The notes beneath the pieces are model-generated. The model made no database searches. It was given only the letters and a program-made list of their open reading frames with translations, and was not told where the DNA came from. 64,000 nt of DNA from Plectrocnemia conspersa (Eukaryota > Arthropoda > Insecta > Trichoptera > Polycentropodidae), in the NCBI GenBank assembly GCA_009617715.1, contig VTFK01000113.1:558001-622000 (forward strand), in the 5' to 3' direction. Made by a program: the position numbers and the translations under genes. Shown piece by piece: positions 1 through 64,000 of the stretch (position 1 is the first letter of the stretch; the number at the start of each line of letters is the position of its first letter).

Positions 1-1049
1 TTATAATTTTCTACGTCATGAATTATATTAATGTCTAAATTTCTGGTGCAATATAAATATAACAATATATAGTTTAATTAACTTTTATAGTTTCCAATTC
101 GACGCTCAGGAAGTTGAAGAATAATAAATGATAATAGAAAGTATTCATAGTTCAATGAGAAACTTCAGTTTATAATTAATATATTGTACAAATGTATTAA
201 TACGTATAGAACTTACATAATTAAATTATTATAAATGCTTAAGTGATGAGACTATATTAAGGTCTTATATTTAAGTTGAATTATAACTTATCAAGAATTT
301 AATCTTTTTAAAAGATCTAAAAGTTAATAATACAAGATATTTAGTGATTAAGTTAAAATGAATAATACAGTTAGTCCCTTACATTATTAACGAATACCAA
401 TATAACTTTTAGTAAATAATTAAAAGTATTATTTTATTAACAATAGATAATCGAAAATTTTATTATTAGCAATATTGTGTTAGAATTTATTATTAGAACT
501 CAAATTCGTTACACAAAAATTAATTAATAAAAAACCATTCGAATTGTAAATCTTCTGGTCTCTATGATTTTTTTTACAAGTAACTTATAGAATTTAAAAT
601 TTACGTATTACAATAATGTAACTTATGTTCCTTCATATGTACATATTATTTTTAATGTGAGCATTTAGTCTGTTTTGTAATTACATATTTTTAAGACGCT
701 CGTCTAAAAATTTTTGATGAACTTTATAGTTCCAAGAACATATGATTTTTTTTTAGAAAATATTTATTCAAGTGTCCTTCTTGAATTTTTATATAAACAT
801 TCAAGAAGGGAATGATTTTGTTAAATAATGCTTACTGACTGTGATTTCTAAATAGAGTATTCTTATTGTCAACATCTTTAAAAAAAATGACAAGTTGAGT
901 ATTGTTATTATTTGTAGACGCAGTGCTTTCATCCAAAGCTCTGAAATAAAACTTGAATGAATTATAAACTATTATTAAGGTTACAATCAGTAAATTTTAC
1001 TATGCATGACCAAGCTCAATTTTATTTAACATATAAGTAAAAAATAGTG
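1..1049. other. AT-rich non-coding DNA, nothing recognised
   Basis: Low-complexity AT-rich sequence without a long or family-like reading frame on either strand. If the Rab exon at 8850 belongs to a gene running in from the left, this is probably intron. Confidence 0.6.
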
Positions 1050-1120
1050 ATGTCTGTAACATCTTAGATTAGTAACTCTGAAGTTGCGGGTTTGAACCCC
1101 AGGAGCAGCAGACACAATTT
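1050..1120 (+). repeat. tRNA-like sequence, probable SINE head or tRNA relic
   Basis: A B-box-like block (gggtttgaacccc, about 1088-1100) follows a region that could form the rest of a tRNA-like fold. The ends can pair weakly (tgtctg with cagaca), and a run of ten T, a Pol III terminator-like tract, follows directly. The T-stem is imperfect and I cannot define a proper anticodon arm. I read it as a tRNA-derived relic rather than a working tRNA gene. Confidence 0.35.
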
Positions 1121-1680
1121 TTTTTTTAAAATGCGCTAATAATAAAATCAGCCCCAGCTATATATTTATTATAAATTATATTACACATATTAATTTATAA
1201 TTAATAATATGGATAACACCGATTCTCAGATTTTTCTGTCTTCATGATTTCGCTATGTCTGGTTGACTTACCTAATTATTAAATATTTATATTTCGAGCC
1301 TACTGCTTTGTTATTAAATTTTTAATTAAATTGGAACGACTGTTTCTGTCCACTATTTTTATTTTTAATTTTGCTAATTCTATTTTAAGACAAGGAAAAA
1401 ACCATGCTTAAATAAATAACTCATATTTAAAAATCTTTGTAAAATAAATACCAAGAATGCTTATGTAGCGATTTTAATATCCCGACTTTGCTTGCTAGTT
1501 AACATGTTTTTGTTAACTCAATTATATAATTCCTAGATAAAAAATGTGATTTATAATCTCATTTCAAGAAACGAAAACATGTGATTCTTACGTTTAGTAT
1601 CGGTAGAATTATTTTCGGTTTTCACAAAACAATTTCAACCCAGACAAAACCCTTCCCAGCTCAACACGTGGCTCATAAAA
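1121..1680. other. AT-rich non-coding DNA
   Basis: AT-rich sequence with no recognisable gene or repeat. The reading frame starting near 1581 runs into the GC-rich block downstream and resembles no family I know. Confidence 0.5.
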
Positions 1681-2030
1681 CTCAGCGGTGGAAACGCACC
1701 CCACGATTGCGCTGGTCGCGTCTGGGTTTGGCCGCCGCCGCCAGGGTGGCAGTTACCATGGTTGTCGGGCGGGGGCCGGTTGCACGCGATCGATTTTCCC
1801 GGATGTGCAGTCTGCTACGAATCTAGCTGCATCCGCGCAAGATGCGCCCCCCACCTGCAGAAATGTGCAGCACCTGAGGGCTGCGGCGACCCTGGCCGGC
1901 GCCAGTTGCGTCGGAGCGGCCGAGGAGGCTGAACAACCGGGCGCCCTAGGTCCTGGGGCGCCCTGCTGTTCGGCGTGGATCTCTACAGCCGCACAGGGTC
2001 GTCCACATGGAGCGATAGATTAGGGACTTA
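1681..2030. repeat. GC-rich block containing copy 1 of the CCCGG repeat family
   Basis: An abrupt GC-rich island in AT-rich DNA. Within it, 1779-1840 matches three other places (3337-3402, 3748-3862, 4614-4680) that share the same order of short blocks: a ttgca-cgattgatt-like start, tcccgg, a tgctacga-like centre, and a gctgcatc-acgca-like end. The rest of the block (CG-rich, many short palindromes) has no match I can see in the window. The overlapping frames of 81 and 111 codons resemble nothing I recognise, so I treat the block as repeat-derived and not coding. Confidence 0.5.
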
Positions 2031-3330
2031 GAATTTTAATCACTATAAACTTCGCTATTTAGACAATTAGGGCACTCCACTAACACTATAGCAGCAACAC
2101 CGCTGATGATATGTGAGTAAATTTTATTTTTATATGTAATACTATTTTTTTCACAAGAGGGTATTGTCATGTTTTACATTGATCACCTGTTATATATGTA
2201 TGTTAAAAATATTGAGAGAGACAGCGGAGAAGGGGGAGGGGTGGATTATAGGGGAGGAATGCGCCATTCACATTGATCCCTTTCATACATGTATTACTTA
2301 TAGTTCAATATTGTTAATTAATTATGTAAATCTATTTTAATTAATTAAATATAATATATGAGAAAGAATTTTTTAACCCTTTAGGTTTCATACTTATCGT
2401 TGATTTCTAATATATTAGTATCTCATACATAAAATCAGTTCTTTATAATTTTTGGATTTTAAAAGTACTAAAATGTATGAGAGAGACGGAGAGATTGTGG
2501 AATAGGTGAGAGAAGAGAAGGGGGTGGAAGGGAGGGGGTCTAGGGATGGGCCTTTCACATTGACCCCCTTCCCACTTTTAGTAAGAGAAAGGAGTGATGA
2601 GAGGCAAGGGTTGAAAGAGGGATGGGGAGGGGTAACTATTACATTTTATATTTATCTTTCATATTATTATGATGATCTAATTAATGTACGAAAAAATATT
2701 TTATTCTATTTAATTTAACAACAATTATAAAACGCGGTAGTAAAAGGGTTATTATGCTATTTAATTATTTATTCATATTAAAATTTATTTAAATGAAAGA
2801 GATGGAAAATGTGGCGCATTATTTTTATTAGTTGAAAATTTATATTTTACATTTTAATTATTACATGCAAAAAATTAGACGTGGCAGTTAAAGAATTAAT
2901 TTCGTATTTTGATAAGTATGCCTTTAAAATTGTCAAATGTATATAAAAATAATAAAAAAATACGCACGATATATCATAATAAATCTACTGTGGCATTGAA
3001 TGGGTTAAGTCTGAACGCTCAACAAAGGACGTGCGCAGAGGCGTAGAAGTAGCGCATAAAAGGGAAGAGTATGAAAAATAATTTTGTAATATGAAAATTG
3101 TTCCAAATTACCAAACTTTTCAAAAGTGCTTTATCACACTGTCCCTAATTATATAAAATTTAATTCATGACATAATTAAAAAAACATGTAATGCGAGCTG
3201 TAGGCTACATCGCCAGTGAATGCGAATTTTTTATGTATTAAAAATGCGATTTTCTTTGTCTCGATTATGTATGTATGTATGTTGGTATATTGCATTATGT
3301 CTGTCTGCGAAACATCCGGGATGAAAAGGG
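2031..3330. other. Non-coding DNA with purine-rich tracts and one TTAA/GGG element end
   Basis: Contains GA-rich stretches around 2210-2260 and 2480-2640 that repeat the same theme (gagagag, gggaggggtgg, cattgaccccttt), suggesting an old duplication of a few hundred bases. At 2990-3008 a block reads ggcattgaatgggttaa. Its reverse complement begins TTAA-CCCATTCAATGCC, like the end of a piggyBac-type non-autonomous element. No matching second end is convincing. Confidence 0.35.
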
Positions 3331-3336
3331 GTGGAG

Positions 3337-3402
3337 GTGCTTCGATTGATTTGCCCGGGACCGACAGTTGCTATGATACACGGCTGCTGCATCTACGCAT
3401 GC
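3337..3402 (+). repeat. CCCGG repeat family, copy 2
   Basis: Shares the block order cgattgattt-gcccggg-ttgctatgata-gctgcatctacgcatg with copies at 1779, 3748 and 4614. It lies about 120 bp upstream of the possible small membrane-protein exon. Confidence 0.5.
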
Positions 3403-3520
3403 CTTTTAAGCTGAGGCTGTATGTACCCGTTGCACCTGCGCATCGTCTGTTTAGTTGTTACCGGGCACCAGACGGACGATAACGACACACCCTAATTAAA
3501 ACACCCCATCTGCCCCAACC

Positions 3521-3654
3521 ATGGCCCGCATCAGGCGGAAAACCTTCGGCAACCGTGGTCTCTACATGAAGCAGTACATCTCCATGGTCTTGCTTCTCCT
3601 GCTGATCAAGTTGTTTTTTCACTTTTACAACGAGTTCAACCGGGACGTGCTGCT
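3521..3654 (+). CDS. Possible first coding exon, N-terminal membrane anchor
   Basis: I do not recognise this protein. An ATG in a very good animal start context (ccaaccATGG) opens 44 complete codons. These encode a basic N-terminus (MARIRRKTFGNRG), then a hydrophobic stretch (ISMVLLLLLIKLFF, about residues 20-33) and a polar tail ending in RDVLL. This looks like a type II signal anchor, as in Golgi glycosyltransferases. The frame would stop at 3656 (45 residues), but a perfect splice donor (GTAAGT, 3655-3660) overlaps the stop, so a spliced exon is equally possible. I cannot identify downstream exons. The local base composition is much less AT-rich than the surroundings, but the exon lies between repeat copies, which lowers confidence. 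Confidence 0.4.
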
Positions 3655-3747
3655 GTAAGTTTCTATTGTTTGAAATATTGCTACATATTTTCATGTAGAG
3701 TCCCGGGGTTATTTATGACCTGCGCACATCACCTCGGGTCGAGACAG

Positions 3748-3862
3748 GTGCATTGATTGATGGTCCCGGATGTTGGGTTGCCATGCAAGCCGGGTTGCAT
3801 CTACGCATGTCCTGGTGTAACGTGATTGCCCGGGATAGGTCACCACATAGTCCCGGGCGTCA
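3748..3862 (+). repeat. CCCGG repeat family, copy 3
   Basis: Longest of the four copies: gcattgattgatggtcccgg, then ttgccatgcaag, gggttgcatctacgcatgtc and a second gcccggga block. Confidence 0.5.
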
Positions 3863-3869
3863 GACAATT

Positions 3870-4560
3870 GCCATTGCATCCTAGCTTCTCGCGTTGAAAG
3901 GGTTGGAAACACTTAATCATTCTGATTTTTTTTTAACAAATCAAATTTTTTGAATATTATGGGTGTTTTTTAGTCTTTCTATTTTTGATCATTTTCATAA
4001 TCATCGTGTTGGAACTCTGCGCATCTTAAAACTTTCGCTGCCGCAAACAGATTCGCACTGGTACTCTCCATATACATGGACGCATTAGTGTTTTTGTTGT
4101 TTTACTAAGACGAGTAGAATAGAACAGACTGTAAGTAGACGTTATCATTTACACATATAAATGTTGTCATATATATAAAATTATCATTATTATATATTTA
4201 ACATATTTACTTTGAAACGTAAAATTTCGCCATTTAATATTTATATAAAAAACGTACGCATGCCACTTTTGACTCAATTGAGTCAAAAAAGTAAAAATCT
4301 GAAAAAAAGATTTTTATATATTTTATTGCATGAATTTTCGGTAAAGTCGTGGATATTAAAATTGTACGCACACAGCTATATATATATACATACATCATCT
4401 TAAAAACTGATTTAGACTAAAATTAATCTCAAAAATCCCGAACAAAATACCTAAAAAACACAAAATTGAAATCTCCAGAAATTTCCATCTCAAAATAGGC
4501 AACTGCGCATAATTTCACGCATGTTCAATATTGCACTGTCATCCCCGGGCGTTTCCCAGA
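3870..4560. other. AT-rich non-coding DNA
   Basis: No gene or clear repeat seen. AT-rich with short TA runs near 4380. Confidence 0.5.
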
Positions 4561-4613
4561 CCCTGCGTCCCGGGCATTTCCAGGCTGGGTTTATTTCTAG
4601 CTGCTGCAACGCA

Positions 4614-4770
4614 GTTGCATCGATTGATTTTCCAGGTATTTTCCGTTGCTACGATACCAGGTTGAAACTACGCATGTCATAAACCCCCACCACTTTCCTC
4701 TGATGCCCCCCACTACTGGATGCAATTGCGCCAGGCCCGGGATAGTTCATTAGTCTTTGATTGACCGTTG
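4614..4770 (+). repeat. CCCGG repeat family, copy 4
   Basis: Contains gttgcatcgattgatttt-ccagg, ttgctacgatacc, ggttgaaactacgcatgtc and a later cccgggata block, in the same order as the other copies. Confidence 0.5.
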
Positions 4771-5975
4771 CATAGATCACCTGGATCTCGAGCTCCTGTG
4801 ATAGTCCAGTAAGTCCTAATTAAATATTTCTTTTATATCTATGATTTTAAAATTATGATTACTGCATTAACATGAAAATGTGTAGTTTTTGCGAGCGCCG
4901 GTCAATAATAACTGAGTGAAGTCTTTGTTTGATATAACACAAACGCTCAATATCGATATTCTACTCCCTTTGTCTGCCGCTGGTATAGTAAATGGATTTA
5001 ATCCCAAATATATCCTTTTACTTAATCTTTTTTTAAATGTTCTGCTCGCGTACCGCCACTGACTTCTAATACTGCGCGTCTCAAATTTTATTGAGTTTTT
5101 GTAAAAAAAACAAATTATCAATAGAATGTTTTCTTCACGCGCCGCCACTGAGTTCTGATACCGCACGTGTCCAAGATTTCAATTTTCTGCGATTCTCTTT
5201 GTTTTGTTCGGGGTAAAAGCTCCGCTTGCAAAACGTCCTAAGACTCGCGCCCCCGACCTGTTGCACTTAGTGTCTGAGGGCGGTTCCGGCTCAGGGTTGA
5301 ACTGGGAGTGGGGGGTGCTCCGCAAACTTTTATGTGAATCAATTACTCATTTTCATTGTGCGCTTTCTCAAAAGAGTGAGCGACGATTGCAAATTTTTTT
5401 ACGCGTAAAAATTGATTACATATTTTGGCTCAATTTCGACAACGCCCATCACGCGCCACGCCTATGTCGCTAATATGGTAACATTTACATATGTAGTCAA
5501 ACTGCGAAAATCATACAAAAGCTACCGGTTGCCCATAGAGCGACATATATATTTATTTTTAAAAACATGTTTTACAACGTATGTCCGGTCGTCTGGCCTT
5601 CCCACACCCTTCATATTTTCTCTCCTACCTACTCCCGCCATCTACCCTCAACCCCCCTAAACCCCAGGTCTGACCCGCAAAGGGGGGGCAGTGCTCTCCC
5701 CAGGCGCCCTGCCCTGATTGTCTACCATTAGAGGCCAATTTGGCGTCTCTCGTACATGTATATAGTACTTCAACTTCTAATTATGATCTGATTTTCAACA
5801 TTATACATAATATACATTTTATTTTACCTCTAAAGTTATGGCTATTCGAGTTAGCCGTTTTTACATCTCACATGTTCTGCCAACAACCCGTGACGACCTC
5901 GTGGCTTATAAATCCAGAACCCTTGATAATGGCCATTGCGACCAATGAACCATATATACGTCGCAAGCAATATTT
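4771..5975. other. Non-coding DNA with a local duplication and GC-rich patches
   Basis: Two similar segments occur near 5045-5105 and 5140-5180 (cgc-gccgccactga-ttct-ata-cgc), suggesting a roughly 100-bp duplication. GC-rich patches lie at 5205-5310 and 5630-5720. None of the short frames resembles a known protein. Confidence 0.35.
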
Positions 5976-6720
5976 CACGCGTCATACATGCATGACGCAT
6001 GCATTCATTTACTAAGTACGCCGCATGCAGCAACGATGTATGCATCACGCAGCAATGGTGTGTTCCTCAGGCATCAAAGATTCATGCATTGTGCATAAAT
6101 GTTGCATGCCTCCTTCAGCATGGTGTATGCGTCATTTCAGCATGCAACATGCACATGCATGCTTTAGTTACAAATGCTGCATGCCTCATGTATCAATGGT
6201 GCATGCCTTAAGCATTGATGATGCATAACGCATGCCTCGAACATGCTTTATGCAGCAATTCTGTATGCCTTATCTATCAATTGTGTATACCTCAGGCATC
6301 GATGATGCATAATGCAAACCTCCTTCAGCAATGATGAGTGCTTGGGGCAGTAATGCTTTACAGCTGATGTAGCAATTATGCAAGCCTCGTGTATCAATTA
6401 TACATGCCTCGTGTTTCAATGATGCATGCGTCATATATGTATTACACATTTGTCATGTTTGTCTAAAGTATCATTGATGCATTCCTCGCATACATCATTG
6501 ATGCCTCATGTAGCAATGATGCATGCCTCATTTGGCAATTATACGTGCACCGTGCTCCAATGATGCATGCATCATTTATGCATTACATATTTGTCATGTT
6601 TTCTTCAAGTGTCATTGATGTATTTCTCGTGTAACAATAATGCTTATGTTAGGCTTTGATGATGCATAATGCAAACCTCCTGCAACAATGATGTATACTT
6701 CATGCAATAATGATGTATGT
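5976..6720. repeat. Diverged GCAT-rich repeats, left flank of the minisatellite
   Basis: Irregular, diverged copies of the same words that make up the core array (gcatgcctc, atgtatcaa, tgatgcat), with spacing no longer regular. Apparent reading frames here (residues MHHAAM-like) are by-products of the repeated words. Confidence 0.75.
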
Positions 6721-7248
6721 CTCATGTATCATTGATGCATGCCTCATGTATCATTGATGCATGCCTCATGTATCATTGATGCATGCCTCGTGTATCATTG
6801 ATGCATGCCTCATGTATCATTGATGCATGCCTCATGTATCATTGATGCATGCCTCATGTATCATTGATGCATGCCTCATGTATCATTGATGCATGCCTCA
6901 TGTATCATTGATGCATGCCTCATGTATCATTGATGCATGCCTCATGTATCATTGATGCATGCCTCATGTATCATTTAAGCATGCCTCATGTATCATTGAT
7001 GCATGCCTCATGTATCATTGATGCATGCCTCATGTATCATTGATGCATGTCTCATGTATCATTGATGCATGCCTCATGTATCATTGATGCATGCCTCATG
7101 TGTCATTGATGCATGCCTCATGTATCATTGATGCATGCCTCATGTATCATTGATGCATGCCTCATGTATCATTGATGCACGCCTCATGTATCATTGATGC
7201 ATGCCTCATGTATCATTGGTGCATGCCTCATGTATCATTGATGAATGC
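6721..7248 (+). repeat. 22-bp minisatellite, 24 tandem copies
   Basis: Unit ctcatgtatcattgatgc plus atgc, 22 bp, repeated 24 times from 6721 to 7248 in exact register with only scattered substitutions (for example ctcgtg at 6787, tttaagc near 6975, gcacgcc near 7180) and no insertions or deletions. Each unit holds the palindrome GCATGC next to ATGCAT. Because 22 is not a multiple of 3 the array cannot encode a repeated peptide in one frame. It sits in the presumed intron upstream of the Rab exon. Confidence 0.95.
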
Positions 7249-8345
7249 CTTAGGCAGATTATGCATATGCATGCGAACCTCTTGCATCAATGATGTATGC
7301 CTCATGTAGCAATGATGCATGCTTCATATGTCAATTATACGTGCCCCGTGCTCCAATAATGCATGACATAAACATGCATGCATCATTTATGCATTACATA
7401 TTTGTCATGTTTTCTTCAAGTATCATTGCTGCATTTCCCGTGTAACAATGATGCGTATATTAGGCATCATTGATGCATAATATAAATATTCTACAAAAAT
7501 TATGTATACCTTGTGTAATAATAAATGTAGTGTACGTCTCACGTGGCAATGGTGTGTGCTTCAGGGAGCAATTTAGTTTGTTTCATCGACATCAATGCGG
7601 TTTGCCATACGTAGCAATGATGTATGCCTTATGTGGAAATGATATATACCACAGGTATCGATGATGTGTAGTAACCCTCTCATTCGGCAAAGGTGTTTGG
7701 TTCAAGCTTGTTCCATACATCTATGATGCATGTCTTTTGCACGTGTCATGAATGCATATCACAGACATCAATGATGTTTGCTTTACGTAGCATTGATGTA
7801 TGCTTCATATGCCAACAATACATGCATCAGCTGCCAATGATGCATACCTCAAATGTCAATGATGCATGCCTCGGGCATCGACGATGCATATGCATGTCAT
7901 ATGCAGCAATTATGTATGTCTTGTGTATGCTTCAGGTATCGATATTGCATGCGTGAAACATTTTTCATGTTTTCATAAGGTATCATTGATGCTTTCCCTG
8001 TGTAACAATGATGCGGGAACGATGCATAATGCAAACTTCCTGGAGCAATGGTGTATATCTCTGGCATTAATGATGTATGCCTCATGTAGCAATGATGCAT
8101 GCCTCGTGTTACAATGATGCATGCGTCATTTACGCATTACATATTTATCATGTTTTTCTCAGATATCATTGTTGCAAAATGCGTGAATTAGCCATCGACG
8201 ATGCATAATCAACTTATTATGTATGTTTTAAGTATTGCTGACGTGTGCCTTAAACATACATATTTTTGTTCAGGTATCAATTATGCATTCCCCATGGAAC
8301 AATGATGCATACCTCAGGCATATATGACATAATGCATACATCTGT
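7249..8345. repeat. Diverged GCAT-rich repeats, right flank of the minisatellite
   Basis: Continuation of the diverged repeat zone, with words such as caatgatgcatgcctc and gcattacatatttgtcatgtttt recurring at irregular intervals. The longer block with catgcatcatttatgcattacatatttgtcatg occurs at about 6565, 7380 and (altered) 8120, so larger segments were also duplicated. Confidence 0.7.
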
Positions 8346-8849
8346 CCAACCATTATTGTTTATGTACATACATGTTATTACAGTTTTTTTTTTCTTTCCA
8401 CTCTGAATTAATGGGTGTTTAAATTATAATGACATATCGACGTATTTTCTGCCGTTTTCGTTGAACATTAGAAAATATACTCAAAGTACCCACCGCTTAT
8501 TAATAAAACACGTTTTTAGATTTTGCTGTCTCACTACCAAAACAAAAGCGTAAAGAGTCCACTTGTGCCAAATTTGTGAGCACCTTCAACATAAATGATT
8601 TTGTTTTGTTTTCTGTATGTGTCAAATAGGTTGAGGTAAATATATATTATACAATGATGCAAGCCTGTACCAACAATCATGTTTGCATCGAGCATGCATA
8701 CATTCATCATGCGAGTCTGTCATTTTAGTTGTAAGTTCACGAGCATGCCAATTTTGAATACTATTAACGTTAACCACCACTTTTAAAATATGCCATGTCA
8801 CATTGTTGTTATACATAGTCGAGCGTTGTTTTTCTTATTTTATGTGCAG
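8346..8849. other. Intron sequence before the Rab exon
   Basis: AT-rich, ending in the splice acceptor ttatgtgcag at 8840-8849. Confidence 0.6.
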
Positions 8850-9118
8850 GCAACAAGAGCGACAGCGGTTCGGACAGAGAGGTCCGCAAAGAAGAGGGGG
8901 AGCGTTTGGCTCGAGAGTACCGGGTGGCTTTTATGGAAACATCGGCGAAGACTGGCGTAAACGTGGAGGTGGCGTTCACTGCTATAGCCAGAGAACTCCG
9001 CGCACGCAGTTTGGGTGCTCCTGCTGCTGCAGGTACTGCCGTAGGTGAACGGTTTTGCGTTCGGGAATACGTTCGGGATCAAGCTCAACGAGCCACATGT
9101 CCACCTTGCAACACCTAA
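8850..9118 (+). CDS. Rab26: Rab26/Rab37-like small GTPase, last coding exon
   Basis: This is the C-terminal part of a Rab GTPase that recruits effectors to vesicle membranes; Rab26 is known for secretory granule and synaptic vesicle traffic. The exon begins after an AG acceptor, completing a split Gly codon, then reads NKSD (guanine-specificity motif NKxD), REV-RKEEGERLAREYRVAFME and ETSAKTG (the G5 motif), then the last helix VEVAFTAIARELRAR. The wording around ETSAKTG-NVE-AF-AIARELR is typical of Rab26/Rab37. The tail ends CPPCNT; its two Cys near the end are the likely prenylation sites, though this is not a classic CC or CXC end. GTP-binding motifs G1-G4 up to the NKxD must be on upstream exons, which I do not find in the window. 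The choice between Rab26 and Rab37 is not certain. Confidence 0.85.
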
Positions 9119-9669
9119 AACAAAACACTAATCCAAGCATGCAAACTAAAGAAAAAAAAGATGGTGTCGTCGCCGTTTTTGAAGCAAAAGTCACCAGAAT
9201 CAGGATTCCTCGCCGCAGAGAATACCGCTCCGCAAATCAAGAAATTATACGAAAAATCTTCCGCATTGTATACGCTTTAAACCAATTCGTTTTACTGCTC
9301 CAAATTGTGCTGCTAATGAGACTCGTTCTCCAAGTAAACTTCATTACCACCCGCCAAATGTATCAGGATTATATAAAAAACTTGACCCGCTACGAGTGGA
9401 ATTGCACTTGTGATAACGCAACCCATCTGTTCCGAACGCCATAAATCATACAATAGTCCGCAGCGCAATCTAACGACTCATTATCATCATGATTTTGCTT
9501 TCTGCATATTTTTTAGCACTTCTCTGTGGTCTGACCGATTCTATGATTATCAGGCGTCAGGCTTATCGTCACATCATGTGTACTATGTCATCTCAAGTCG
9601 TTAAGACGGTTATTCAAATAATCATCATCGCCAAAATCACTAGTTTCATCTACCAGATCATTCAATAAA
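9119..9669 (+). other. Probable 3' UTR of the Rab gene
   Basis: Follows the stop directly and is less AT-rich than the DNA beyond it. An AATAAA poly(A) signal candidate occurs at 9664-9669. A 129-codon frame here (from 9055, another frame of the exon) has no recognisable family and is probably chance. Confidence 0.5.
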
Positions 9670-12406
9670 TAATCTTTTAATAATACCTGTAATGGATTTG
9701 ATCAATATTTAACGTCAATTTAAAATTTATTTTTATCTCACTATTTTTAATTATATCGAATACATTATTATTAAAACTGAAATTTTAATTTGAGAGACGC
9801 TTCTAAGTAATTTTGTGCGGATACGACTCGATATTTTTCAAAAATTTCTCTAAAAAAATGACATATCATATATGTCAGTTTTTAAGAATTCATTAAATTC
9901 ACATTAAGATAAAGTCAATAATAGTACATTCAAAATTCAGTATATTTATAGTATAGAATTGCGCTATTTGGGGTTATTGTAATAAGATGAAAAATTTGGT
10001 ACGTGAAAATTTATGGGATTATAAATTGTATATAATATGCACTATTGACTGTTAATATTTTGGATTAGTACATAACTATTAAATAATATTTTTTTCTAAC
10101 AACTTCTGCCTCGGATGATCAGCTAACATTTATTGTGTTTTGTAGCTCCCAATAAGTTAAAAATTCAAACATACGTTTAACCGACCGTTCTCACTATAAT
10201 GGACAAGGGACAATTTTACGGCTTTTGAAAAGGGAGAAATAAAACTTCTAGAAAGTCATGAATTAAAATAAAAAATCGTCCCGTCCCTTCATGGTGGTTG
10301 AATGTTTTAACTTCCCATTATTTTATCAAAACTTTCACATGATTAAAAATGGTCACTGATGTTGTTGGAAGAAATATTTAGGTGTTATGTTTTTTCGTTT
10401 CCATCTGAAACGGATTAACAAATTAGGGATCGCAAATGTATCAACTTTTGTATGATTTTATATAAACAAAAAATTCCTTCAATTTTGCATATTAGATACA
10501 ATTTATATTAAGTATTAGAATATAAATATATTGGTCCTACCCGTACACTTTTACTAAGCGTAATTACTTTTTTACATATTATATATATTTTAATTTTAAA
10601 ATCAATAAAACATTTCTTTAAATATATGTTCGTTATATATTATATGGCGTTATTTATATCATATTTACGGAAGTCTAATCATTAATATCTCTGATTTGAG
10701 AATTAATGTTTGTTGCAAATACACATCATACTACAGAAGTAAATCATATCATAAAATGCATGCTATTCAAACAATTAATTGGTACGTATCTATATCATAT
10801 AAAAATATTTAGAGTATTCATAATATGTATTTATAACTATATATCAAATCAATATTTAAATTATATACTGGAAATCATGTACATACGTTACGTTATATCA
10901 TATAATCATAATCAAGTGTATAACACAATATTTAATCAATATCTTTAATATGTAAAATGAAAATAGAGTGCAATTGGCACATTTTTGATCTAAAAATCAA
11001 TGACTGATCTTTGTACTCTATTTTCATTAATTATATTATATTGTATATCGAAACCGCGACATGTATTGCATTAGTATCAAAACAAGTAGCTTGTAAATGT
11101 GTTAGTGGAACATTATCAAATAATCTATATATTATAACAAGTAACAGAAGTATATTAATGATAAGTATATATTGATAATATAACATATATATTTGAAGTG
11201 AAATGTCACAACTATCTAAGAAACGAGTAGCCTGTAAATACATAGTTATGTGTCGTAACGCATCGGGAAGAAAATGCTTTTTAGATTTTCATTTTGACAT
11301 TTGATTATATTTGCGACTCAAAAAATCTGCTTTAAATGTATATTCTAAAACAAAATACCTCCAAATAATCTTGAATGAATGTGAATTACTATTTTATTGA
11401 AAATGACCAAAACATAACGTTTTCAAAAAAAAATAATACAGTGTAACAAAATTCAGAATATATTTTTAGAAATTTTTTTAAAATATTTTCGGAATTTCAA
11501 AGTCATACTCAGCACTCCATATTATATAAAATTACAATCAAAATAGATTTTATTATGCTTGATTTTTTTAATCTTATTTTGGTAAGAATGGCGATTTTAT
11601 GAAAGAATACCCCAATCTTTCTATTATTTATTCATTACCCCCCCAAAGATTTATTTGATGTTTTATTATGTGATATTTGAAGTAGATAGATAAAATATTT
11701 TAAAGCGCCGCCATTAATCAACTCTCGATTTTATGGGAATTCAAAAAAATAGACATTTTAAAAACAATTTAAAACCATTTTGAAATTACGAAGACAAAGT
11801 TTAGATTTCAAAATCAGTAATACTAATATTTGACCCGTAAAATCGAGAGAAACAGATTTTTAGACGAGTCCGAAAAAATAAATCGCTACTTCGAAACCTG
11901 AAAATTTTTATAATTTTGATACATGTTTTTTATACATAGATTTTTTATATGAAAAGTTAGATTAAATGACTGTTTTTTGACTTTATTATCGTTGATTTTA
12001 TATCCTTCGGTGTTGTGTGATTAGTTTTTAAAGCAATTCTTACAGAAATGCATTTATTTATAAAGAAAACTGTACATACGTTAAATCGCCAAGAGTACAT
12101 TGTTCGGACAATTCAATAATTGATAAAAAGTAGTTTGCACATATATGCACAATATATAGAGAATGAATGAGTGAGTGAATGAATTCTAAAAGTATATAAT
12201 CACAAATTTGAGAGTGAAAAAGATGGATGAAATAATAATATATTGCATAGGTTTAGGTATTTATTTGTGTATGTGTGTATATTGTTTTTAAAAATTCACA
12301 TATAAAATATGTTGTTTTAAATTATTTTTTTATTGTTTTTATTACACTGATTTTTCTCAAAGGTTTTATTCGATTTATTCCGAATTCATTATTTATTATT
12401 TATAAG
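9670..12406. other. Intergenic AT-rich DNA with two small inverted repeats
   Basis: No gene seen. Two hairpin-like units stand out. One has arms aatgaaaatagagt at 10956 and actctattttcatt ending at 11028. The other has arms ctctcgattttatggg at 11722-11737 and cccgtaaaatcgagag at 11834-11849, with one mismatch. Both look like short fold-back or MITE remnants. Confidence 0.5.
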
Positions 12407-12591
12407 TAAGGGTCGGATCGCAGATTCTTTTTTTCGGAGAGCGGATGCTTTTTGGTGTTGACTGTGCATAGACTTGCGTTAGTTCTTCGTTCATTACAAT
12501 GTAATTCTAGTAGAAGGTATAAAAGTCTATGCATCGTCAGCACCAAAAATAATTCGTATTCCGAGAGAGAGAATCCGCGGTTCGACCCTTA
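12407..12591. mobile_element. Fold-back MITE, copy 1
   Basis: Nearly the whole 185 bp is palindromic. The left arm starts taagggtcggatcgcagatt and continues with tttttggtgttgac-gtgcatagact. The reverse complement of the right arm starts taagggtcgaaccgcggatt and continues with tttttggtgctgac-atgcatagact. The outermost ta on each side could be a TA target duplication, as in Tc1/mariner-type MITEs, but superfamily assignment is tentative. Confidence 0.75.
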
Positions 12592-12598
12592 TTTTTTA

Positions 12599-12777
12599 TG
12601 ATTGGTTCACAGATTTTTTTTCTTTGAGCGCGGGTGGTTTTTAGTGTTAAGTGTGCATATGCCATTATATCGTTTGCTAGAATTACCACGTATTGAATGA
12701 AGAATTAACGCTGGTCAATGCACAATTATCACTAAAAAACATCCGCGTTCCGAGAAGAAGAATCTGCGATCCAATCA
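12599..12777. mobile_element. Fold-back MITE, copy 2, seven bases after copy 1
   Basis: A second palindrome of the same family. The left arm runs tgattggttcacagatt...gtttttagtgtta-gtgcat. The right arm, reverse-complemented, runs tgattggatcgcagatt...gttttttagtgata-gtgcat. It shares the internal order (cgcagatt, gcgg, ttttagtgtt, gtgcat) with copy 1 but is diverged, so the pair is either an old tandem duplication or a double insertion. Confidence 0.7.
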
Positions 12778-13240
12778 TCTTTTTATTTTATTTTTATTTA
12801 TTTTATTTAGAACATATGCATATATTTATTTACTTTTCCATTACATATATATTATATACACACATACATGGTTTATTAAATTGAAATAATATATTTATAA
12901 TTATTATTTTGACGCATAAAGCGTCTTATCCGTTTTAAGCTCAGCTTTATTAGAATCGTTCAGTTAAACGCGGACAAACCGCGGATAATTAAATAATTTA
13001 TTTTCTTTACCGATTAGTAGTTGCGTATCTATAGCCAAATTAAAAATATCAAATTAATTATCGATTATCAATATTTATTATTTTGATCCGGATTCATCGT
13101 CGTGTGAAGCTTTTGTGAGAAGTCGCCTTCGAAAGATCGTGTACTGACTACAAAGTCATAGCATGCTCGAAAGTAATCTGGGTAGCTCGTCAAAATAGCT
13201 GTATTCATGATTTAGCTTTTAATCATAGTGATCAAAAATA
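12778..13240. other. AT-rich non-coding DNA
   Basis: No gene or repeat recognised apart from a short, slightly GC-richer stretch at 13090-13200. Confidence 0.5.
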
Positions 13241-14570
13241 TTAAGAAAAAGTAGTCTGTAAATATATGCATAGTCAAATATATTTATATTAATAAGTAAT
13301 TTATTTACAAATATGACTTAATACATTAAAATTTAGTTTAAACTTTCAATTACTATTTTTTTTGTTACAAATTCAAGTGTTTTTAATTGGACTTTTAATT
13401 TTTATAATATTTGTTTGAATTTTGAGAACCGTGGATTTTATGTTTTCAATAAGTCGTGTTTGTAAATATACTTAATATCATTTTATTTATTATTAAAAGT
13501 TTTTAATTAAACTTTTATTAATTTAAAATATTTTTTAAAGGTTATTTGTTTATGGTTTAAAAGTCGTGTTTGTAAATACCCGTTTTAAACATAATGCGTA
13601 GATTTGCAAATATTACTTGATTTAAAAAGAGTCGTCTTTGTAAACATATGCTTTATACACAGCGTGTATTTCCAAATGCTACTTATTTAAATTTTATTTT
13701 TATTTTAAAAGTATATTTTTATGGTTTTGTATTTTTTTTTATAATTTAAAAAAATGTCTAATTTTTTTAAAATAAGTCTATTTGTAAATACGCAATGTAA
13801 TATTGTGTACTTATTTGCAAATTGTACTTATTTGATTCTAGAATTTGTTTAAATTGCAAAAGTATTTTTTAAAAGTTTTGTTTCTTATTAATTTATATTA
13901 TAAAATATGTCTAAATTATGGTTTAAATAAGTTGTATTTGTATTTATTATTGCTTATACACAATGTAATATTGTGTATTTATTTACAAATGGTAATTATG
14001 TTATTCTAAAATTTGTTTAAATTTCAAAAGTTTTATTTTATATATATAGTATATATATAATAATATTATTTATCTATAATTTAAAAAAATATGTAAATTA
14101 TATTTTAAATAAGTCATGTTTGTGTATATAATACACAATGTAATATTGTGTATGTATTTGCAAATATGTCTTTTTTTTTATTTTGTTAAAACTTTTTTTT
14201 TAATAAATTAAGTTATTTTTTTAATTTAAAAGTTATTTTATAGACATTCATATTTGTAAATACTTACTTCATTTACTATTGTGTTTGAACTGCAATTTTA
14301 TTTTCAATCAGTAAAACAATTGGTTTATGTTTCTTTATTACTAATTTAATTTGTTCGAATGTCATTGCGTTTATGTTTTAAATTAAAAATTTATATACCA
14401 CAGATGTGGGATATAAATATTTTTATTTTAACATCAATGTATATATGTACATAAAAAAGAACATCTACATCAAACACGTATATTATTGGATTATTAGGAA
14501 TAATTATTGTAAATTTATAAATACATCTTCGAATACGGGTCAAAAAAAAAGTAGGTTGTAAATATTTTAA
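13241..14570 (+). repeat. Degenerate AT-rich tandem repeats
   Basis: The phrase aagtc-tgtttgtaaata recurs at about 13248, 13452, 13561, 13630, 13774, 13928, 14108 and 14548, spaced roughly 70 to 180 bp. From 13790 to 14170 the units also share acacaatgtaatattgtgta, itself an inverted repeat (ACACAAT/ATTGTGT), followed by tttatttgcaaat and long T/A runs. The period is irregular, so this is an old, decayed array. Confidence 0.6.
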
Positions 14571-16560
14571 TGTCGTATTATAATTGTTTGCATTTAAAAT
14601 TTTATTTAAAATGTTTATATTTTCTATTTATAAAAAATTATATTTTACGCTTATGATGATGTATTTATATATAATATTCTTAAATTGTTGTCTATATGTT
14701 AGAATAATAAGTACTTTTAGAACATTAAATACCATTAGGAATAAGTATCTACATTTGCTTTCAATATACTAACTAGATAGTCATTAAGCTATAGGAATAA
14801 TAAATGTGAAGAACAAGTTATTTTTAATGTTAATGGATGTTGCTGTAGTTTTATTGACCGATTTATTGGTATTGAAAATCAAAGGGGTAAAATTGATTTT
14901 GAATACCAATTTATCAAATATAATAATAATAATAAAAAAACACGTTGTTTTATTTAATATAAATATCAAACACAAAAAAAATGAAACATGTAGAATGCAG
15001 CTATTTGAAAAGTAAGTGCTATATGTAAAATGCTTGGGAAAAAAATACAAAATGCTAGAAAACTAGGTAATTAAATGCATGACACTACCATATTATATTT
15101 CTCAGCAACGCTGTGGTTACAGTGTGTTTAAAATAGCTGTGAAGAAACTCGTGGTAAGACATTCGTTGTTTCTGATGGACATAATATTATTGTATTTGTA
15201 CATCAGCAATGCATCTCCTTGCCACAAACAATTGACAAAAGACGGGATCTATTGTAGCGTCGCTATAACCAAAGGAATTTACACTCTTGATTAAAATACA
15301 ATAAATTATTAGGCCAAATACGCGTACCCCAAAATACCGTCATTACAGAATTTACGCATATAAATCAAATAAAATATTTGTCAGAAAATTGGATTTCCAC
15401 TCCATAGCATCCTAATTGATCATAATATTGAAGGAATACACGAAATTAAGGACGTTGATCTTCTTCCTTTTCTTTAATCGGAATAACGAGAACGCTGCTA
15501 TTGAACTTCACTTCTATTTGGCATTTTATAAGTATTTCTTGGACTACTACTTCACTTCTGACTCACATCCAAACATAGCTTGGACTAATCGATACAGAAG
15601 TCTAAAGAAAAGTAGCAGCTTTTACTTTTTACTGATCTTCGAGACGACTTGAAAACTACTACGATGCAGCACCATGATAATCAACGATATAGCATGTACT
15701 ATATTAATTTAATATAAAAATTGTACAAATCTTTCAAACTGTAACTTGAAAATAAATTATGAACCGTTTTAATTCGTAAGAAAAAATAACTGCTTTTGTA
15801 ATTAAAAATAAGCTATGCACGCGCTGGGTGCCAAAAATCGCGAGACTTATATGACGTTGAAATCAAGAAATTCTCTTTTTACTAAATGCACCGAGGAACT
15901 GGGAAAGTGATTATGTTGAAATATAAATAAAAGTATTTACGATATGCACTTTGAAAAGCACAACCAAAATAATTGTTGCGTCTTTCGAAATATCTTAGAT
16001 TTTAAATAAGATTAACTTATACAGTCGCAACCAATAAATAGGACACTAAAGTAAAAAAGGTATCCAAAAGATTTTTTTAATTTAAACTTATTTTAATAAT
16101 AAATAAACGGCAGTTTGAAAGACAAATACCAAAAAAATTAGAAAAAAAGAATTATGAACAAGCAATTTATCACGTGCGACAAAAAAATGTTGTCAACCTT
16201 TGCTCTTGATTAGGAACAATATAAAAATAACCTAATTTTGAAAAGGTATACTTTTACAAAAAAAATCTTATTATTGTAATTCTGTGTTTACAGCAAATTT
16301 TCTAAAATAATGAAGTAACAAAAAAACTTGTGTGTAATACTGCTATAAAAGGTAACATGTTTTGATTTAAGGCAATTAAGATTAAAAATCTGTTGCCTAA
16401 GGCAACACTAAGAATCTATTTAATGAAAATAATACCGCAAGTAACTATTACCATAAAAATATAAATAAAAACTAACTGAAAAGATGGTAAATGTATTCAT
16501 ATACTCATAACGACAAAGAAAGACACGAAATTAAAACCAAAAATATTTTGCTATAACTGG
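14571..16560. other. Intergenic AT-rich DNA, no gene recognised
   Basis: Short frames of about 60-90 codons occur on both strands but none resembles a family. A segment near 15585-15690 has faint similarity to 18330-18470 (agaaaag-agc-gcttt, then gacttgaa-ac), perhaps a diverged dispersed repeat. Confidence 0.45.
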
Positions 16561-16925
16561 GTGGAGTCCCATCTGTGGATGCCGCTTAAATGGACTTCCA
16601 CGGCTGGCTAGTCAAGAGCTTCTGCCCACTGCCTAGAGAAATGCAAGCCGACGGCAGTGGACCCGAACGCCCCAGACGCACGCAAATCCTGCGACGCAAT
16701 ACGGAGACTAAGATGCATCATAAACGGTTTGTCCCGGGGACACCATTCACATGCGGCATTTAATTCCGATAGTCAGCTCTGCGCAGCTGACTACTGGAAT
16801 ACGCAGCAGAACGAAAGTTTCGTTTATATAAAATATATATTTATGTTTTTTCTCTCTGTTTTATTTTTATTTTATAATGTTTTATGTCGCGGCAACTAAA
16901 TTTATTTCAATAAACATTTTTAATA
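16561..16925 (+). repeat. GC-rich block, possible retroelement 3' end or processed transcript relic
   Basis: A sharply bounded less-AT-rich stretch (about 16561-16815), followed by T-rich sequence and an AATAAA at about 16909. It contains the small inverted repeats gtcccggggac and cagctctgcgcagctg. No protein similarity seen. Confidence 0.35.
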
Positions 16926-17460
16926 TCGGGTAGGTGAAACATTTTTTATATCTTAATCGGAACCTTACCACATAAACCTTATATCTATATCTAGATATAC
17001 CTACTTGTAGTACTTATAAAAAAGGAATACCTTTAAAGAGAATAATTATTACTATACAATGGATACAAAACAGTGTTAAAAATACAACCAAAAGCAAGGG
17101 CATTGTTTTATATTACACAAAAAAATAACAATCAATAAAATTTAACTATTGTGATTCAACAAATTCTTCATCATATATTGTATTGCAACCTTGGGATCAC
17201 TATGTAAATTCCATTAAAAAGTGTCATTATAACTATAGTCCTGTGCGCGTTCAGATAAAATAGCGTTTAGTGATATTCCTAAAAATAATATATTACACAA
17301 AAAGCGCGCTATTAATAAAAAATATCTTACATACTTATAAAATAATGTTTCTTTGAGCATGCAATAAAACCAAATTCTATTGTAGAATTTATGCAACGTG
17401 TGCATCAAAATTTTGGCCTTAATCACCACGGACTAAGCAGAAGAGGATTTATGAGATTTA
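16926..17460. other. AT-rich non-coding DNA
   Basis: No gene or repeat recognised. Confidence 0.5.
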
Positions 17461-17464
17461 TATA

Positions 17465-18285
17465 GGTATATTATTATTATTATTTATTTTATTAATTTAT
17501 TTAGCTTAATAGCTAATCTTTACATCTAACAAATTTAGTAAACATATATAAAAAATATATAAAAATACATAACAGAAAGAAAAAATAAAAATATACAATA
17601 ATAAAGACTTAATATTATAATTTATTTCTATATGTACGAAGGTGCTTTTTTTTTATTCCATTTATGAAACCCGTTATATTTTTGCTGTTTCGGATTTCTC
17701 TTGGAAGACTATTATATAAATCAAAACCTCCGTACATAACTCCCCTAGCCGTACTCGTTTTCTTATACTTAATTATCTTTAAATTTTCTCTATTTATAGT
17801 ATTATATTTATGTACATCTTTATTTCTTATTAAATACTTATTAAAATATTCTGGTAACATATTATTTTTTAACTTATATATAAATACTAAAACATTCATA
17901 CTCAATATTTCTTGAACATTCAACCATTCTAATCTATCAATCATAATTTTACAATGTGTTAATCTATTTTTATTTAAGACTACTCTCATTGCCCTATTTT
18001 GTAATTTTTTTGCAACATTTGTTTGTCTAATTTATTTAACATATTTAATAGTGTTGCACAATAATTAAAATGGGGCAATATTATACTATTGTAATTTTTT
18101 TTTTGTATTTATACTTAATATATTTCTTAATCTAGATAATAAACCTATTTTTCTACTAATTTTTTTTAATATGTAATTACAATGTTCTTTAAAATTTAAT
18201 TTTGTATCAACTCCTAAATATTTTATATTATCCACTATTTCTATATATAAGCCATAACGCTGCCTTAAAAAAATCACTTACACTT
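17465..18285 (-). mobile_element. Non-LTR retrotransposon (LINE), 3' fragment of the RT ORF
   Basis: Two adjacent minus-strand frames show the conserved C-terminal part of LINE ORF2 after the polymerase core. The upstream one (18086-18277) has VDNIKYLGVDTKLNFKEH and ISRKIGLLSRLRNILS, the KYLG...H...KI.K.IG.L motif following the RT palm. The downstream one (17615-17989) has the typical end, LNKNRLTH, LNVQEI..MN, LP.YF and YGGFDLYNSLPREIRNS. A frameshift or deletion separates them, so the copy is dead and 5'-truncated. The element's 3' side (17465-17510) is a TAA/TTA-rich tail. It is Jockey/CR1-like in wording; the exact clade is not settled. Confidence 0.8.
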
Positions 18286-21176
18286 CAGCTCCGAATTTGT
18301 ATCCAGCGGAGCTATCGCCAAATCAACACCTTAGAAATCAAGAGAAAAGCTGCCGCTTTCAGTTCGAGCATCAGATCTGGTCCAACAAAGAAGTCACCTT
18401 GAGTTCAACTCTATCAATAGAAAGGATTTGAAGACTTTACGAAGCAGTCCTATGGCACGAACGATACATAACGTATTTACGTATATCATAATATCCACTT
18501 TTTACATAACTTATATGATGGCATTTTAACTATTATTGATATATGGTAAGTGTCAATATTGTACTGATGGGATTTTTCTAATATCTGTCGTAGTGAGTGA
18601 ATCTGGTCTTTCGTGGAGCGGACTGGTACAAACCCGCATGGATATTATAATTAACTGTATACCTGAAATTAAAATGTTATACATTTGAACAGGATTGGTG
18701 AAGTTTTCTTCTGTTAAAAATACAAAATAATGAACGATTTATTTATTGCTATCCATTGAAATAAATGTCACTGATTTAAAAATTTTAAAATCTTTAAAAA
18801 CATCATTATATATGACACTTCTCTTAGATATTTCGGATATGAGTGCATCACAAATAACCATTATGACCATTATACATTTATTACAAATTTTTTTTTAGCA
18901 GAAAAAATATTTAATTTTGAGTTGTTTCTCTAAATTCTAGTTTCCTTGTAGTTTCTATTTTCAGTCAGCAAATTGGAATTATTTCTATTTTGTCGAATTT
19001 ATTCCTAATATCTCAGATAAATTCGGAAAGAGTTTTTAAGAGGTTTGGAAAATACATGATGAGTAACGATTTTGAATTTTAACGTTAGTCGCTTGAATGC
19101 ACTCATCTTGAAATTTTTCTTCTTTTCATTATTACTGCTGTGCCTTCTTGTACAGTTCCGTCTGGGTCTCGTGGAATAAACGCAGTATCCAGGTAATTTG
19201 AAATAAGTTTTAAATTTAAATTTATCAACTTAAGAAAAATATTTTATGTATAAGTAAGATATTATTAATATTGATTAAAAAAATAATGTTTATTTATTAT
19301 ATTTATAATTTTATTATAAAAATAGAATATTGTGTATATATATTATTTAATATTATTTTATTTTTGAAGAATTATTATTTTATAAAAAATAATTTTATCG
19401 CCATCTCTCGACTTTGAATAAAAACAAATTACCAATCAACTAGGAACAATTTATGTTGAAAATAATATTTATAAAAATATAAAATAAATATTTATATATA
19501 ATACATAAAATGTTTATTTATTAATAAAAAAAAATATTTACACTGTTTTGAAATATTTTTTTTATGTTTTCATTTAAATTTACCACCATTGATGCAAAGA
19601 AATCTGACATTCACTTTAATTAATAATCATATGAGGCTTGCATAATATTAAGGGCGAATTCAACAAATGTCCTCTTTTTATTTCATAATACGTATCAAAC
19701 TATAAAGAGTGGTTCTTCCATATAGGCTGCAGGGCTGCAGCCCTCCCAGTATAAAATTAATGTTCCTGCTTAAAATATTTTGTAAAATTAATTAATTAAA
19801 TAGTTAATTATTTTCTTTTAGTATAATATCTTATATAGTACATATTTTAGTTTTATAAAGGAGGTTTCGTTCAATATTTCAACTTTTATTGCTGCAGTCC
19901 ATCCACTATAAATTCTTGTGGACCACCATTGTCATAGTTTATTTAATCTTAATAATTGAAATATCAAATATCTTACCATAACCACTTATTTATTTGTCTT
20001 CTTTAATATTAGAAAATTTGTGTAAATATTGTAACGGTCGGGGATGAATCTGATAATCGATATACTGCGCCTGGGAATCATTTTGTTGCTTAAAATATTC
20101 TATCGTTATTGCCAGAGCAATATACGTACTCATATGAAATATATTATCTTTAGTGTTAATTGCGCAGAAAAGTATTCTCGAAATTAACGTGTATTTTTCC
20201 TCTGGCGGTAAGATTAAACGCCTTTGCCATAATGTATTATATGTACGTGCGTAGATAAAAACCGCGTAAGCTTTTGTGACTTCCTTTCTTGTTGCATAAT
20301 TTTAGAATTTACCGCAATTTGTTTAAAAAAAATAAACATTAGTAACTCTAAAAAATCATAAAGAAAAAAAAATAAACAGTTCAAAAATGTTCTATGACAT
20401 AATTATTAACTAAAGCAATCAAACTAAGCTTAAAACGCTTTTACCTATTGCTAGGATTTACAACTGTCAAAAAAATGTAAAGTACAGATCATTTAATATA
20501 CACACCAAACATTTTAATACAAACCTTTTATTTTAACTACTGACCGTCCATATTAATATTGAACACATAAATACGAGATATTTCTTTATATCGACTGTCA
20601 AAATAATACTAATAATTCGATATCGATTATTTGCAATATATATTGACCATTCAATATAAATTCTGACTATTTAATATCTATACAGATTTGATACTGATCA
20701 AATTTGACAAAAATACTATATTTATTCTCAACGCTTAACGATTTGATGTTAAACTAATGTGCAGCAAATACAAATTATAGGGTATGTTACTGTTATAATA
20801 TTCGGTCTCGCTAAAGTGAAAAAACGCAATAAATAAGCAGCTGTCACTCGGATTCGGATTGGAACTTGGAACTGTTGGGAAACCAGCTTTAATTTTGTTC
20901 GAGATACATTGGTGCTATCTACGCATGAGGTAATGTGAGGTGCTTACAAAATATGTAACTTTCGGATAAATCGTGTATTTTAACCCTTTAAACGCCAGTG
21001 ACTTTTTTGTGAGTAGATAGTTATTTCTCTTCAGGCGTCTGTATCACTTACTTTAAATAAATATAAAATACTTGGTTTACTAAATAATAATGGTAGTATA
21101 TTAATCATTAATAATTAATAACAAATATTTTTAACAAAATAATATGAAATATCTGACATTTTGCAACATCAGTATT
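18286..21176. other. Intergenic AT-rich DNA
   Basis: No gene seen. At 20983-21005 the sequence TTAACCCTTTAAACGCCAG looks like the end of a piggyBac-type non-autonomous element (TTAA target plus CCC start), but I find no clear partner end. At 20913-20937 a short piece resembles the end of the CCCGG repeat family (ctatctacgcatg). Confidence 0.45.
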
Positions 21177-21275
21177 ATCAAGCGATTTGAGACGAGTGGG
21201 TCGAAGACGATCAAGCGATTCGAGATGAGAGAGTCACGGATGATCAACCGATTCAAGACGGCAGGCAACCAGACC
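21177..21275 (+). repeat. 33-bp tandem repeat, three copies
   Basis: Three consecutive 33-bp units start at 21177, 21210 and 21243, each beginning atcaa-cgattc/tgaga. 33 bp is 11 codons, and both strands are open across the block. The plus strand gives IKRFETSGSKT, IKRFEMRESRM, INRFKTAGNQT in a 68-codon frame (21144-21350). I cannot say whether it is translated. The following bases have the look of a retroelement leader, but this is only an impression. Confidence 0.7.
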
Positions 21276-22559
21276 GAGACCGAGAACACAAAAACACGAG
21301 AGACCCCTCGCAGATCATTCAAAGGATATAACTACTCCAAGAGCACTTAGTCTACGAACTCGACACTATTTCGCTGCGATTAATTGTACAACTTAACTGA
21401 ATACACTATTTTTGCCGTTGACAATCTATACACAGATATTTCTACTTGAAAAACAACAGCAATAACTGCGCGTGTTTTCGTGCAAGACATTACTTTTGTA
21501 AATTTAAAATAAACATAAATGTATTGGAAATATAATAGGCACCCTATTGTATCCATGTATGCGCTGAGTGACGGGCGTTACGGTTTTTTTTTTATCGAGA
21601 AAGTCGCTTGACGCGTTTTATTTTCATAATACAATTCAGAACAATATTTGAAAAAAAAAAATCACGGAGCCTCGTTGCCTTGCTCGCTTTGCCCTAACAC
21701 CGAGCTGATTTTGTTTATAAATGAACATGCAATACGTGACGTAAACTGCGTAATATCGGAATTCTGACGCCGGAACCTAGCAGAATCGCCACGAGGCTCC
21801 TCAATAATCACAATTCACTAACGAATTCCAATCGAAGACTCGAGGAGAAAAAGTAAATCGATTCGAGAAAACTCGCGCCAGTGATTGACGAATTTCTGGT
21901 CAGCTGATCTGTCCGTTCATGTGCATCCATTCAATAAGTTTTTTTCCATCTATGGTTCCTAGAAATTCATCCCGTTATCACATTTTGTTATTGGTCATCG
22001 GTAAAATCATCCCATAAATATATTTTATATTTAAGGAATGATTTTTCAACTAAACGTTTCCTAGAAATTCTATTCCATTGTTCTTTTACTATATAAACTT
22101 TCATTATCGCGTTGAACAGATCAGGCATCGATTCACTTACTCGGTGTTAGAAACAGAGTAACGATGCTGTACTTTTAAAAACGAGCGTGTTTTATATATT
22201 TTTTAAAATTCATTGTTTAATATTGCTCGAAATTAACCGAGGATAAGTAAATGGCGCCCTCCTTTGGAGTTGTATAATATGGGATTTAATAGTTTTTGAG
22301 GGCGCAATTACTATTGTAGTTCTAGTCAGTTTTATATAAAGGTGATCCAACTTCAATTTCCGATTTTTTTCCGAGCCTGTTCAGCTATTATTTTTTAAAA
22401 TGGTAGCTATTAAAAAAACGAGTTCTTAACATTGTTAAAAAATGTACTTCTGTATTCACGTTAATCTACTTGATTCTGATTTTTTATAAAAACTATACTT
22501 ATGCTTATTTTTTTATAATTTTTTGATGATATCTTTTTGACGTATATTTATCGCCTCTT
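21276..22559. other. Intergenic DNA upstream of the ZAD gene
   Basis: No gene recognised. The sequence becomes less AT-rich between 21550 and 21900 and again from 22560. Confidence 0.5.
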
Positions 22560-22883
22560 TAAATTTGCCGCCCGGCGTCGCCGCACTCGGCGTATCGTAC
22601 GCGTTCGTCGACGGAATAAAAACACGGAACAATTGAATTATTTATTTGAATAAAATGGCGCGAAAGAGCAGCGCTGCTGGTGGCTCGTCGACCTCGCGTC
22701 GTCCAGCCGGCTCGAGAGTGCGCATGCGCGCGCGCGGCCGGCGCGGCGGTCCGGTGGTCGCGCATGCTCGCGCGCCAGGACTGCCGTCTGTGAGCTCAGC
22801 AGCTCACCACCATACGCGACTGTCGTCGTGACCGGCGCCATCTTGCGTCGTTGGAAGATCCAGAGAGCGGAACGACGAGCGGA
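22560..22883 (+). promoter_or_regulatory. CpG-rich promoter and 5' UTR of the ZAD gene
   Basis: CpG-dense sequence surrounded by AT-rich DNA, immediately upstream of the ZAD start codon; the GC-rich stretch continues through exon 1 into intron 1 (to about 23340). It contains gcgcatgcgcgcgcg (an NRF1-like motif, about 22720) and ccatcttg (YY1/Pho-like, 22838-22845). If transcription begins before 22655 the leader contains an upstream ORF of 58 codons (22655-22831) that ends 52 bases before the main ATG and could damp translation. The transcription start itself cannot be placed from sequence. Confidence 0.55.
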
Positions 22884-23051
22884 ATGGGAGCGGCCGCGGC
22901 CGGCGCCGTCGGAGGCCCCGCGGCGCCCGGGGGCTCCGGCGCCCTGTGCCGCCTGTGCCTGTCGGCGCGCGGCGACACGCGCCCCATCTTCTCTCAAGCG
23001 TCCGCCGGGTCCCGCCTCAAGGAGAGGATCCTCGCTTGCGTCCACGTCCAG
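22884..23051 (+). CDS. ZAD gene exon 1: N-terminal half of the ZAD domain
   Basis: Encodes 56 residues: a Gly/Ala/Pro-rich leader, then ALCRLCLSARGDTRPIF and RLKERILACVHVQ, the first half of a ZAD (zinc-finger-associated) domain with zinc-binding Cys22 and Cys25. ZADs mediate homodimerisation of insect C2H2 transcription factors. The start is the first ATG in this frame with G at -3 and +4; the codons just upstream contain no other ATG. The exon ends CAG|GCGAGT, a GC-AG type donor, chosen because it is the only place that joins in phase 0 to exon 2 and restores the family order ...VHVQ-IDEDDGLP. A continuous GT donor in frame was not found. Neighbours: 3.6-kb intron, then exon 2. Confidence 0.85.
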
Positions 23052-26000
23052 GCGAGTCCATCTCCGCGAAGGTCGTATCGATCCGACGAGCAGCGTGACC
23101 TTCGCTCGTTTCGTAACCGCGCCGCGTCGCGCCGTACCGCACCGAACCGCACCGCTTTTATCGTCCCCGCCTTCGCAACGTCGCGTCGTCAGATTTCACG
23201 ATGACCTTCGTCCGTCTCGGGCGCGGCGGCGTTGCCGCTTCACGCCGAGCTCCGCAGGACTCCAACATGGCGCCTCGCGTGCGTTTTATGGCCAAAACTT
23301 CGAACGAGCGTCCATCTTGAGATCAGCTCCGCGTAATGGCTGACCCATTTTCGCATACGCATGTTCAACTATACCTTCATGCGCGTTGGATGAATGTATT
23401 GCGTGAGCTTGTATGTGCGCCACATTGCCGTTTTCTATCAATATGCGCCATTTTGAGTCTTTTTCATATTCTTTTAAATGAATGTACAGTTTTCAGGTTA
23501 GTTCAGTCAGGTTAGCGGTTCCTTATCTTTAAACGTTATAATAATCTCTTCTATGGTCATAAAATCTCCTTTCTGTGCCTTCTTTATCTACGGATGCAGG
23601 AAATTGGCATATGCACTTCGGCAACACATCGGTATCGCTTATGCCAAAAAACACATGTGAGCCGGTGCGTTATCGTGGAGCAAAATTCAATGCTGCTCCC
23701 CATCAACTCATGCTTATTGACCGTACGACCTGGTGGTAAGAATTCATAGTAAACTATACCACCATAATCATAGTAAACCTAGACATTAAATCGAACTCGA
23801 TATGCCTTTTTTGATCTTGGCTCTTCAGAGAGTTCACTACACGCCTGTGATTCGTCACTTGAGCAATTCTGGCTTAATTGCATTAATTTTTCCACATTTT
23901 CATATTTACTAGATGAACTCCTCCCGTTTCTTCATCTTTGACGTCTTTGCAGCTGTACAATTTTTAATCCATTCTTTTGGACATAGCATCCCTATAAAAA
24001 ACACCACTTCATTGCATTATTCCATTTATAACGCATAATTGAGTGCACATTCTTTGTTCCATCATTTTTAAAATAAAAATCATAAACCAAGAGCGTGCAA
24101 ATTACAAAAATTGTTATTTGTCATACTTCACCTTTCTCGTTGAATAAGTGCTCTGACTGAGCAGAAAGAAACTGATGCTATAACGTTAAAACCTATTAAT
24201 TCAGTCAATAATTTTATGTTTAATTTTGTTATTAATATCATGTATCATTTGGTAGATCTTGCTTTTAATTTCAAAAATCACTTTTTCATCGTTGCTCATA
24301 TATTACCTAGTTGCTCATAGCATCACCCCTGTCTACGAGCATGCTTTTGTTGCGGAGAGTAGATGTATATTTGTTGTAGTGTAGATTATGATTTTCCTCA
24401 TACTAATCCATTGTACACTTTTAAACAAATTTATTTTAAATGTATTTGATTGATATATAAACATAATATTAAGCATGACATTTATACATACCAGTCAAGT
24501 CAAAATTGCATGCTACAATCAAATACGAAAAAAACAAATAAAAAATGTCTCAAACGTAGTATTTACGTAAGATCCACAGCAGGATGTCTACAGTTTTAAG
24601 GTGTGAACGAGTCAATTGAAACGCTCAAATTCTTGCATGCTCTATATTCAAGAATAGCTACACCTCCATTTTCTACTTCTTACTTTATTCATTTTTATAA
24701 GTCAATCATTTCTCTATAACCTGAGTGCATAACTTAGGGGCCTAAGACTTCCAAGAAACAGACACTCATTCTGTATTCCGAATGAACGTACTACAAGAAT
24801 TTGTAGTTTCTTAATAGTGTTATTCTCACCAGATCAGAATGATGAATTATAATTATGATTTTCATATTCCTTAAATTATATGAATACACTTTTCAGCTTT
24901 GTTATGATGACGTTTCCATATAATGTTGATAGCTCCGTTCTCATATATTATGCATTATGATTCACTGAATAAAACTGATCCATCACAATATTTTTTAATT
25001 AAACACATTTAAAATGATCATTTTCAGTTCGTTCTGTATAAAGTTGTACGTACATTGATGGTTTTTGACTTATTTTAAGATAAAACTGATTTATAATTTT
25101 CAGATTAATATAAAAACCCATTTTCATTTTTTCAAATTACACATATTTTTGAAGATTTTTTAAAATTAAAACTCATTGGTGTAGCTTTTATCGAGAATTT
25201 TATATCAAACAAAAATATATTTGATTTTCAATTAAATTATTGTCCATCTGATGACCAATTCCATCTACTGGCTGACACATGTTCAATTATTTGTTTATGC
25301 AAGATTCAGTCAACACGTTGCATGTAAATTCATCCCATTGACTCATATAGACTGATGGCGTTTTGTGAATCAATGTGAACATTTAAATGGCTGACCCATT
25401 TTCGTAATTATCGAGTTATGTGTGTGTACAATTAAAATTTAGAGCTTTGTTTTGATGAAAGTATATTCAGGCCGTTTTCGTTACATATGCATTTTGATTG
25501 ATTCCATTCTCTGATTTATTATCATTTAAATTCCCAGGATATATTATAGGCATTTTTACTTGTTTTGTTTCTGTGGAGTGCTCTGTATAACAGTGCTATT
25601 AGTGTGAATATGACTCATTTACTGAGATTAATCAGTTATTTTTGTTTAGTATGTTCATTTATTCGCTGTATGAAGCTGGTGCTATTTTCTTACCCATTAT
25701 GTTGTACATACATTTTTATTTTTCCTTGTCAAGTATTATTACCTATATTCAGCGCTTGACTAGATTTAATTTAAATTTCATACGTATTGAATTGCTCTAT
25801 ATAGCAAACAACTCTGAACCGTATAGGAATATTGAGAAAACCTAGAAGCTTATTTTAACGAGTATGAGTATAATTGTATAAAAAATTGGTATATTTTAGA
25901 ATAATTGTTTTTATTTTATATTAAACTGAAGTAATATTCAAATCACATTTTTTTAAGGTACAGTTACACTATTATACAATTTTAACAGTGATATTTATAA

Positions 26001-26635
26001 TTAATGAGAATAAACAAAAATAATGATATTCTTTCTAGAACGAAATCATGTAATTCCAAGTCTTCAAAATACAGAATGACTTTTCATTACAAGAATGACT
26101 TGGTATATTTGAAAATATGACCCATTTGTCTATGAATACATCGTTTGAAATATATGTACTGCTCAATTGAAACAAAAATGTACTTTGTTGACTTGTATTC
26201 TCATACATCCATAACAAAAAATTGATCATTATGAATCACTACATTCATAAATCATGAAAAAACACTGCAGCAAGTCGAACCGTGCACATTTTTATAGAAA
26301 ACTTGGTCGACCTGCTTTGGGAAGTGGGAGGAAACGTGGCTGTAAAGTGGCACAAGGTCTTGAGGCGAACTAAACCGTTGTCAGCTACCTGATCTACAAC
26401 TTTTGGTAGCATCAGAACAGAAACTGGTACCCACCTGGTTCTGCATCTTTGCATTTTTATCATAAATAATATTCGGTCTTATCTAGTAGATGTATAGAAA
26501 CTTCATAATATTATGATGCATAGCACAAAATACACTTTGGTCTTGGTACTCATGAACGCTAGACGCTAGATAACCTTGTTGATCCCTTTCATTCAGCTTA
26601 GTCATCAATTGTAATGATGTATTTTTAATTTACAG
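23052..26635 (+). other. Intron 1 of the ZAD gene
   Basis: Starts CpG-rich (to about 23340), then AT-rich. It carries an exact 18-bp repeat, atggctgacccattttcg, at 23336-23353 and 25387-25404. No additional exon or known element recognised. It ends with the acceptor taatttacag at 26626-26635. Confidence 0.75.
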
Positions 26636-26782
26636 ATCGACGAGGATGACGGTCTGCCAGCGCAGATATGCAAAAAGTGCATCGGCAATGTCAACAATTG
26701 GCACGTATTTAAGAAGATTTGCGAAGAGTCGCAGGCCAAGCTGCGCGACTGGGCCAACGGCGATGTCACCGCCGATCAGCTG
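26636..26782 (+). CDS. ZAD gene exon 2: C-terminal half of the ZAD domain
   Basis: Adds 49 residues (57-105) and finishes the ZAD: IDEDDGLPAQICKKCI carries the second Cys pair (Cys68, Cys71), and NNWHVFKKICEESQAKLRDW forms the long C-terminal helix of the domain. Both splice sites are good (tttacag|atc and ctg|gtgagt) and the exon length is a multiple of three, so it is phase 0 at both ends. The domain ends around residue 98 and the rest leads into the acidic linker. With exon 1 it makes a complete four-cysteine ZAD shared by both predicted isoforms. Confidence 0.92.
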
Positions 26783-26860
26783 GTGAGTAATGCGAGAAAT
26801 ATGTGTGTGTTATGATGCGATTTACTTATTAATTTGAATTTTATTCAATTGCTATTTCAG

Positions 26861-26938
26861 GAGGTTAAGATTAAAAAAGAGCCTACTTCCGAAGAGGAGG
26901 ACTTTGCGATCGATGCTTCGTACCCCGGAGTCGAATCG
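26861..26938 (+). CDS. ZAD gene exon 3: acidic linker with SUMO-type motif
   Basis: Twenty-six residues (106-131), EVKIKKEPTSEEEDFAIDASYPGVES. The piece IKKE followed by P and acidic residues fits the SUMOylation consensus (hydrophobic-Lys-x-Glu), frequent in ZAD proteins. Flanked by consensus acceptor (gctatttcag) and donor (tcg|gtaata), phase 0 at both ends. Common to both isoforms. Confidence 0.88.
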
Positions 26939-27090
26939 GTAATAATATTTTATATTTTAAGAAAGACTTAGGTAATCATATAGTCGGGGTCAAGTTAAAT
27001 GTTTTCAGTCTATAGAAATCTACTTGATTAACTTATCAATGCTTTTTTTGTTCTTTTCGGCTATGGTTATATTGATTGTTAATATTTTAG

Positions 27091-27174
27091 ATCGAGGAGA
27101 ACGCTCGAGACAAACTACAACCCGAAGGACCTCCAATATTAGCGTCTTTGGGCCTCGCCCCCAGAAATGAGAAG
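27091..27174 (+). CDS. ZAD gene exon 4: linker, last shared exon
   Basis: Twenty-eight residues (132-159), starting IEENARDKLQPEGPPILASL and ending RNEK. Acceptor aatattttag at 27081-27090 and donor gaag|gtgaat at 27174/27175; phase 0 at both ends. This exon is the branch point: the same donor can join in frame to exon 5A at 27401 (226 bp downstream, piggyBac-derived) or exon 5B at 30285 (3.1 kb downstream, zinc fingers). Confidence 0.88.
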
Positions 27175-27400
27175 GTGAATATGATTATTTTATTCTTCAC
27201 ACTTTGGTTATTGTCCCTTTGTATCCATAACCTTCTATGGTACCAATATAGCTTGATAACACTTGAGCATTTACTTACCGTAACTATCGTTTACATCTAC
27301 ACTAACATTAGCGTTTGACGGTTCGATATGATGTTATTTAGAGATATGTATCAGTTGCTTTGATACACCAGCCGAGTGCGTTATTTTGTTTGGCCCACAG

Positions 27401-29113
27401 AGCAACACAGATCCGCGTGCCGATTGGGATCGGGTTGTTGCCATTCAGGCGCTCATTGACAGAGACGAGAGTGTGGAGGCGAGCGATGTCGAAGAGAATG
27501 ACGCCGTCGACGAGTCTGACGATAACAGCGACACCGACCAAGATTTAGTTTCCGTGCAGGACGATGACGACAACAGCGAACGATCCGAGTATAAATCTAA
27601 GGATGGCTACGTGAAATGGTCTAAGAAACCGATCGGAGATACGATTCCGGATTCTTTGAAAAGGAAGTTCATGTCCGGTTGCAACGGAGAGGCAGCTAAT
27701 GCGCAGACGCCGATTCAAGCCTGGTCGTGCCTAATCACAGATTCCATGATTAATACTATCGTTTATTATACCAACGAGTATATTGAGAAAAAATATCCAG
27801 CCATCACAGGCGATCAGCAAGAGAATGCTACTAATATAATCGAGATAAAAGCGTTGTTTGGTATTTTGTATCTGTTCGGAATAATGCGACCGGCTTTTTA
27901 TAATACGTCTGAGATGTGGTGGGCGGATGGGTGTGGCTTAGGAGTCGTACAGATGGCCATGAGCTTGGATCGTTTCAGATTTTTATTGAAGTGTTTGCGA
28001 TTCGATCAGCAGCAAGACGACGAAGAGTTAAATAAAGATAAATTACAACTTATAAGGAAAGTCTTAGATGATTTCACTAATAATTGTAAAGAATCATACA
28101 CTTTTGGGAGTTGTGGTGTGGTCGACGAAAAGTTTGAGCCGTTTGAGGGACCTTGTCCTTTTCGCAAGTCGTTAAAATCAGACACCGCTTCGAAGAACGG
28201 CATTAAAATGTATATGTTAGTTGAGTCGGATACGTTTTATGTAAGTAACGTCGAGATTTGCACGAATTATCATAAAATGGAGGAACACATTAAGAACTAT
28301 GCCAAAGCTGAGACTATCAAACGACTATTAGCTCATTTGAAAGGCAGCGGAATGACGATTGTAACAACGCCTTCCGTAACGACATTCAATCTAGCGAATA
28401 ATCTTAAGAAAGAATTAGGATTATATTGCGTTGGCGGTATATCGTCGAAATCTAAAGAAGTACCATTAAATTTTCATTCTGACAATAACAAAACTGGTAC
28501 TGCATTATTCGGATTCACCGAAACGATGGTTCTAGTTTCGTATATCCAGCCTAAGAGAAAGGCATGTATGGTTGTGTCGACTCGTCAAGATCACTTTAAC
28601 ACTCGAAAGATGCACAGGATCGGTTCAATCCCAGAGACTGTAATTTGGTATAAGCAGCGTAAAGGAGCACCTCGTGTGGCTTCGACTTTAGCGGCCGCTT
28701 ACACAACCGCCAAGAGATGCAACCGCTGGCCTTTAGCCATATTCTTCACTTTGTTGGATATTGCAGCTATAAACGCTCAAGTTATTTGGTTATCTAACCG
28801 TGCTCAAGGCGATGTTGTATTCAGAAGGAACTTCATAAGGAGCTTGGCTTTGGAGCTGATGAACGATCATATCAAAGCGAATAATGCAGCCGAAGAGAGG
28901 CCCTTGTTTGAGCTTGATCCATTGCTGGCCGTTAGAGGAGGACCTATTAAGAATGTCGTTTCTAGTGACGCATTGGCTAGAAGGCATAGAAGGTGTAAGT
29001 TGTGCGCTCGTACAGCCGATCGTAAGACTAGAGCGTACTGCTTATCGTGCAGTACGCCGGTATGCAAAGAACATTATAAGCCATTGTGCATTTGTTGTGC
29101 TTTGAAGTTTTAA
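27401..29113 (+). CDS. ZAD gene alternative terminal exon 5A: domesticated piggyBac transposase
   Basis: An intronless 570-codon exon with acceptor tttggcccacag at 27389-27400, phase 0. It has an acidic N-terminus (DVEENDAVDESDDNSD), then a piggyBac (DDE_Tnp_1_7) transposase: AWSCLITDSMINTIVYYTN, IKALFGILYLFGI, MSLDRFRFLLKCLRFD, VVDEKFEPFEGPCPFRK, NGIKMYMLVES, YIQPKRKACMVVSTRQD, NRWPLAIFF-LLDIAAINA. The C-terminal cysteine-rich domain is complete: CKLC-11-CLSC-4-C-EH-4-CICC (C5HC2-type as in piggyBac). Aligned by eye with insect piggyBac, the first catalytic Asp is kept (28124-28126), but the position of the second is Thr (28367, IVTTPSVTT) and of the third Arg (28673, KGAPRVAS). The ORF has no stop or frameshift despite this, which implies selection for a non-catalytic role. 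No own start Met suits the domain beginning, and no TIRs are seen. Product with exons 1-4: about 729 residues. Confidence 0.88.
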   Translation, partial: SNTDPRADWDRVVAIQALIDRDESVEASDVEENDAVDESDDNSDTDQDLVSVQDDDDNSERSEYKSKDGYVKWSKKPIGDTIPDSLKRKFMSGCNGEAANAQTPIQAWSCLITDSMINTIVYYTNEYIEKKYPAITGDQQENATNIIEIKALFGILYLFGIMRPAFYNTSEMWWADGCGLGVVQMAMSLDRFRFLLKCLRFDQQQDDEELNKDKLQLIRKVLDDFTNNCKESYTFGSCGVVDEKFEPFEGPCPFRKSLKSDTASKNGIKMYMLVESDTFYVSNVEICTNYHKMEEHIKNYAKAETIKRLLAHLKGSGMTIVTTPSVTTFNLANNLKKELGLYCVGGISSKSKEVPLNFHSDNNKTGTALFGFTETMVLVSYIQPKRKACMVVSTRQDHFNTRKMHRIGSIPETVIWYKQRKGAPRVASTLAAAYTTAKRCNRWPLAIFFTLLDIAAINAQVIWLSNRAQGDVVFRRNFIRSLALELMNDHIKANNAAEERPLFELDPLLAVRGGPIKNVVSSDALARRHRRCKLCARTADRKTRAYCLSCSTPVCKEHYKPLCICCALKF

Positions 29114-30284
29114 ATTTGTTTTTATGATACACTCAAATATTTTTGGTTTTGGTATTCTAAATTTTGTCACTGAATAGTCAGTCATAAATGATTTTTAATG
29201 TTCTATAAAGTAGCAGTCCAATACATATTATATAATGTTTTCAAGGTAAAGTAAAACAATTAACTGAAGATTGAGTGAATTATAGTTTTTTTTTGTATGA
29301 ATATTGTGATGTGAATATAATTTAGTTATTTGTTATGATTTAAAAAATATATTTCTCTTTTAAGTTAGTTTGAGTGTGTTAGTTAAATGTTATAATGTTT
29401 ACTTATATAATAATTTCCTCTTTTTTGTATTTTTTACATGAAATAAATTTGTATAACCATTTTGATCTATTTTATTTGATAATCTTGATTATATATTTTC
29501 CGCAGTAAGATATAATATAAATAAAAACTAACACTTGTTAGCATAGATACGTTTTATCTACATTACAATATAATATTTTCATTATAATTAGTGTACAAAC
29601 GAGTTTTAGTATTTTTTTTCACATATTGAGTTTCCATATTTTTTTCATTTCATGTAAACTTTTGGAGGCGGTTTCTAAACCTCTTAACCGGTAATAATGC
29701 CTAAAGGCGTAATTGTATTTCATACACAACGAGCATGATGTAAAAAGTGTTTTCAATAGGAGGGACGAATTTTGTCATACCTTATATCATTACAAGAGCC
29801 AGTGCGTGGCTGTACTGTGTTGAATTTTATAGTTATCTGCTCTGTTGTCTATTTTATGATGGACACATTTAACTTTTAAATTTTGAAGAACTTTTAAATT
29901 TGATAAATTTAACTGCTTGTTCAGTATCAACTATATTTAATTACATAATAATAAGTGACTGGCTATTTTGCAAGTTTCTTTTCTTTTCAAGTTTTCATTT
30001 AGCAGTGTTTGCAATTCATTGACTTATTTTTTTGGAGTCATTCAAATGGTTCAAGTGTTGTGAGCATCACACTCACCAAAAGTTGAATAAATCGATTATT
30101 GCTATTGATATTGCATTTCAAAACAATTTTAAACTGAACTAAACAATTTTAAAAAACTTAAAAATGTTTCCTGATTGAAAAAAAAACTAAATAAACCTCA
30201 TTTGTACACCATATAAAACGGTTCATTAGAAATGCTTGTTCATGTACAAAAAAGTAACTGTTTTTCTTTTAATTATTTTATTAG
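29114..30284 (+). other. 3' UTR of exon 5A, then intron before exon 5B
   Basis: AT-rich. An AATAAA lies at 29442-29447, about 330 bases after the exon 5A stop. The remainder behaves as intron for the zinc-finger isoform and ends in the acceptor aattattttattag at 30272-30284. No relic piggyBac TIR was recognised on either side of exon 5A. Confidence 0.7.
29442..29447 (+). promoter_or_regulatory. Poly(A) signal for the ZAD-piggyBac transcript
   Basis: AATAAA in AT-rich DNA between the two alternative terminal exons. Its position would let transcripts ending in exon 5A be cleaved before exon 5B. Confidence 0.5.
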
Positions 30285-33200
30285 GAGAGTGATGAAGAAA
30301 ACTATTACGGAAATGAGGCATCGCCAGCTGAGAAGGCGGCCGTCGGCAAAGAAAACGTGGGGCATCGTACCGTCGCCGTCGAGCAGTTGGCCTCAAAGGA
30401 CTGCTTGGTCTGCGGCCGAGCTTATCGCTATTCACACAACGCGCGTCGACACGAACGCGTCGCTCACGCCTACGACCGCTACACCAACACTATCGATCCT
30501 TCTACAGTTTGCATAAAGAATACCCCGTTCAAAACCAAAACCAATACTGAAAACGATATAATCAAAAACAACTACAGAAAGCCCTCTCAAGAGGGAGATT
30601 ATCTCACGAACTACAATCAAGCTGAGATTTTAAAATCTTTATTAACTGCTAAAATGGAGAATGAAACATCCGATTCCGATTCACGGTCCGATAGTTCTGA
30701 ATCTGTGGCTTCCGACGAACCTGATATTTCATCGTATCAAGTCGAAACGATTCTATCGGTTCCCAAGAATTATTCAGATGATTCGTCGGACGATGAGAAC
30801 GATCACGAAATGGGAATGAGAGGCGGCATCGGATCTGAAGTGGAAGTCAATATAAATTCAGAATTAGATATTAATAGAATAATCGGAATCGAAGAAGAAG
30901 ATGACGATGAACCAATAGACGGGCAGCAACCTGAACTAATCGAAGATGTACCTCCCATTGCTGATAATGTAGAAGTTGATAACATTTCTGAAATCGACAG
31001 ACCGACAGTTCCCGATTGCGATAGTAAATTGGAGAGCGAAGAAGAGAGTCAAGATGAGGACGACGATGACATGCAAATACCTTTAGTGCCCATTATCGAA
31101 ATAAATGAAAATCCATTGCGTCATGACTTAGACGAAAGCGGCGACGATGAGTCCGATAACGAATCTTGCGAACGGATCGAGACCTCCGTCGTCGATAGCC
31201 TTCACAATGAGTTGATCACCATTACGCCTGCACAAAAAGTGTTTATCGAGAAACACAGAGATTTAATTGAACAAATCAATACCATGAAGTGCAAATGCTG
31301 TGATAAAAACTTTCCCAGGCGGAAGGCCGTCATCCAGCATTTACAGAAGAACGGTCGTAAAATTCCAAAACACACTTGCTACACTTGCGTCATACCTTTC
31401 TCTCATATCGGCGCTCTCTTATCTCACATGCGATACAACTGCTGCAACGATACGTGGAAGTTGATATACAGAGAAGGCGGTATACCGGACAATATGGTCA
31501 TTGACGATAACGCCGATATGATCGATAACATTGACGAAAATTTAAAATCTCAGTATAAAGATATCTTAAATGCAAGAACGTACGTCTGTAAATTATGCTC
31601 GGCAAAGTATCGTCTGAAGCAGTTTATCATGAAACATATTTTTGACGCACATGAAAGTGCAGCTACTCAAGTGCAACCGCTGACATGTTTCCATTGCAAA
31701 TATAAGTTTATGGACAATAGGCTGTGGAAGAAACATTTGAGGAACGGAGAGTGTACGGTGTTGATTGATTGCGATATGTGCTCGGCGAAGTTTGAATCTA
31801 TGAAAGATTTCAATGATCACGCTATCGCCGATCACGCTGACGATTTTGTAAATCAAGAAAAAGAATTCCGTATCACAGATGGACGACCGACCAATTGTCC
31901 TATATGCGCTAAGAATCTATCTAATTACCATAATTTGGTGAAACATTTAAAAATGGTTCACAACGAAGAGAAACCTCACTTGTGCCAGTATTGTGACACC
32001 AGATTTGAACAGATCTCTGAATTAAATCACCATATTTATATCGATCACGATGATAAGTTTCCTAACGGTGACGATATGGAATACAACGATAAGGATGAAG
32101 TGACGGTTTATAATTATTCTTGCACCGAATGCGATGCAGTTTTTGAGTCAGTGGAATTGTGGACCGAGCATCAGATAAGCGTTCATCATCATGTCGCTTA
32201 CGAGTGTGATCGGTGTGAAAAGAAATTCTGGGATGAGATGGAGCTGGAGGAGCATAAAGCTGTTCATTTTAAAAATAAGATTTATAAATGCACTCATTGT
32301 TCGAATTCATTCAGCTCGTCCCAGAATCTCGCCGAGCATATGACACAGTATCATAGGTTATCTTCGGCGCCTGACAGGTCTTATGAGTCACAATTCTATT
32401 GCGAGATTTGCATTAGATCGTTTAAGAGTAGGCAAGCGTTTTCAAATCATATGCGGATCCATGCTAAGGTTCCGACTACTAATCGCCGAGCCGGAGAAAT
32501 AAAACGATCGATGTCTGATTCACCGCACCAGAACAAAGCGGTGCGTATTCAATCCCAGAACAATAAAGTCATCCGACACGTCGACCCCGCTCCATATTCA
32601 TGTGATATATGCGGGAAAGGATTTTTGCATAAGAAGAACATTTGGAAACACAAAAAGATGCTACATCCCGAAGTCGTGAATAAGACGAAAGAAGTTTCTA
32701 ATCTTAGAAACGTGTCCACAGAAGAAGAAGATTACACAAATGACGATCAACGCCTTTCCATTCCGCAATTTGATAGTTTTGCTGCTATGTACGATCAACC
32801 AGAGAATAGTGGATCCGAAGGTGCCTTGCTTTATCAGTGTGACCTGTGTGATAAACGGTTCGCTGTTAAGAGTAGCATTTGGAAGCATAAGCGAGTCAAA
32901 CATGGCGTGATGAATCCGCAGCAAGACCTGCCCATAAAGACGGAGATAAAGACTGAACCGGTCAAAGAGAAGGAAAATGCTCGTTTAATACCCTTACCTA
33001 CCAGCTGCACCATATGTAAGATAGTTTTCAACGATAAGAGAGCGTATTATCGTCATAGGAAAATGATGCACAGCAATAGAAACCAATCAAACTCATCGTC
33101 AGATCATTTGGAGAATCAAGTTAAAGATACAGTAATACTTAATGGCAAATCGCAGAAAAAACTATCGGCGCACAGAATGCAGAATTCAAGCGATGAAGAT

Positions 33201-34313
33201 GACGTACCTCACCATCAGAACCATCGCAGAGAAGTCAAATATCCATGTGATACTTGCGGAAAAAATTTCCACGAAGCCGTAACTTTACAGAATCACACAT
33301 GCCTTCAGCGCACTCCTATCGCTGAAACATACGAATGCGAAATCTGCAATAAGAGTTATACGTCAATATCGGCGTTGAAGAGTCACAGGGGCTGGCATCT
33401 CCGATCGCCGGATGGAAGAGCGGCGTTCAGCAATTCTGGCTTATGGATGCCTCAGAATAAAGTTACTAATAAAGTCAGCAAACATGAGGTAATTGAGTCG
33501 TTGCGATTAAAAGCGCCGGCACAAAAAGAAATATCACCATTGCATATTAAGAGGAAGCTGCCTCCGGATGTGCAGGTCACACTGCTGAAGAAGAGAAAAG
33601 ATAACGAAGATGTATCGATAACACCAGTTCAGAGTGTGATATCTCAAGTTGATCCTATTGTACGTCAATTAGCTATTAAAGAAGAGCGATATTGTGAGCC
33701 CTGCGCTAAGACGTTTACGAAGAAGGCTGCTTATCAGCGGCACATTGAAGAAGTGCATAAGCATAGCAACGTAGTATGCCCCATATGTAAGAAGAGCTTT
33801 ACTAGAAAATCGACTCTTCTCGTTCACATGAGGAAGCACGATACTGGCAATATATCGGAACCGCCGGACATGGACGAGAGCGACGATGACGATGATATGG
33901 ATGAAGATATTCCCGATATTAAACCACCGATTTATAGATGCGAGATTTGTAATATGCAGCATACTTCATCTAAATCGTTGAGACGGCATAGATTGAAGTA
34001 CCACGGTGGAAGCGTACAGAGACCGCAAGCTCCTAGAAGCGACGACAGGACTATTAAACAAGGCGTTGTCAAGGAATATAAATGTGGATTATGCGAAGAT
34101 GAATTCGATACTGAGATGCAAGTCTTGAGTCATTCTCATTATCAGTGCACATTTTGCGGATTATACTTCTCGCAGAATCAGAACTTGATGGCGCATACGA
34201 AGACACGCCACTCCGACAAGAGCCACACGATAATTCCGTGCAACAAGTGCAATCGTCTCTACATGAACAAGAAGAGTCTACAAAAACACATAGAACTGGT
34301 CCACAGTAGTTAA
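30285..34313 (+). CDS. ZAD gene alternative terminal exon 5B: C2H2 zinc-finger array
   Basis: A single 1342-codon exon, phase 0 with exon 4, opening ESDEENYYGNEASPAEKAAV. It has one C2H2 finger near isoform residue 199 (CLVCGRAYRYSHNARRHERVAH), a long acidic Ser/Asp/Glu-rich region (about 260-460), then about 21 more C2H2 or C2HC fingers from about residue 493 to the end. Typical fingers are CDICGKGFLHKKNIWKHKKMLH and CPICKKSFTRKSTLLVHMRKH; some are degenerate (for example CKCCDKNF with irregular His spacing, or a final Cys in place of His). Spacers carry IKTEIKTEP, two SUMO consensus sites. With exons 1-4 the product is about 1501 residues: a ZAD multi-finger nuclear DNA-binding protein, probably a transcription or chromatin regulator. 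I do not recognise a specific orthologue. The start at 30357 of the open frame is not used; the frame simply continues upstream to the acceptor. Confidence 0.92.
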   Translation, partial: ESDEENYYGNEASPAEKAAVGKENVGHRTVAVEQLASKDCLVCGRAYRYSHNARRHERVAHAYDRYTNTIDPSTVCIKNTPFKTKTNTENDIIKNNYRKPSQEGDYLTNYNQAEILKSLLTAKMENETSDSDSRSDSSESVASDEPDISSYQVETILSVPKNYSDDSSDDENDHEMGMRGGIGSEVEVNINSELDINRIIGIEEEDDDEPIDGQQPELIEDVPPIADNVEVDNISEIDRPTVPDCDSKLESEEESQDEDDDDMQIPLVPIIEINENPLRHDLDESGDDESDNESCERIETSVVDSLHNELITITPAQKVFIEKHRDLIEQINTMKCKCCDKNFPRRKAVIQHLQKNGRKIPKHTCYTCVIPFSHIGALLSHMRYNCCNDTWKLIYREGGIPDNMVIDDNADMIDNIDENLKSQYKDILNARTYVCKLCSAKYRLKQFIMKHIFDAHESAATQVQPLTCFHCKYKFMDNRLWKKHLRNGECTVLIDCDMCSAKFESMKDFNDHAIADHADDFVNQEKEFRITDGRPTNCPICAKNLSNYHNLVKHLKMVHNEEKPHLCQYCDTRFEQISELNHHIYIDHDDKFPNGDDMEYNDKDEVTVYNYSCTECDAVFESVELWTEHQISVHHHVAYECDRCEKKFWDEMELEEHKAVHFKNKIYKCTHCSNSFSSSQNLAEHMTQYHRLSSAPDRSYESQFYCEICIRSFKSRQAFSNHMRIHAKVPTTNRRAGEIKRSMSDSPHQNKAVRIQSQNNKVIRHVDPAPYSCDICGKGFLHKKNIWKHKKMLHPEVVNKTKEVSNLRNVSTEEEDYTNDDQRLSIPQFDSFAAMYDQPENSGSEGALLYQCDLCDKRFAVKSSIWKHKRVKHGVMNPQQDLPIKTEIKTEPVKEKENARLIPLPTSCTICKIVFNDKRAYYRHRKMMHSNRNQSNSSSDHLENQVKDTVILNGKSQKKLSAHRMQNSSDEDDVPHHQNHRREVKYPCDTCGKNFHEAVTLQNHTCLQRTPIAETYECEICNKSYTSISALKSHRGWHLRSPDGRAAFSNSGLWMPQNKVTNKVSKHEVIESLRLKAPAQKEISPLHIKRKLPPDVQVTLLKKRKDNEDVSITPVQSVISQVDPIVRQLAIKEERYCEPCAKTFTKKAAYQRHIEEVHKHSNVVCPICKKSFTRKSTLLVHMRKHDTGNISEPPDMDESDDDDDMDEDIPDIKPPIYRCEICNMQHTSSKSLRRHRLKYHGGSVQRPQAPRSDDRTIKQGVVKEYKCGLCEDEFDTEMQVLSHSHYQCTFCGLYFSQNQNLMAHTKTRHSDKSHTIIPCNKCNRLYMNKKSLQKHIELVHSS

Positions 34314-35284
34314 GCTGTAAAAATCGATTTGACTGATGTATTATATATAATAATGTGAATAGTTTAGTGTTTTAATGTCGAATGCCAAAAGTACTAATTT
34401 TTGTAATGTAATGATTATGAATGTAGGCACACGCGTCTTTGCCAATCCATTTTTTTATTTGTATGTAAATCAATGTTGTGTGTATACATAAAACGATATG
34501 TAGTTTAATGTTTGTTTTTTAAATTTTATTGATATGGCACAGCATAGCGTTAAATCTATCGTAATCACTAGTACTCTGTGTCGGTCGTCAGTATCATTCC
34601 AAGTTGTGTATTGTTTTTTCTTTTTTAATTTTTATTTTTATATAAAATATTTATTGATTTTTATCATGTAAGTTTTAATTTCGATGCACATTTCTTGAGC
34701 TATGTTACCATTTTTTACTTTTTTTAAAATATTACTTTAGTACAAAAAAAAGTACTTTTTTTTAATGTACGCAATTTACGTTTTAAATTCAATATAAATT
34801 AACTTGTAGGCTAACTGTAATATTTTTATTGATTTTCTTAAAAAAATAATTTGAGTTAATTTTTGTATCATTTGAGTCCGTATCTTTGATGCTACTAATA
34901 CACACAATTTAATATGTTAATTAATTTCAATATTGCAAAATACATGTCTCCAAATATGTTATTGTTAATACTTCTACAAATATATTAATGGAGCAGTTTT
35001 ATAGCATCGAGGATGCGGATTCTAGTCTTCATTTATATTCTTACATATACAGTGTATATCTAAAATTAATGTTTGTCTTTATTAGCTTTAATAATTTTTA
35101 GTTTAATGACATTTTTTAAAATACGGCTACAATAGTTTTGTAATTGCTGTATTTAGTTTTTAGCATCATCAGGTTTACAGGGATACTTAATCTGTTTATT
35201 TATTTATCTTTTTTTTTTTTTAAAATAAAAAAACATTCTTTCTCATTAATTATTCTTAGGTTAATGTAATTATTGAATAATAAA
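34314..35284 (+). other. Probable 3' UTR of the zinc-finger isoform
   Basis: AT-rich DNA after the stop, with AATAAA poly(A) signal candidates at 35224-35229 and 35279-35284. Which is used cannot be told. Confidence 0.45.
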
Positions 35285-37761
35285 AAATATATTGTATAGT
35301 ATTTTTTATTATTATTACCATTTGGGATAAACTTTATATAAATTCTGTGATGTATTACGATTGTAAAAATACACATTCACATGAGAGTTTGAGTTGTATT
35401 TTTTTCTGGCGTATAAAGCTTAACTTACCTGAATTTGAATTGCGTATTTTTAAATAAAAATAGTTCCTGAAGTATTATTATTTACTATTTGTTAAAAATT
35501 ATGATAGTGATGAAAACAGGAAGGTTAAATAATGTTTTCTTGTTATTATATATTAATTATTATTATTATTAAAAATAAAATGTATATATAACATACATCG
35601 TTTTTTATTGTTTTTTTTTAAATTTAATTTTCATTTTTATTTTAAAAATCTCGGACGTCATCATTGAAAAAACACACTTTATGAATGCACAAAACATTTT
35701 AATATAAACTTAAAAATTTTCGTACAACAATATGAAAAATTATAGACTATTTTTTAATTTAATATAAACGGGATGGGAAGTCCGTTCTCACTATATAAAT
35801 TCATTTTTTCATATATATTAAATATATATAACCACCCAAATTTTAATCCTACGTATTTGATATACTCATCGTAGTAATAATCATATAATAATAATACAAT
35901 AATGAATTATAATCTATGTATATAATTATATAAAATTAAATAACATTTCATCTACAGATGACCATCAGCAGATTTAAAAATTTTAAAAATTTTCGACGCT
36001 GATTTATTTTTATTTATTTTATTTTTGTGATCATCTTGATTCGAAGTAGGGGTGGGGGTAACATCTAGAAAGTTAGAGCGCACCTTTAATAGTAATTTGC
36101 GCGAATTATAAACGCTACAATGAAAATACTTTTTTTATATCTGAATATATAAATATAGATGTATTTTATATATAATATATATCTTACTATCTCTTAAGAG
36201 GAGAGTATATTTTTCTTTTTTATATCATTCACATAATAAAGTGATACATATGAATATTACTATTTTTTTAATTCCTAGCTACATACACCAAGAAATGTTT
36301 TATTTATTAATTATTACTTTTTTTTGGAAAAATATTTTGTAATAATAACACATTTTAAAAAATTTGCTTTAACAAAGCGGACCTATGCAAAATTATCTAT
36401 TGATTCACACAGAGATTTCATTAAAACGTCTTGTCTAATTTGTCTAAATATACGTATAATAATGTTATTAAGCGGATCGTGCTTACGGAACAACATTCTG
36501 TTTTTATGTATTCACAATTTTTATTTATTTAAAAACGAAAACACATTAGACTATGTATTTTTTTTATTTATTTTTAATGATTTTTCCGTATATTGTCTAA
36601 GTACAAACTATCTCGTCAACACTAGTAAAAGAGTGAACTTCTAAAGAAATTTAATTTTAAATTAGATAATGGGAAGCAACGAAATTTGTGAGTCAACGTA
36701 CATCTCTGTGTTTTACATTATCAAAAAATTAACTATAAAACAATCAGTTAAATGCTATTTATTGCGTTTTTTGCGCGTCGTAAACATTCTATGATTCATC
36801 ACAGAATTTGAAACGTTCCGAGGATTTTTTTCTCTAAGAAGACGTACAACTAAAACGTTCTGTGTTAAATATAAATTACACTAAAATTAAGTGATACGAT
36901 TACACTAAACTCTCCATAAGCGTAATTCAAATACAAATTTTACACGTATATAAATATATTATATGTTATGTAAAAATAACGATGAGTTTTGAATTATATA
37001 ATTGCCCTTTGGGTATGTAATTTTACATTCATAGAGTATAAAGTATAAACTTTTCACATTCATCAGAGTAGTAAAATATTTATTTTAATATATTTATAAT
37101 ATTTTTTTCAAAAGACAAAATTTTACAATATGACATCTATTACGTTTACGTTTACTTCTACGTTTATATAAAATATTTTAAAAAGGGCAATCGATTTTCT
37201 TTTTTGTAGTTTTAAAATTATAATAAAAAACATATACACACAAAAATGATCATCACTGAATAGTGAAATAATATCATGATCAATACTATTCTAACATATT
37301 TTTTTATAATATACACGAATGAAAAAAATACTTTCACAATAATAATCTTTACAATATCATATATATAGAAAAAGGTAAAAAAATATTCTTTTCAAATCGC
37401 TTAGATATCGATTATGAAGCTATGAAAACGTTCCTAGATGAGAACTATTTCTTCAGGATATCGGTATCTGCTCTTCGTTCGTTACACTGAAAATTTTACA
37501 CACCGTTACATTACATTACAAATGGACTGTCGTTCGATCACGTTTTAAATAAAATCAAATATAACATGTCCAAAATGTTAATTACAGAGTTCGTTAACTT
37601 AGTTCTAACACCACATATAATTTATTTTATAATCAGATACCGTGATTTATAATACAGGATGTCACATACGAGATCACAAGGTAAGAAAATGTTTTAAAAT
37701 TGACATAGTTATATTTGAGGCTATGTCATAAATGACCTTAATAAAAATAACGTTCGCTTTC
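35285..37761. other. Intergenic AT-rich DNA
   Basis: Nothing coding or repetitive recognised. The 106-codon frame at 36324 is hydrophobic by AT bias and resembles no family. Confidence 0.55.
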
Positions 37762-38144
37762 TTAACCCATTCATCGCCATTTGCCCGCCCGCGGGGGCTT
37801 AGTTTTTACGGCCTAAATAAAGCGAATTAATTTCGGTTTCTTTACAATGACATATTATGATTTTTTAAAACTAACGAATTTTGGAAAAATCGACATTTTT
37901 CATTAATTTTAATATATTCGATAGCGCGTGTATAAAAATGTGGGGCGATTATGTGATTTTAAATGCAATATAATCATTGAACATAATAACTTTACACAAT
38001 GACTGATCTGTAGTTTTTTAATCAAAAACTCATTGGTTGCTAAAATTAAATCATCGGATTTCTCCCGAATATATGATATATACTTAGTATATATTTTTTA
38101 TATTTAGATTGCATGCCAAAATGACTTGGCAATGAAAGGGCTAA
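37762..38144. mobile_element. piggyBac-type MITE with TTAA/CTAA ends
   Basis: Left end: TTAA (37762-37765) then CCCATTCATCGCCA. Right end: TGGCAATGAAAGGG (to 38140) then CTAA, one base off TTAA. The termini match at about 12 of 14 positions once the right one is reverse-complemented (CCCTTTCATTGCCA). TTAA target sites and CCC-starting TIRs are the hallmark of the piggyBac superfamily. The 375-bp interior is non-coding, so this would be a non-autonomous element. Confidence 0.5.
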
Positions 38145-38999
38145 AAATTAAATTATATAAAATAGCATATCAATCTGTTTTTAACCACCATGAACTTTTT
38201 ATTTTTGTTATAAATTATAAAAATACAATTTGAAAATGTCTAAATAAATATAAACTATGCTTTTGTCGATTATCACTATACAGGTTGATAAAATCATAAG
38301 GTCCCTTTTATAACTCTCGTAAAATTGCTATTTTTTGTAATGTATGCAAAAAAGTTAGTAATCTAGCAATTATATTATGTCTGATAGTTTTACGAGATAG
38401 ACCTCTACAGCTAGATAGATGATCCACTCATGCCCGTTTTACTACTACTAGTATATTTATTTTCAACAGTCAATACACAAAAACATCGTAACTCTGAATT
38501 TTCTGCCCTGTAATTGGTCGATCTCCCTGAGACGGTACCGGTATATGGAAGTACACAGGGCAATATTGGTTTATTATTCTCGAAGTACGGTTGTCGAGAT
38601 TATTATCTTATCGCTTCTTTTCGTTTTATTTATTATAATCATCGCATTACTATACATGTATTTTTTTAATTTTCCAGATAATAAATTACACTTATGTGGT
38701 ACACAAGTAGTACCATCGGCAATTATGTGTTAATGTTTTCTTGCCCCAAATTCTTCTCTTATTCTCATTTAAATTGAAGGAAGTGGATATTTTAAATCAA
38801 AATTATTAAAAAATATATATATGTTGGTTTAGAACTAAGCTATCGATACAATAAAATGGTCGCACATACATATATAATACATACATTTGGACAATGCTTT
38901 GAAAAATCAATTTCATGTCTGTATTAAAAATAATATCACAAATACAAACACAAACCCAGATCATCACTAAATATGTGAATCGGTGATGTTCCGGGTCAT
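38145..38999. other. AT-rich non-coding DNA
   Basis: No gene recognised. The 62-codon frame at 38545 has a hydrophobic middle but no recognisable family. Confidence 0.5.
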
Positions 39000-39215
39000 T
39001 CCGTATTACATCGGTGACTCGCTACGCTCCGCCACCACAGCCAGTGCGTTTCAAGATTAAGTATACAAAACGAGATCATCGAATCGACTTTAGGGGATTC
39101 GCTCCTCGCATCAAGCTGCCGTCGCGGAGAGGGGCGAATCCCCATATCGGGGCAGAGCCCCGCTCGTTCGGTTCTGCCCCTCCCAGAAAATCCTGATGTA
39201 GCTTTATCGAAACTT
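39000..39215. repeat. GC-rich block with two consecutive strong hairpins
   Basis: Two perfect stems follow one another: ggggattcgc (39093-39102) with gcgaatcccc (39134-39143), then ggggcaga (39149-39156) with tctgcccc (39173-39180). The block is GC-rich with sharp borders in AT-rich DNA, like an inserted mobile-element end or a structured RNA. On the minus strand the left part reads ggcggagcgtagcgagtcacc. I cannot assign a superfamily. Confidence 0.5.
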
Positions 39216-41280
39216 ACGACACTATATACCCTTAAAATCGATAACGTTACTTTAAATACGTTCCATATAATATATTTATTAATATAATAATATATAACAC
39301 TGATTACTAATGAGAAGGTACATTTATTGCGTACAATTTTATTCTGGATTATTTTATAATATTTATTTATTTTGGAATTTTGCACGTGATCCAGACACAA
39401 TATACAAAATTCGACACTTAGTGTCTAAAAATTACGTTAAAAATATGAAAAAATATATTTGCTTTAGCCACTAGGTATACGAGAGAATCAAAAATGTTCG
39501 TACGACATCAATATATTTTATATTATTTTTTTATTATTATAAATTAATTTAATTGGAAATAATATATAAGAAAGGAAATACTACACCAAAATGTTTTTTG
39601 GAGAGACAGGGATTATGCGGACGATTCAGGTACGTCGAAGTGACACACGTCAAAATGACACGTTGGTTTTAGTCATTTTTTTAAAATATTTTAATAAGAA
39701 ATATTAGATAATATATATTTAGTAACGTTAAAGCGTTTATTTTTGTATTTTATTTTTTCAAATTCAGTGAAAAACACTACAAGTCGCCACAAAAATATTT
39801 TTACACAGTAAAAAAATAACGTTGATCAAGTAGTTAATTATTTATTTATATTTTTTTTAATAATAATTATTTATATTAATAATATCGAATATTCCAATAA
39901 TTGAAACGCTGATCTTAATTTTATTAAATTAACTTATTTTATATATGTTAGATATATTAATACAAAAAATGAGTTTTGAGCTGGAGTGGAGGTGGGAGTG
40001 GGAGTGGGTCTTTTGCAACAAACGCAATATACAATTCAATGCCAACTGAATGTGCATAATCCCTAATTAAGTCTCGTTTTATTAGCAAGCTCGTCGAATC
40101 CTCGCCGTTCGAACTTTGAACGCTGGACTGCAGAATCCGACCTTTTCAAGGTAACGAAGTAGACTTTAGATAGATTTGGTCGTCGTTGCGACGCTTTTTA
40201 GAAGGTTTCATTTAATAATAGATACTATCCCTTCGCAAACGATCAACTAAGATGCCATAAAACATAAGCACCCACGAATAAATACTGACTTTGTTTCAGA
40301 TATCAGTATCAGGGTTTAATGTAGTAGTTTATTTTCTCTCTCTACATATTGTATATGCACATGTTGTGTGTATGTATAATGTATTCAATATTTATAAATG
40401 AGTTATAGTATTTTTTCCATCTTAAAACACAGTTTTGCTGGTTTGAAATATTGTATACGTAATATGTGTGAATAAGTTGACAATTCAAAAATATAGGTTG
40501 AGATTTTGTGCAAAATACATTTATGAAACGATGTTTAAGGTTGTTTAAAAAATCATTGGTGAATCGAAACAAAATTATTTATTCACAGCATAGACATACC
40601 AATTTCATACATATCGAGTTGTCAACTTATTCACGCTCACCACGGATATACTAGCAAGCACTAATGCGCAACAGTGCGACGTGTAACAGTCAGCGCATAC
40701 AAATAGATATTGTAACAAATTATTTAAAATAAATAACGACGACGATTGGCGGTACGCACCAACGTTTATCGATCAGTTTGATCACATGGACGTAATATAT
40801 CGAATCTGCCGCGTAGTCGTGTAAAAATAGTATATATGGCGTTACATTCTTGACTAGTTTAATTTAACATATGGATTATTAGTCCTTAATGTATCTGGAA
40901 AAAACATGTAGCATAACATATGAACAATAAACTGTCTCAGATGACACAGAAAAGCCACAAGTCACGCAATGGAAAAAATATACAAACTCATTTATAAATA
41001 TGTGTATAAAATTATAGGATTAGAATCGAGAAGGATGTGTTTTAAAAAGTTGAGGTTTTTAGGGCGTGTGTTGAGAAATAAATAAAAATAACAAAATTGT
41101 AACAAAATTAAAAATTTCATATATTTACGGAATAAAAAATTACACCATTTGAATGGTATCGTCGCGTATTAATTATTAATATAATAATAATATATTAAAA
41201 ATAAAAAAAATCTGTGAAAAAATAAAATATATATAATCATAATAAAGAAATCCGTACAATCTAAATACAAAAAGTTTAGG
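39216..41280. other. AT-rich non-coding DNA
   Basis: No gene recognised. A short run of gtgggag/gtggag repeats occurs at 39983-40010. Confidence 0.5.
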
Positions 41281-41460
41281 TGTTTGTGGGAGGGTCGCTG
41301 GCGCCCTCCGGTGCACCCTAAAGCTACGAATATTAAACTAGGGTCGCGGCCCCGGACCGGAACCGGACCGGTCGCGTTCCGGGCAGAGCCTGTGATATGC
41401 GCGCGGGATAAACAACCCCGACTAGAGTCACTCTGCGCCGGCGGGGATCTTATTCCATCA
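41281..41460. repeat. GC-rich block, unclassified
   Basis: Abrupt GC-rich sequence with nested short repeats (ccggaccggaaccggaccgg). It lies about 900 bp beyond the Tob stop, so it is either a far 3' UTR segment or a mobile-element fragment. No protein similarity recognised on either strand. Confidence 0.35.
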
Positions 41461-42329
41461 TTTCCATCATATGTACAAAGAATTAATCATAACATATCAT
41501 TTTGTCACTTATTCAATATCAGGAAGTTGCAAGAGTATTATTTTATTAAACACCATTGTGAAACAACTGTTAATGTTATGTGTCACGTAATAATGAGTGG
41601 GATGCCGGATGTAGTTATTGGAGAGTCATTAACCAGACATAAACTTGAAGTATATGGGTTGATGCTGCAAAAGACATATCATAACTAAAGTGGAGTTGGG
41701 AATTCTAGTATGGTTGTCCGCAATGTGTATTGTACAAGTAAAATTATCTAGTCCTTCAAATATGTAGAAGAGGTTGTGAATTTTCCACTAAACCATACCA
41801 CTCTCAGAAGTCATCAAAACAGCCAGTTGAGAGATGCTCAATATGTAAAGAATTGTGGGTAGCTCTTCACTGAAAGGACAAAAAAAGGCTGCAGTAATCA
41901 TAATGAAGTGACTTTGGGTCAAGATCTTCATCAATGATGCATCGACAAAGAAGACGAAAGGATTATTGTCGAAAAAACAAGAGTGAGATACTAGTGATAA
42001 GTGAGATAAAAAATATGTTTCGCCCTACAAAATTGACGAATTCCAATAACGAGAGGTATGGAAGGTAACGCATATTATTAGATCCTCTAACTATCTGATA
42101 TTGAACAAATACAAATTAGTTTATTTATCTTTTTTAGTACTATCTACCACCGATGTAGACGCTTCATTCTGTATGTGAATCCTTTTTGTTCTTTATATAT
42201 CTAAAATGTTACATCATATATGTATATATTTTTTTATGTATGTATGCACTAGTGAAAGCCGGTGAAAAAATAAATGACACATTTCCATCAGAAGGGATGC
42301 GAGAACATCGGCGATGGCGAACGCTGCGT
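41461..42329 (-). other. Region downstream of Tob, including its probable 3' UTR
   Basis: Minus-strand 3' UTR sequence is expected here. The first AATAAA on that strand is at 42121-42126, about 205 bases after the stop. No other gene recognised. Confidence 0.5.
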
Positions 42330-42627
42330 TTAGTTGGCCAGCAGAAGGGGTTGGTAACGGGGCGCGAGGTCCGTCGGAGGCGCCCACGCCCTATCAGACG
42401 GGGGCGCAGTCTGCGGTGGCCCGCCGGGGAACCGCGTCCCCGCGCTCCCCACCGCTCCGGGGCCTGCTTCGCGGTTCTCGTTGAACCGGACCCCTCCGTA
42501 CGGCGGCGGGAAAGGCGCTCCTGGGAAGTAGCATGGTGCTTCGGCTGGAGACAGCGCTCTTCCGCTGTTCTGCTGCTGCTGAAGGGCTCGTTGTTTGATG
42601 TAGTTGGAGAATTCAGTGGGAGACATT
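42330..42627 (-). CDS. Tob: Tob (BTG/Tob family), second coding exon
   Basis: C-terminal part of Tob, 98 residues plus stop. The exon begins at 42627 after the acceptor ttattacttttcag, completing a split Arg codon (ag|a), and reads MSPTEFSNYIKQRALQQQQN, then GRALSPAEAPCYFPGAPFPPP and a Pro/Gly-rich stretch ending QPLLLAN. The end resembles the conserved QPVMAN terminus of vertebrate Tob. The LSPAEAPCYFPGA piece is PAM2-like (binds the MLLE domain of poly(A)-binding protein) but has one extra residue before the central Ala and Tyr in place of Phe. Combined with the first coding exon the protein is about 322 residues, close to the usual Tob length. Confidence 0.88.
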
Positions 42628-44504
42628 CTGAAAAGTAATAAGTGAGCGATTAGCAATCGATAGAGATTTGGAAGATCTATACTCTAGTTGTTCTAAGAAT
42701 GTATTATTATATCATCGGTGAAAGTGAATTGTTTTAGTTCATGTTGCTCATCTGGAAATTTTGTTATGCCTAAATGACGCAAATCTTTGTTTCTCGTTAA
42801 CGCACAGTAGGCGCACGACTTGTTTTCAAAGAATGGCTCGCTAAAGACTGTAAACAGTCTCATATAATGTGTTAAACAAAAAAAAAGATAAGTACGGATA
42901 TCTAAACAAATCAAAAAAACTATAATTGAGATGATAAATTCATATAATATTATGTATTTAAAACATCATATCATAAAAATTTTATAGTGGATACATCACT
43001 CACTAATATTTAGAGACACGTATTTTGATCAAATTTATGATTAATGCTAAATATATTCTACAATTTATAATGGATGCTAAAATTCGCGTTTTTTTCACAA
43101 AAATTAGAAAAAAATAGATGCTCAAAATACATGCCTTTTTTATGTACATACTGTACATCAATTTTTCATCTTTTTGTTACAATGATTAAATAAATACATT
43201 ATTTTTGAGCGCTGATGTATTTTTTTAGTTTTGTTTTTATTCTGATAGTCATATTTTCTTTCATGAATTAAAAATATATTTTTAATAATATTTAATATGA
43301 CTATGTGTAAAAAACATTATACAAAATTGTCATTAGTTATTTCTAAAATGTTGATTTCGATAGCAATAGAAAATGTATCATGTCACAAATTAATTACCAG
43401 CACGATAGACGAGTGGTGTAAGTCAGTGACTATTACCTGTAAGACCTGGGCTCGAATTTCACATGGATCATAGTGTTTTTAAATTTCAAATGTGTCTGGG
43501 AGATTGAAATAATTAATTATTAATAATCATAAATCCAAATAGTTTTTCCTAGATTTTCCTAATCTAACAATAAGTGATTAATAAGTAAAATAAAATAGAA
43601 CTAGGTCGTTTATGGTGAGTAGATGTCTCACTATTTACTTAGTAGTTAATTGTAATTTACCTCGTTATAATTCATGTTGCAATGAAAGATTTAATATAAA
43701 TAGAACCTGTTATTTTAATTATCACAGTAATATCTTAAGTTAAAATATAAATTATTTCTATCGAAATCTACTGAATATATCTAATATACAACGATTCTGT
43801 TTACACGAGTTTTAGTCAGATTTTAATCTAACTTTTCTAAGGAATCGATCTTGAAAAAACTGAAAGTAGATAGTTTAAAAACGTTTTTAACTTAAAATAA
43901 AAATATGATAAAAAAATAATAATATATAAAATAGGCTCACATTTATTAACCAGAATAATTGAAATATATCTTATTCTTGCGGTCAGTTTTATGATTTTTT
44001 AATCACAGCAACTTTATTATAGTGAAAACTAAGATATAAAAAATTGATTAGAATAAAAAAAAATATTCTTGCCAGAAAAAATACTAATGATCATTTTGAA
44101 ATTAGTAGAAATTAGTAGACATGTATTTTTATGTAGCGATTTCATGCTAAAAATTGTTCTTCTTCAATTAAAAAAAATCATAATTATAAGTTCAAAACCT
44201 AGCTTTAAACAACGAATATAACATTATATTTGAGTATTTAGTCAAAGCTATAGCGTTAGAAAACGACGAACTTTGCAGAAAATTGTTCGATTCTTTAGTT
44301 ATATTTTTTTACGTCTGAGATTAAGAAAGTAATTCTTAGAGTTTTGGATAACTTCTGGCTATCCATTATTTCATTATTGAACGAAAATATTTTGCTAAAG
44401 GAAGTCTGAATCTTGGCATCATTTTTTTCATTGAACTTTGCCAAGTGTATTAGGCGTTGAATGGCAATCTATTTTAGTATTGATTAAATTAGTGATAAAT
44501 GTAC
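42628..44504 (-). other. Tob intron between coding exons, with a SINE insertion
   Basis: AT-rich intron of 1.88 kb; donor AACAG|GTACAT and acceptor cttttcag on the minus strand. It contains a plus-oriented SINE copy at 43397-43690. Confidence 0.8.
43397..43690 (+). mobile_element. tRNA-derived SINE, copy A
   Basis: Head with a Pol III A-box-like tagacgagtgg (43406-43416) and B-box-like gggctcgaatttc (43448-43460), then acatggatcatagtg-ttttaaattt and a body ending ctatttacttagtagttaattgtaattta. Similar in order to copy B at 52728-53068 and, less closely, copy C at 61966-62162. Confidence 0.7.
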
Positions 44505-45175
44505 CTGTTAGCACGTTTGCTGGTGGTTTTCAATTTGGTGCTGCCGAACTTGGTCTGTGCGAACGTTGCCGTAGTGAAGGTGAGCGGTTGCGTGGCTCTC
44601 GGCAGGAACGGCGGCGGAGCTGGTCCTGGAGATCCTCGGAAGGCCAGCGCCACTGGCGGCGCCGGCGGAGGAACGGGAGCCGGAGAACCTCCCAAAGACG
44701 CCGAAGCTCTAGGGGACAGACTTAGAGCTCCCAGTCCACCGCTGACCGCCTCTATGGGACGGAAGCATTGCGCTTCCGGGTTGAAGGTTCTCGTCACTTC
44801 ACGATCCGCGCACCTGTCCTCCTGCTGTTCCTCGCTGAACAACACCTTCACCACACCCTTTTCACCTATTCTGTAGCTGACCTCTCCCGGATCGACCCAC
44901 ACGGCCAACTCTGGCGGAAGATTCTCCAGGACGTCTCTGACCGGAACGCCTGACTCTTTGGAGGCCCGCTGCAGCACGGAGTCCAAAGGCTCTCCCGTCT
45001 TGAGGCATCGAAATGCGGACCCCTTGAACGGGGTCTCCGGGTACCAGTGACCTCGGAACTTGTCCTTGAGTGCTTTCTCTAGTTCCTCGCCAAAGATGTT
45101 CACTCGGCGTCTGGGGAGCTTATTGTACAGGTACGATATTACGAAGTTGAGCGCCACTTGTACTTCGATATGCAT
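44505..45175 (-). CDS. Tob: Tob (BTG/Tob family), first coding exon
   Basis: Tob is an antiproliferative adaptor: its N-terminal APRO/BTG domain binds the Caf1 (CNOT7/8) deadenylase and its PAM2 motifs bind poly(A)-binding protein, linking mRNA deadenylation to growth control. The exon starts MHIEVQVALNFVISYLYNKL (ATG at 45175) with PRRRVNIFGEELE, Box A (HWYPETPFKGSAFRC), Box B (NLPPELAVWVDPGEVSYRIGEKG) and the first PAM2 motif (FNPEAQCFRPI). A Pro/Ala-rich region precedes RATQPLTFTTATFAQTKFGSTK, a block highly conserved in Tob1/Tob2 but not BTG1-4. The donor AACAG|GTACAT at 44505/44504 splits an Arg codon shared with 42627. The start context is supported by the exact family N-terminus. Confidence 0.95.
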
Positions 45176-45244
45176 TTTGTTTAACTTCTAGCTTATATTA
45201 TGGTAATGGTTTGAACTCAGTTTCACGGGCGGCGTGGATTGAAC
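45176..45244 (-). other. Tob 5' UTR, start of the exon carrying the ATG
   Basis: On the minus strand gtttgtccacag (45256-45245) is a strong acceptor 69 bases before the Tob ATG, implying an upstream non-coding first exon and a 5' intron. Possible first exon: 51489-51700. Confidence 0.55.
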
Positions 45245-45524
45245 CTGTGGACAAACAAAACTTGGAATTAATAAAGTTTAAGTAGATATGCTTTCGGTTT
45301 TAATTATATATGAGCGGTACTTGAAATGTAAAGATACGAGGCTAATTAAAATGGAAGCGAATATTTTTAATAAGTTAATAACAATGACGTTTACGTGATG
45401 TAATAATCTCACCAAACGCGAGAATTTTCAGTGATTCGTTTATCATGTGTAAAAGAAGAAACTGACTTTATAAACAGGAAAAATAATTTAAGTGTCCTTC
45501 ATGATGGATAAATAAGTATTTCAG

Positions 45525-45755
45525 AAAAATGAGTCAATCGGAAAATAAGCTTCCGGACCTTGTATCTTTATTTTCCGAGTATGTTGACTATATAATCAGT
45601 TGTAAAAATCAAAGTTTAATACCCCCAAGTATTGACACAATACGCCCCCGCAATTGTGACCACCAGATTTGGGTTTGTGGAGGCGATACGCGTCACTGTG
45701 CTATCATAGTATTGTTTGTTATTGTTAGTATTATTTTCATTCAAGCGAAGAGAGC
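45525..45755 (+). CDS. Possible small membrane-protein exon inside the Tob 5' intron
   Basis: Not a family I recognise. The frame opens with ATG at 45529, just after an acceptor-like tatttcag, and runs 76 codons: MSQSENKLPDLVSLFSEYVD, a Cys-containing middle, and a C-terminal hydrophobic segment CAIIVLFVIVSIIFIQ followed by AKRA, which would be a tail anchor. The stop (TGA at 45757) overlaps a consensus donor (GTGAGT, 45756-45761), so it may be either a complete microprotein or one exon of a longer gene. It lies on the strand opposite Tob. It could also be chance. Confidence 0.25.
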
Positions 45756-45761
45756 GTGAGT

Positions 45762-47560
45762 TCTATTTTTATTAGTTCTAGGAACAAGGTCTCCGGGACA
45801 TAGTCAGCTGTGAGGAAGAGGTCGATTAGGCGACCTTATCTGGCGATGATTGTTATTAGGCCAATGCAGAATGTTTGTATGTTATTTTAAATTCATATTG
45901 TATTAAAAACACATCAAGTGCAGATTTTTAGCTACTTTTAAATTTTAATTGAGCTCGATAACAATAGTATCACAGTTTTTATTTAACACAAAATTCCTGC
46001 AATATATTCTGGGATACAAATCCCTATAGTCATGTCTACGCGTATATCTAAAGTATGTCACTTCTTCAAACCCGAAGATAACTCACTGATTTAAATTGTT
46101 TTATCGTGTCTCAAATAGACGAATAAAAACAGGCAACAGTTTTCGACTCAATTTTAACGAAATTATAATTTATCTGTGTTTTTATTAAAAAGGTTTTGAG
46201 CTGACACATAAGAGCCAAAAGCATCTGATATAATCAATACATATTTAAACATACTTCAAGCCAAGAATATAATAATTTTAATTACCCCATATATATTTGA
46301 GAGTGAGGGAGAGGGGTTATTGGTTAATTTAGAGAGCCTAAAAATAATAAATTACTTTTAACAATACAATAATAAACTACCTAAAGTAACAAAAAAGAGC
46401 TGTACCAAACAATTAAAAATTAGCATTAACAATGAATATAGAAATAGTGCGGGACACCCAAAATTGCACAATAACCACAAAATTTGAAAAGCTATTATCA
46501 ATCACTCATTACCGCAGCCAATTAAATTCAACCTTTCATATGAGTCACTCCGAAGATGATTCATTCAATATAAATTGCCATTGTTCTTTGGGCACGCCAT
46601 AATATTCACATCTAGAGCAGCGTTTTCTGATAGGTGTCAACATTTTAGGGTGTGGAAGATAACGCGATTATTTTCCAATTATTTTAGTCAAGGATTCATG
46701 TACTTACACTTAATAAAATCGAGAAATTATGACAAGATCACGATTTCTTCGCATCACTAGTTGATGCAAACCACGAGAAAAATAACAAATACATCTGAAA
46801 GAACGATTGCCATTCGATACACCAGCGAAGACTTACTGTTCAACTCCACCGCATAATACTGACATCTACATTACTCTTTATGTGTATATGGTAAGCTATA
46901 TATATTTCTGAAAATATTCTGATTTCAGCTTTACCGGCGTATATCTGAAAAGTCACACCCTTCGGCCTTAAAATCCAAAATAAACAACCATTATTTATAA
47001 CAAATATATGAAAAATAGTATCTCGCATGAAAACCATGCGATATAAATTTGTATTTATTTGTTGTACATCTTCTATTGCAACATGACAGGCGTAAGCCAA
47101 ATGCGTTACAGCAAAGTAAACAAAATGAACTGAAATCAATGTTGTTAAATCAACAGTAATATATGCTACTATGGTCGACCTAGCTCGACTTATTTAAATT
47201 ATTCTTCACAATACTTATCGCTAAGATTAGTAAAATCTAATTTGTGATCGGTATTATATATTCAATATTAATCAATAATTCCGATCTTAAGATACGATAG
47301 ATTAGATTCATTTTAATTGCATTAAAATACTTCTCAAATTTTGAATAGTAATGATAATAATAGGTTTATGGATATCATTTACCTTATGTCTTGACGAATT
47401 ACAGGCAAATTCAACACGAAACTCGTGAATTCCATACTCCCACCCTTTATTGACAGACAGTGACAAGACCCATGCTCTTAATTATTTCTTAATTGATCTT
47501 CTTAAACAGTCAATTATCTCAATATATAAGTTTGTGGAGTAGTCCCTTAATACTTGTATA
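45762..47560. other. AT-rich DNA, probably Tob 5' intron
   Basis: Nothing recognised. The 99-codon minus frame at 46840-47139 has no family resemblance. Confidence 0.45.
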
Positions 47561-47609
47561 TTTTGCATATTTACAAAATTAAGGAAATGTATCTTGTAAA
47601 CACCCAAAA

Positions 47610-47910
47610 CCTGATGAATGAAGTTGCTATCCAAAATTGCTATCGATCCGCCCGGTGTCATGGTGGACTTGCGGCCGATCGATACCACCCGGTATAGACA
47701 CTCGGGAAGTTCAGGGCACGTCGCTCTAGTAAGCTCAGCTGAATCCGAATTTACGGGGAAACTTTTTGCGCTGTTAACCCCTCTCTCAGCTGTTCGCTCT
47801 GGGTGGGTAGGAGGTTTGTCGGCGTGGCGGTGGAGGCAACACCCACCACGGCCGCTGGAAAGTATCGATTTGGAATTCATGGCAGTGTGCGAACTTTACA
47901 GTGTCTAAAG
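47610..47910. other. GC-rich island upstream of Tob
   Basis: Less AT-rich block 2.4-2.7 kb upstream of the Tob ATG with both strands open over about 90-130 codons; neither translation resembles a known protein. It may be an alternative Tob promoter or first exon, or a mobile-element piece. Confidence 0.3.
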
Positions 47911-49080
47911 TCGAACTCGGAAGAGTGCTGGGTCAACTTTTGGTACAGATAAGAAAAAAATATAAAAGATTAAGGCATCAAACTGCTGATTCAGGAGCTG
48001 TAGATATCAAGACCAAGCAAATAAGAATGGTTGTGTTAATTAAATAAGCCTAAAAACTCATCTACCAGAATCTTCAATTCGTATTTAGTTCCATATGCTT
48101 CTATCTATTTATCTTTGTCATAAACACACATACAACTCAAATAAATGTTCCGTTTACACAGCAACCGACGCAGTACTCCTGCGAGTATTAATACCCGGCG
48201 GGCTGGTATCAGGTTATAAATACTGGTTACCAAAACCAGACCTCTAAGTGCGAGCAAAGCCCAAGGCTCCCGAGCGGTGGTGGTGTTTCATTTTTCAGCT
48301 GTGTTTGTGGCAACCGTTCGATACGTTCGACTCGATGCTTGGTTGCCATTTTTACTATTTCATGCCTCCTGTATAACCACAATAACATTTGCGGTACAAC
48401 CTTTAGTTAAGCAATTTAAAAGCTCTCGAATATTCCAGTTCTTACATAAGCAACCTTGAACCTAGTAGATAGTTTCCCTGAGTTATAATATAATAGATGC
48501 TTTAAGGCGTAATTTTCTTGGTATACACATATATAAGGCTTTAAAGATTCACATTGCAATTTCACGCAAAACAAGAAGAAGGATATATATTCATATATAA
48601 ACATATCTTGTATTGTTTGTATTTTTAGACAAGCAAATATTCATATAAAATAACTTATATAAAAAATGATGCGAAGTGAAAATTTGAAGGCATGTGTAAA
48701 ATAATATGAAATCTTGCGTATGTGCGTATTCTATGCTTGTCAAAATATTCATACAGTATTTTTATATAAATTTATTTATTGTTAATGTTAAATTTAAACA
48801 CGATAAGCGTCCAACACATTACAATGAGGTAAACACAATCAAAACGACTAAGAAAACGATAGAACCCAAGACTAAACAAATCTATAAGTTAGTGATATAT
48901 ATTTTCATAATTATACTCGATAATCAATCCGAATTTCCTGACATGACAGAAATTGAAACTATCAATGGCACTATTTACATATTTACAAAGAGACAGTATA
49001 GGGGATTGTAAAAAATATAAACTACAAAAACACATAACATGCCTCATTGAACTGCCTCAAATCTACGTATTTTTTGTACA
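47911..49080. other. Non-coding DNA with a GC-richer patch
   Basis: A patch at 48160-48370 (acccggcgggctgg, gcgagcaaagcccaaggctcccgagcgg) looks like a mobile-element end but cannot be classified. The rest is AT-rich with nothing recognised. Confidence 0.35.
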
Positions 49081-50152
49081 ATGGAGAATTTTATAAACGT
49101 AGAGCTATGGGCTCACTACTGTCATAGACCGTACCCAATCTTTTTATGGATGAAATCGAAGCGCTGGAAACAGCCAAGTCCGAAGATTTGGTTGCGATAC
49201 GTAGATGACGTGTTTGTAACACGGAAGGGAGAATATACATAACATTTACTATAGAACTAGAAAAAGAAAAATCTATCCCTTTCTTAGATATACACTTAAC
49301 ACTCAGATAAGTTATTAGGAAAATCACTCATACTAATATAAATCTATCATCACCCTGCACAACTGAGATCGGTGACTGCATCGCTTTTTGACAGAGCAGA
49401 AAAACTGTCAGATGCAGAAAATATAACTCAAGAGTTCAGAATTGTTGATAAAGTCCTCGAGGGTAATGCATACAAAAAAATAGAAAGTAAAACTATGAAA
49501 AAATGGATACATATAACTACATTGGACATGCACGCATTTCGTATGTAAGGGGAGTTTCGGAAAAATTGGAAGGGAAGAGAAAAAATCAGAACCATTTTGC
49601 ATTCAAGTGGAAAATTTGCTCCTGCCGAATAGAAAAGACTCAATTAAAAATGACTCCCAAGGCATTTATGAAATATTCTGTGCAGATTATAATAAATCAT
49701 ATATACGACAAACAAATCGAATGGCACAAAGAGCTTCCGAACAAAAAAGCGGTAAAAATAGGCGATGCGAATTTGGCACTGCGTTTAATGATGACCACAT
49801 AATCAACTTCTCTTCCATCAAGACTTTGGCCAAGATAAAAAATCTTTTTGTTCGGACTAAACGGGAAGCGGTTGAGTATACATCAACAAAGCATCTTCCT
49901 TGAACAAAAGAGACGACGGAAAAATGATTGCAATTCTGACCAGGGAGAAACCGGTAAACAAAAAACACAAATTAACAATATTTCCAAAACTATTATACCA
50001 ATATAATTGATAAAAATAATAAATTAAAAATAGTGATAATTCAAAAAAGGTGGCAACACCTGTACGCCCCAACATGACCAGGTCGAGGACGAGAGCGGCA
50101 GTTAGTCTCCGAGGATGAAGAGTGACGGGCTCTTCGAAGCGTCAGACGCTCA
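49081..50152 (+). mobile_element. Penelope-like retroelement (PLE) remnant
   Basis: From 49081 the sequence reads MENFINVELWAHYC...IWLRYVDDVFVTRKGEYT, the end of a PLE reverse transcriptase with the YVDD active-site motif. The linker continues with ASLFDRAEKLSDAENI-QEF and later KGIYEI-like wording: GIYEIFCADYNKSYIRQTNRMAQRA (in a 98-codon frame from 49607), the PLE GIY-YIG endonuclease with the second YIG altered to YIR. The end is DHIINFSSIKTLAKIKNLFVRTKREAVEY. Several frameshifts and stops show it is dead. A hammerhead-like hairpin at 50105-50147 marks its 3' side. The order RT, linker, GIY-YIG, ribozyme-like motif is diagnostic for PLEs. Confidence 0.85.
50105..50147 (+). ncRNA. Hammerhead-ribozyme-like motif of the PLE
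   Basis: Stem I GTCT (50105-50108) with AGAC (50144-50147); core CCGAGGATGA; a perfect hairpin GAAGAG (50117-50122) with CTCTTC (50130-50135); then GAAG and GC-GTC before the expected cleavage point. PLE terminal repeats are known to carry minimal type I hammerheads (CTGATGA...GAAA...GTC). Here the core is altered, so activity is doubtful. Confidence 0.5.
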
Positions 50153-51385
50153 CATAAAAATAAGATCGCGATGGCATCCGTAGCCAATATTGATAAAAAA
50201 TATGTATATACATATACATATTCATATACATATATATATATATATACAAAGTTGCAGCTTATAAGGTCAATTTGTGATATAGTAATCCATTTGGTTCGAT
50301 GGATTGTGATAACAAATTGATGACAAGAAAATCATTAATCTCTCACTCATATTAAGCTACAGTCTTTGTGACTCACTTATTATAAATAGCGAAAGAAAAG
50401 TGAATTGTGAATTTAAATTATTTGAAGTGAGATGACAAATTGTCAGGATTCTGGGTATAAACATAAATACTCGCCATTAAATGTGCCAGTAGGGACTGTT
50501 GCTCAAGCCGTTTGTTTAAGCAGTTGCGTTCCATTGTACAGTTATTAACAGCATAATATGGCTACCAACTTTTAGGGCCAATTGCGATTTACTTGGATTG
50601 CGATACGAACTTTACTATAATATAATCTTTCTTCTTTCAAATTATTTTTAAGTTGAGTAACTGTCATTGTGAGAATCTTATTGTATTAGAAAAGGCAGGA
50701 CAAATTGGAAGTTTAATTATTGGTATTTTAAGAGTAAACACACTTTAGCATTTAAATGTGGCATTAAAGATTATTTGGGTATTCAATGCATTAACAATCA
50801 ATTGCGTGTTTGTGTATACATATTCGTAAGCAGCATAATGGAGCTACTGACCTTGAGATTAATGTAACGATCCACCGAGATAAACTAAATTTAAAAGAGT
50901 AAATATATTACTAATAGTTTTTTCTTTGTCTATCATTATGTAAATTTAGAAAATGTACGTGCTTTAACTGACATAATTTATTGAATTAAGAATTGGATTT
51001 ATCTATATAAAAGGTTATTAGATAGATAAATTAGACAGAGCTGTACTAATGTTTTTTTATTCAAAATAAATATTACTTATAGAAATGAAAATCAATATAT
51101 ATATATATGTACCTTAAGGCCAGAAGAATATGACATTAAATATTTTAACACCTAAAAAAAAAAAAGTTTTTTTGACTGTCCCTATCTACTGAAAAGATAT
51201 TTTTGACTTATTGTGTTTATAGAAACGTAGGAAATGCATTGAAAATGAACAACATGACAATGTAGCGTACTCAATAATTTATGCATTTTCTAGTCTTCAG
51301 TGGTTTTGTACAGCTTTGAGCTACCTTTTTTTGTTTGCTCCCCTCACTCCTTCCTGTTTTTCTCATTCTATATTTACACGCGAAT
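50153..51385. other. AT-rich DNA with a TA microsatellite
   Basis: A run of tatgtatata/catata at 50200-50247. Otherwise nothing recognised. Confidence 0.5.
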
Positions 51386-51700
51386 TATTTTCACCGTAGC
51401 CTTTTCTGCCGTGTGTTCGCGTGTGCCTCCCACCTTAACTGGTGTGTGTTTGCGTATTCACGTTGCCCACATCGATTCGTCCACTCACAGCTGTGTGTGT
51501 TCAGTCGGGCACCGTGCCGATGTGCCCTTAACGTCCGCCCGTAGCGGCGATCAATAACACTCGCAGAGGGACTCAACTGGGTCGGCGGGGGCCCCCAACC
51601 GAGGGTCGCGGCCTCCTCACTCGGAGGCCCCAGGCCGAAAAATAACACTGACCCGCGGGCTTACAATTTAAACACGTTAATTTGCGGCCCAAAATATTAA
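51386..51700 (-). promoter_or_regulatory. GC-rich island, candidate Tob promoter and first non-coding exon
   Basis: CG-rich block about 6.2 kb upstream of the Tob ATG. On the minus strand a consensus donor, cacagct|gtgagt (exon end 51489), could join the Tob acceptor at 45244. No conserved protein is encoded on either strand. A mobile-element origin (short inverted repeats such as ggcctcctcactcggaggcc) is an alternative. Confidence 0.3.
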
Positions 51701-52727
51701 TTAAAATATATGTTGAACACCCCTGGGTCGAGATAATTTTTTCAGAACATGAATGAAATGGAATTATTTTGTATTAAAATTTTAAACGTGTCTCGAACGC
51801 TTAGTTGCAATGTATGCAAACATTATTGAGCTCAAAATTTTATAATATTGATTTGTTTCCAGTTTACAACTCATCTTTGTGGCAAAGAAATGTAAGTTTT
51901 TTTGTAAAGTGCAAGCGAATCAGTTAGATACTATTTTGTGTGCAAAGCGTGAAATTATGAGCGCAAAACTATATTGGTCAGCATAGATGCGGTGCGATAG
52001 ACAGTGAGCTTAAGTTAATCTAACTAAATTGTTGTGAATTTAATTAGTGATTCGCAAAAAAATCGCTCAAAATTATAAATCCTGATTAAATAATATAAAT
52101 TTTATTTTTCATTACAAATCTAACCAGGTATCTTGCCAGGTATCCACAATACATCACTAAAATAAAAATAAAAAACTTGCTATGGTGTAGATTTAAAATT
52201 GAGCACCATCCCACGTATTTTTCCAGCTCCTCATAACTATCACCGAAACATCTTTGTATTTGGCAAGCTCGTACAAGAAGAGCGTTTTTAAGCGCTAAAG
52301 TCCTGGCCACAACGGGCAAAAACTCTAGGGCGAAAGTCACCAATTATTGACGGGTTGACGACACCACCTCTTGAGTAGAGCTACGCTAAACAGTACTTTA
52401 TTGAGTAGACGCTATGCCGAAAATGCAATGAATTGTATCTCAGCGTTCTTAGCAAAAAACCCACTAGGATACAAATACGAATACGAAGGTACCTCAGAAA
52501 TTATCTTTAAATTCTCTCAAAAAACAATGATTTTTTGCTTCACTCGGATTCAGAACAATGATATTATATTCGAGGACGCTACGAACTAGCGTATCGTACA
52601 GAATGCGAATCGGTAATTAATTATTAAAGTGACACGCGCTCCGCACATAGAAGTCGAACATCCACGACGCATTATGTATATATAGCAATAAATGTATTGA
52701 CGAATAGTATTATATATTTTTTTTATA
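51701..52727. other. Non-coding DNA, one unrecognised open frame
   Basis: Minus-strand 52086-52343 is open for 85 codons with acidic and hydrophobic stretches (EELEKYVGWCSILN, FFIFILVMYCGYLAR). I recognise no family, and nearby sequence looks like a decayed insertion. Confidence 0.35.
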
Positions 52728-53068
52728 GGTAGCACTAGCACGATATACCTATGGAATTGTCTGTGAATAATACCTGAAAAATCTGGGTTTGAATTCCATA
52801 TGAATCATAGTGATTTTAAATTTGTTTCGTATTTAGGTAATATTATATAATTATATATAATTACGATCGATCATCACGGATTAGGTTTTCTTTGATTTTT
52901 CCTTATTTCACGAATAAATATCGTGATGAATAATTAAAAATCAAGCTAGTAGTGCAAAGTGATATATTCTGATTAATGTCAATATATTAAAATATAGAAA
53001 AAGATAGTATGGCGTCACACTACTTATTTAGTAATTGTTAATGCTGTAATTTAGCATGTTACAACAAC
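52728..53068 (+). mobile_element. tRNA-derived SINE, copy B
   Basis: Head with B-box-like gggtttgaattcc (52785-52797) followed by atatgaatcatagtgattttaaattt, then gatcatcacggattagg-tttctttgattttt, and tacttatttagtaattgttaatg...gcatgttacaacaac at the end. Same block order as copy A, with the gatcatcac-gattagg and tacaacaac blocks shared with copy C. Confidence 0.7.
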
Positions 53069-54513
53069 ATATTTACAATAAAATAATGTTGGCTTATTGA
53101 AAAATTTTTCAATCGCTACAGAGTAATTCTAAAAATAATTTAATTGTTGACGATCACTGGCTTAACAATACAAATGAACATTATCCTTCAGATTCGAAAT
53201 TTAAAATTACATGTATTCATTACACAATTGAGTTCAATGCGGTCATTTTGTGGTTCGAAATTACTGATTTATAGTCAAATTTTCAGGGCTATTCAATATA
53301 GAAAAAAATATGTATTTCCCCAAAGGTTGAGATGTTTTGTTTGGTAAGTTTAGGCGCACTATAGAAAAAAGTTTGTTTTTACGATTGCACACGTCAAATT
53401 TGTCGTCGTTTGTTTTACGACCGAAACGAACAATGTAATATTATTTTATTGGATTCGATTTATATTGGTCCGTCAGGAACAAAAAAAAAAAGAAGAAATT
53501 TATTCACGGTGTAAAACACACATTCACACAATATAAAAAATTTATATTATATATAAATACATGATTAAACTATTTAATTTAGTTCAAAGGTGGTGATACA
53601 ACGACGTGATATGAATATACAGAATTTATTTAAAATACAATAATGTGTAATGCTATCGTTTTATAAACATCAAACATAAAATATAACCTTCTCGGTCTTT
53701 TGATGCGATAATTAACACACACACAATATATGACTAGGGTTTTTTCAATAACAGTAATGACATGTGGATGTCAATCTACTTGTCATCGGTCATGTTGTCA
53801 TTACGACCGACGTAATCGTTGCGAGTGATCAACAGTTATTATCGTTTTACAATTTTGCTATGTCGAGGTAAACGGAAATAATTCAAAATTATAAGATTGA
53901 TTGAATGAGTTTTATTAGTATTAAGGTCATAATATAGTTTATCTAATTAAATAATTTTATTTTTGTTATGACATTATTAAATCAATAAACAACTTAAAAT
54001 TAATAGGTATAATTTATTGAACTAAATAATAAATATTAAATTATGCTTTTGCTATCGGCTAAAATAAATATTGATTGTAGTAATTGTAATAATAATTCCG
54101 ATATATGACACGTGTAAAAATAGATTGAATACATAAAACTTATGTTTTAATTTATCTGAGTCTTTGTTTTGACAATACATGTTTTTCTAAAATATCGGTT
54201 TATGAGTCTAATATTCTTTTTAGATAACATGTTAAACATAAAAAAACTATTTATTACCTTTTTAATTTTAGATATTGTTCAAATATCAAACCTCACGACT
54301 GATTTAACTGTAGTTTTGAATTTAACTATAATATTCCTATCAAAAAAATGTAATTTACTATAGATCAACAAACATTAAATAACATATGTATTTAAATCAT
54401 ATTTTCCACAATAAAACTTATCATAATATATAATATATAAAAATTAGTACACAATCTATCTTTTATTATCATGCATCTACTCTAATTTATCATTCATGAT
54501 TCTTATACATTGA
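53069..54513. other. Intergenic AT-rich DNA
   Basis: No gene or known element recognised. Confidence 0.55.
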
Positions 54514-54515
54514 TA

Positions 54516-55820
54516 CAGGCTGACGCAAAAGTCACATTTTAAAAACGAAATGTTTTTTTCTCTTAATATTGTTTATTTTATTTTATAGATTTGTGAGATT
54601 TATCATGGAGAAGTAGAGAAGTACACGACTGAGCAAAGAACAAAGATTGTACAATTTAATTTTAAAAACAACCATTCAATTAATTTTACACAGAGAGCAT
54701 ATTGTCGACATAATGCCAGAAATAGTCCCTCAAGAGCAACCATCCGAAAGTTTTAAAGAGCAAGGGGCTGTTACCGACTTCCCACGGTCTGGATGACTAC
54801 GCTCTGTGAGAAATGAGGCAACTGTTAAATGTGTACGTGAAAGTATTGCAGAAGAAACGCCAACATCAATGAGAAGACGTTTTATTTCCCGTAGATCAAT
54901 TACAGTGAATTTCGAAGGATTTTTCCGTAAAAGATTTAGCTTTTGCAAGAATTAAAACCGATGGACTTTAAAGAGCGGCTAACTTTTGCTTTATGTTTTC
55001 TGAAAATGGGTTCGTCTACAAACTTATTATGTCAGATGGAATTTATTTTTAACTAAACGGATCATAAACAGACATAACTGTAAAATTTAATGTACTGAAA
55101 ATTAAACATTTGTACACCAACATCAATTGCATCCCCTTAAATTCATAGTATGAGAGCGAATTATTGGAAGAATGTGAAGGTAATGCATTGATAGTAATAG
55201 GAGAGAGATACCAGGGTATGATTGAATTTTTTTAGGTCTAGAGAAAGGCAGTGGCGTAGCTATGGGGGGGGGGGGAAGGGCGCCCCGGGCGGCACTTACT
55301 TGGGGGCGGTATATTCGCGATGGGATCATCTAGTGTGGTTCTTAACCCTAAATGCACTAAAACATATATAAATCCACGAATAACAAGAGCTTAATAATAA
55401 CCAATTTATTAGTTTAAAAAATGCTGATTTTATGACCCAGCAAAAAATGTATGGGGGGGATGCGGCAATTTTAAGGATCGCCCTGGGCGACACATACCCT
55501 AGTTACGCCGCTGGAGAAAGGTCACAGAAATAATTTATGGTTTCAGCAAGATGGAACTGCTCATACTGAAAAAGCAATTATATAACTTCTTCGTCGACTA
55601 ATTAATTGGCCACCACGTTCATCTGATTCAGATTTTTCCTTTTGGTTTATCTTAAGGAAAGAGTTTACATAACCTCAATATTCCAGAAATTAGTGAATTA
55701 TTGTTAGAAACATTACAAATTGTCATAAGACACAGCCTGATAAGACCTCTGCTTTGTAAAGCTAAAATCGGAGGGCTTTTAAAGGGATATTATATTACAC
55801 ATGAATATTGCGCCAGCCTG
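54516..55820 (+). mobile_element. Tc1/mariner-family transposon, full length but decayed
   Basis: Bounded by TA target duplications (54514-54515 and 55821-55822) and short terminal inverted repeats: CAGGCTGACGCAA on the left and, reverse-complemented, CAGGCTGGCGCAA on the right. The interior shows a mariner transposase broken by stops and frameshifts: YTTEQR-KIVQFNFKNNHSI, FTQRAYCRH, RNSPSRATI-K, EQGAVTDFPRSG, then after the nested MITE LWFQQDGTAHTEKA with the second catalytic Asp, and INWPPRSSDSDFSFW. Without the 265-bp insertion and its 8-bp duplication the element is about 1.03 kb, slightly short for a mariner. Confidence 0.88.
55249..55513. mobile_element. hAT-type MITE nested in the mariner
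   Basis: 265-bp element with TIRs CAGTGGCGTAGCTA and, reverse-complemented, CAGCGGCGTAACTA, flanked by a perfect 8-bp duplication gagaaagg (55241-55248 and 55514-55521). An 8-bp target duplication and CAGNGGCG termini fit the hAT superfamily. The interior is non-coding, with G runs and an internal repeat of ggcgccc-gggcg-type words. Confidence 0.9.
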
Positions 55821-55822
55821 TA

Positions 55823-57529
55823 TTTTAGTACATATGTAAATAAACATGAAATATATTTTAACTATATAATAATAGTTCTGTTGAAAAAATATATTTACTA
55901 TCAAATTTTGTGTACGAATATATCTACTATATATCAATAAATTATAATATTTTATTTCTATTTATACATCATTTAGGGATCTATAGTTGTTTTTTCGCAT
56001 ATATCCTTAGTTTTATTTTGATAATTTTAATAAACTATTTATATTCACTATACTATGTATAATATAACTTACACAATATAGTTATGCTTAGATATTAAAT
56101 AAACGCATGTTACAAATTTATCAATAAAAATTTGTATAAACAACAATAATTCAGTGAAAAATCAGCACTGAATCACATCTGAGTTATTTTTTTTAATAAG
56201 TATTTTTAAATATTATTACCAAATAATATGTCATATATTTCTATCTAACGTTTCAAAGGCCCTTTTAAAAGCTTAGTTGCTTCAATGATATTGTTGTTTA
56301 TTTGTTAAAAAATAATAAATATGGATATTCACAATATAATGATATTTTTGGTATACATATACAAATATATTTTTCAGAATTTTACTTGGCTCAGTAATAT
56401 TGTATATATTTTTCCTAGAAGGTTTAAAGCTACAGTTTAACACACATAACAGAAATTATTATTGAATAAAATTTACAATTTTGCTTTAAAAATAAATTAC
56501 GGAACTATTTTACATAATATAATTTATCGACTGCATGTGACTTTTCGCGCATGGCACCGCAGCTGTTGCTGTATCATTATATTATCAAAAATATGCTTTT
56601 TATTAGTAGGTAAACTTAAATTCAAAGCCGATCGAGTTATATTAAACACAAATGGGGTGATTACCCTCTAATCCATCAGTATTTTAATTAAATCCGATAC
56701 TACTGAGTCGAAAAAAAATATTGGCAATTCGGAATCCATCGGCAATCCCGAATAGGCAAAACGGCCTAATGTCGGCCGATCACGAACCGACATTAAATTA
56801 CCGGTTGTATATTTTGGAGGCTCTATTACACACACATACCTAAGCATGTAAAGCTTTACAGAGCCCGAAAACGCTACGTCTGTGTGTAAAACTCGACACG
56901 TTCCCGCGAAACCCGTGAAAAGCCGAGTCGATACATTCAAGGTTTATCCGGATGTCTTACGTGTTTACACGTGCCTTTCACGTATCAGAGTGCGAGAGGG
57001 AGAACTAGGGGCTTAATCTAAATACTTTTGGCAGTTTGAATCTTTGATAACGGTGAAGAATCGATGAATAATATATTTCTCTGTGCTACTCCCTTTCGAC
57101 TCCATTCGATCACATCAAATCTGGTTTTCATAGATTCACAAATATTGATTGACTAAAGTCACGCATGGAAGCTGAGGACAACGAATTAATAAATATATGT
57201 ATGTGTAATTACATTGGGTACATTCAATACTTATTTAGTATGTGTATATCAAAAATTTACTTCAAATCTAAATCAGATCTGTGTTTAAGATCTTAGACTA
57301 CATATTAATAGTATTGTGTCATTTCTTGAAATGTTATATTTTATAATGCTCGTAATCAATAACATTGCTTTTAAAAAAACATGAATCTATTCATGCTGCA
57401 AATCAGTAGAGTAGCAATTTTTCTATATCTCTATATTTTCTGCCATAAATTTATTATTTATTAATTATTCATAACATTTAAAGTTTATTTTGCAACGACA
57501 AGAAAAATCAATATCACTGAACTCATTCG
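55823..57529. other. Intergenic DNA with a less-AT-rich block
   Basis: 56650-57015 is less AT-rich and holds the hairpin aatgtcgg...ccgacatt (56769-56795). It resembles a mobile-element fragment but no family was recognised. The rest is AT-rich. Confidence 0.4.
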
Positions 57530-57800
57530 TCTATGTAATAAATATATTACTTATAAACTTGTAACCAAAGAGAAAGATTAAATATAGTGGTTCATTTGAA
57601 ACGATAACAAAAATGCTTATCACCAATCGTTGCGAATCGCTAAAATAACATTTTCCCCATATCTTTTGAATCTCTGTAATAAATTTGTTCTTTATTAGCC
57701 TATTAGAATCAAGAAAAATTGTTAGATATAGTCGTTAAAAATAAAACGACAACAAACATTCTTATCGCCAATCGTTGAAAATCACAATAATACAAGGTGG
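57530..57800 (+). repeat. Two diverged tandem copies of a 141-bp unit
   Basis: Unit 1 from 57530 (tctatgtaataaat...) and unit 2 from 57671 (tctctgtaataaat...) share gtaataaat, agaaa-att, gatatagt-gtt, aaacga-aacaaa-at-cttatc-ccaatcgttg and aatc-c-a-aata-aca in the same order. Confidence 0.65.
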
Positions 57801-58699
57801 CACAAAAAAACGTTTTTAAACCATCTTGATTTTCTATTTTATCATCTTATACAGCATTTTTTTAAATTCCTTCCCCCCCCAAATTTTAATAATTACAAGT
57901 ACTTTGGTAAACATAGCTCAATTTCGACGTATAACGGTAATTAAATTTTCTTTATAAATGCTTCTTAATTAAGCGATGAATTTATTATCAAATTTTAGAT
58001 TTTCCTGGTCCCATCAAAGCCATTCGACAAGAAATTAAACCCAAGACCCAAATCTTGCCAAGTGACAATTCATCCGGATTAAAGTTAAACACTTTTGCCA
58101 AATTCCGGGGCTAACCCACCCATAAGGAAATTTCTTAACGTCAAAATTTAATTAAACATTGAAACCCTTATATATATTACATGACTCGAGGCTAAGAAAC
58201 TATGTATATATTACACTCGGGATAATTGTCTACAGAATGTATAACGAGATCGTTATGGCTCTGTGAGCTCTTTCTATTGTACATTTCGCATATTTTTTCA
58301 ATGATCCATTGAGATTTAAAACATCGCCAAGAGCACTTCCTCATTAGGCGTAAACTAGCGTAACGATACCGTTGAAAATCCATCAAAGAATTTCTCTACT
58401 TATAGTTTTGAAGAATTCTATTGACTATAGCGAAAGAAACGAATTATATGTATGTATTTAAGAAACATTTTTTAACATATTAAACTTAAAAGGTTTTTAA
58501 TGTGATATTTTTAATGATTCATTCCTAAACTAAATTAAGCTTGATTCTATATTGTGTAAATTTAATGCATATATATCTAACAGTATCTAACAGTATTATT
58601 AAGTTTTAGGTGTAACAGCCAGTCGTGCTTTGACAGTTAATACCTAGCTACTTGTTACATCTGTGTTAGTGCACATCTTGACTTCAAATTTCAATATTT
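57801..58699. other. Intergenic AT-rich DNA
   Basis: Nothing recognised. Confidence 0.5.
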
Positions 58700-58870
58700 A
58701 AAAGAAAATTGGACGTGAGAGACCAAATGAGATAGACGATGGTGTCCTAGCTGCAAAAATACAATCCATCAGCTGACCGAGAAGCAAAACCGGTCTGTTT
58801 CAACAGTGCATAAACAAATTAAGAAGATTGGGAAAAATCTACCTCGAAGCCCAAGATCACTGTAAATTAA
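58700..58870 (+). mobile_element. Mariner transposase scrap (HTH region)
   Basis: One frame near 58775-58865 reads QLTEKQNRSVSTVHKQIKKI then GKNLPRSPRSL and a stop. The NRSVSTVHKxIKKIGK wording is the helix-turn-helix of insect mariners. No catalytic motifs or termini found, so only a short decayed piece. Confidence 0.5.
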
Positions 58871-60075
58871 GTTATTTTGTGTATATGTTAAGATTGAAAG
58901 GGACCTTTCATTACGAAATTCTCAAACATGGCCAAACAATTTAATGTGATATTGAATTTCGTTGTACAGGTAATAAAAAATATTACATTATGTTAAAAAG
59001 TACCCTCAGAGACACAACTAAATTATTTGTATTTTTATAAAATCAGATAATATGCTATTATATGTAAATCTACTATTTATATGAAATTATAAAATTGTAT
59101 GATTTTTGCATGGATATGAGCGTTTATTGTAATATATATTTTAATTGTTTAAATATGTATTATTTTATCATAATATAATTTATCTTATTGTTTTTATGTG
59201 TAATATAAGCAAATTAAATTCAGCTCCTATCTTATGCCTCCTTTACATAGATAAATTAGAAATTATATAATAGAGCTCATTCGATAAGCGATTTACTTTT
59301 GTAGATTGTCATAATACGACTTAGTAGCGTCGAAAGGGTCTTAAAATTTGGAATACATTTTTTTGTAGCCAAATCGCGTGTCTTTGAAGGTCTATTGAGA
59401 AAACTTTTAGGGCTTATAGCCGCATGGCGTGCGCGGCCTTCGACTTACTTCTGTTTTTATTTTTATTTTCAAATTACACAACAAAAATAGTCGGAAAAAC
59501 TTTGATTACTGAAAACAAAGTGATTCTGACGTTTGACCATATTTTTAGATATTATTTTGAAGAAAAAAAATTATCTCGCGAGCTTTTGATGAAATATATT
59601 ATAAACTAGATAAAAGAATGCAGATGTCCTTTGAGTGTATTTCTAAAATAACACATCCTTGAGTAACGATCATGAGTCTAGAATAATTTACGCACTGGAT
59701 ACTTGGTGAGATAAATAAAAATAAAAATGTCTCACATATTTTATTTTAACCAACGCGTGTAACAGTCGCGCAAATAGAACGCTTCGAAATTAAACGGATG
59801 AATTTAAGAGATTATATATTTTAGAGGAATGGAGACCATTAGTTATTTGGGAAGAAGGATATTAATAAAACAAGACATTTAAGAATGGCTGAGACAGAAA
59901 GGAGAATTTACTTAGATATAAAAAAATACAAATAAAATATCTGTAGAATATTATTATACAAATTAATTAAATAATAAATAACTAGTCAAATTAGCACATT
60001 CAAAAGCGCCCAAATACCCTATTATATTACACATTAATCTGGAATGAGATATTTCTTAAAGGTCAAGAGTTCAAC
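58871..60075. other. Intergenic AT-rich DNA
   Basis: Nothing recognised. A slightly GC-richer spot at 59400-59450 has no identifiable content. Confidence 0.5.
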
Positions 60076-60077
60076 AT

Positions 60078-60165
60078 TCCTCAGGGGATCGAACCCACGA
60101 GTCTGACGTAATTGGTTTACTAATAGTACGTCTCAACCCATCCGCTAACTTTAACTACCTCTTAT
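60078..60165 (-). repeat. tRNA-like SINE head, minus strand
   Basis: On the minus strand the segment reads ggtagttaaagttagcggat...gggttcgatcccctgag, with a good B box (GGGTTCGATCCCC, plus 60084-60096) and an A-box-like start 50-60 bases before it. It is too irregular to fold as a functional tRNA, so likely a SINE relic of another family than copies A-C. Confidence 0.45.
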
Positions 60166-61965
60166 TTAAATTGCAAACCTTAAACTTTCCTAAAACTTTA
60201 ATTTCCCTGAATAATTCATACCATTTAGAAGCACTCGATCAATGCAATACTTTGGCTGTAAAACAGCCAAACCACTATCTGATTAATTAATTAATATTAT
60301 AAATCAACATCATTAGAAGGCATAATGAAAAGCAAATAACCCAAGTATATATAATATGATATTATAACATTCCAAGTCGAGATTTCAGTTAGCGTGCAAT
60401 AATAATGAACTTGCTATTATGATTTCTGGCATCTGGTAATTAAATTGCGGTATGAACCCTTTACGAGATTTTATCGTGACGTATGTACGCTTCGTTCCAA
60501 TTGAGCTAGAAGTATGCCAGATTGCCAATTCTTCTGATTTGGCAGCGGTCAGGCGAACCTTGTGAATTGTGCAATGGATTGCTCAAGTGAGAGACAATGT
60601 GTCAACGTGACGATCGATAAGGAATCAAAATTTATATTATTAGTAGTATAGATTTGATCGCTGTACTATCTGACATTTAGATACAAATCATATGGTATAA
60701 TCTGACGCGAAGTTATAAATCAATCGAGCAGTATAAACTAGAATTATGATTTATCTATCAATTGGATCGCTTTGATAAATGGAGCGAGTGAGATAATGAA
60801 TATAAAAAATCGTACAGTTAAAATTACGTAGTTATATATATCTAGTAAATAAAATTACATTTTAGAATATCTGATATATTATGTTTTTATTTATGTTTTT
60901 AAATATCTAATGTTATTTAATAATATCTAATGTTATAAAATTCTAATTCGTTATAATTGTGAATAACACTTTTTATTGTATATATCATGTATATCAAATT
61001 AAAGTTTTAAATGTATAGTATAAGAATATTTTTTTTTGTTCTAAAATTTTTTTTTCATTATTTTCATCGTGCCTTGAAAATCGGAATTCATGATTATTAT
61101 AAAGATATCATTACATATTAATTAAGCATTACAGATTAAGTTTTCATAGATTTATCTGATCTCACGGAATAATTTCGTAATGGATATTTAAAATAAAATC
61201 AAGCGATTTTAAGCTATATTAGTACAATCAAATTAATAAACCGTTTATGCCACTGATTTCAGTCTACTGTCTCGCCTATTACTAATACTTTATAACAGTG
61301 CAAAAAACAACATATACATAAAAGTGTGTTTTTTTTAACATTGTCAGACTCAAACAAGTTTAAAAATCACTTACAAATAACATACTTTTTAATGTGTAAA
61401 AATTCAAGAAACACTGATCACTAAATTTGCAATTATAATTATTTTTCTACCTAATTACAAAGAATGTACTTTAAAAGTTATAAAAGAAGATTCACATAGC
61501 AATTAAAAAAATACGATATAGTAGATATAAAAGTTAATGATGTCCATCCCATTAAAAAAGTAGACACGATGCACTTAACCTGATTTGTTTTCATTGAAAT
61601 CTGACAGCCTTATTATAATATAACTAACGTAGTAATATTTAAGCTGTGGTTAAAAATATTCGTAATAATTCGTATAAATAATGACACCACAATCATTAAC
61701 CTGATTAAATAATGATAACTGTTTAGCAACCAAAACAATATAATACATATGTTTATAAATATAACCATTGATACCAATGATTAATCTACAAGTTATAAAT
61801 TTTATTTATGTTTTATTATAAATATTATTTGCCTAAAATAAAAATGTTTTACTTGCTAATTGATTTGGATTTACAACAATATTGCGTATCTGAGCGGACA
61901 CCTGAACGTTAAACGTTATTATTTAACAGTTATAAAGCAAGAGCATTAAAACCACGAACCAGTGA
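60166..61965. other. Intergenic AT-rich DNA
   Basis: Nothing recognised. Confidence 0.55.
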
Positions 61966-62162
61966 CCAGCATTTATAGATCAGTTGTATAAGTTAGTAAA
62001 TTACGCCTAAAAGACCTGTGTCCAATATGAACCCCCGAGTCTTTTAATTTCTATCGTGTCTTTGATATCAGAATAAGAGATTATTATATATTTATAATTT
62101 AGATTGATCATCACAGATTAGGTCTTCTTAGATGTTCAATACGACTTGATGCAGTACAACAA
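61966..62162 (+). mobile_element. tRNA-derived SINE, copy C (diverged)
   Basis: Head accagc-tagatcagttgtataagttagta...acctgtgtccaatatgaac and tail gattgatcatcacagattaggtcttcttaga ... cagtacaacaac align in order with copies A and B. The B box is degraded and the middle shortened. Confidence 0.55.
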
Positions 62163-62730
62163 CGAGAACTTCAAAATTTGGGAGTTCTTACGCCTTGTAC
62201 TTTTGCAATCACATAATACGAAATCCTATAAATAATATAGAAGTCGTAGAATATTCCACCATGGACTGCAGTGATATTTGATCGCCGACCTTGACCTCTA
62301 TATCTATCTACCAACACCGACAATTGAATACTCATTAATACGTATACACGTTGATGACACTACAACTCACAATATACTGACCGTGAAATGACATTAAAAA
62401 ACAAAATAAAAACATACCATTAAGTGTGGCGATATAAAACGCTCAATAAAAAAAATCTATCTAGAACAGTACCTATTATTAAATTATATAGCGGTCATAA
62501 TATAATTCTCCACTGCGAATATATTTTATTTTTCATTCGTGACCACGAACGACACAAAGCCGATAAGGTTAAAAAGTTATAAAAATAAAATTTCAATCAC
62601 GCGATCGCCAACCCTTGCGTTTCATAACTTCAAAGCGTTAAGTCAGAATCAGCTGTTTCTTTGCCATATTTTTGATTAAAAATACAATAATAAACATTAT
62701 AACCCCACTATAAGTTAGTGTTATTGTAGA
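62163..62730. other. Intergenic AT-rich DNA
   Basis: Nothing recognised. Confidence 0.55.
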
Positions 62731-62826
62731 CTACTCTGTATATTTACCTATTGCAATTGAAAATACCGTCTATAAGGTCTACTCTGTATATTTACCTATT
62801 GCAATTGCAATTGCAACCAAAATTTT
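62731..62826 (+). repeat. 48-bp tandem duplication
   Basis: The 29 bases starting ctactctgtatatttaccta and ending caattg occur exactly at 62731-62759 and 62779-62807, a 48-bp period. The second copy is followed by extra caattg units. Confidence 0.9.
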
Positions 62827-64000
62827 TAAATAAATACTAGTTAACTGATAACTTTCGAGGTATTAAAAAGAAATTTATGTATATGTAATTTATTACACAA
62901 AAAAATATTTTGGCATTTTTGTTAAAAATTGATTATTTCATAATTACTGTATTAATTAAATATATAGATAATATAGATTTTTATTAATCATATAAAAACC
63001 TAATAAAGATTCGGCATTTATTTTTGCACTGTATTAAGTTTAGATTTTTTGTAGTAGATTGGCATTGACATAACTTAGAAAAACTCGAGTTAACCACTAA
63101 TTAGCTTTAGTGAGGTTACAAATCAAATGATATATTTTAAACATAAATGCTTTAAAATTTATTAATTAACAATAAGTTAAATATGTTATAGATTACATAA
63201 AAAAAATTTTAGTCCAAAATAGTATGATCATTTAATGAATTAAAAACATTAAATTGTCAATTATAAATTTTTCATTTTTCACATTTAGCAGCTAACTACG
63301 TGCAATAGAGCATTTTTTTTCTGAACCGACTCACTGTGTGCTATCAAAATTCTCGCTTCACCAACCTCACCGCGTGTAGAGCAACATCAATACATTCGTA
63401 ACTGCCAAGATTTGAAGCCAGCAAATGGATCAAATTTAATAAGAATAAATTAAATCAATTTTGATCTGATCTGTTATCGATTAAATTTAAACATCGTACC
63501 GAAGACGCTCAGAATTGTCAATTTAAATTAATGTATGATATAATAACAAGTTCTAAATCTTGTATAGATATATGGTTTTGTGGGGGTCGATTTATTTGGC
63601 CACAAACTAAGTGGCATTCCTAACAACACAGACGTGGCGGTGGCGAGAGTGATATTTTCCTATGGAGACCACGAAGACTCATCCATCAATCTCATGTTAA
63701 TCGTATTAATAATAGTGTAACTATCTATATTACGCAATAAAATACTATTGCAGTGACTAATTGCCATTCGTCTGCCAAAATATAGTTTTAGGGATGTACT
63801 ATAAAAATATTCAGTGAATCCGCTGTGAAGGCGGTGAAAGCACTACAATACTATAAAAATATGATTGTTTATAAAACATTATGCATGTGGGCATAAGCTG
63901 GGCCTGCTTCAGCATGGTAATAATAACACGAAACGACTGCGTAGGACTCGACCATCAGATTTTTCTATTGAGATGAGATTCGTATTATTTTTTTGAAAAG
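62827..64000. other. Intergenic DNA to the window edge
   Basis: No gene recognised. Slightly less AT-rich stretches at 63290-63400 and 63590-63680 show no coding similarity. Confidence 0.5.

Follow-up and report, generated by a model that had tools for sequence, protein, structure and literature searches.

A predicted piggyBac-derived alternative last exon in a caddisfly ZAD gene, probably captured before the split of Trichoptera and Lepidoptera

The ZAD gene described here from the caddisfly Plectrocnemia conspersa is predicted to end in either of two ways, in a piggyBac transposase or in an array of C2H2 zinc fingers. It lies in the window, the whole stretch of 64,000 nucleotides that was analysed (contig VTFK01000113.1, positions 558,001 to 622,000). 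We consider it very likely that a single piggyBac capture, made before Trichoptera and Lepidoptera separated, has been kept as an alternative 3'-terminal exon encoding a DNA-binding and, in the caddisfly, probably non-catalytic isoform. An orthologous transposase exon stands at the same place in gene models of several moths and butterflies, which suggests that the two alternative endings have been kept for about 300 million years.

Results

Re-derivation from the sequence returned the gene structure of the original prediction, namely four phase-0 exons with a shared donor at 27174/27175 that fits exon 5A (570 codons) or exon 5B (1342 codons) in frame (Table 1). Translation likewise agreed with the products foreseen, a ZAD-piggyBac protein of 729 aa (exons 1-4 and 5A) and a ZAD zinc-finger protein of 1501 aa (exons 1-4 and 5B). 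The lengths of all six exons are multiples of three and each exon has splice signals; the donor of exon 1 is of the GC type (GCGAGT) and the remaining introns are GT-AG. In the alignment, the exon 1 region is unbroken across the same place in seven related proteins. Exon 5A possesses an in-frame acceptor, its own stop and a poly(A) signal, its first in-frame ATG does not occur before codon 91, and none lies where the open frame extends upstream beyond the acceptor. Judging from sequence and conservation, exons 1-4 would be joined to either 5A or 5B.

Table 1. Features of the ZAD gene, in window coordinates
Feature	Position	Strand	Description and basis
Exon 1	22884..23051	+	ATG and first half of ZAD (CRLC); translation, Pfam PF07776 on spliced product
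Exon 2	26636..26782	+	Second half of ZAD (CKKC); translation, Pfam, alignment
Exon 3	26861..26938	+	Acidic linker; translation, alignment
Exon 4	27091..27174	+	Linker, end QPEGPPILASLGLAPRNEK; donor common to both predicted last exons
Intron 4 (short form)	27175..27400	+	226 bp, acceptor TTGGCCCACAG
Exon 5A	27401..29113	+	piggyBac transposase-derived predicted alternative terminal exon, 570 codons, own stop, no early ATG
DPRADW motif	27410..27427	+	At the beginning of 5A; confined to ZAD-linked piggyBacs
C-terminal cysteine-rich domain (CRD)	28982..29110	+	CxxC-CxxC-CxxH-CxxC, piggyBac end-binding zinc domain
First AATAAA after 5A stop	29442..29447	+	Further AATAAA at 29520, 30086 and 30190
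Exon 5B	30285..34313	+	C2H2 zinc-finger array, predicted alternative terminal exon, 1342 codons

On the spliced 729-aa product, the ZAD (PF07776) occupies residues 21-93 (E 1.1e-17) and spans profile positions 1-73 of 75; its four cysteines lie in CRLC and CKKC, as in ZAD-ZNF proteins. The transposase domain DDE_Tnp_1_7 (PF13843) covers residues 262-618 (E 1e-58). Exon 5A alone contains this piggyBac core (E 6.2e-59) and matches the structure 6x67 both by sequence (E 8e-50) and by predicted fold (Foldseek E 6e-27). It ends, as in the piggyBac superfamily, in a CRD of the CxxC-CxxC-CxxH-CxxC type (PMC8086355). Exon 5B encodes a C-terminal C2H2 array of the kind found in ZAD-ZNF proteins, with a PF00096 match; by pattern it has 18 strict C2H2 fingers, or 21 when C is also accepted as the last residue, against the predicted count of about 22.

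The catalytic residues of piggyBac are D268, D346 and D447 in Trichoplusia ni numbering (PMC7351741). Exon 5A of the window has D, T and R in these columns and so lacks the triad of an active transposon. Two of the three aspartates are gone in each of the three caddisfly-type sequences (D-T-R, D-P-N and D-R-A), and all four lepidopteran sequences that cover the columns have D-D-E. Given that the full D-D-D is also missing from 9 of 27 other piggyBac frames of the same genome, loss of these acids alone is no proof of domestication. Transposon ends were not found around the exon: there is no TTAA in 27175-27500 (TTAA does occur downstream, for example at 29195), and none of the ten inverted repeat pairs in 27175-30284 brackets exon 5A. 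A search of a phage collection with window bases 1-25000 gave no match, as expected for insect DNA.

The exon stands well apart from the other piggyBacs of its genome, which is rich in such elements (121 domain matches). When 76 of 251 candidates were scored, the best-scoring of the 69 other matches to 5A were 31-32% identical over about 550 residues, and the highest identity among those listed was 38%, for a piece of about 147 residues. A tblastn search against 116 other loci, some of which overlap one another and three of which are flanks, gave at most 35% identity among matches of at least 100 residues. Given the low identity of the best-scoring matches among the candidates scored and the lack of bracketing terminal repeats, a local or recent insertion was rejected. 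The ZAD-linked piggyBac exons form a single clade with 100/100 support in a tree of 35 rows, four others having been dropped beforehand, that includes 28 other piggyBacs; they group at 100/100 in a 12-row tree as well. An N-terminal DPRxDW motif is present in all eight ZAD-linked rows and in none of 31 other piggyBacs, and a six-frame search of 117 loci of the genome found it nowhere but in the locus of the window itself. Between the orders, piggyBac rows share 33-35% identity, little more than the 29-31% with other piggyBacs; the finger isoform, too, is only about 40-44% identical between them. When seven ZADs were compared by tblastn with 31 stretches (28 piggyBac loci, two of them viewed beyond about 1.5 kb and one of these on one side only, and three flanks), no match fell below E 0.049, whereas the window, as a control, gave E 1.3e-23.

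In keeping with the original suggestion to look into the same intron of relatives for a piggyBac exon, five lepidopteran protein models (Brenthis, Spodoptera, Colias, Pieris and Eumeta) pass from the same ZAD and linker into an orthologous piggyBac exon, all of them at the same exon-4 end and the same codon, after ...TPRSDK. These are automatic gene models, and in four of the five the finger exon follows the piggyBac exon. The Brenthis ino model (P0003, 696 aa) is a ZAD-piggyBac protein that covers 97% of the window fusion at 36% identity and terminates with a complete CRD. P0026 (Spodoptera frugiperda), P0035 (Colias eurytheme) and P0048 (Pieris brassicae), of 2056-2102 aa, run from the ZAD through piggyBac into the same finger exon, leaving the piggyBac exon at differing points, P0026 and P0048 without any CRD; P0006 (Eumeta) passes through a cut piggyBac into the finger exon. 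Among 58 related proteins, the exon-4 end is joined to piggyBac in five and to non-piggyBac (finger-exon) sequence in 33, the pattern used not displaying it in the remaining 20.

Word-limited searches that scored about 8000 candidates each, in which absence carries little weight, returned no ZAD-piggyBac protein from the lgn set and no piggyBac isoform from Arctopsyche grandis. The lgn set did return ZAD-finger proteins, such as P0013 from a 5649-base contig, that look like transcripts because they read straight through the exon junctions. Two caddisfly-type piggyBac matches appear to run into the intron, like unspliced DNA or precursor.

Conservation of the exon across species suggests purifying selection, as judged from homology, trees and simulation. 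All three caddisfly-type sequences, about 61% identical, have an open frame. When 5A was drifted neutrally to 61.5% identity, the mean number of stops was 12.1 and the lowest three, and none of the 500 runs was free of stops, which rules out a frame kept open by chance. Among the three caddisfly-type rows the CRD is 84-93% identical, significantly more so than the first catalytic segment (Fisher p 3e-7 and 2e-5), and its conservation reaches the frame's last residues; nor is conservation poor in the CRD linker (69-76%) or in the second catalytic segment (53-67%). For Brenthis and Colias, the one lepidopteran pair compared, the CRD is 63% identical against 69-70% for the catalytic segments. Since the CRD is no better kept there, a pattern of retained binding and relaxed catalysis holds for caddisflies only.

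Discussion

Exon 5A might instead belong to a separate domesticated piggyBac gene that lies inside the intron, uses a promoter and a small upstream start exon of its own, and is never spliced to the ZAD. Nested genes are common, and the lgn set yielded no spliced ZAD-piggyBac; however, the three caddisfly-type piggyBac exons have no start codon before codons 91, 115 and 140, the junction with exon 4 is in phase 0 across a gap of only 226 bp, and the five lepidopteran predictions make the same join, so that we regard such a gene as improbable. Somewhat less probable still are two separate captures, each order having acquired its own piggyBac terminal exon within that intron. The low identity between the orders and their differing catalytic residues would fit such a history, but the codon and phase after the exon-4 end are identical, and both the shared DPRxDW start and the single clade point to one event.

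That the exon is internal to one long ZAD-piggyBac-zinc-finger protein, as P0026, P0035 and P0048 are modelled, seems very unlikely. The three models disagree on where they leave piggyBac and two lose the CRD. In the window and its two caddisfly-type relatives conservation of this domain extends to the frame end, and the Brenthis model terminates with it; long models would also be the expected output of a predictor that makes one transcript per locus. We give least credence to a dead, functionless remnant whose in-frame splice signals arose by chance. Although the genome is rich in piggyBac, the long-open frame in three sequences, the neutral simulations and the lack of a ZAD match below E 0.049 near 28 other piggyBac loci all argue against it.

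We therefore favour a single, retained capture, and propose the following model. In a common ancestor of caddisflies and Lepidoptera, a piggyBac element would have inserted into one of the introns of a ZAD zinc-finger gene. Preceded by an acceptor and followed by a stop and poly(A) signals of its own, the transposase frame could then have become an alternative 3'-terminal exon; splicing of exons 1-4 to the finger exon would yield the original factor, whereas ZAD-piggyBac would result from splicing to the piggyBac exon. In the latter product the transposase part retains the fold for dimerisation and DNA binding as well as the cysteine-rich domain that binds piggyBac ends, but in the caddisfly lineage it has lost two of its three catalytic aspartates. 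With those aspartates lost and the CRD kept, it may act as a DNA-binding module that brings the ZAD to a piggyBac-type recognition sequence. Dimerisation through the ZAD could bring together two ZAD-piggyBac molecules, or one of them and a finger isoform, so that the choice of splice site would set which DNA the protein reads. The original prediction spoke of a new insect host-transposase fusion. The predicted fusion is supported and extends to lepidopteran gene models, but it does not appear fresh: as the exon is seemingly ancient and has lost catalytic residues in the caddisfly lineage, the term domesticated DNA-binding module suits it better.

More tentatively, and as a reading we think rather unlikely, the gene may for about 300 million years have produced two factors that share the ZAD as dimerisation domain, one reading DNA with zinc fingers and one with a transposase, of which the lepidopteran fusion may still cut DNA and the caddisfly one is a pure binder. 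Metal binding or cutting in Lepidoptera is conceivable because D-D-E is found in four rows and the catalytic segments are kept like the rest. If true, the lepidopteran fusion would be a ZAD-tethered host nuclease.

If expressed, this would be, to our knowledge, the oldest host-transposase fusion made by choice of an alternative last exon, exceeding CSB-PGBD3 in age several times over, and no earlier one is known to us in the ZAD-ZNF class. Moths kept in the laboratory would make it possible to ask whether such fusions originated as repressors of their own transposon, whether they regulate genes near old transposon ends and whether the two isoforms pair. The single capture also met different fates in the two orders: the catalytic residues have drifted in one, while the other conserves a changed set. 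A search of titles and abstract beginnings, with subscription papers and preprints outside its scope, found no published ZAD-piggyBac fusion, and the main text of PMC8086355 does not contain the word ZAD. Within the PGBD proteins, we know of no alternative-exon fusion other than PGBD3. The exon 5A element may already be described in work on piggyBac domestication.

The analogy with CSB-PGBD3 (ERCC6-PGBD3) of primates, drawn in the original prediction together with the two-terminal-exon gene, holds as does that gene: there, and by prediction here, an intronic piggyBac supplies an alternative 3'-terminal exon whose reading frame continues that of the upstream host exons, and the host protein is still produced from downstream exons. 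PGBD3 has D270, N352 and D467, its second catalytic D being replaced as in the window (PMC2268245), where, unlike in PGBD3, two of three are gone. The host part is a ZAD rather than the CSB N terminus, and both products of the ZAD gene belong to DNA-binding families. Two insect orders share ZAD-piggyBac, against at least 43 Myr of primates for CSB-PGBD3; transcript and protein have been shown for the latter, and the former is predicted from sequence. Other piggyBac proteins kept by their hosts are PGBD1-5 and ciliate PiggyMac, the PiggyMac-like partners lacking an intact acid triad (PMC8086355). With the T. ni transposase (PDB 6x67), exon 5A shares the core fold, CRD pattern and acidic N terminus; it differs in having no early start of its own, in the replacement of D346 and D447, and in its lack of TTAA in 27175-27500 and of bracketing inverted repeats.

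ZAD-ZNF proteins are the most abundant class of insect transcription factors (PMC7655104), and the ZAD, linker and C2H2 array of the gene resemble them, notably Drosophila hangover. The hangover records returned list no transposase domain, unlike the gene described here. Fly hangover proteins are the best named matches outside Trichoptera and Lepidoptera, and the ZAD gene is probably a hangover homologue; in local matches, P0066 and P0073 are about 19-22% identical to it over the fingers and 37-39% over the ZAD.

Gene structure and predicted products

The ZAD gene has its exons 1-4, its piggyBac exon (5A) and its zinc-finger exon (5B) where the original prediction placed them. Every exon length is divisible by three, and the splice signals are GT-AG in all introns but intron 1, which has a GC donor (GCGAGT). 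In the Eumeta model P0006, the boundary equivalent to this donor is seemingly read through, and the codon that follows is Val, consistent with a GT donor at that site. The two predicted products also have the lengths first proposed. Splicing exons 1-4 to 5A gives a fusion of 729 aa in which Pfam finds ZAD (PF07776, 1.1e-17, residues 21-93) and DDE_Tnp_1_7 (PF13843, 1e-58, residues 262-618), and splicing them to 5B gives a finger isoform of 1501 aa with ZAD and 18 strict C2H2 fingers. The introns after exon 4 measure 226 bp to 5A and 3.1 kb to 5B; exon 5A carries its own stop codon, and an AATAAA follows 329 bases downstream.

An open frame lies directly upstream of the 5A acceptor. At the matching place the caddisfly-type exon P0001 has VTPADCVVFFGPQ, and P0002, the other such relative, ends YFGPQ. 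This intron end therefore seems conserved and is perhaps a splicing element.

Features of the ZAD gene and its neighbours
Feature	Positions	Strand	Observation
Intron 1 donor	23051/23052		CAG/GCGAGT
End of exon 4	27174		
Open frame upstream of 5A acceptor	27362-27400		DTPAECVILFGPQ
Exon 5A	27401-29113		piggyBac
Exon 5B	30285-34313		C2H2 fingers
BTG/Tob family gene	44489-45187	(-)	PF07742, 2.6e-38
Retroelement-like fragments (reverse transcriptase tail; GIY-YIG-like stretch)	17615-18031; 49517-49903	(-); (+)	Judged by eye; nothing in Pfam at E 0.01

The protein closest to the finger isoform is from Arctopsyche grandis (Trichoptera; 54% over 99%), and the next named matches are lepidopteran (~39-44%). 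Outside these two orders, its best named matches are hangover proteins of flies, which match locally in the ZAD and the fingers; the gene is probably a hangover homologue.

A shared junction and a probable single origin

With the fusion as query, we recovered an Eumeta japonica model and, from Brenthis ino, a 696-aa protein that has both domains and is 36% identical across 97% of the query; in Spodoptera frugiperda, Colias eurytheme and Pieris brassicae, models have ZAD, piggyBac and the same finger exon in that order. These lepidopteran models are automatic predictions, in three of which piggyBac and fingers are forced together as a single protein. Among 58 related proteins, the exon-4 end is followed by the piggyBac exon in five and by other sequence (the finger exon) in 33, the remaining 20 lacking this end by the pattern used; therefore, in models, one exon-4 end joins both kinds of exon. 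The codon of the piggyBac junction is identical in the window and all five models, with Asp-Pro three residues on. Word-limited searches (~8000 candidates scored each) yielded no ZAD-piggyBac from the 'lgn' protein set and no piggyBac isoform among Arctopsyche matches; the same kind of search did yield ZAD-finger proteins read across junctions from the 'lgn' set.

In a 35-row tree, from which four rows had been dropped beforehand and which also contained 24 further piggyBacs of this genome plus four of other origin, the ZAD-linked exons (three caddisfly-type, four lepidopteran) form one clade (100/100). The motif DPRxDW stands immediately past the junction in 8/8 ZAD-linked rows and 0/31 others, and a six-frame search of 117 loci of the genome found it at the window's own locus only. 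By these sequence comparisons, the piggyBac exons of both orders probably go back to one origin, an old shared capture. The initial reading of a ZAD gene with a piggyBac exon is supported and strengthened. The exons of the two orders are only 33-35% identical to each other; the order of P0001 and P0002, Trichoptera, is taken from their ~61% identity. One study dates crown caddisflies to ~295 million years (PMC11285404), so a capture before the split of the orders would, on that dating, be at least ~295 million years old.

Exon 5A as a probable retained host exon

Judged from its sequence, exon 5A is not a live transposon. There is no TTAA within 27175-27500, and none of ten inverted-repeat pairs in 27175-30284 brackets the exon. 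Elsewhere in the genome (392.9 Mb, 959 contigs), the best-scoring of 69 matches to 5A are 31-32% identical (76 of 251 candidates scored). The first in-frame ATG comes no earlier than codon 91, and in the two relatives no earlier than codons 115 and 140, despite an N-terminal part conserved right from the acceptor; the protein therefore needs a start supplied from elsewhere. In simulations that let 5A drift neutrally to 61.5% identity, a mean of 12 stops arose and 0/500 runs stayed stop-free.

Among caddisfly-type exons, with segment borders of our own assignment guided by a structure paper (PMC7351741), identity is 84-93% in the C-terminal cysteine-rich domain (CRD), 69-76% in the linker before it, 65-77% in the helical dimerisation and DNA-binding parts, 53-67% and 45-47% in the second and first catalytic segments, 54-61% in the acidic N terminus and 50-57% in the insertion (Fisher test of the CRD against catalytic segment one, p 3e-7 and 2e-5). 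At D268, D346 and D447 (T. ni numbering) the caddisfly-type rows read D-T-R, D-P-N and D-R-A; 22/31 other piggyBacs read D-D-D. Caddisflies therefore keep the DNA-binding parts while the active site drifts. All four covering lepidopteran rows (P0003, P0026, P0035, P0048) read D-D-E, with E for D447 and D268, D346 and D450 kept; the acid triad is therefore kept there in altered form. In Brenthis-Colias, the only pair compared from that order, the ranking of segments differs from that in caddisflies: identity is 69-70% in the catalytic segments and 63% over 35 columns of the CRD. AlphaFold predicts 5A with moderate confidence (mean pLDDT 68), and in Foldseek the predicted fold matches structure 6x67 of the T. 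ni transposase (E 6e-27).

Comparison with CSB-PGBD3 and proposed working

The likeness drawn to human CSB-PGBD3 holds: both are in-frame captures of piggyBac as an alternative 3'-terminal exon, and the paper on CSB-PGBD3 already describes piggyBac elements as natural exon traps owing to the splice acceptor and poly(A) signals that they carry (PMC2268245). CSB-PGBD3 is at least 43 Myr old and has its second catalytic Asp replaced (PMC2268245). The ZAD gene differs in host domain, age and spread over two orders, and in that both of its predicted alternative products belong to DNA-binding families. A screen of eukaryotic proteins for fusions between transposon domains and multicopy domains mentions neither ZAD nor zf-AD in its main text (PMC12062965).

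The anatomy, the orthology, an open frame that has been retained and the lost acids are observed; the working we infer as most likely is a choice of splicing. Choice of the near exon, across the 226-bp intron, would carry the ZAD on a transposase-type DNA binder, and choice of the far exon, across the 3.1-kb intron, would carry it on fingers. Two types of homodimer would then address two kinds of site, which mixed dimers would link. We propose this because ZADs can drive dimerisation (PMC9810180) and CRD dimers bind a palindromic sequence within the ends of piggyBac (PMC7351741).

Other piggyBac loci in the genome

PF13843 matches listed in this genome number 121. The open piggyBac frames nearest to 5A among the matches scored (31-32%) are L014 (G000:C218, 568 aa) and L022 (G000:C228, 546 aa), with altered catalytic acids, D-D-G and D-N-E. 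They are possibly further domesticated piggyBacs; their ~10-kb flanks (one side only for L022) gave no ZAD match. Two other loci, L010 and L011, are near-identical copies with all four acids kept and branch lengths of 0.005 and 0.02, which points to recent piggyBac activity in this genome.
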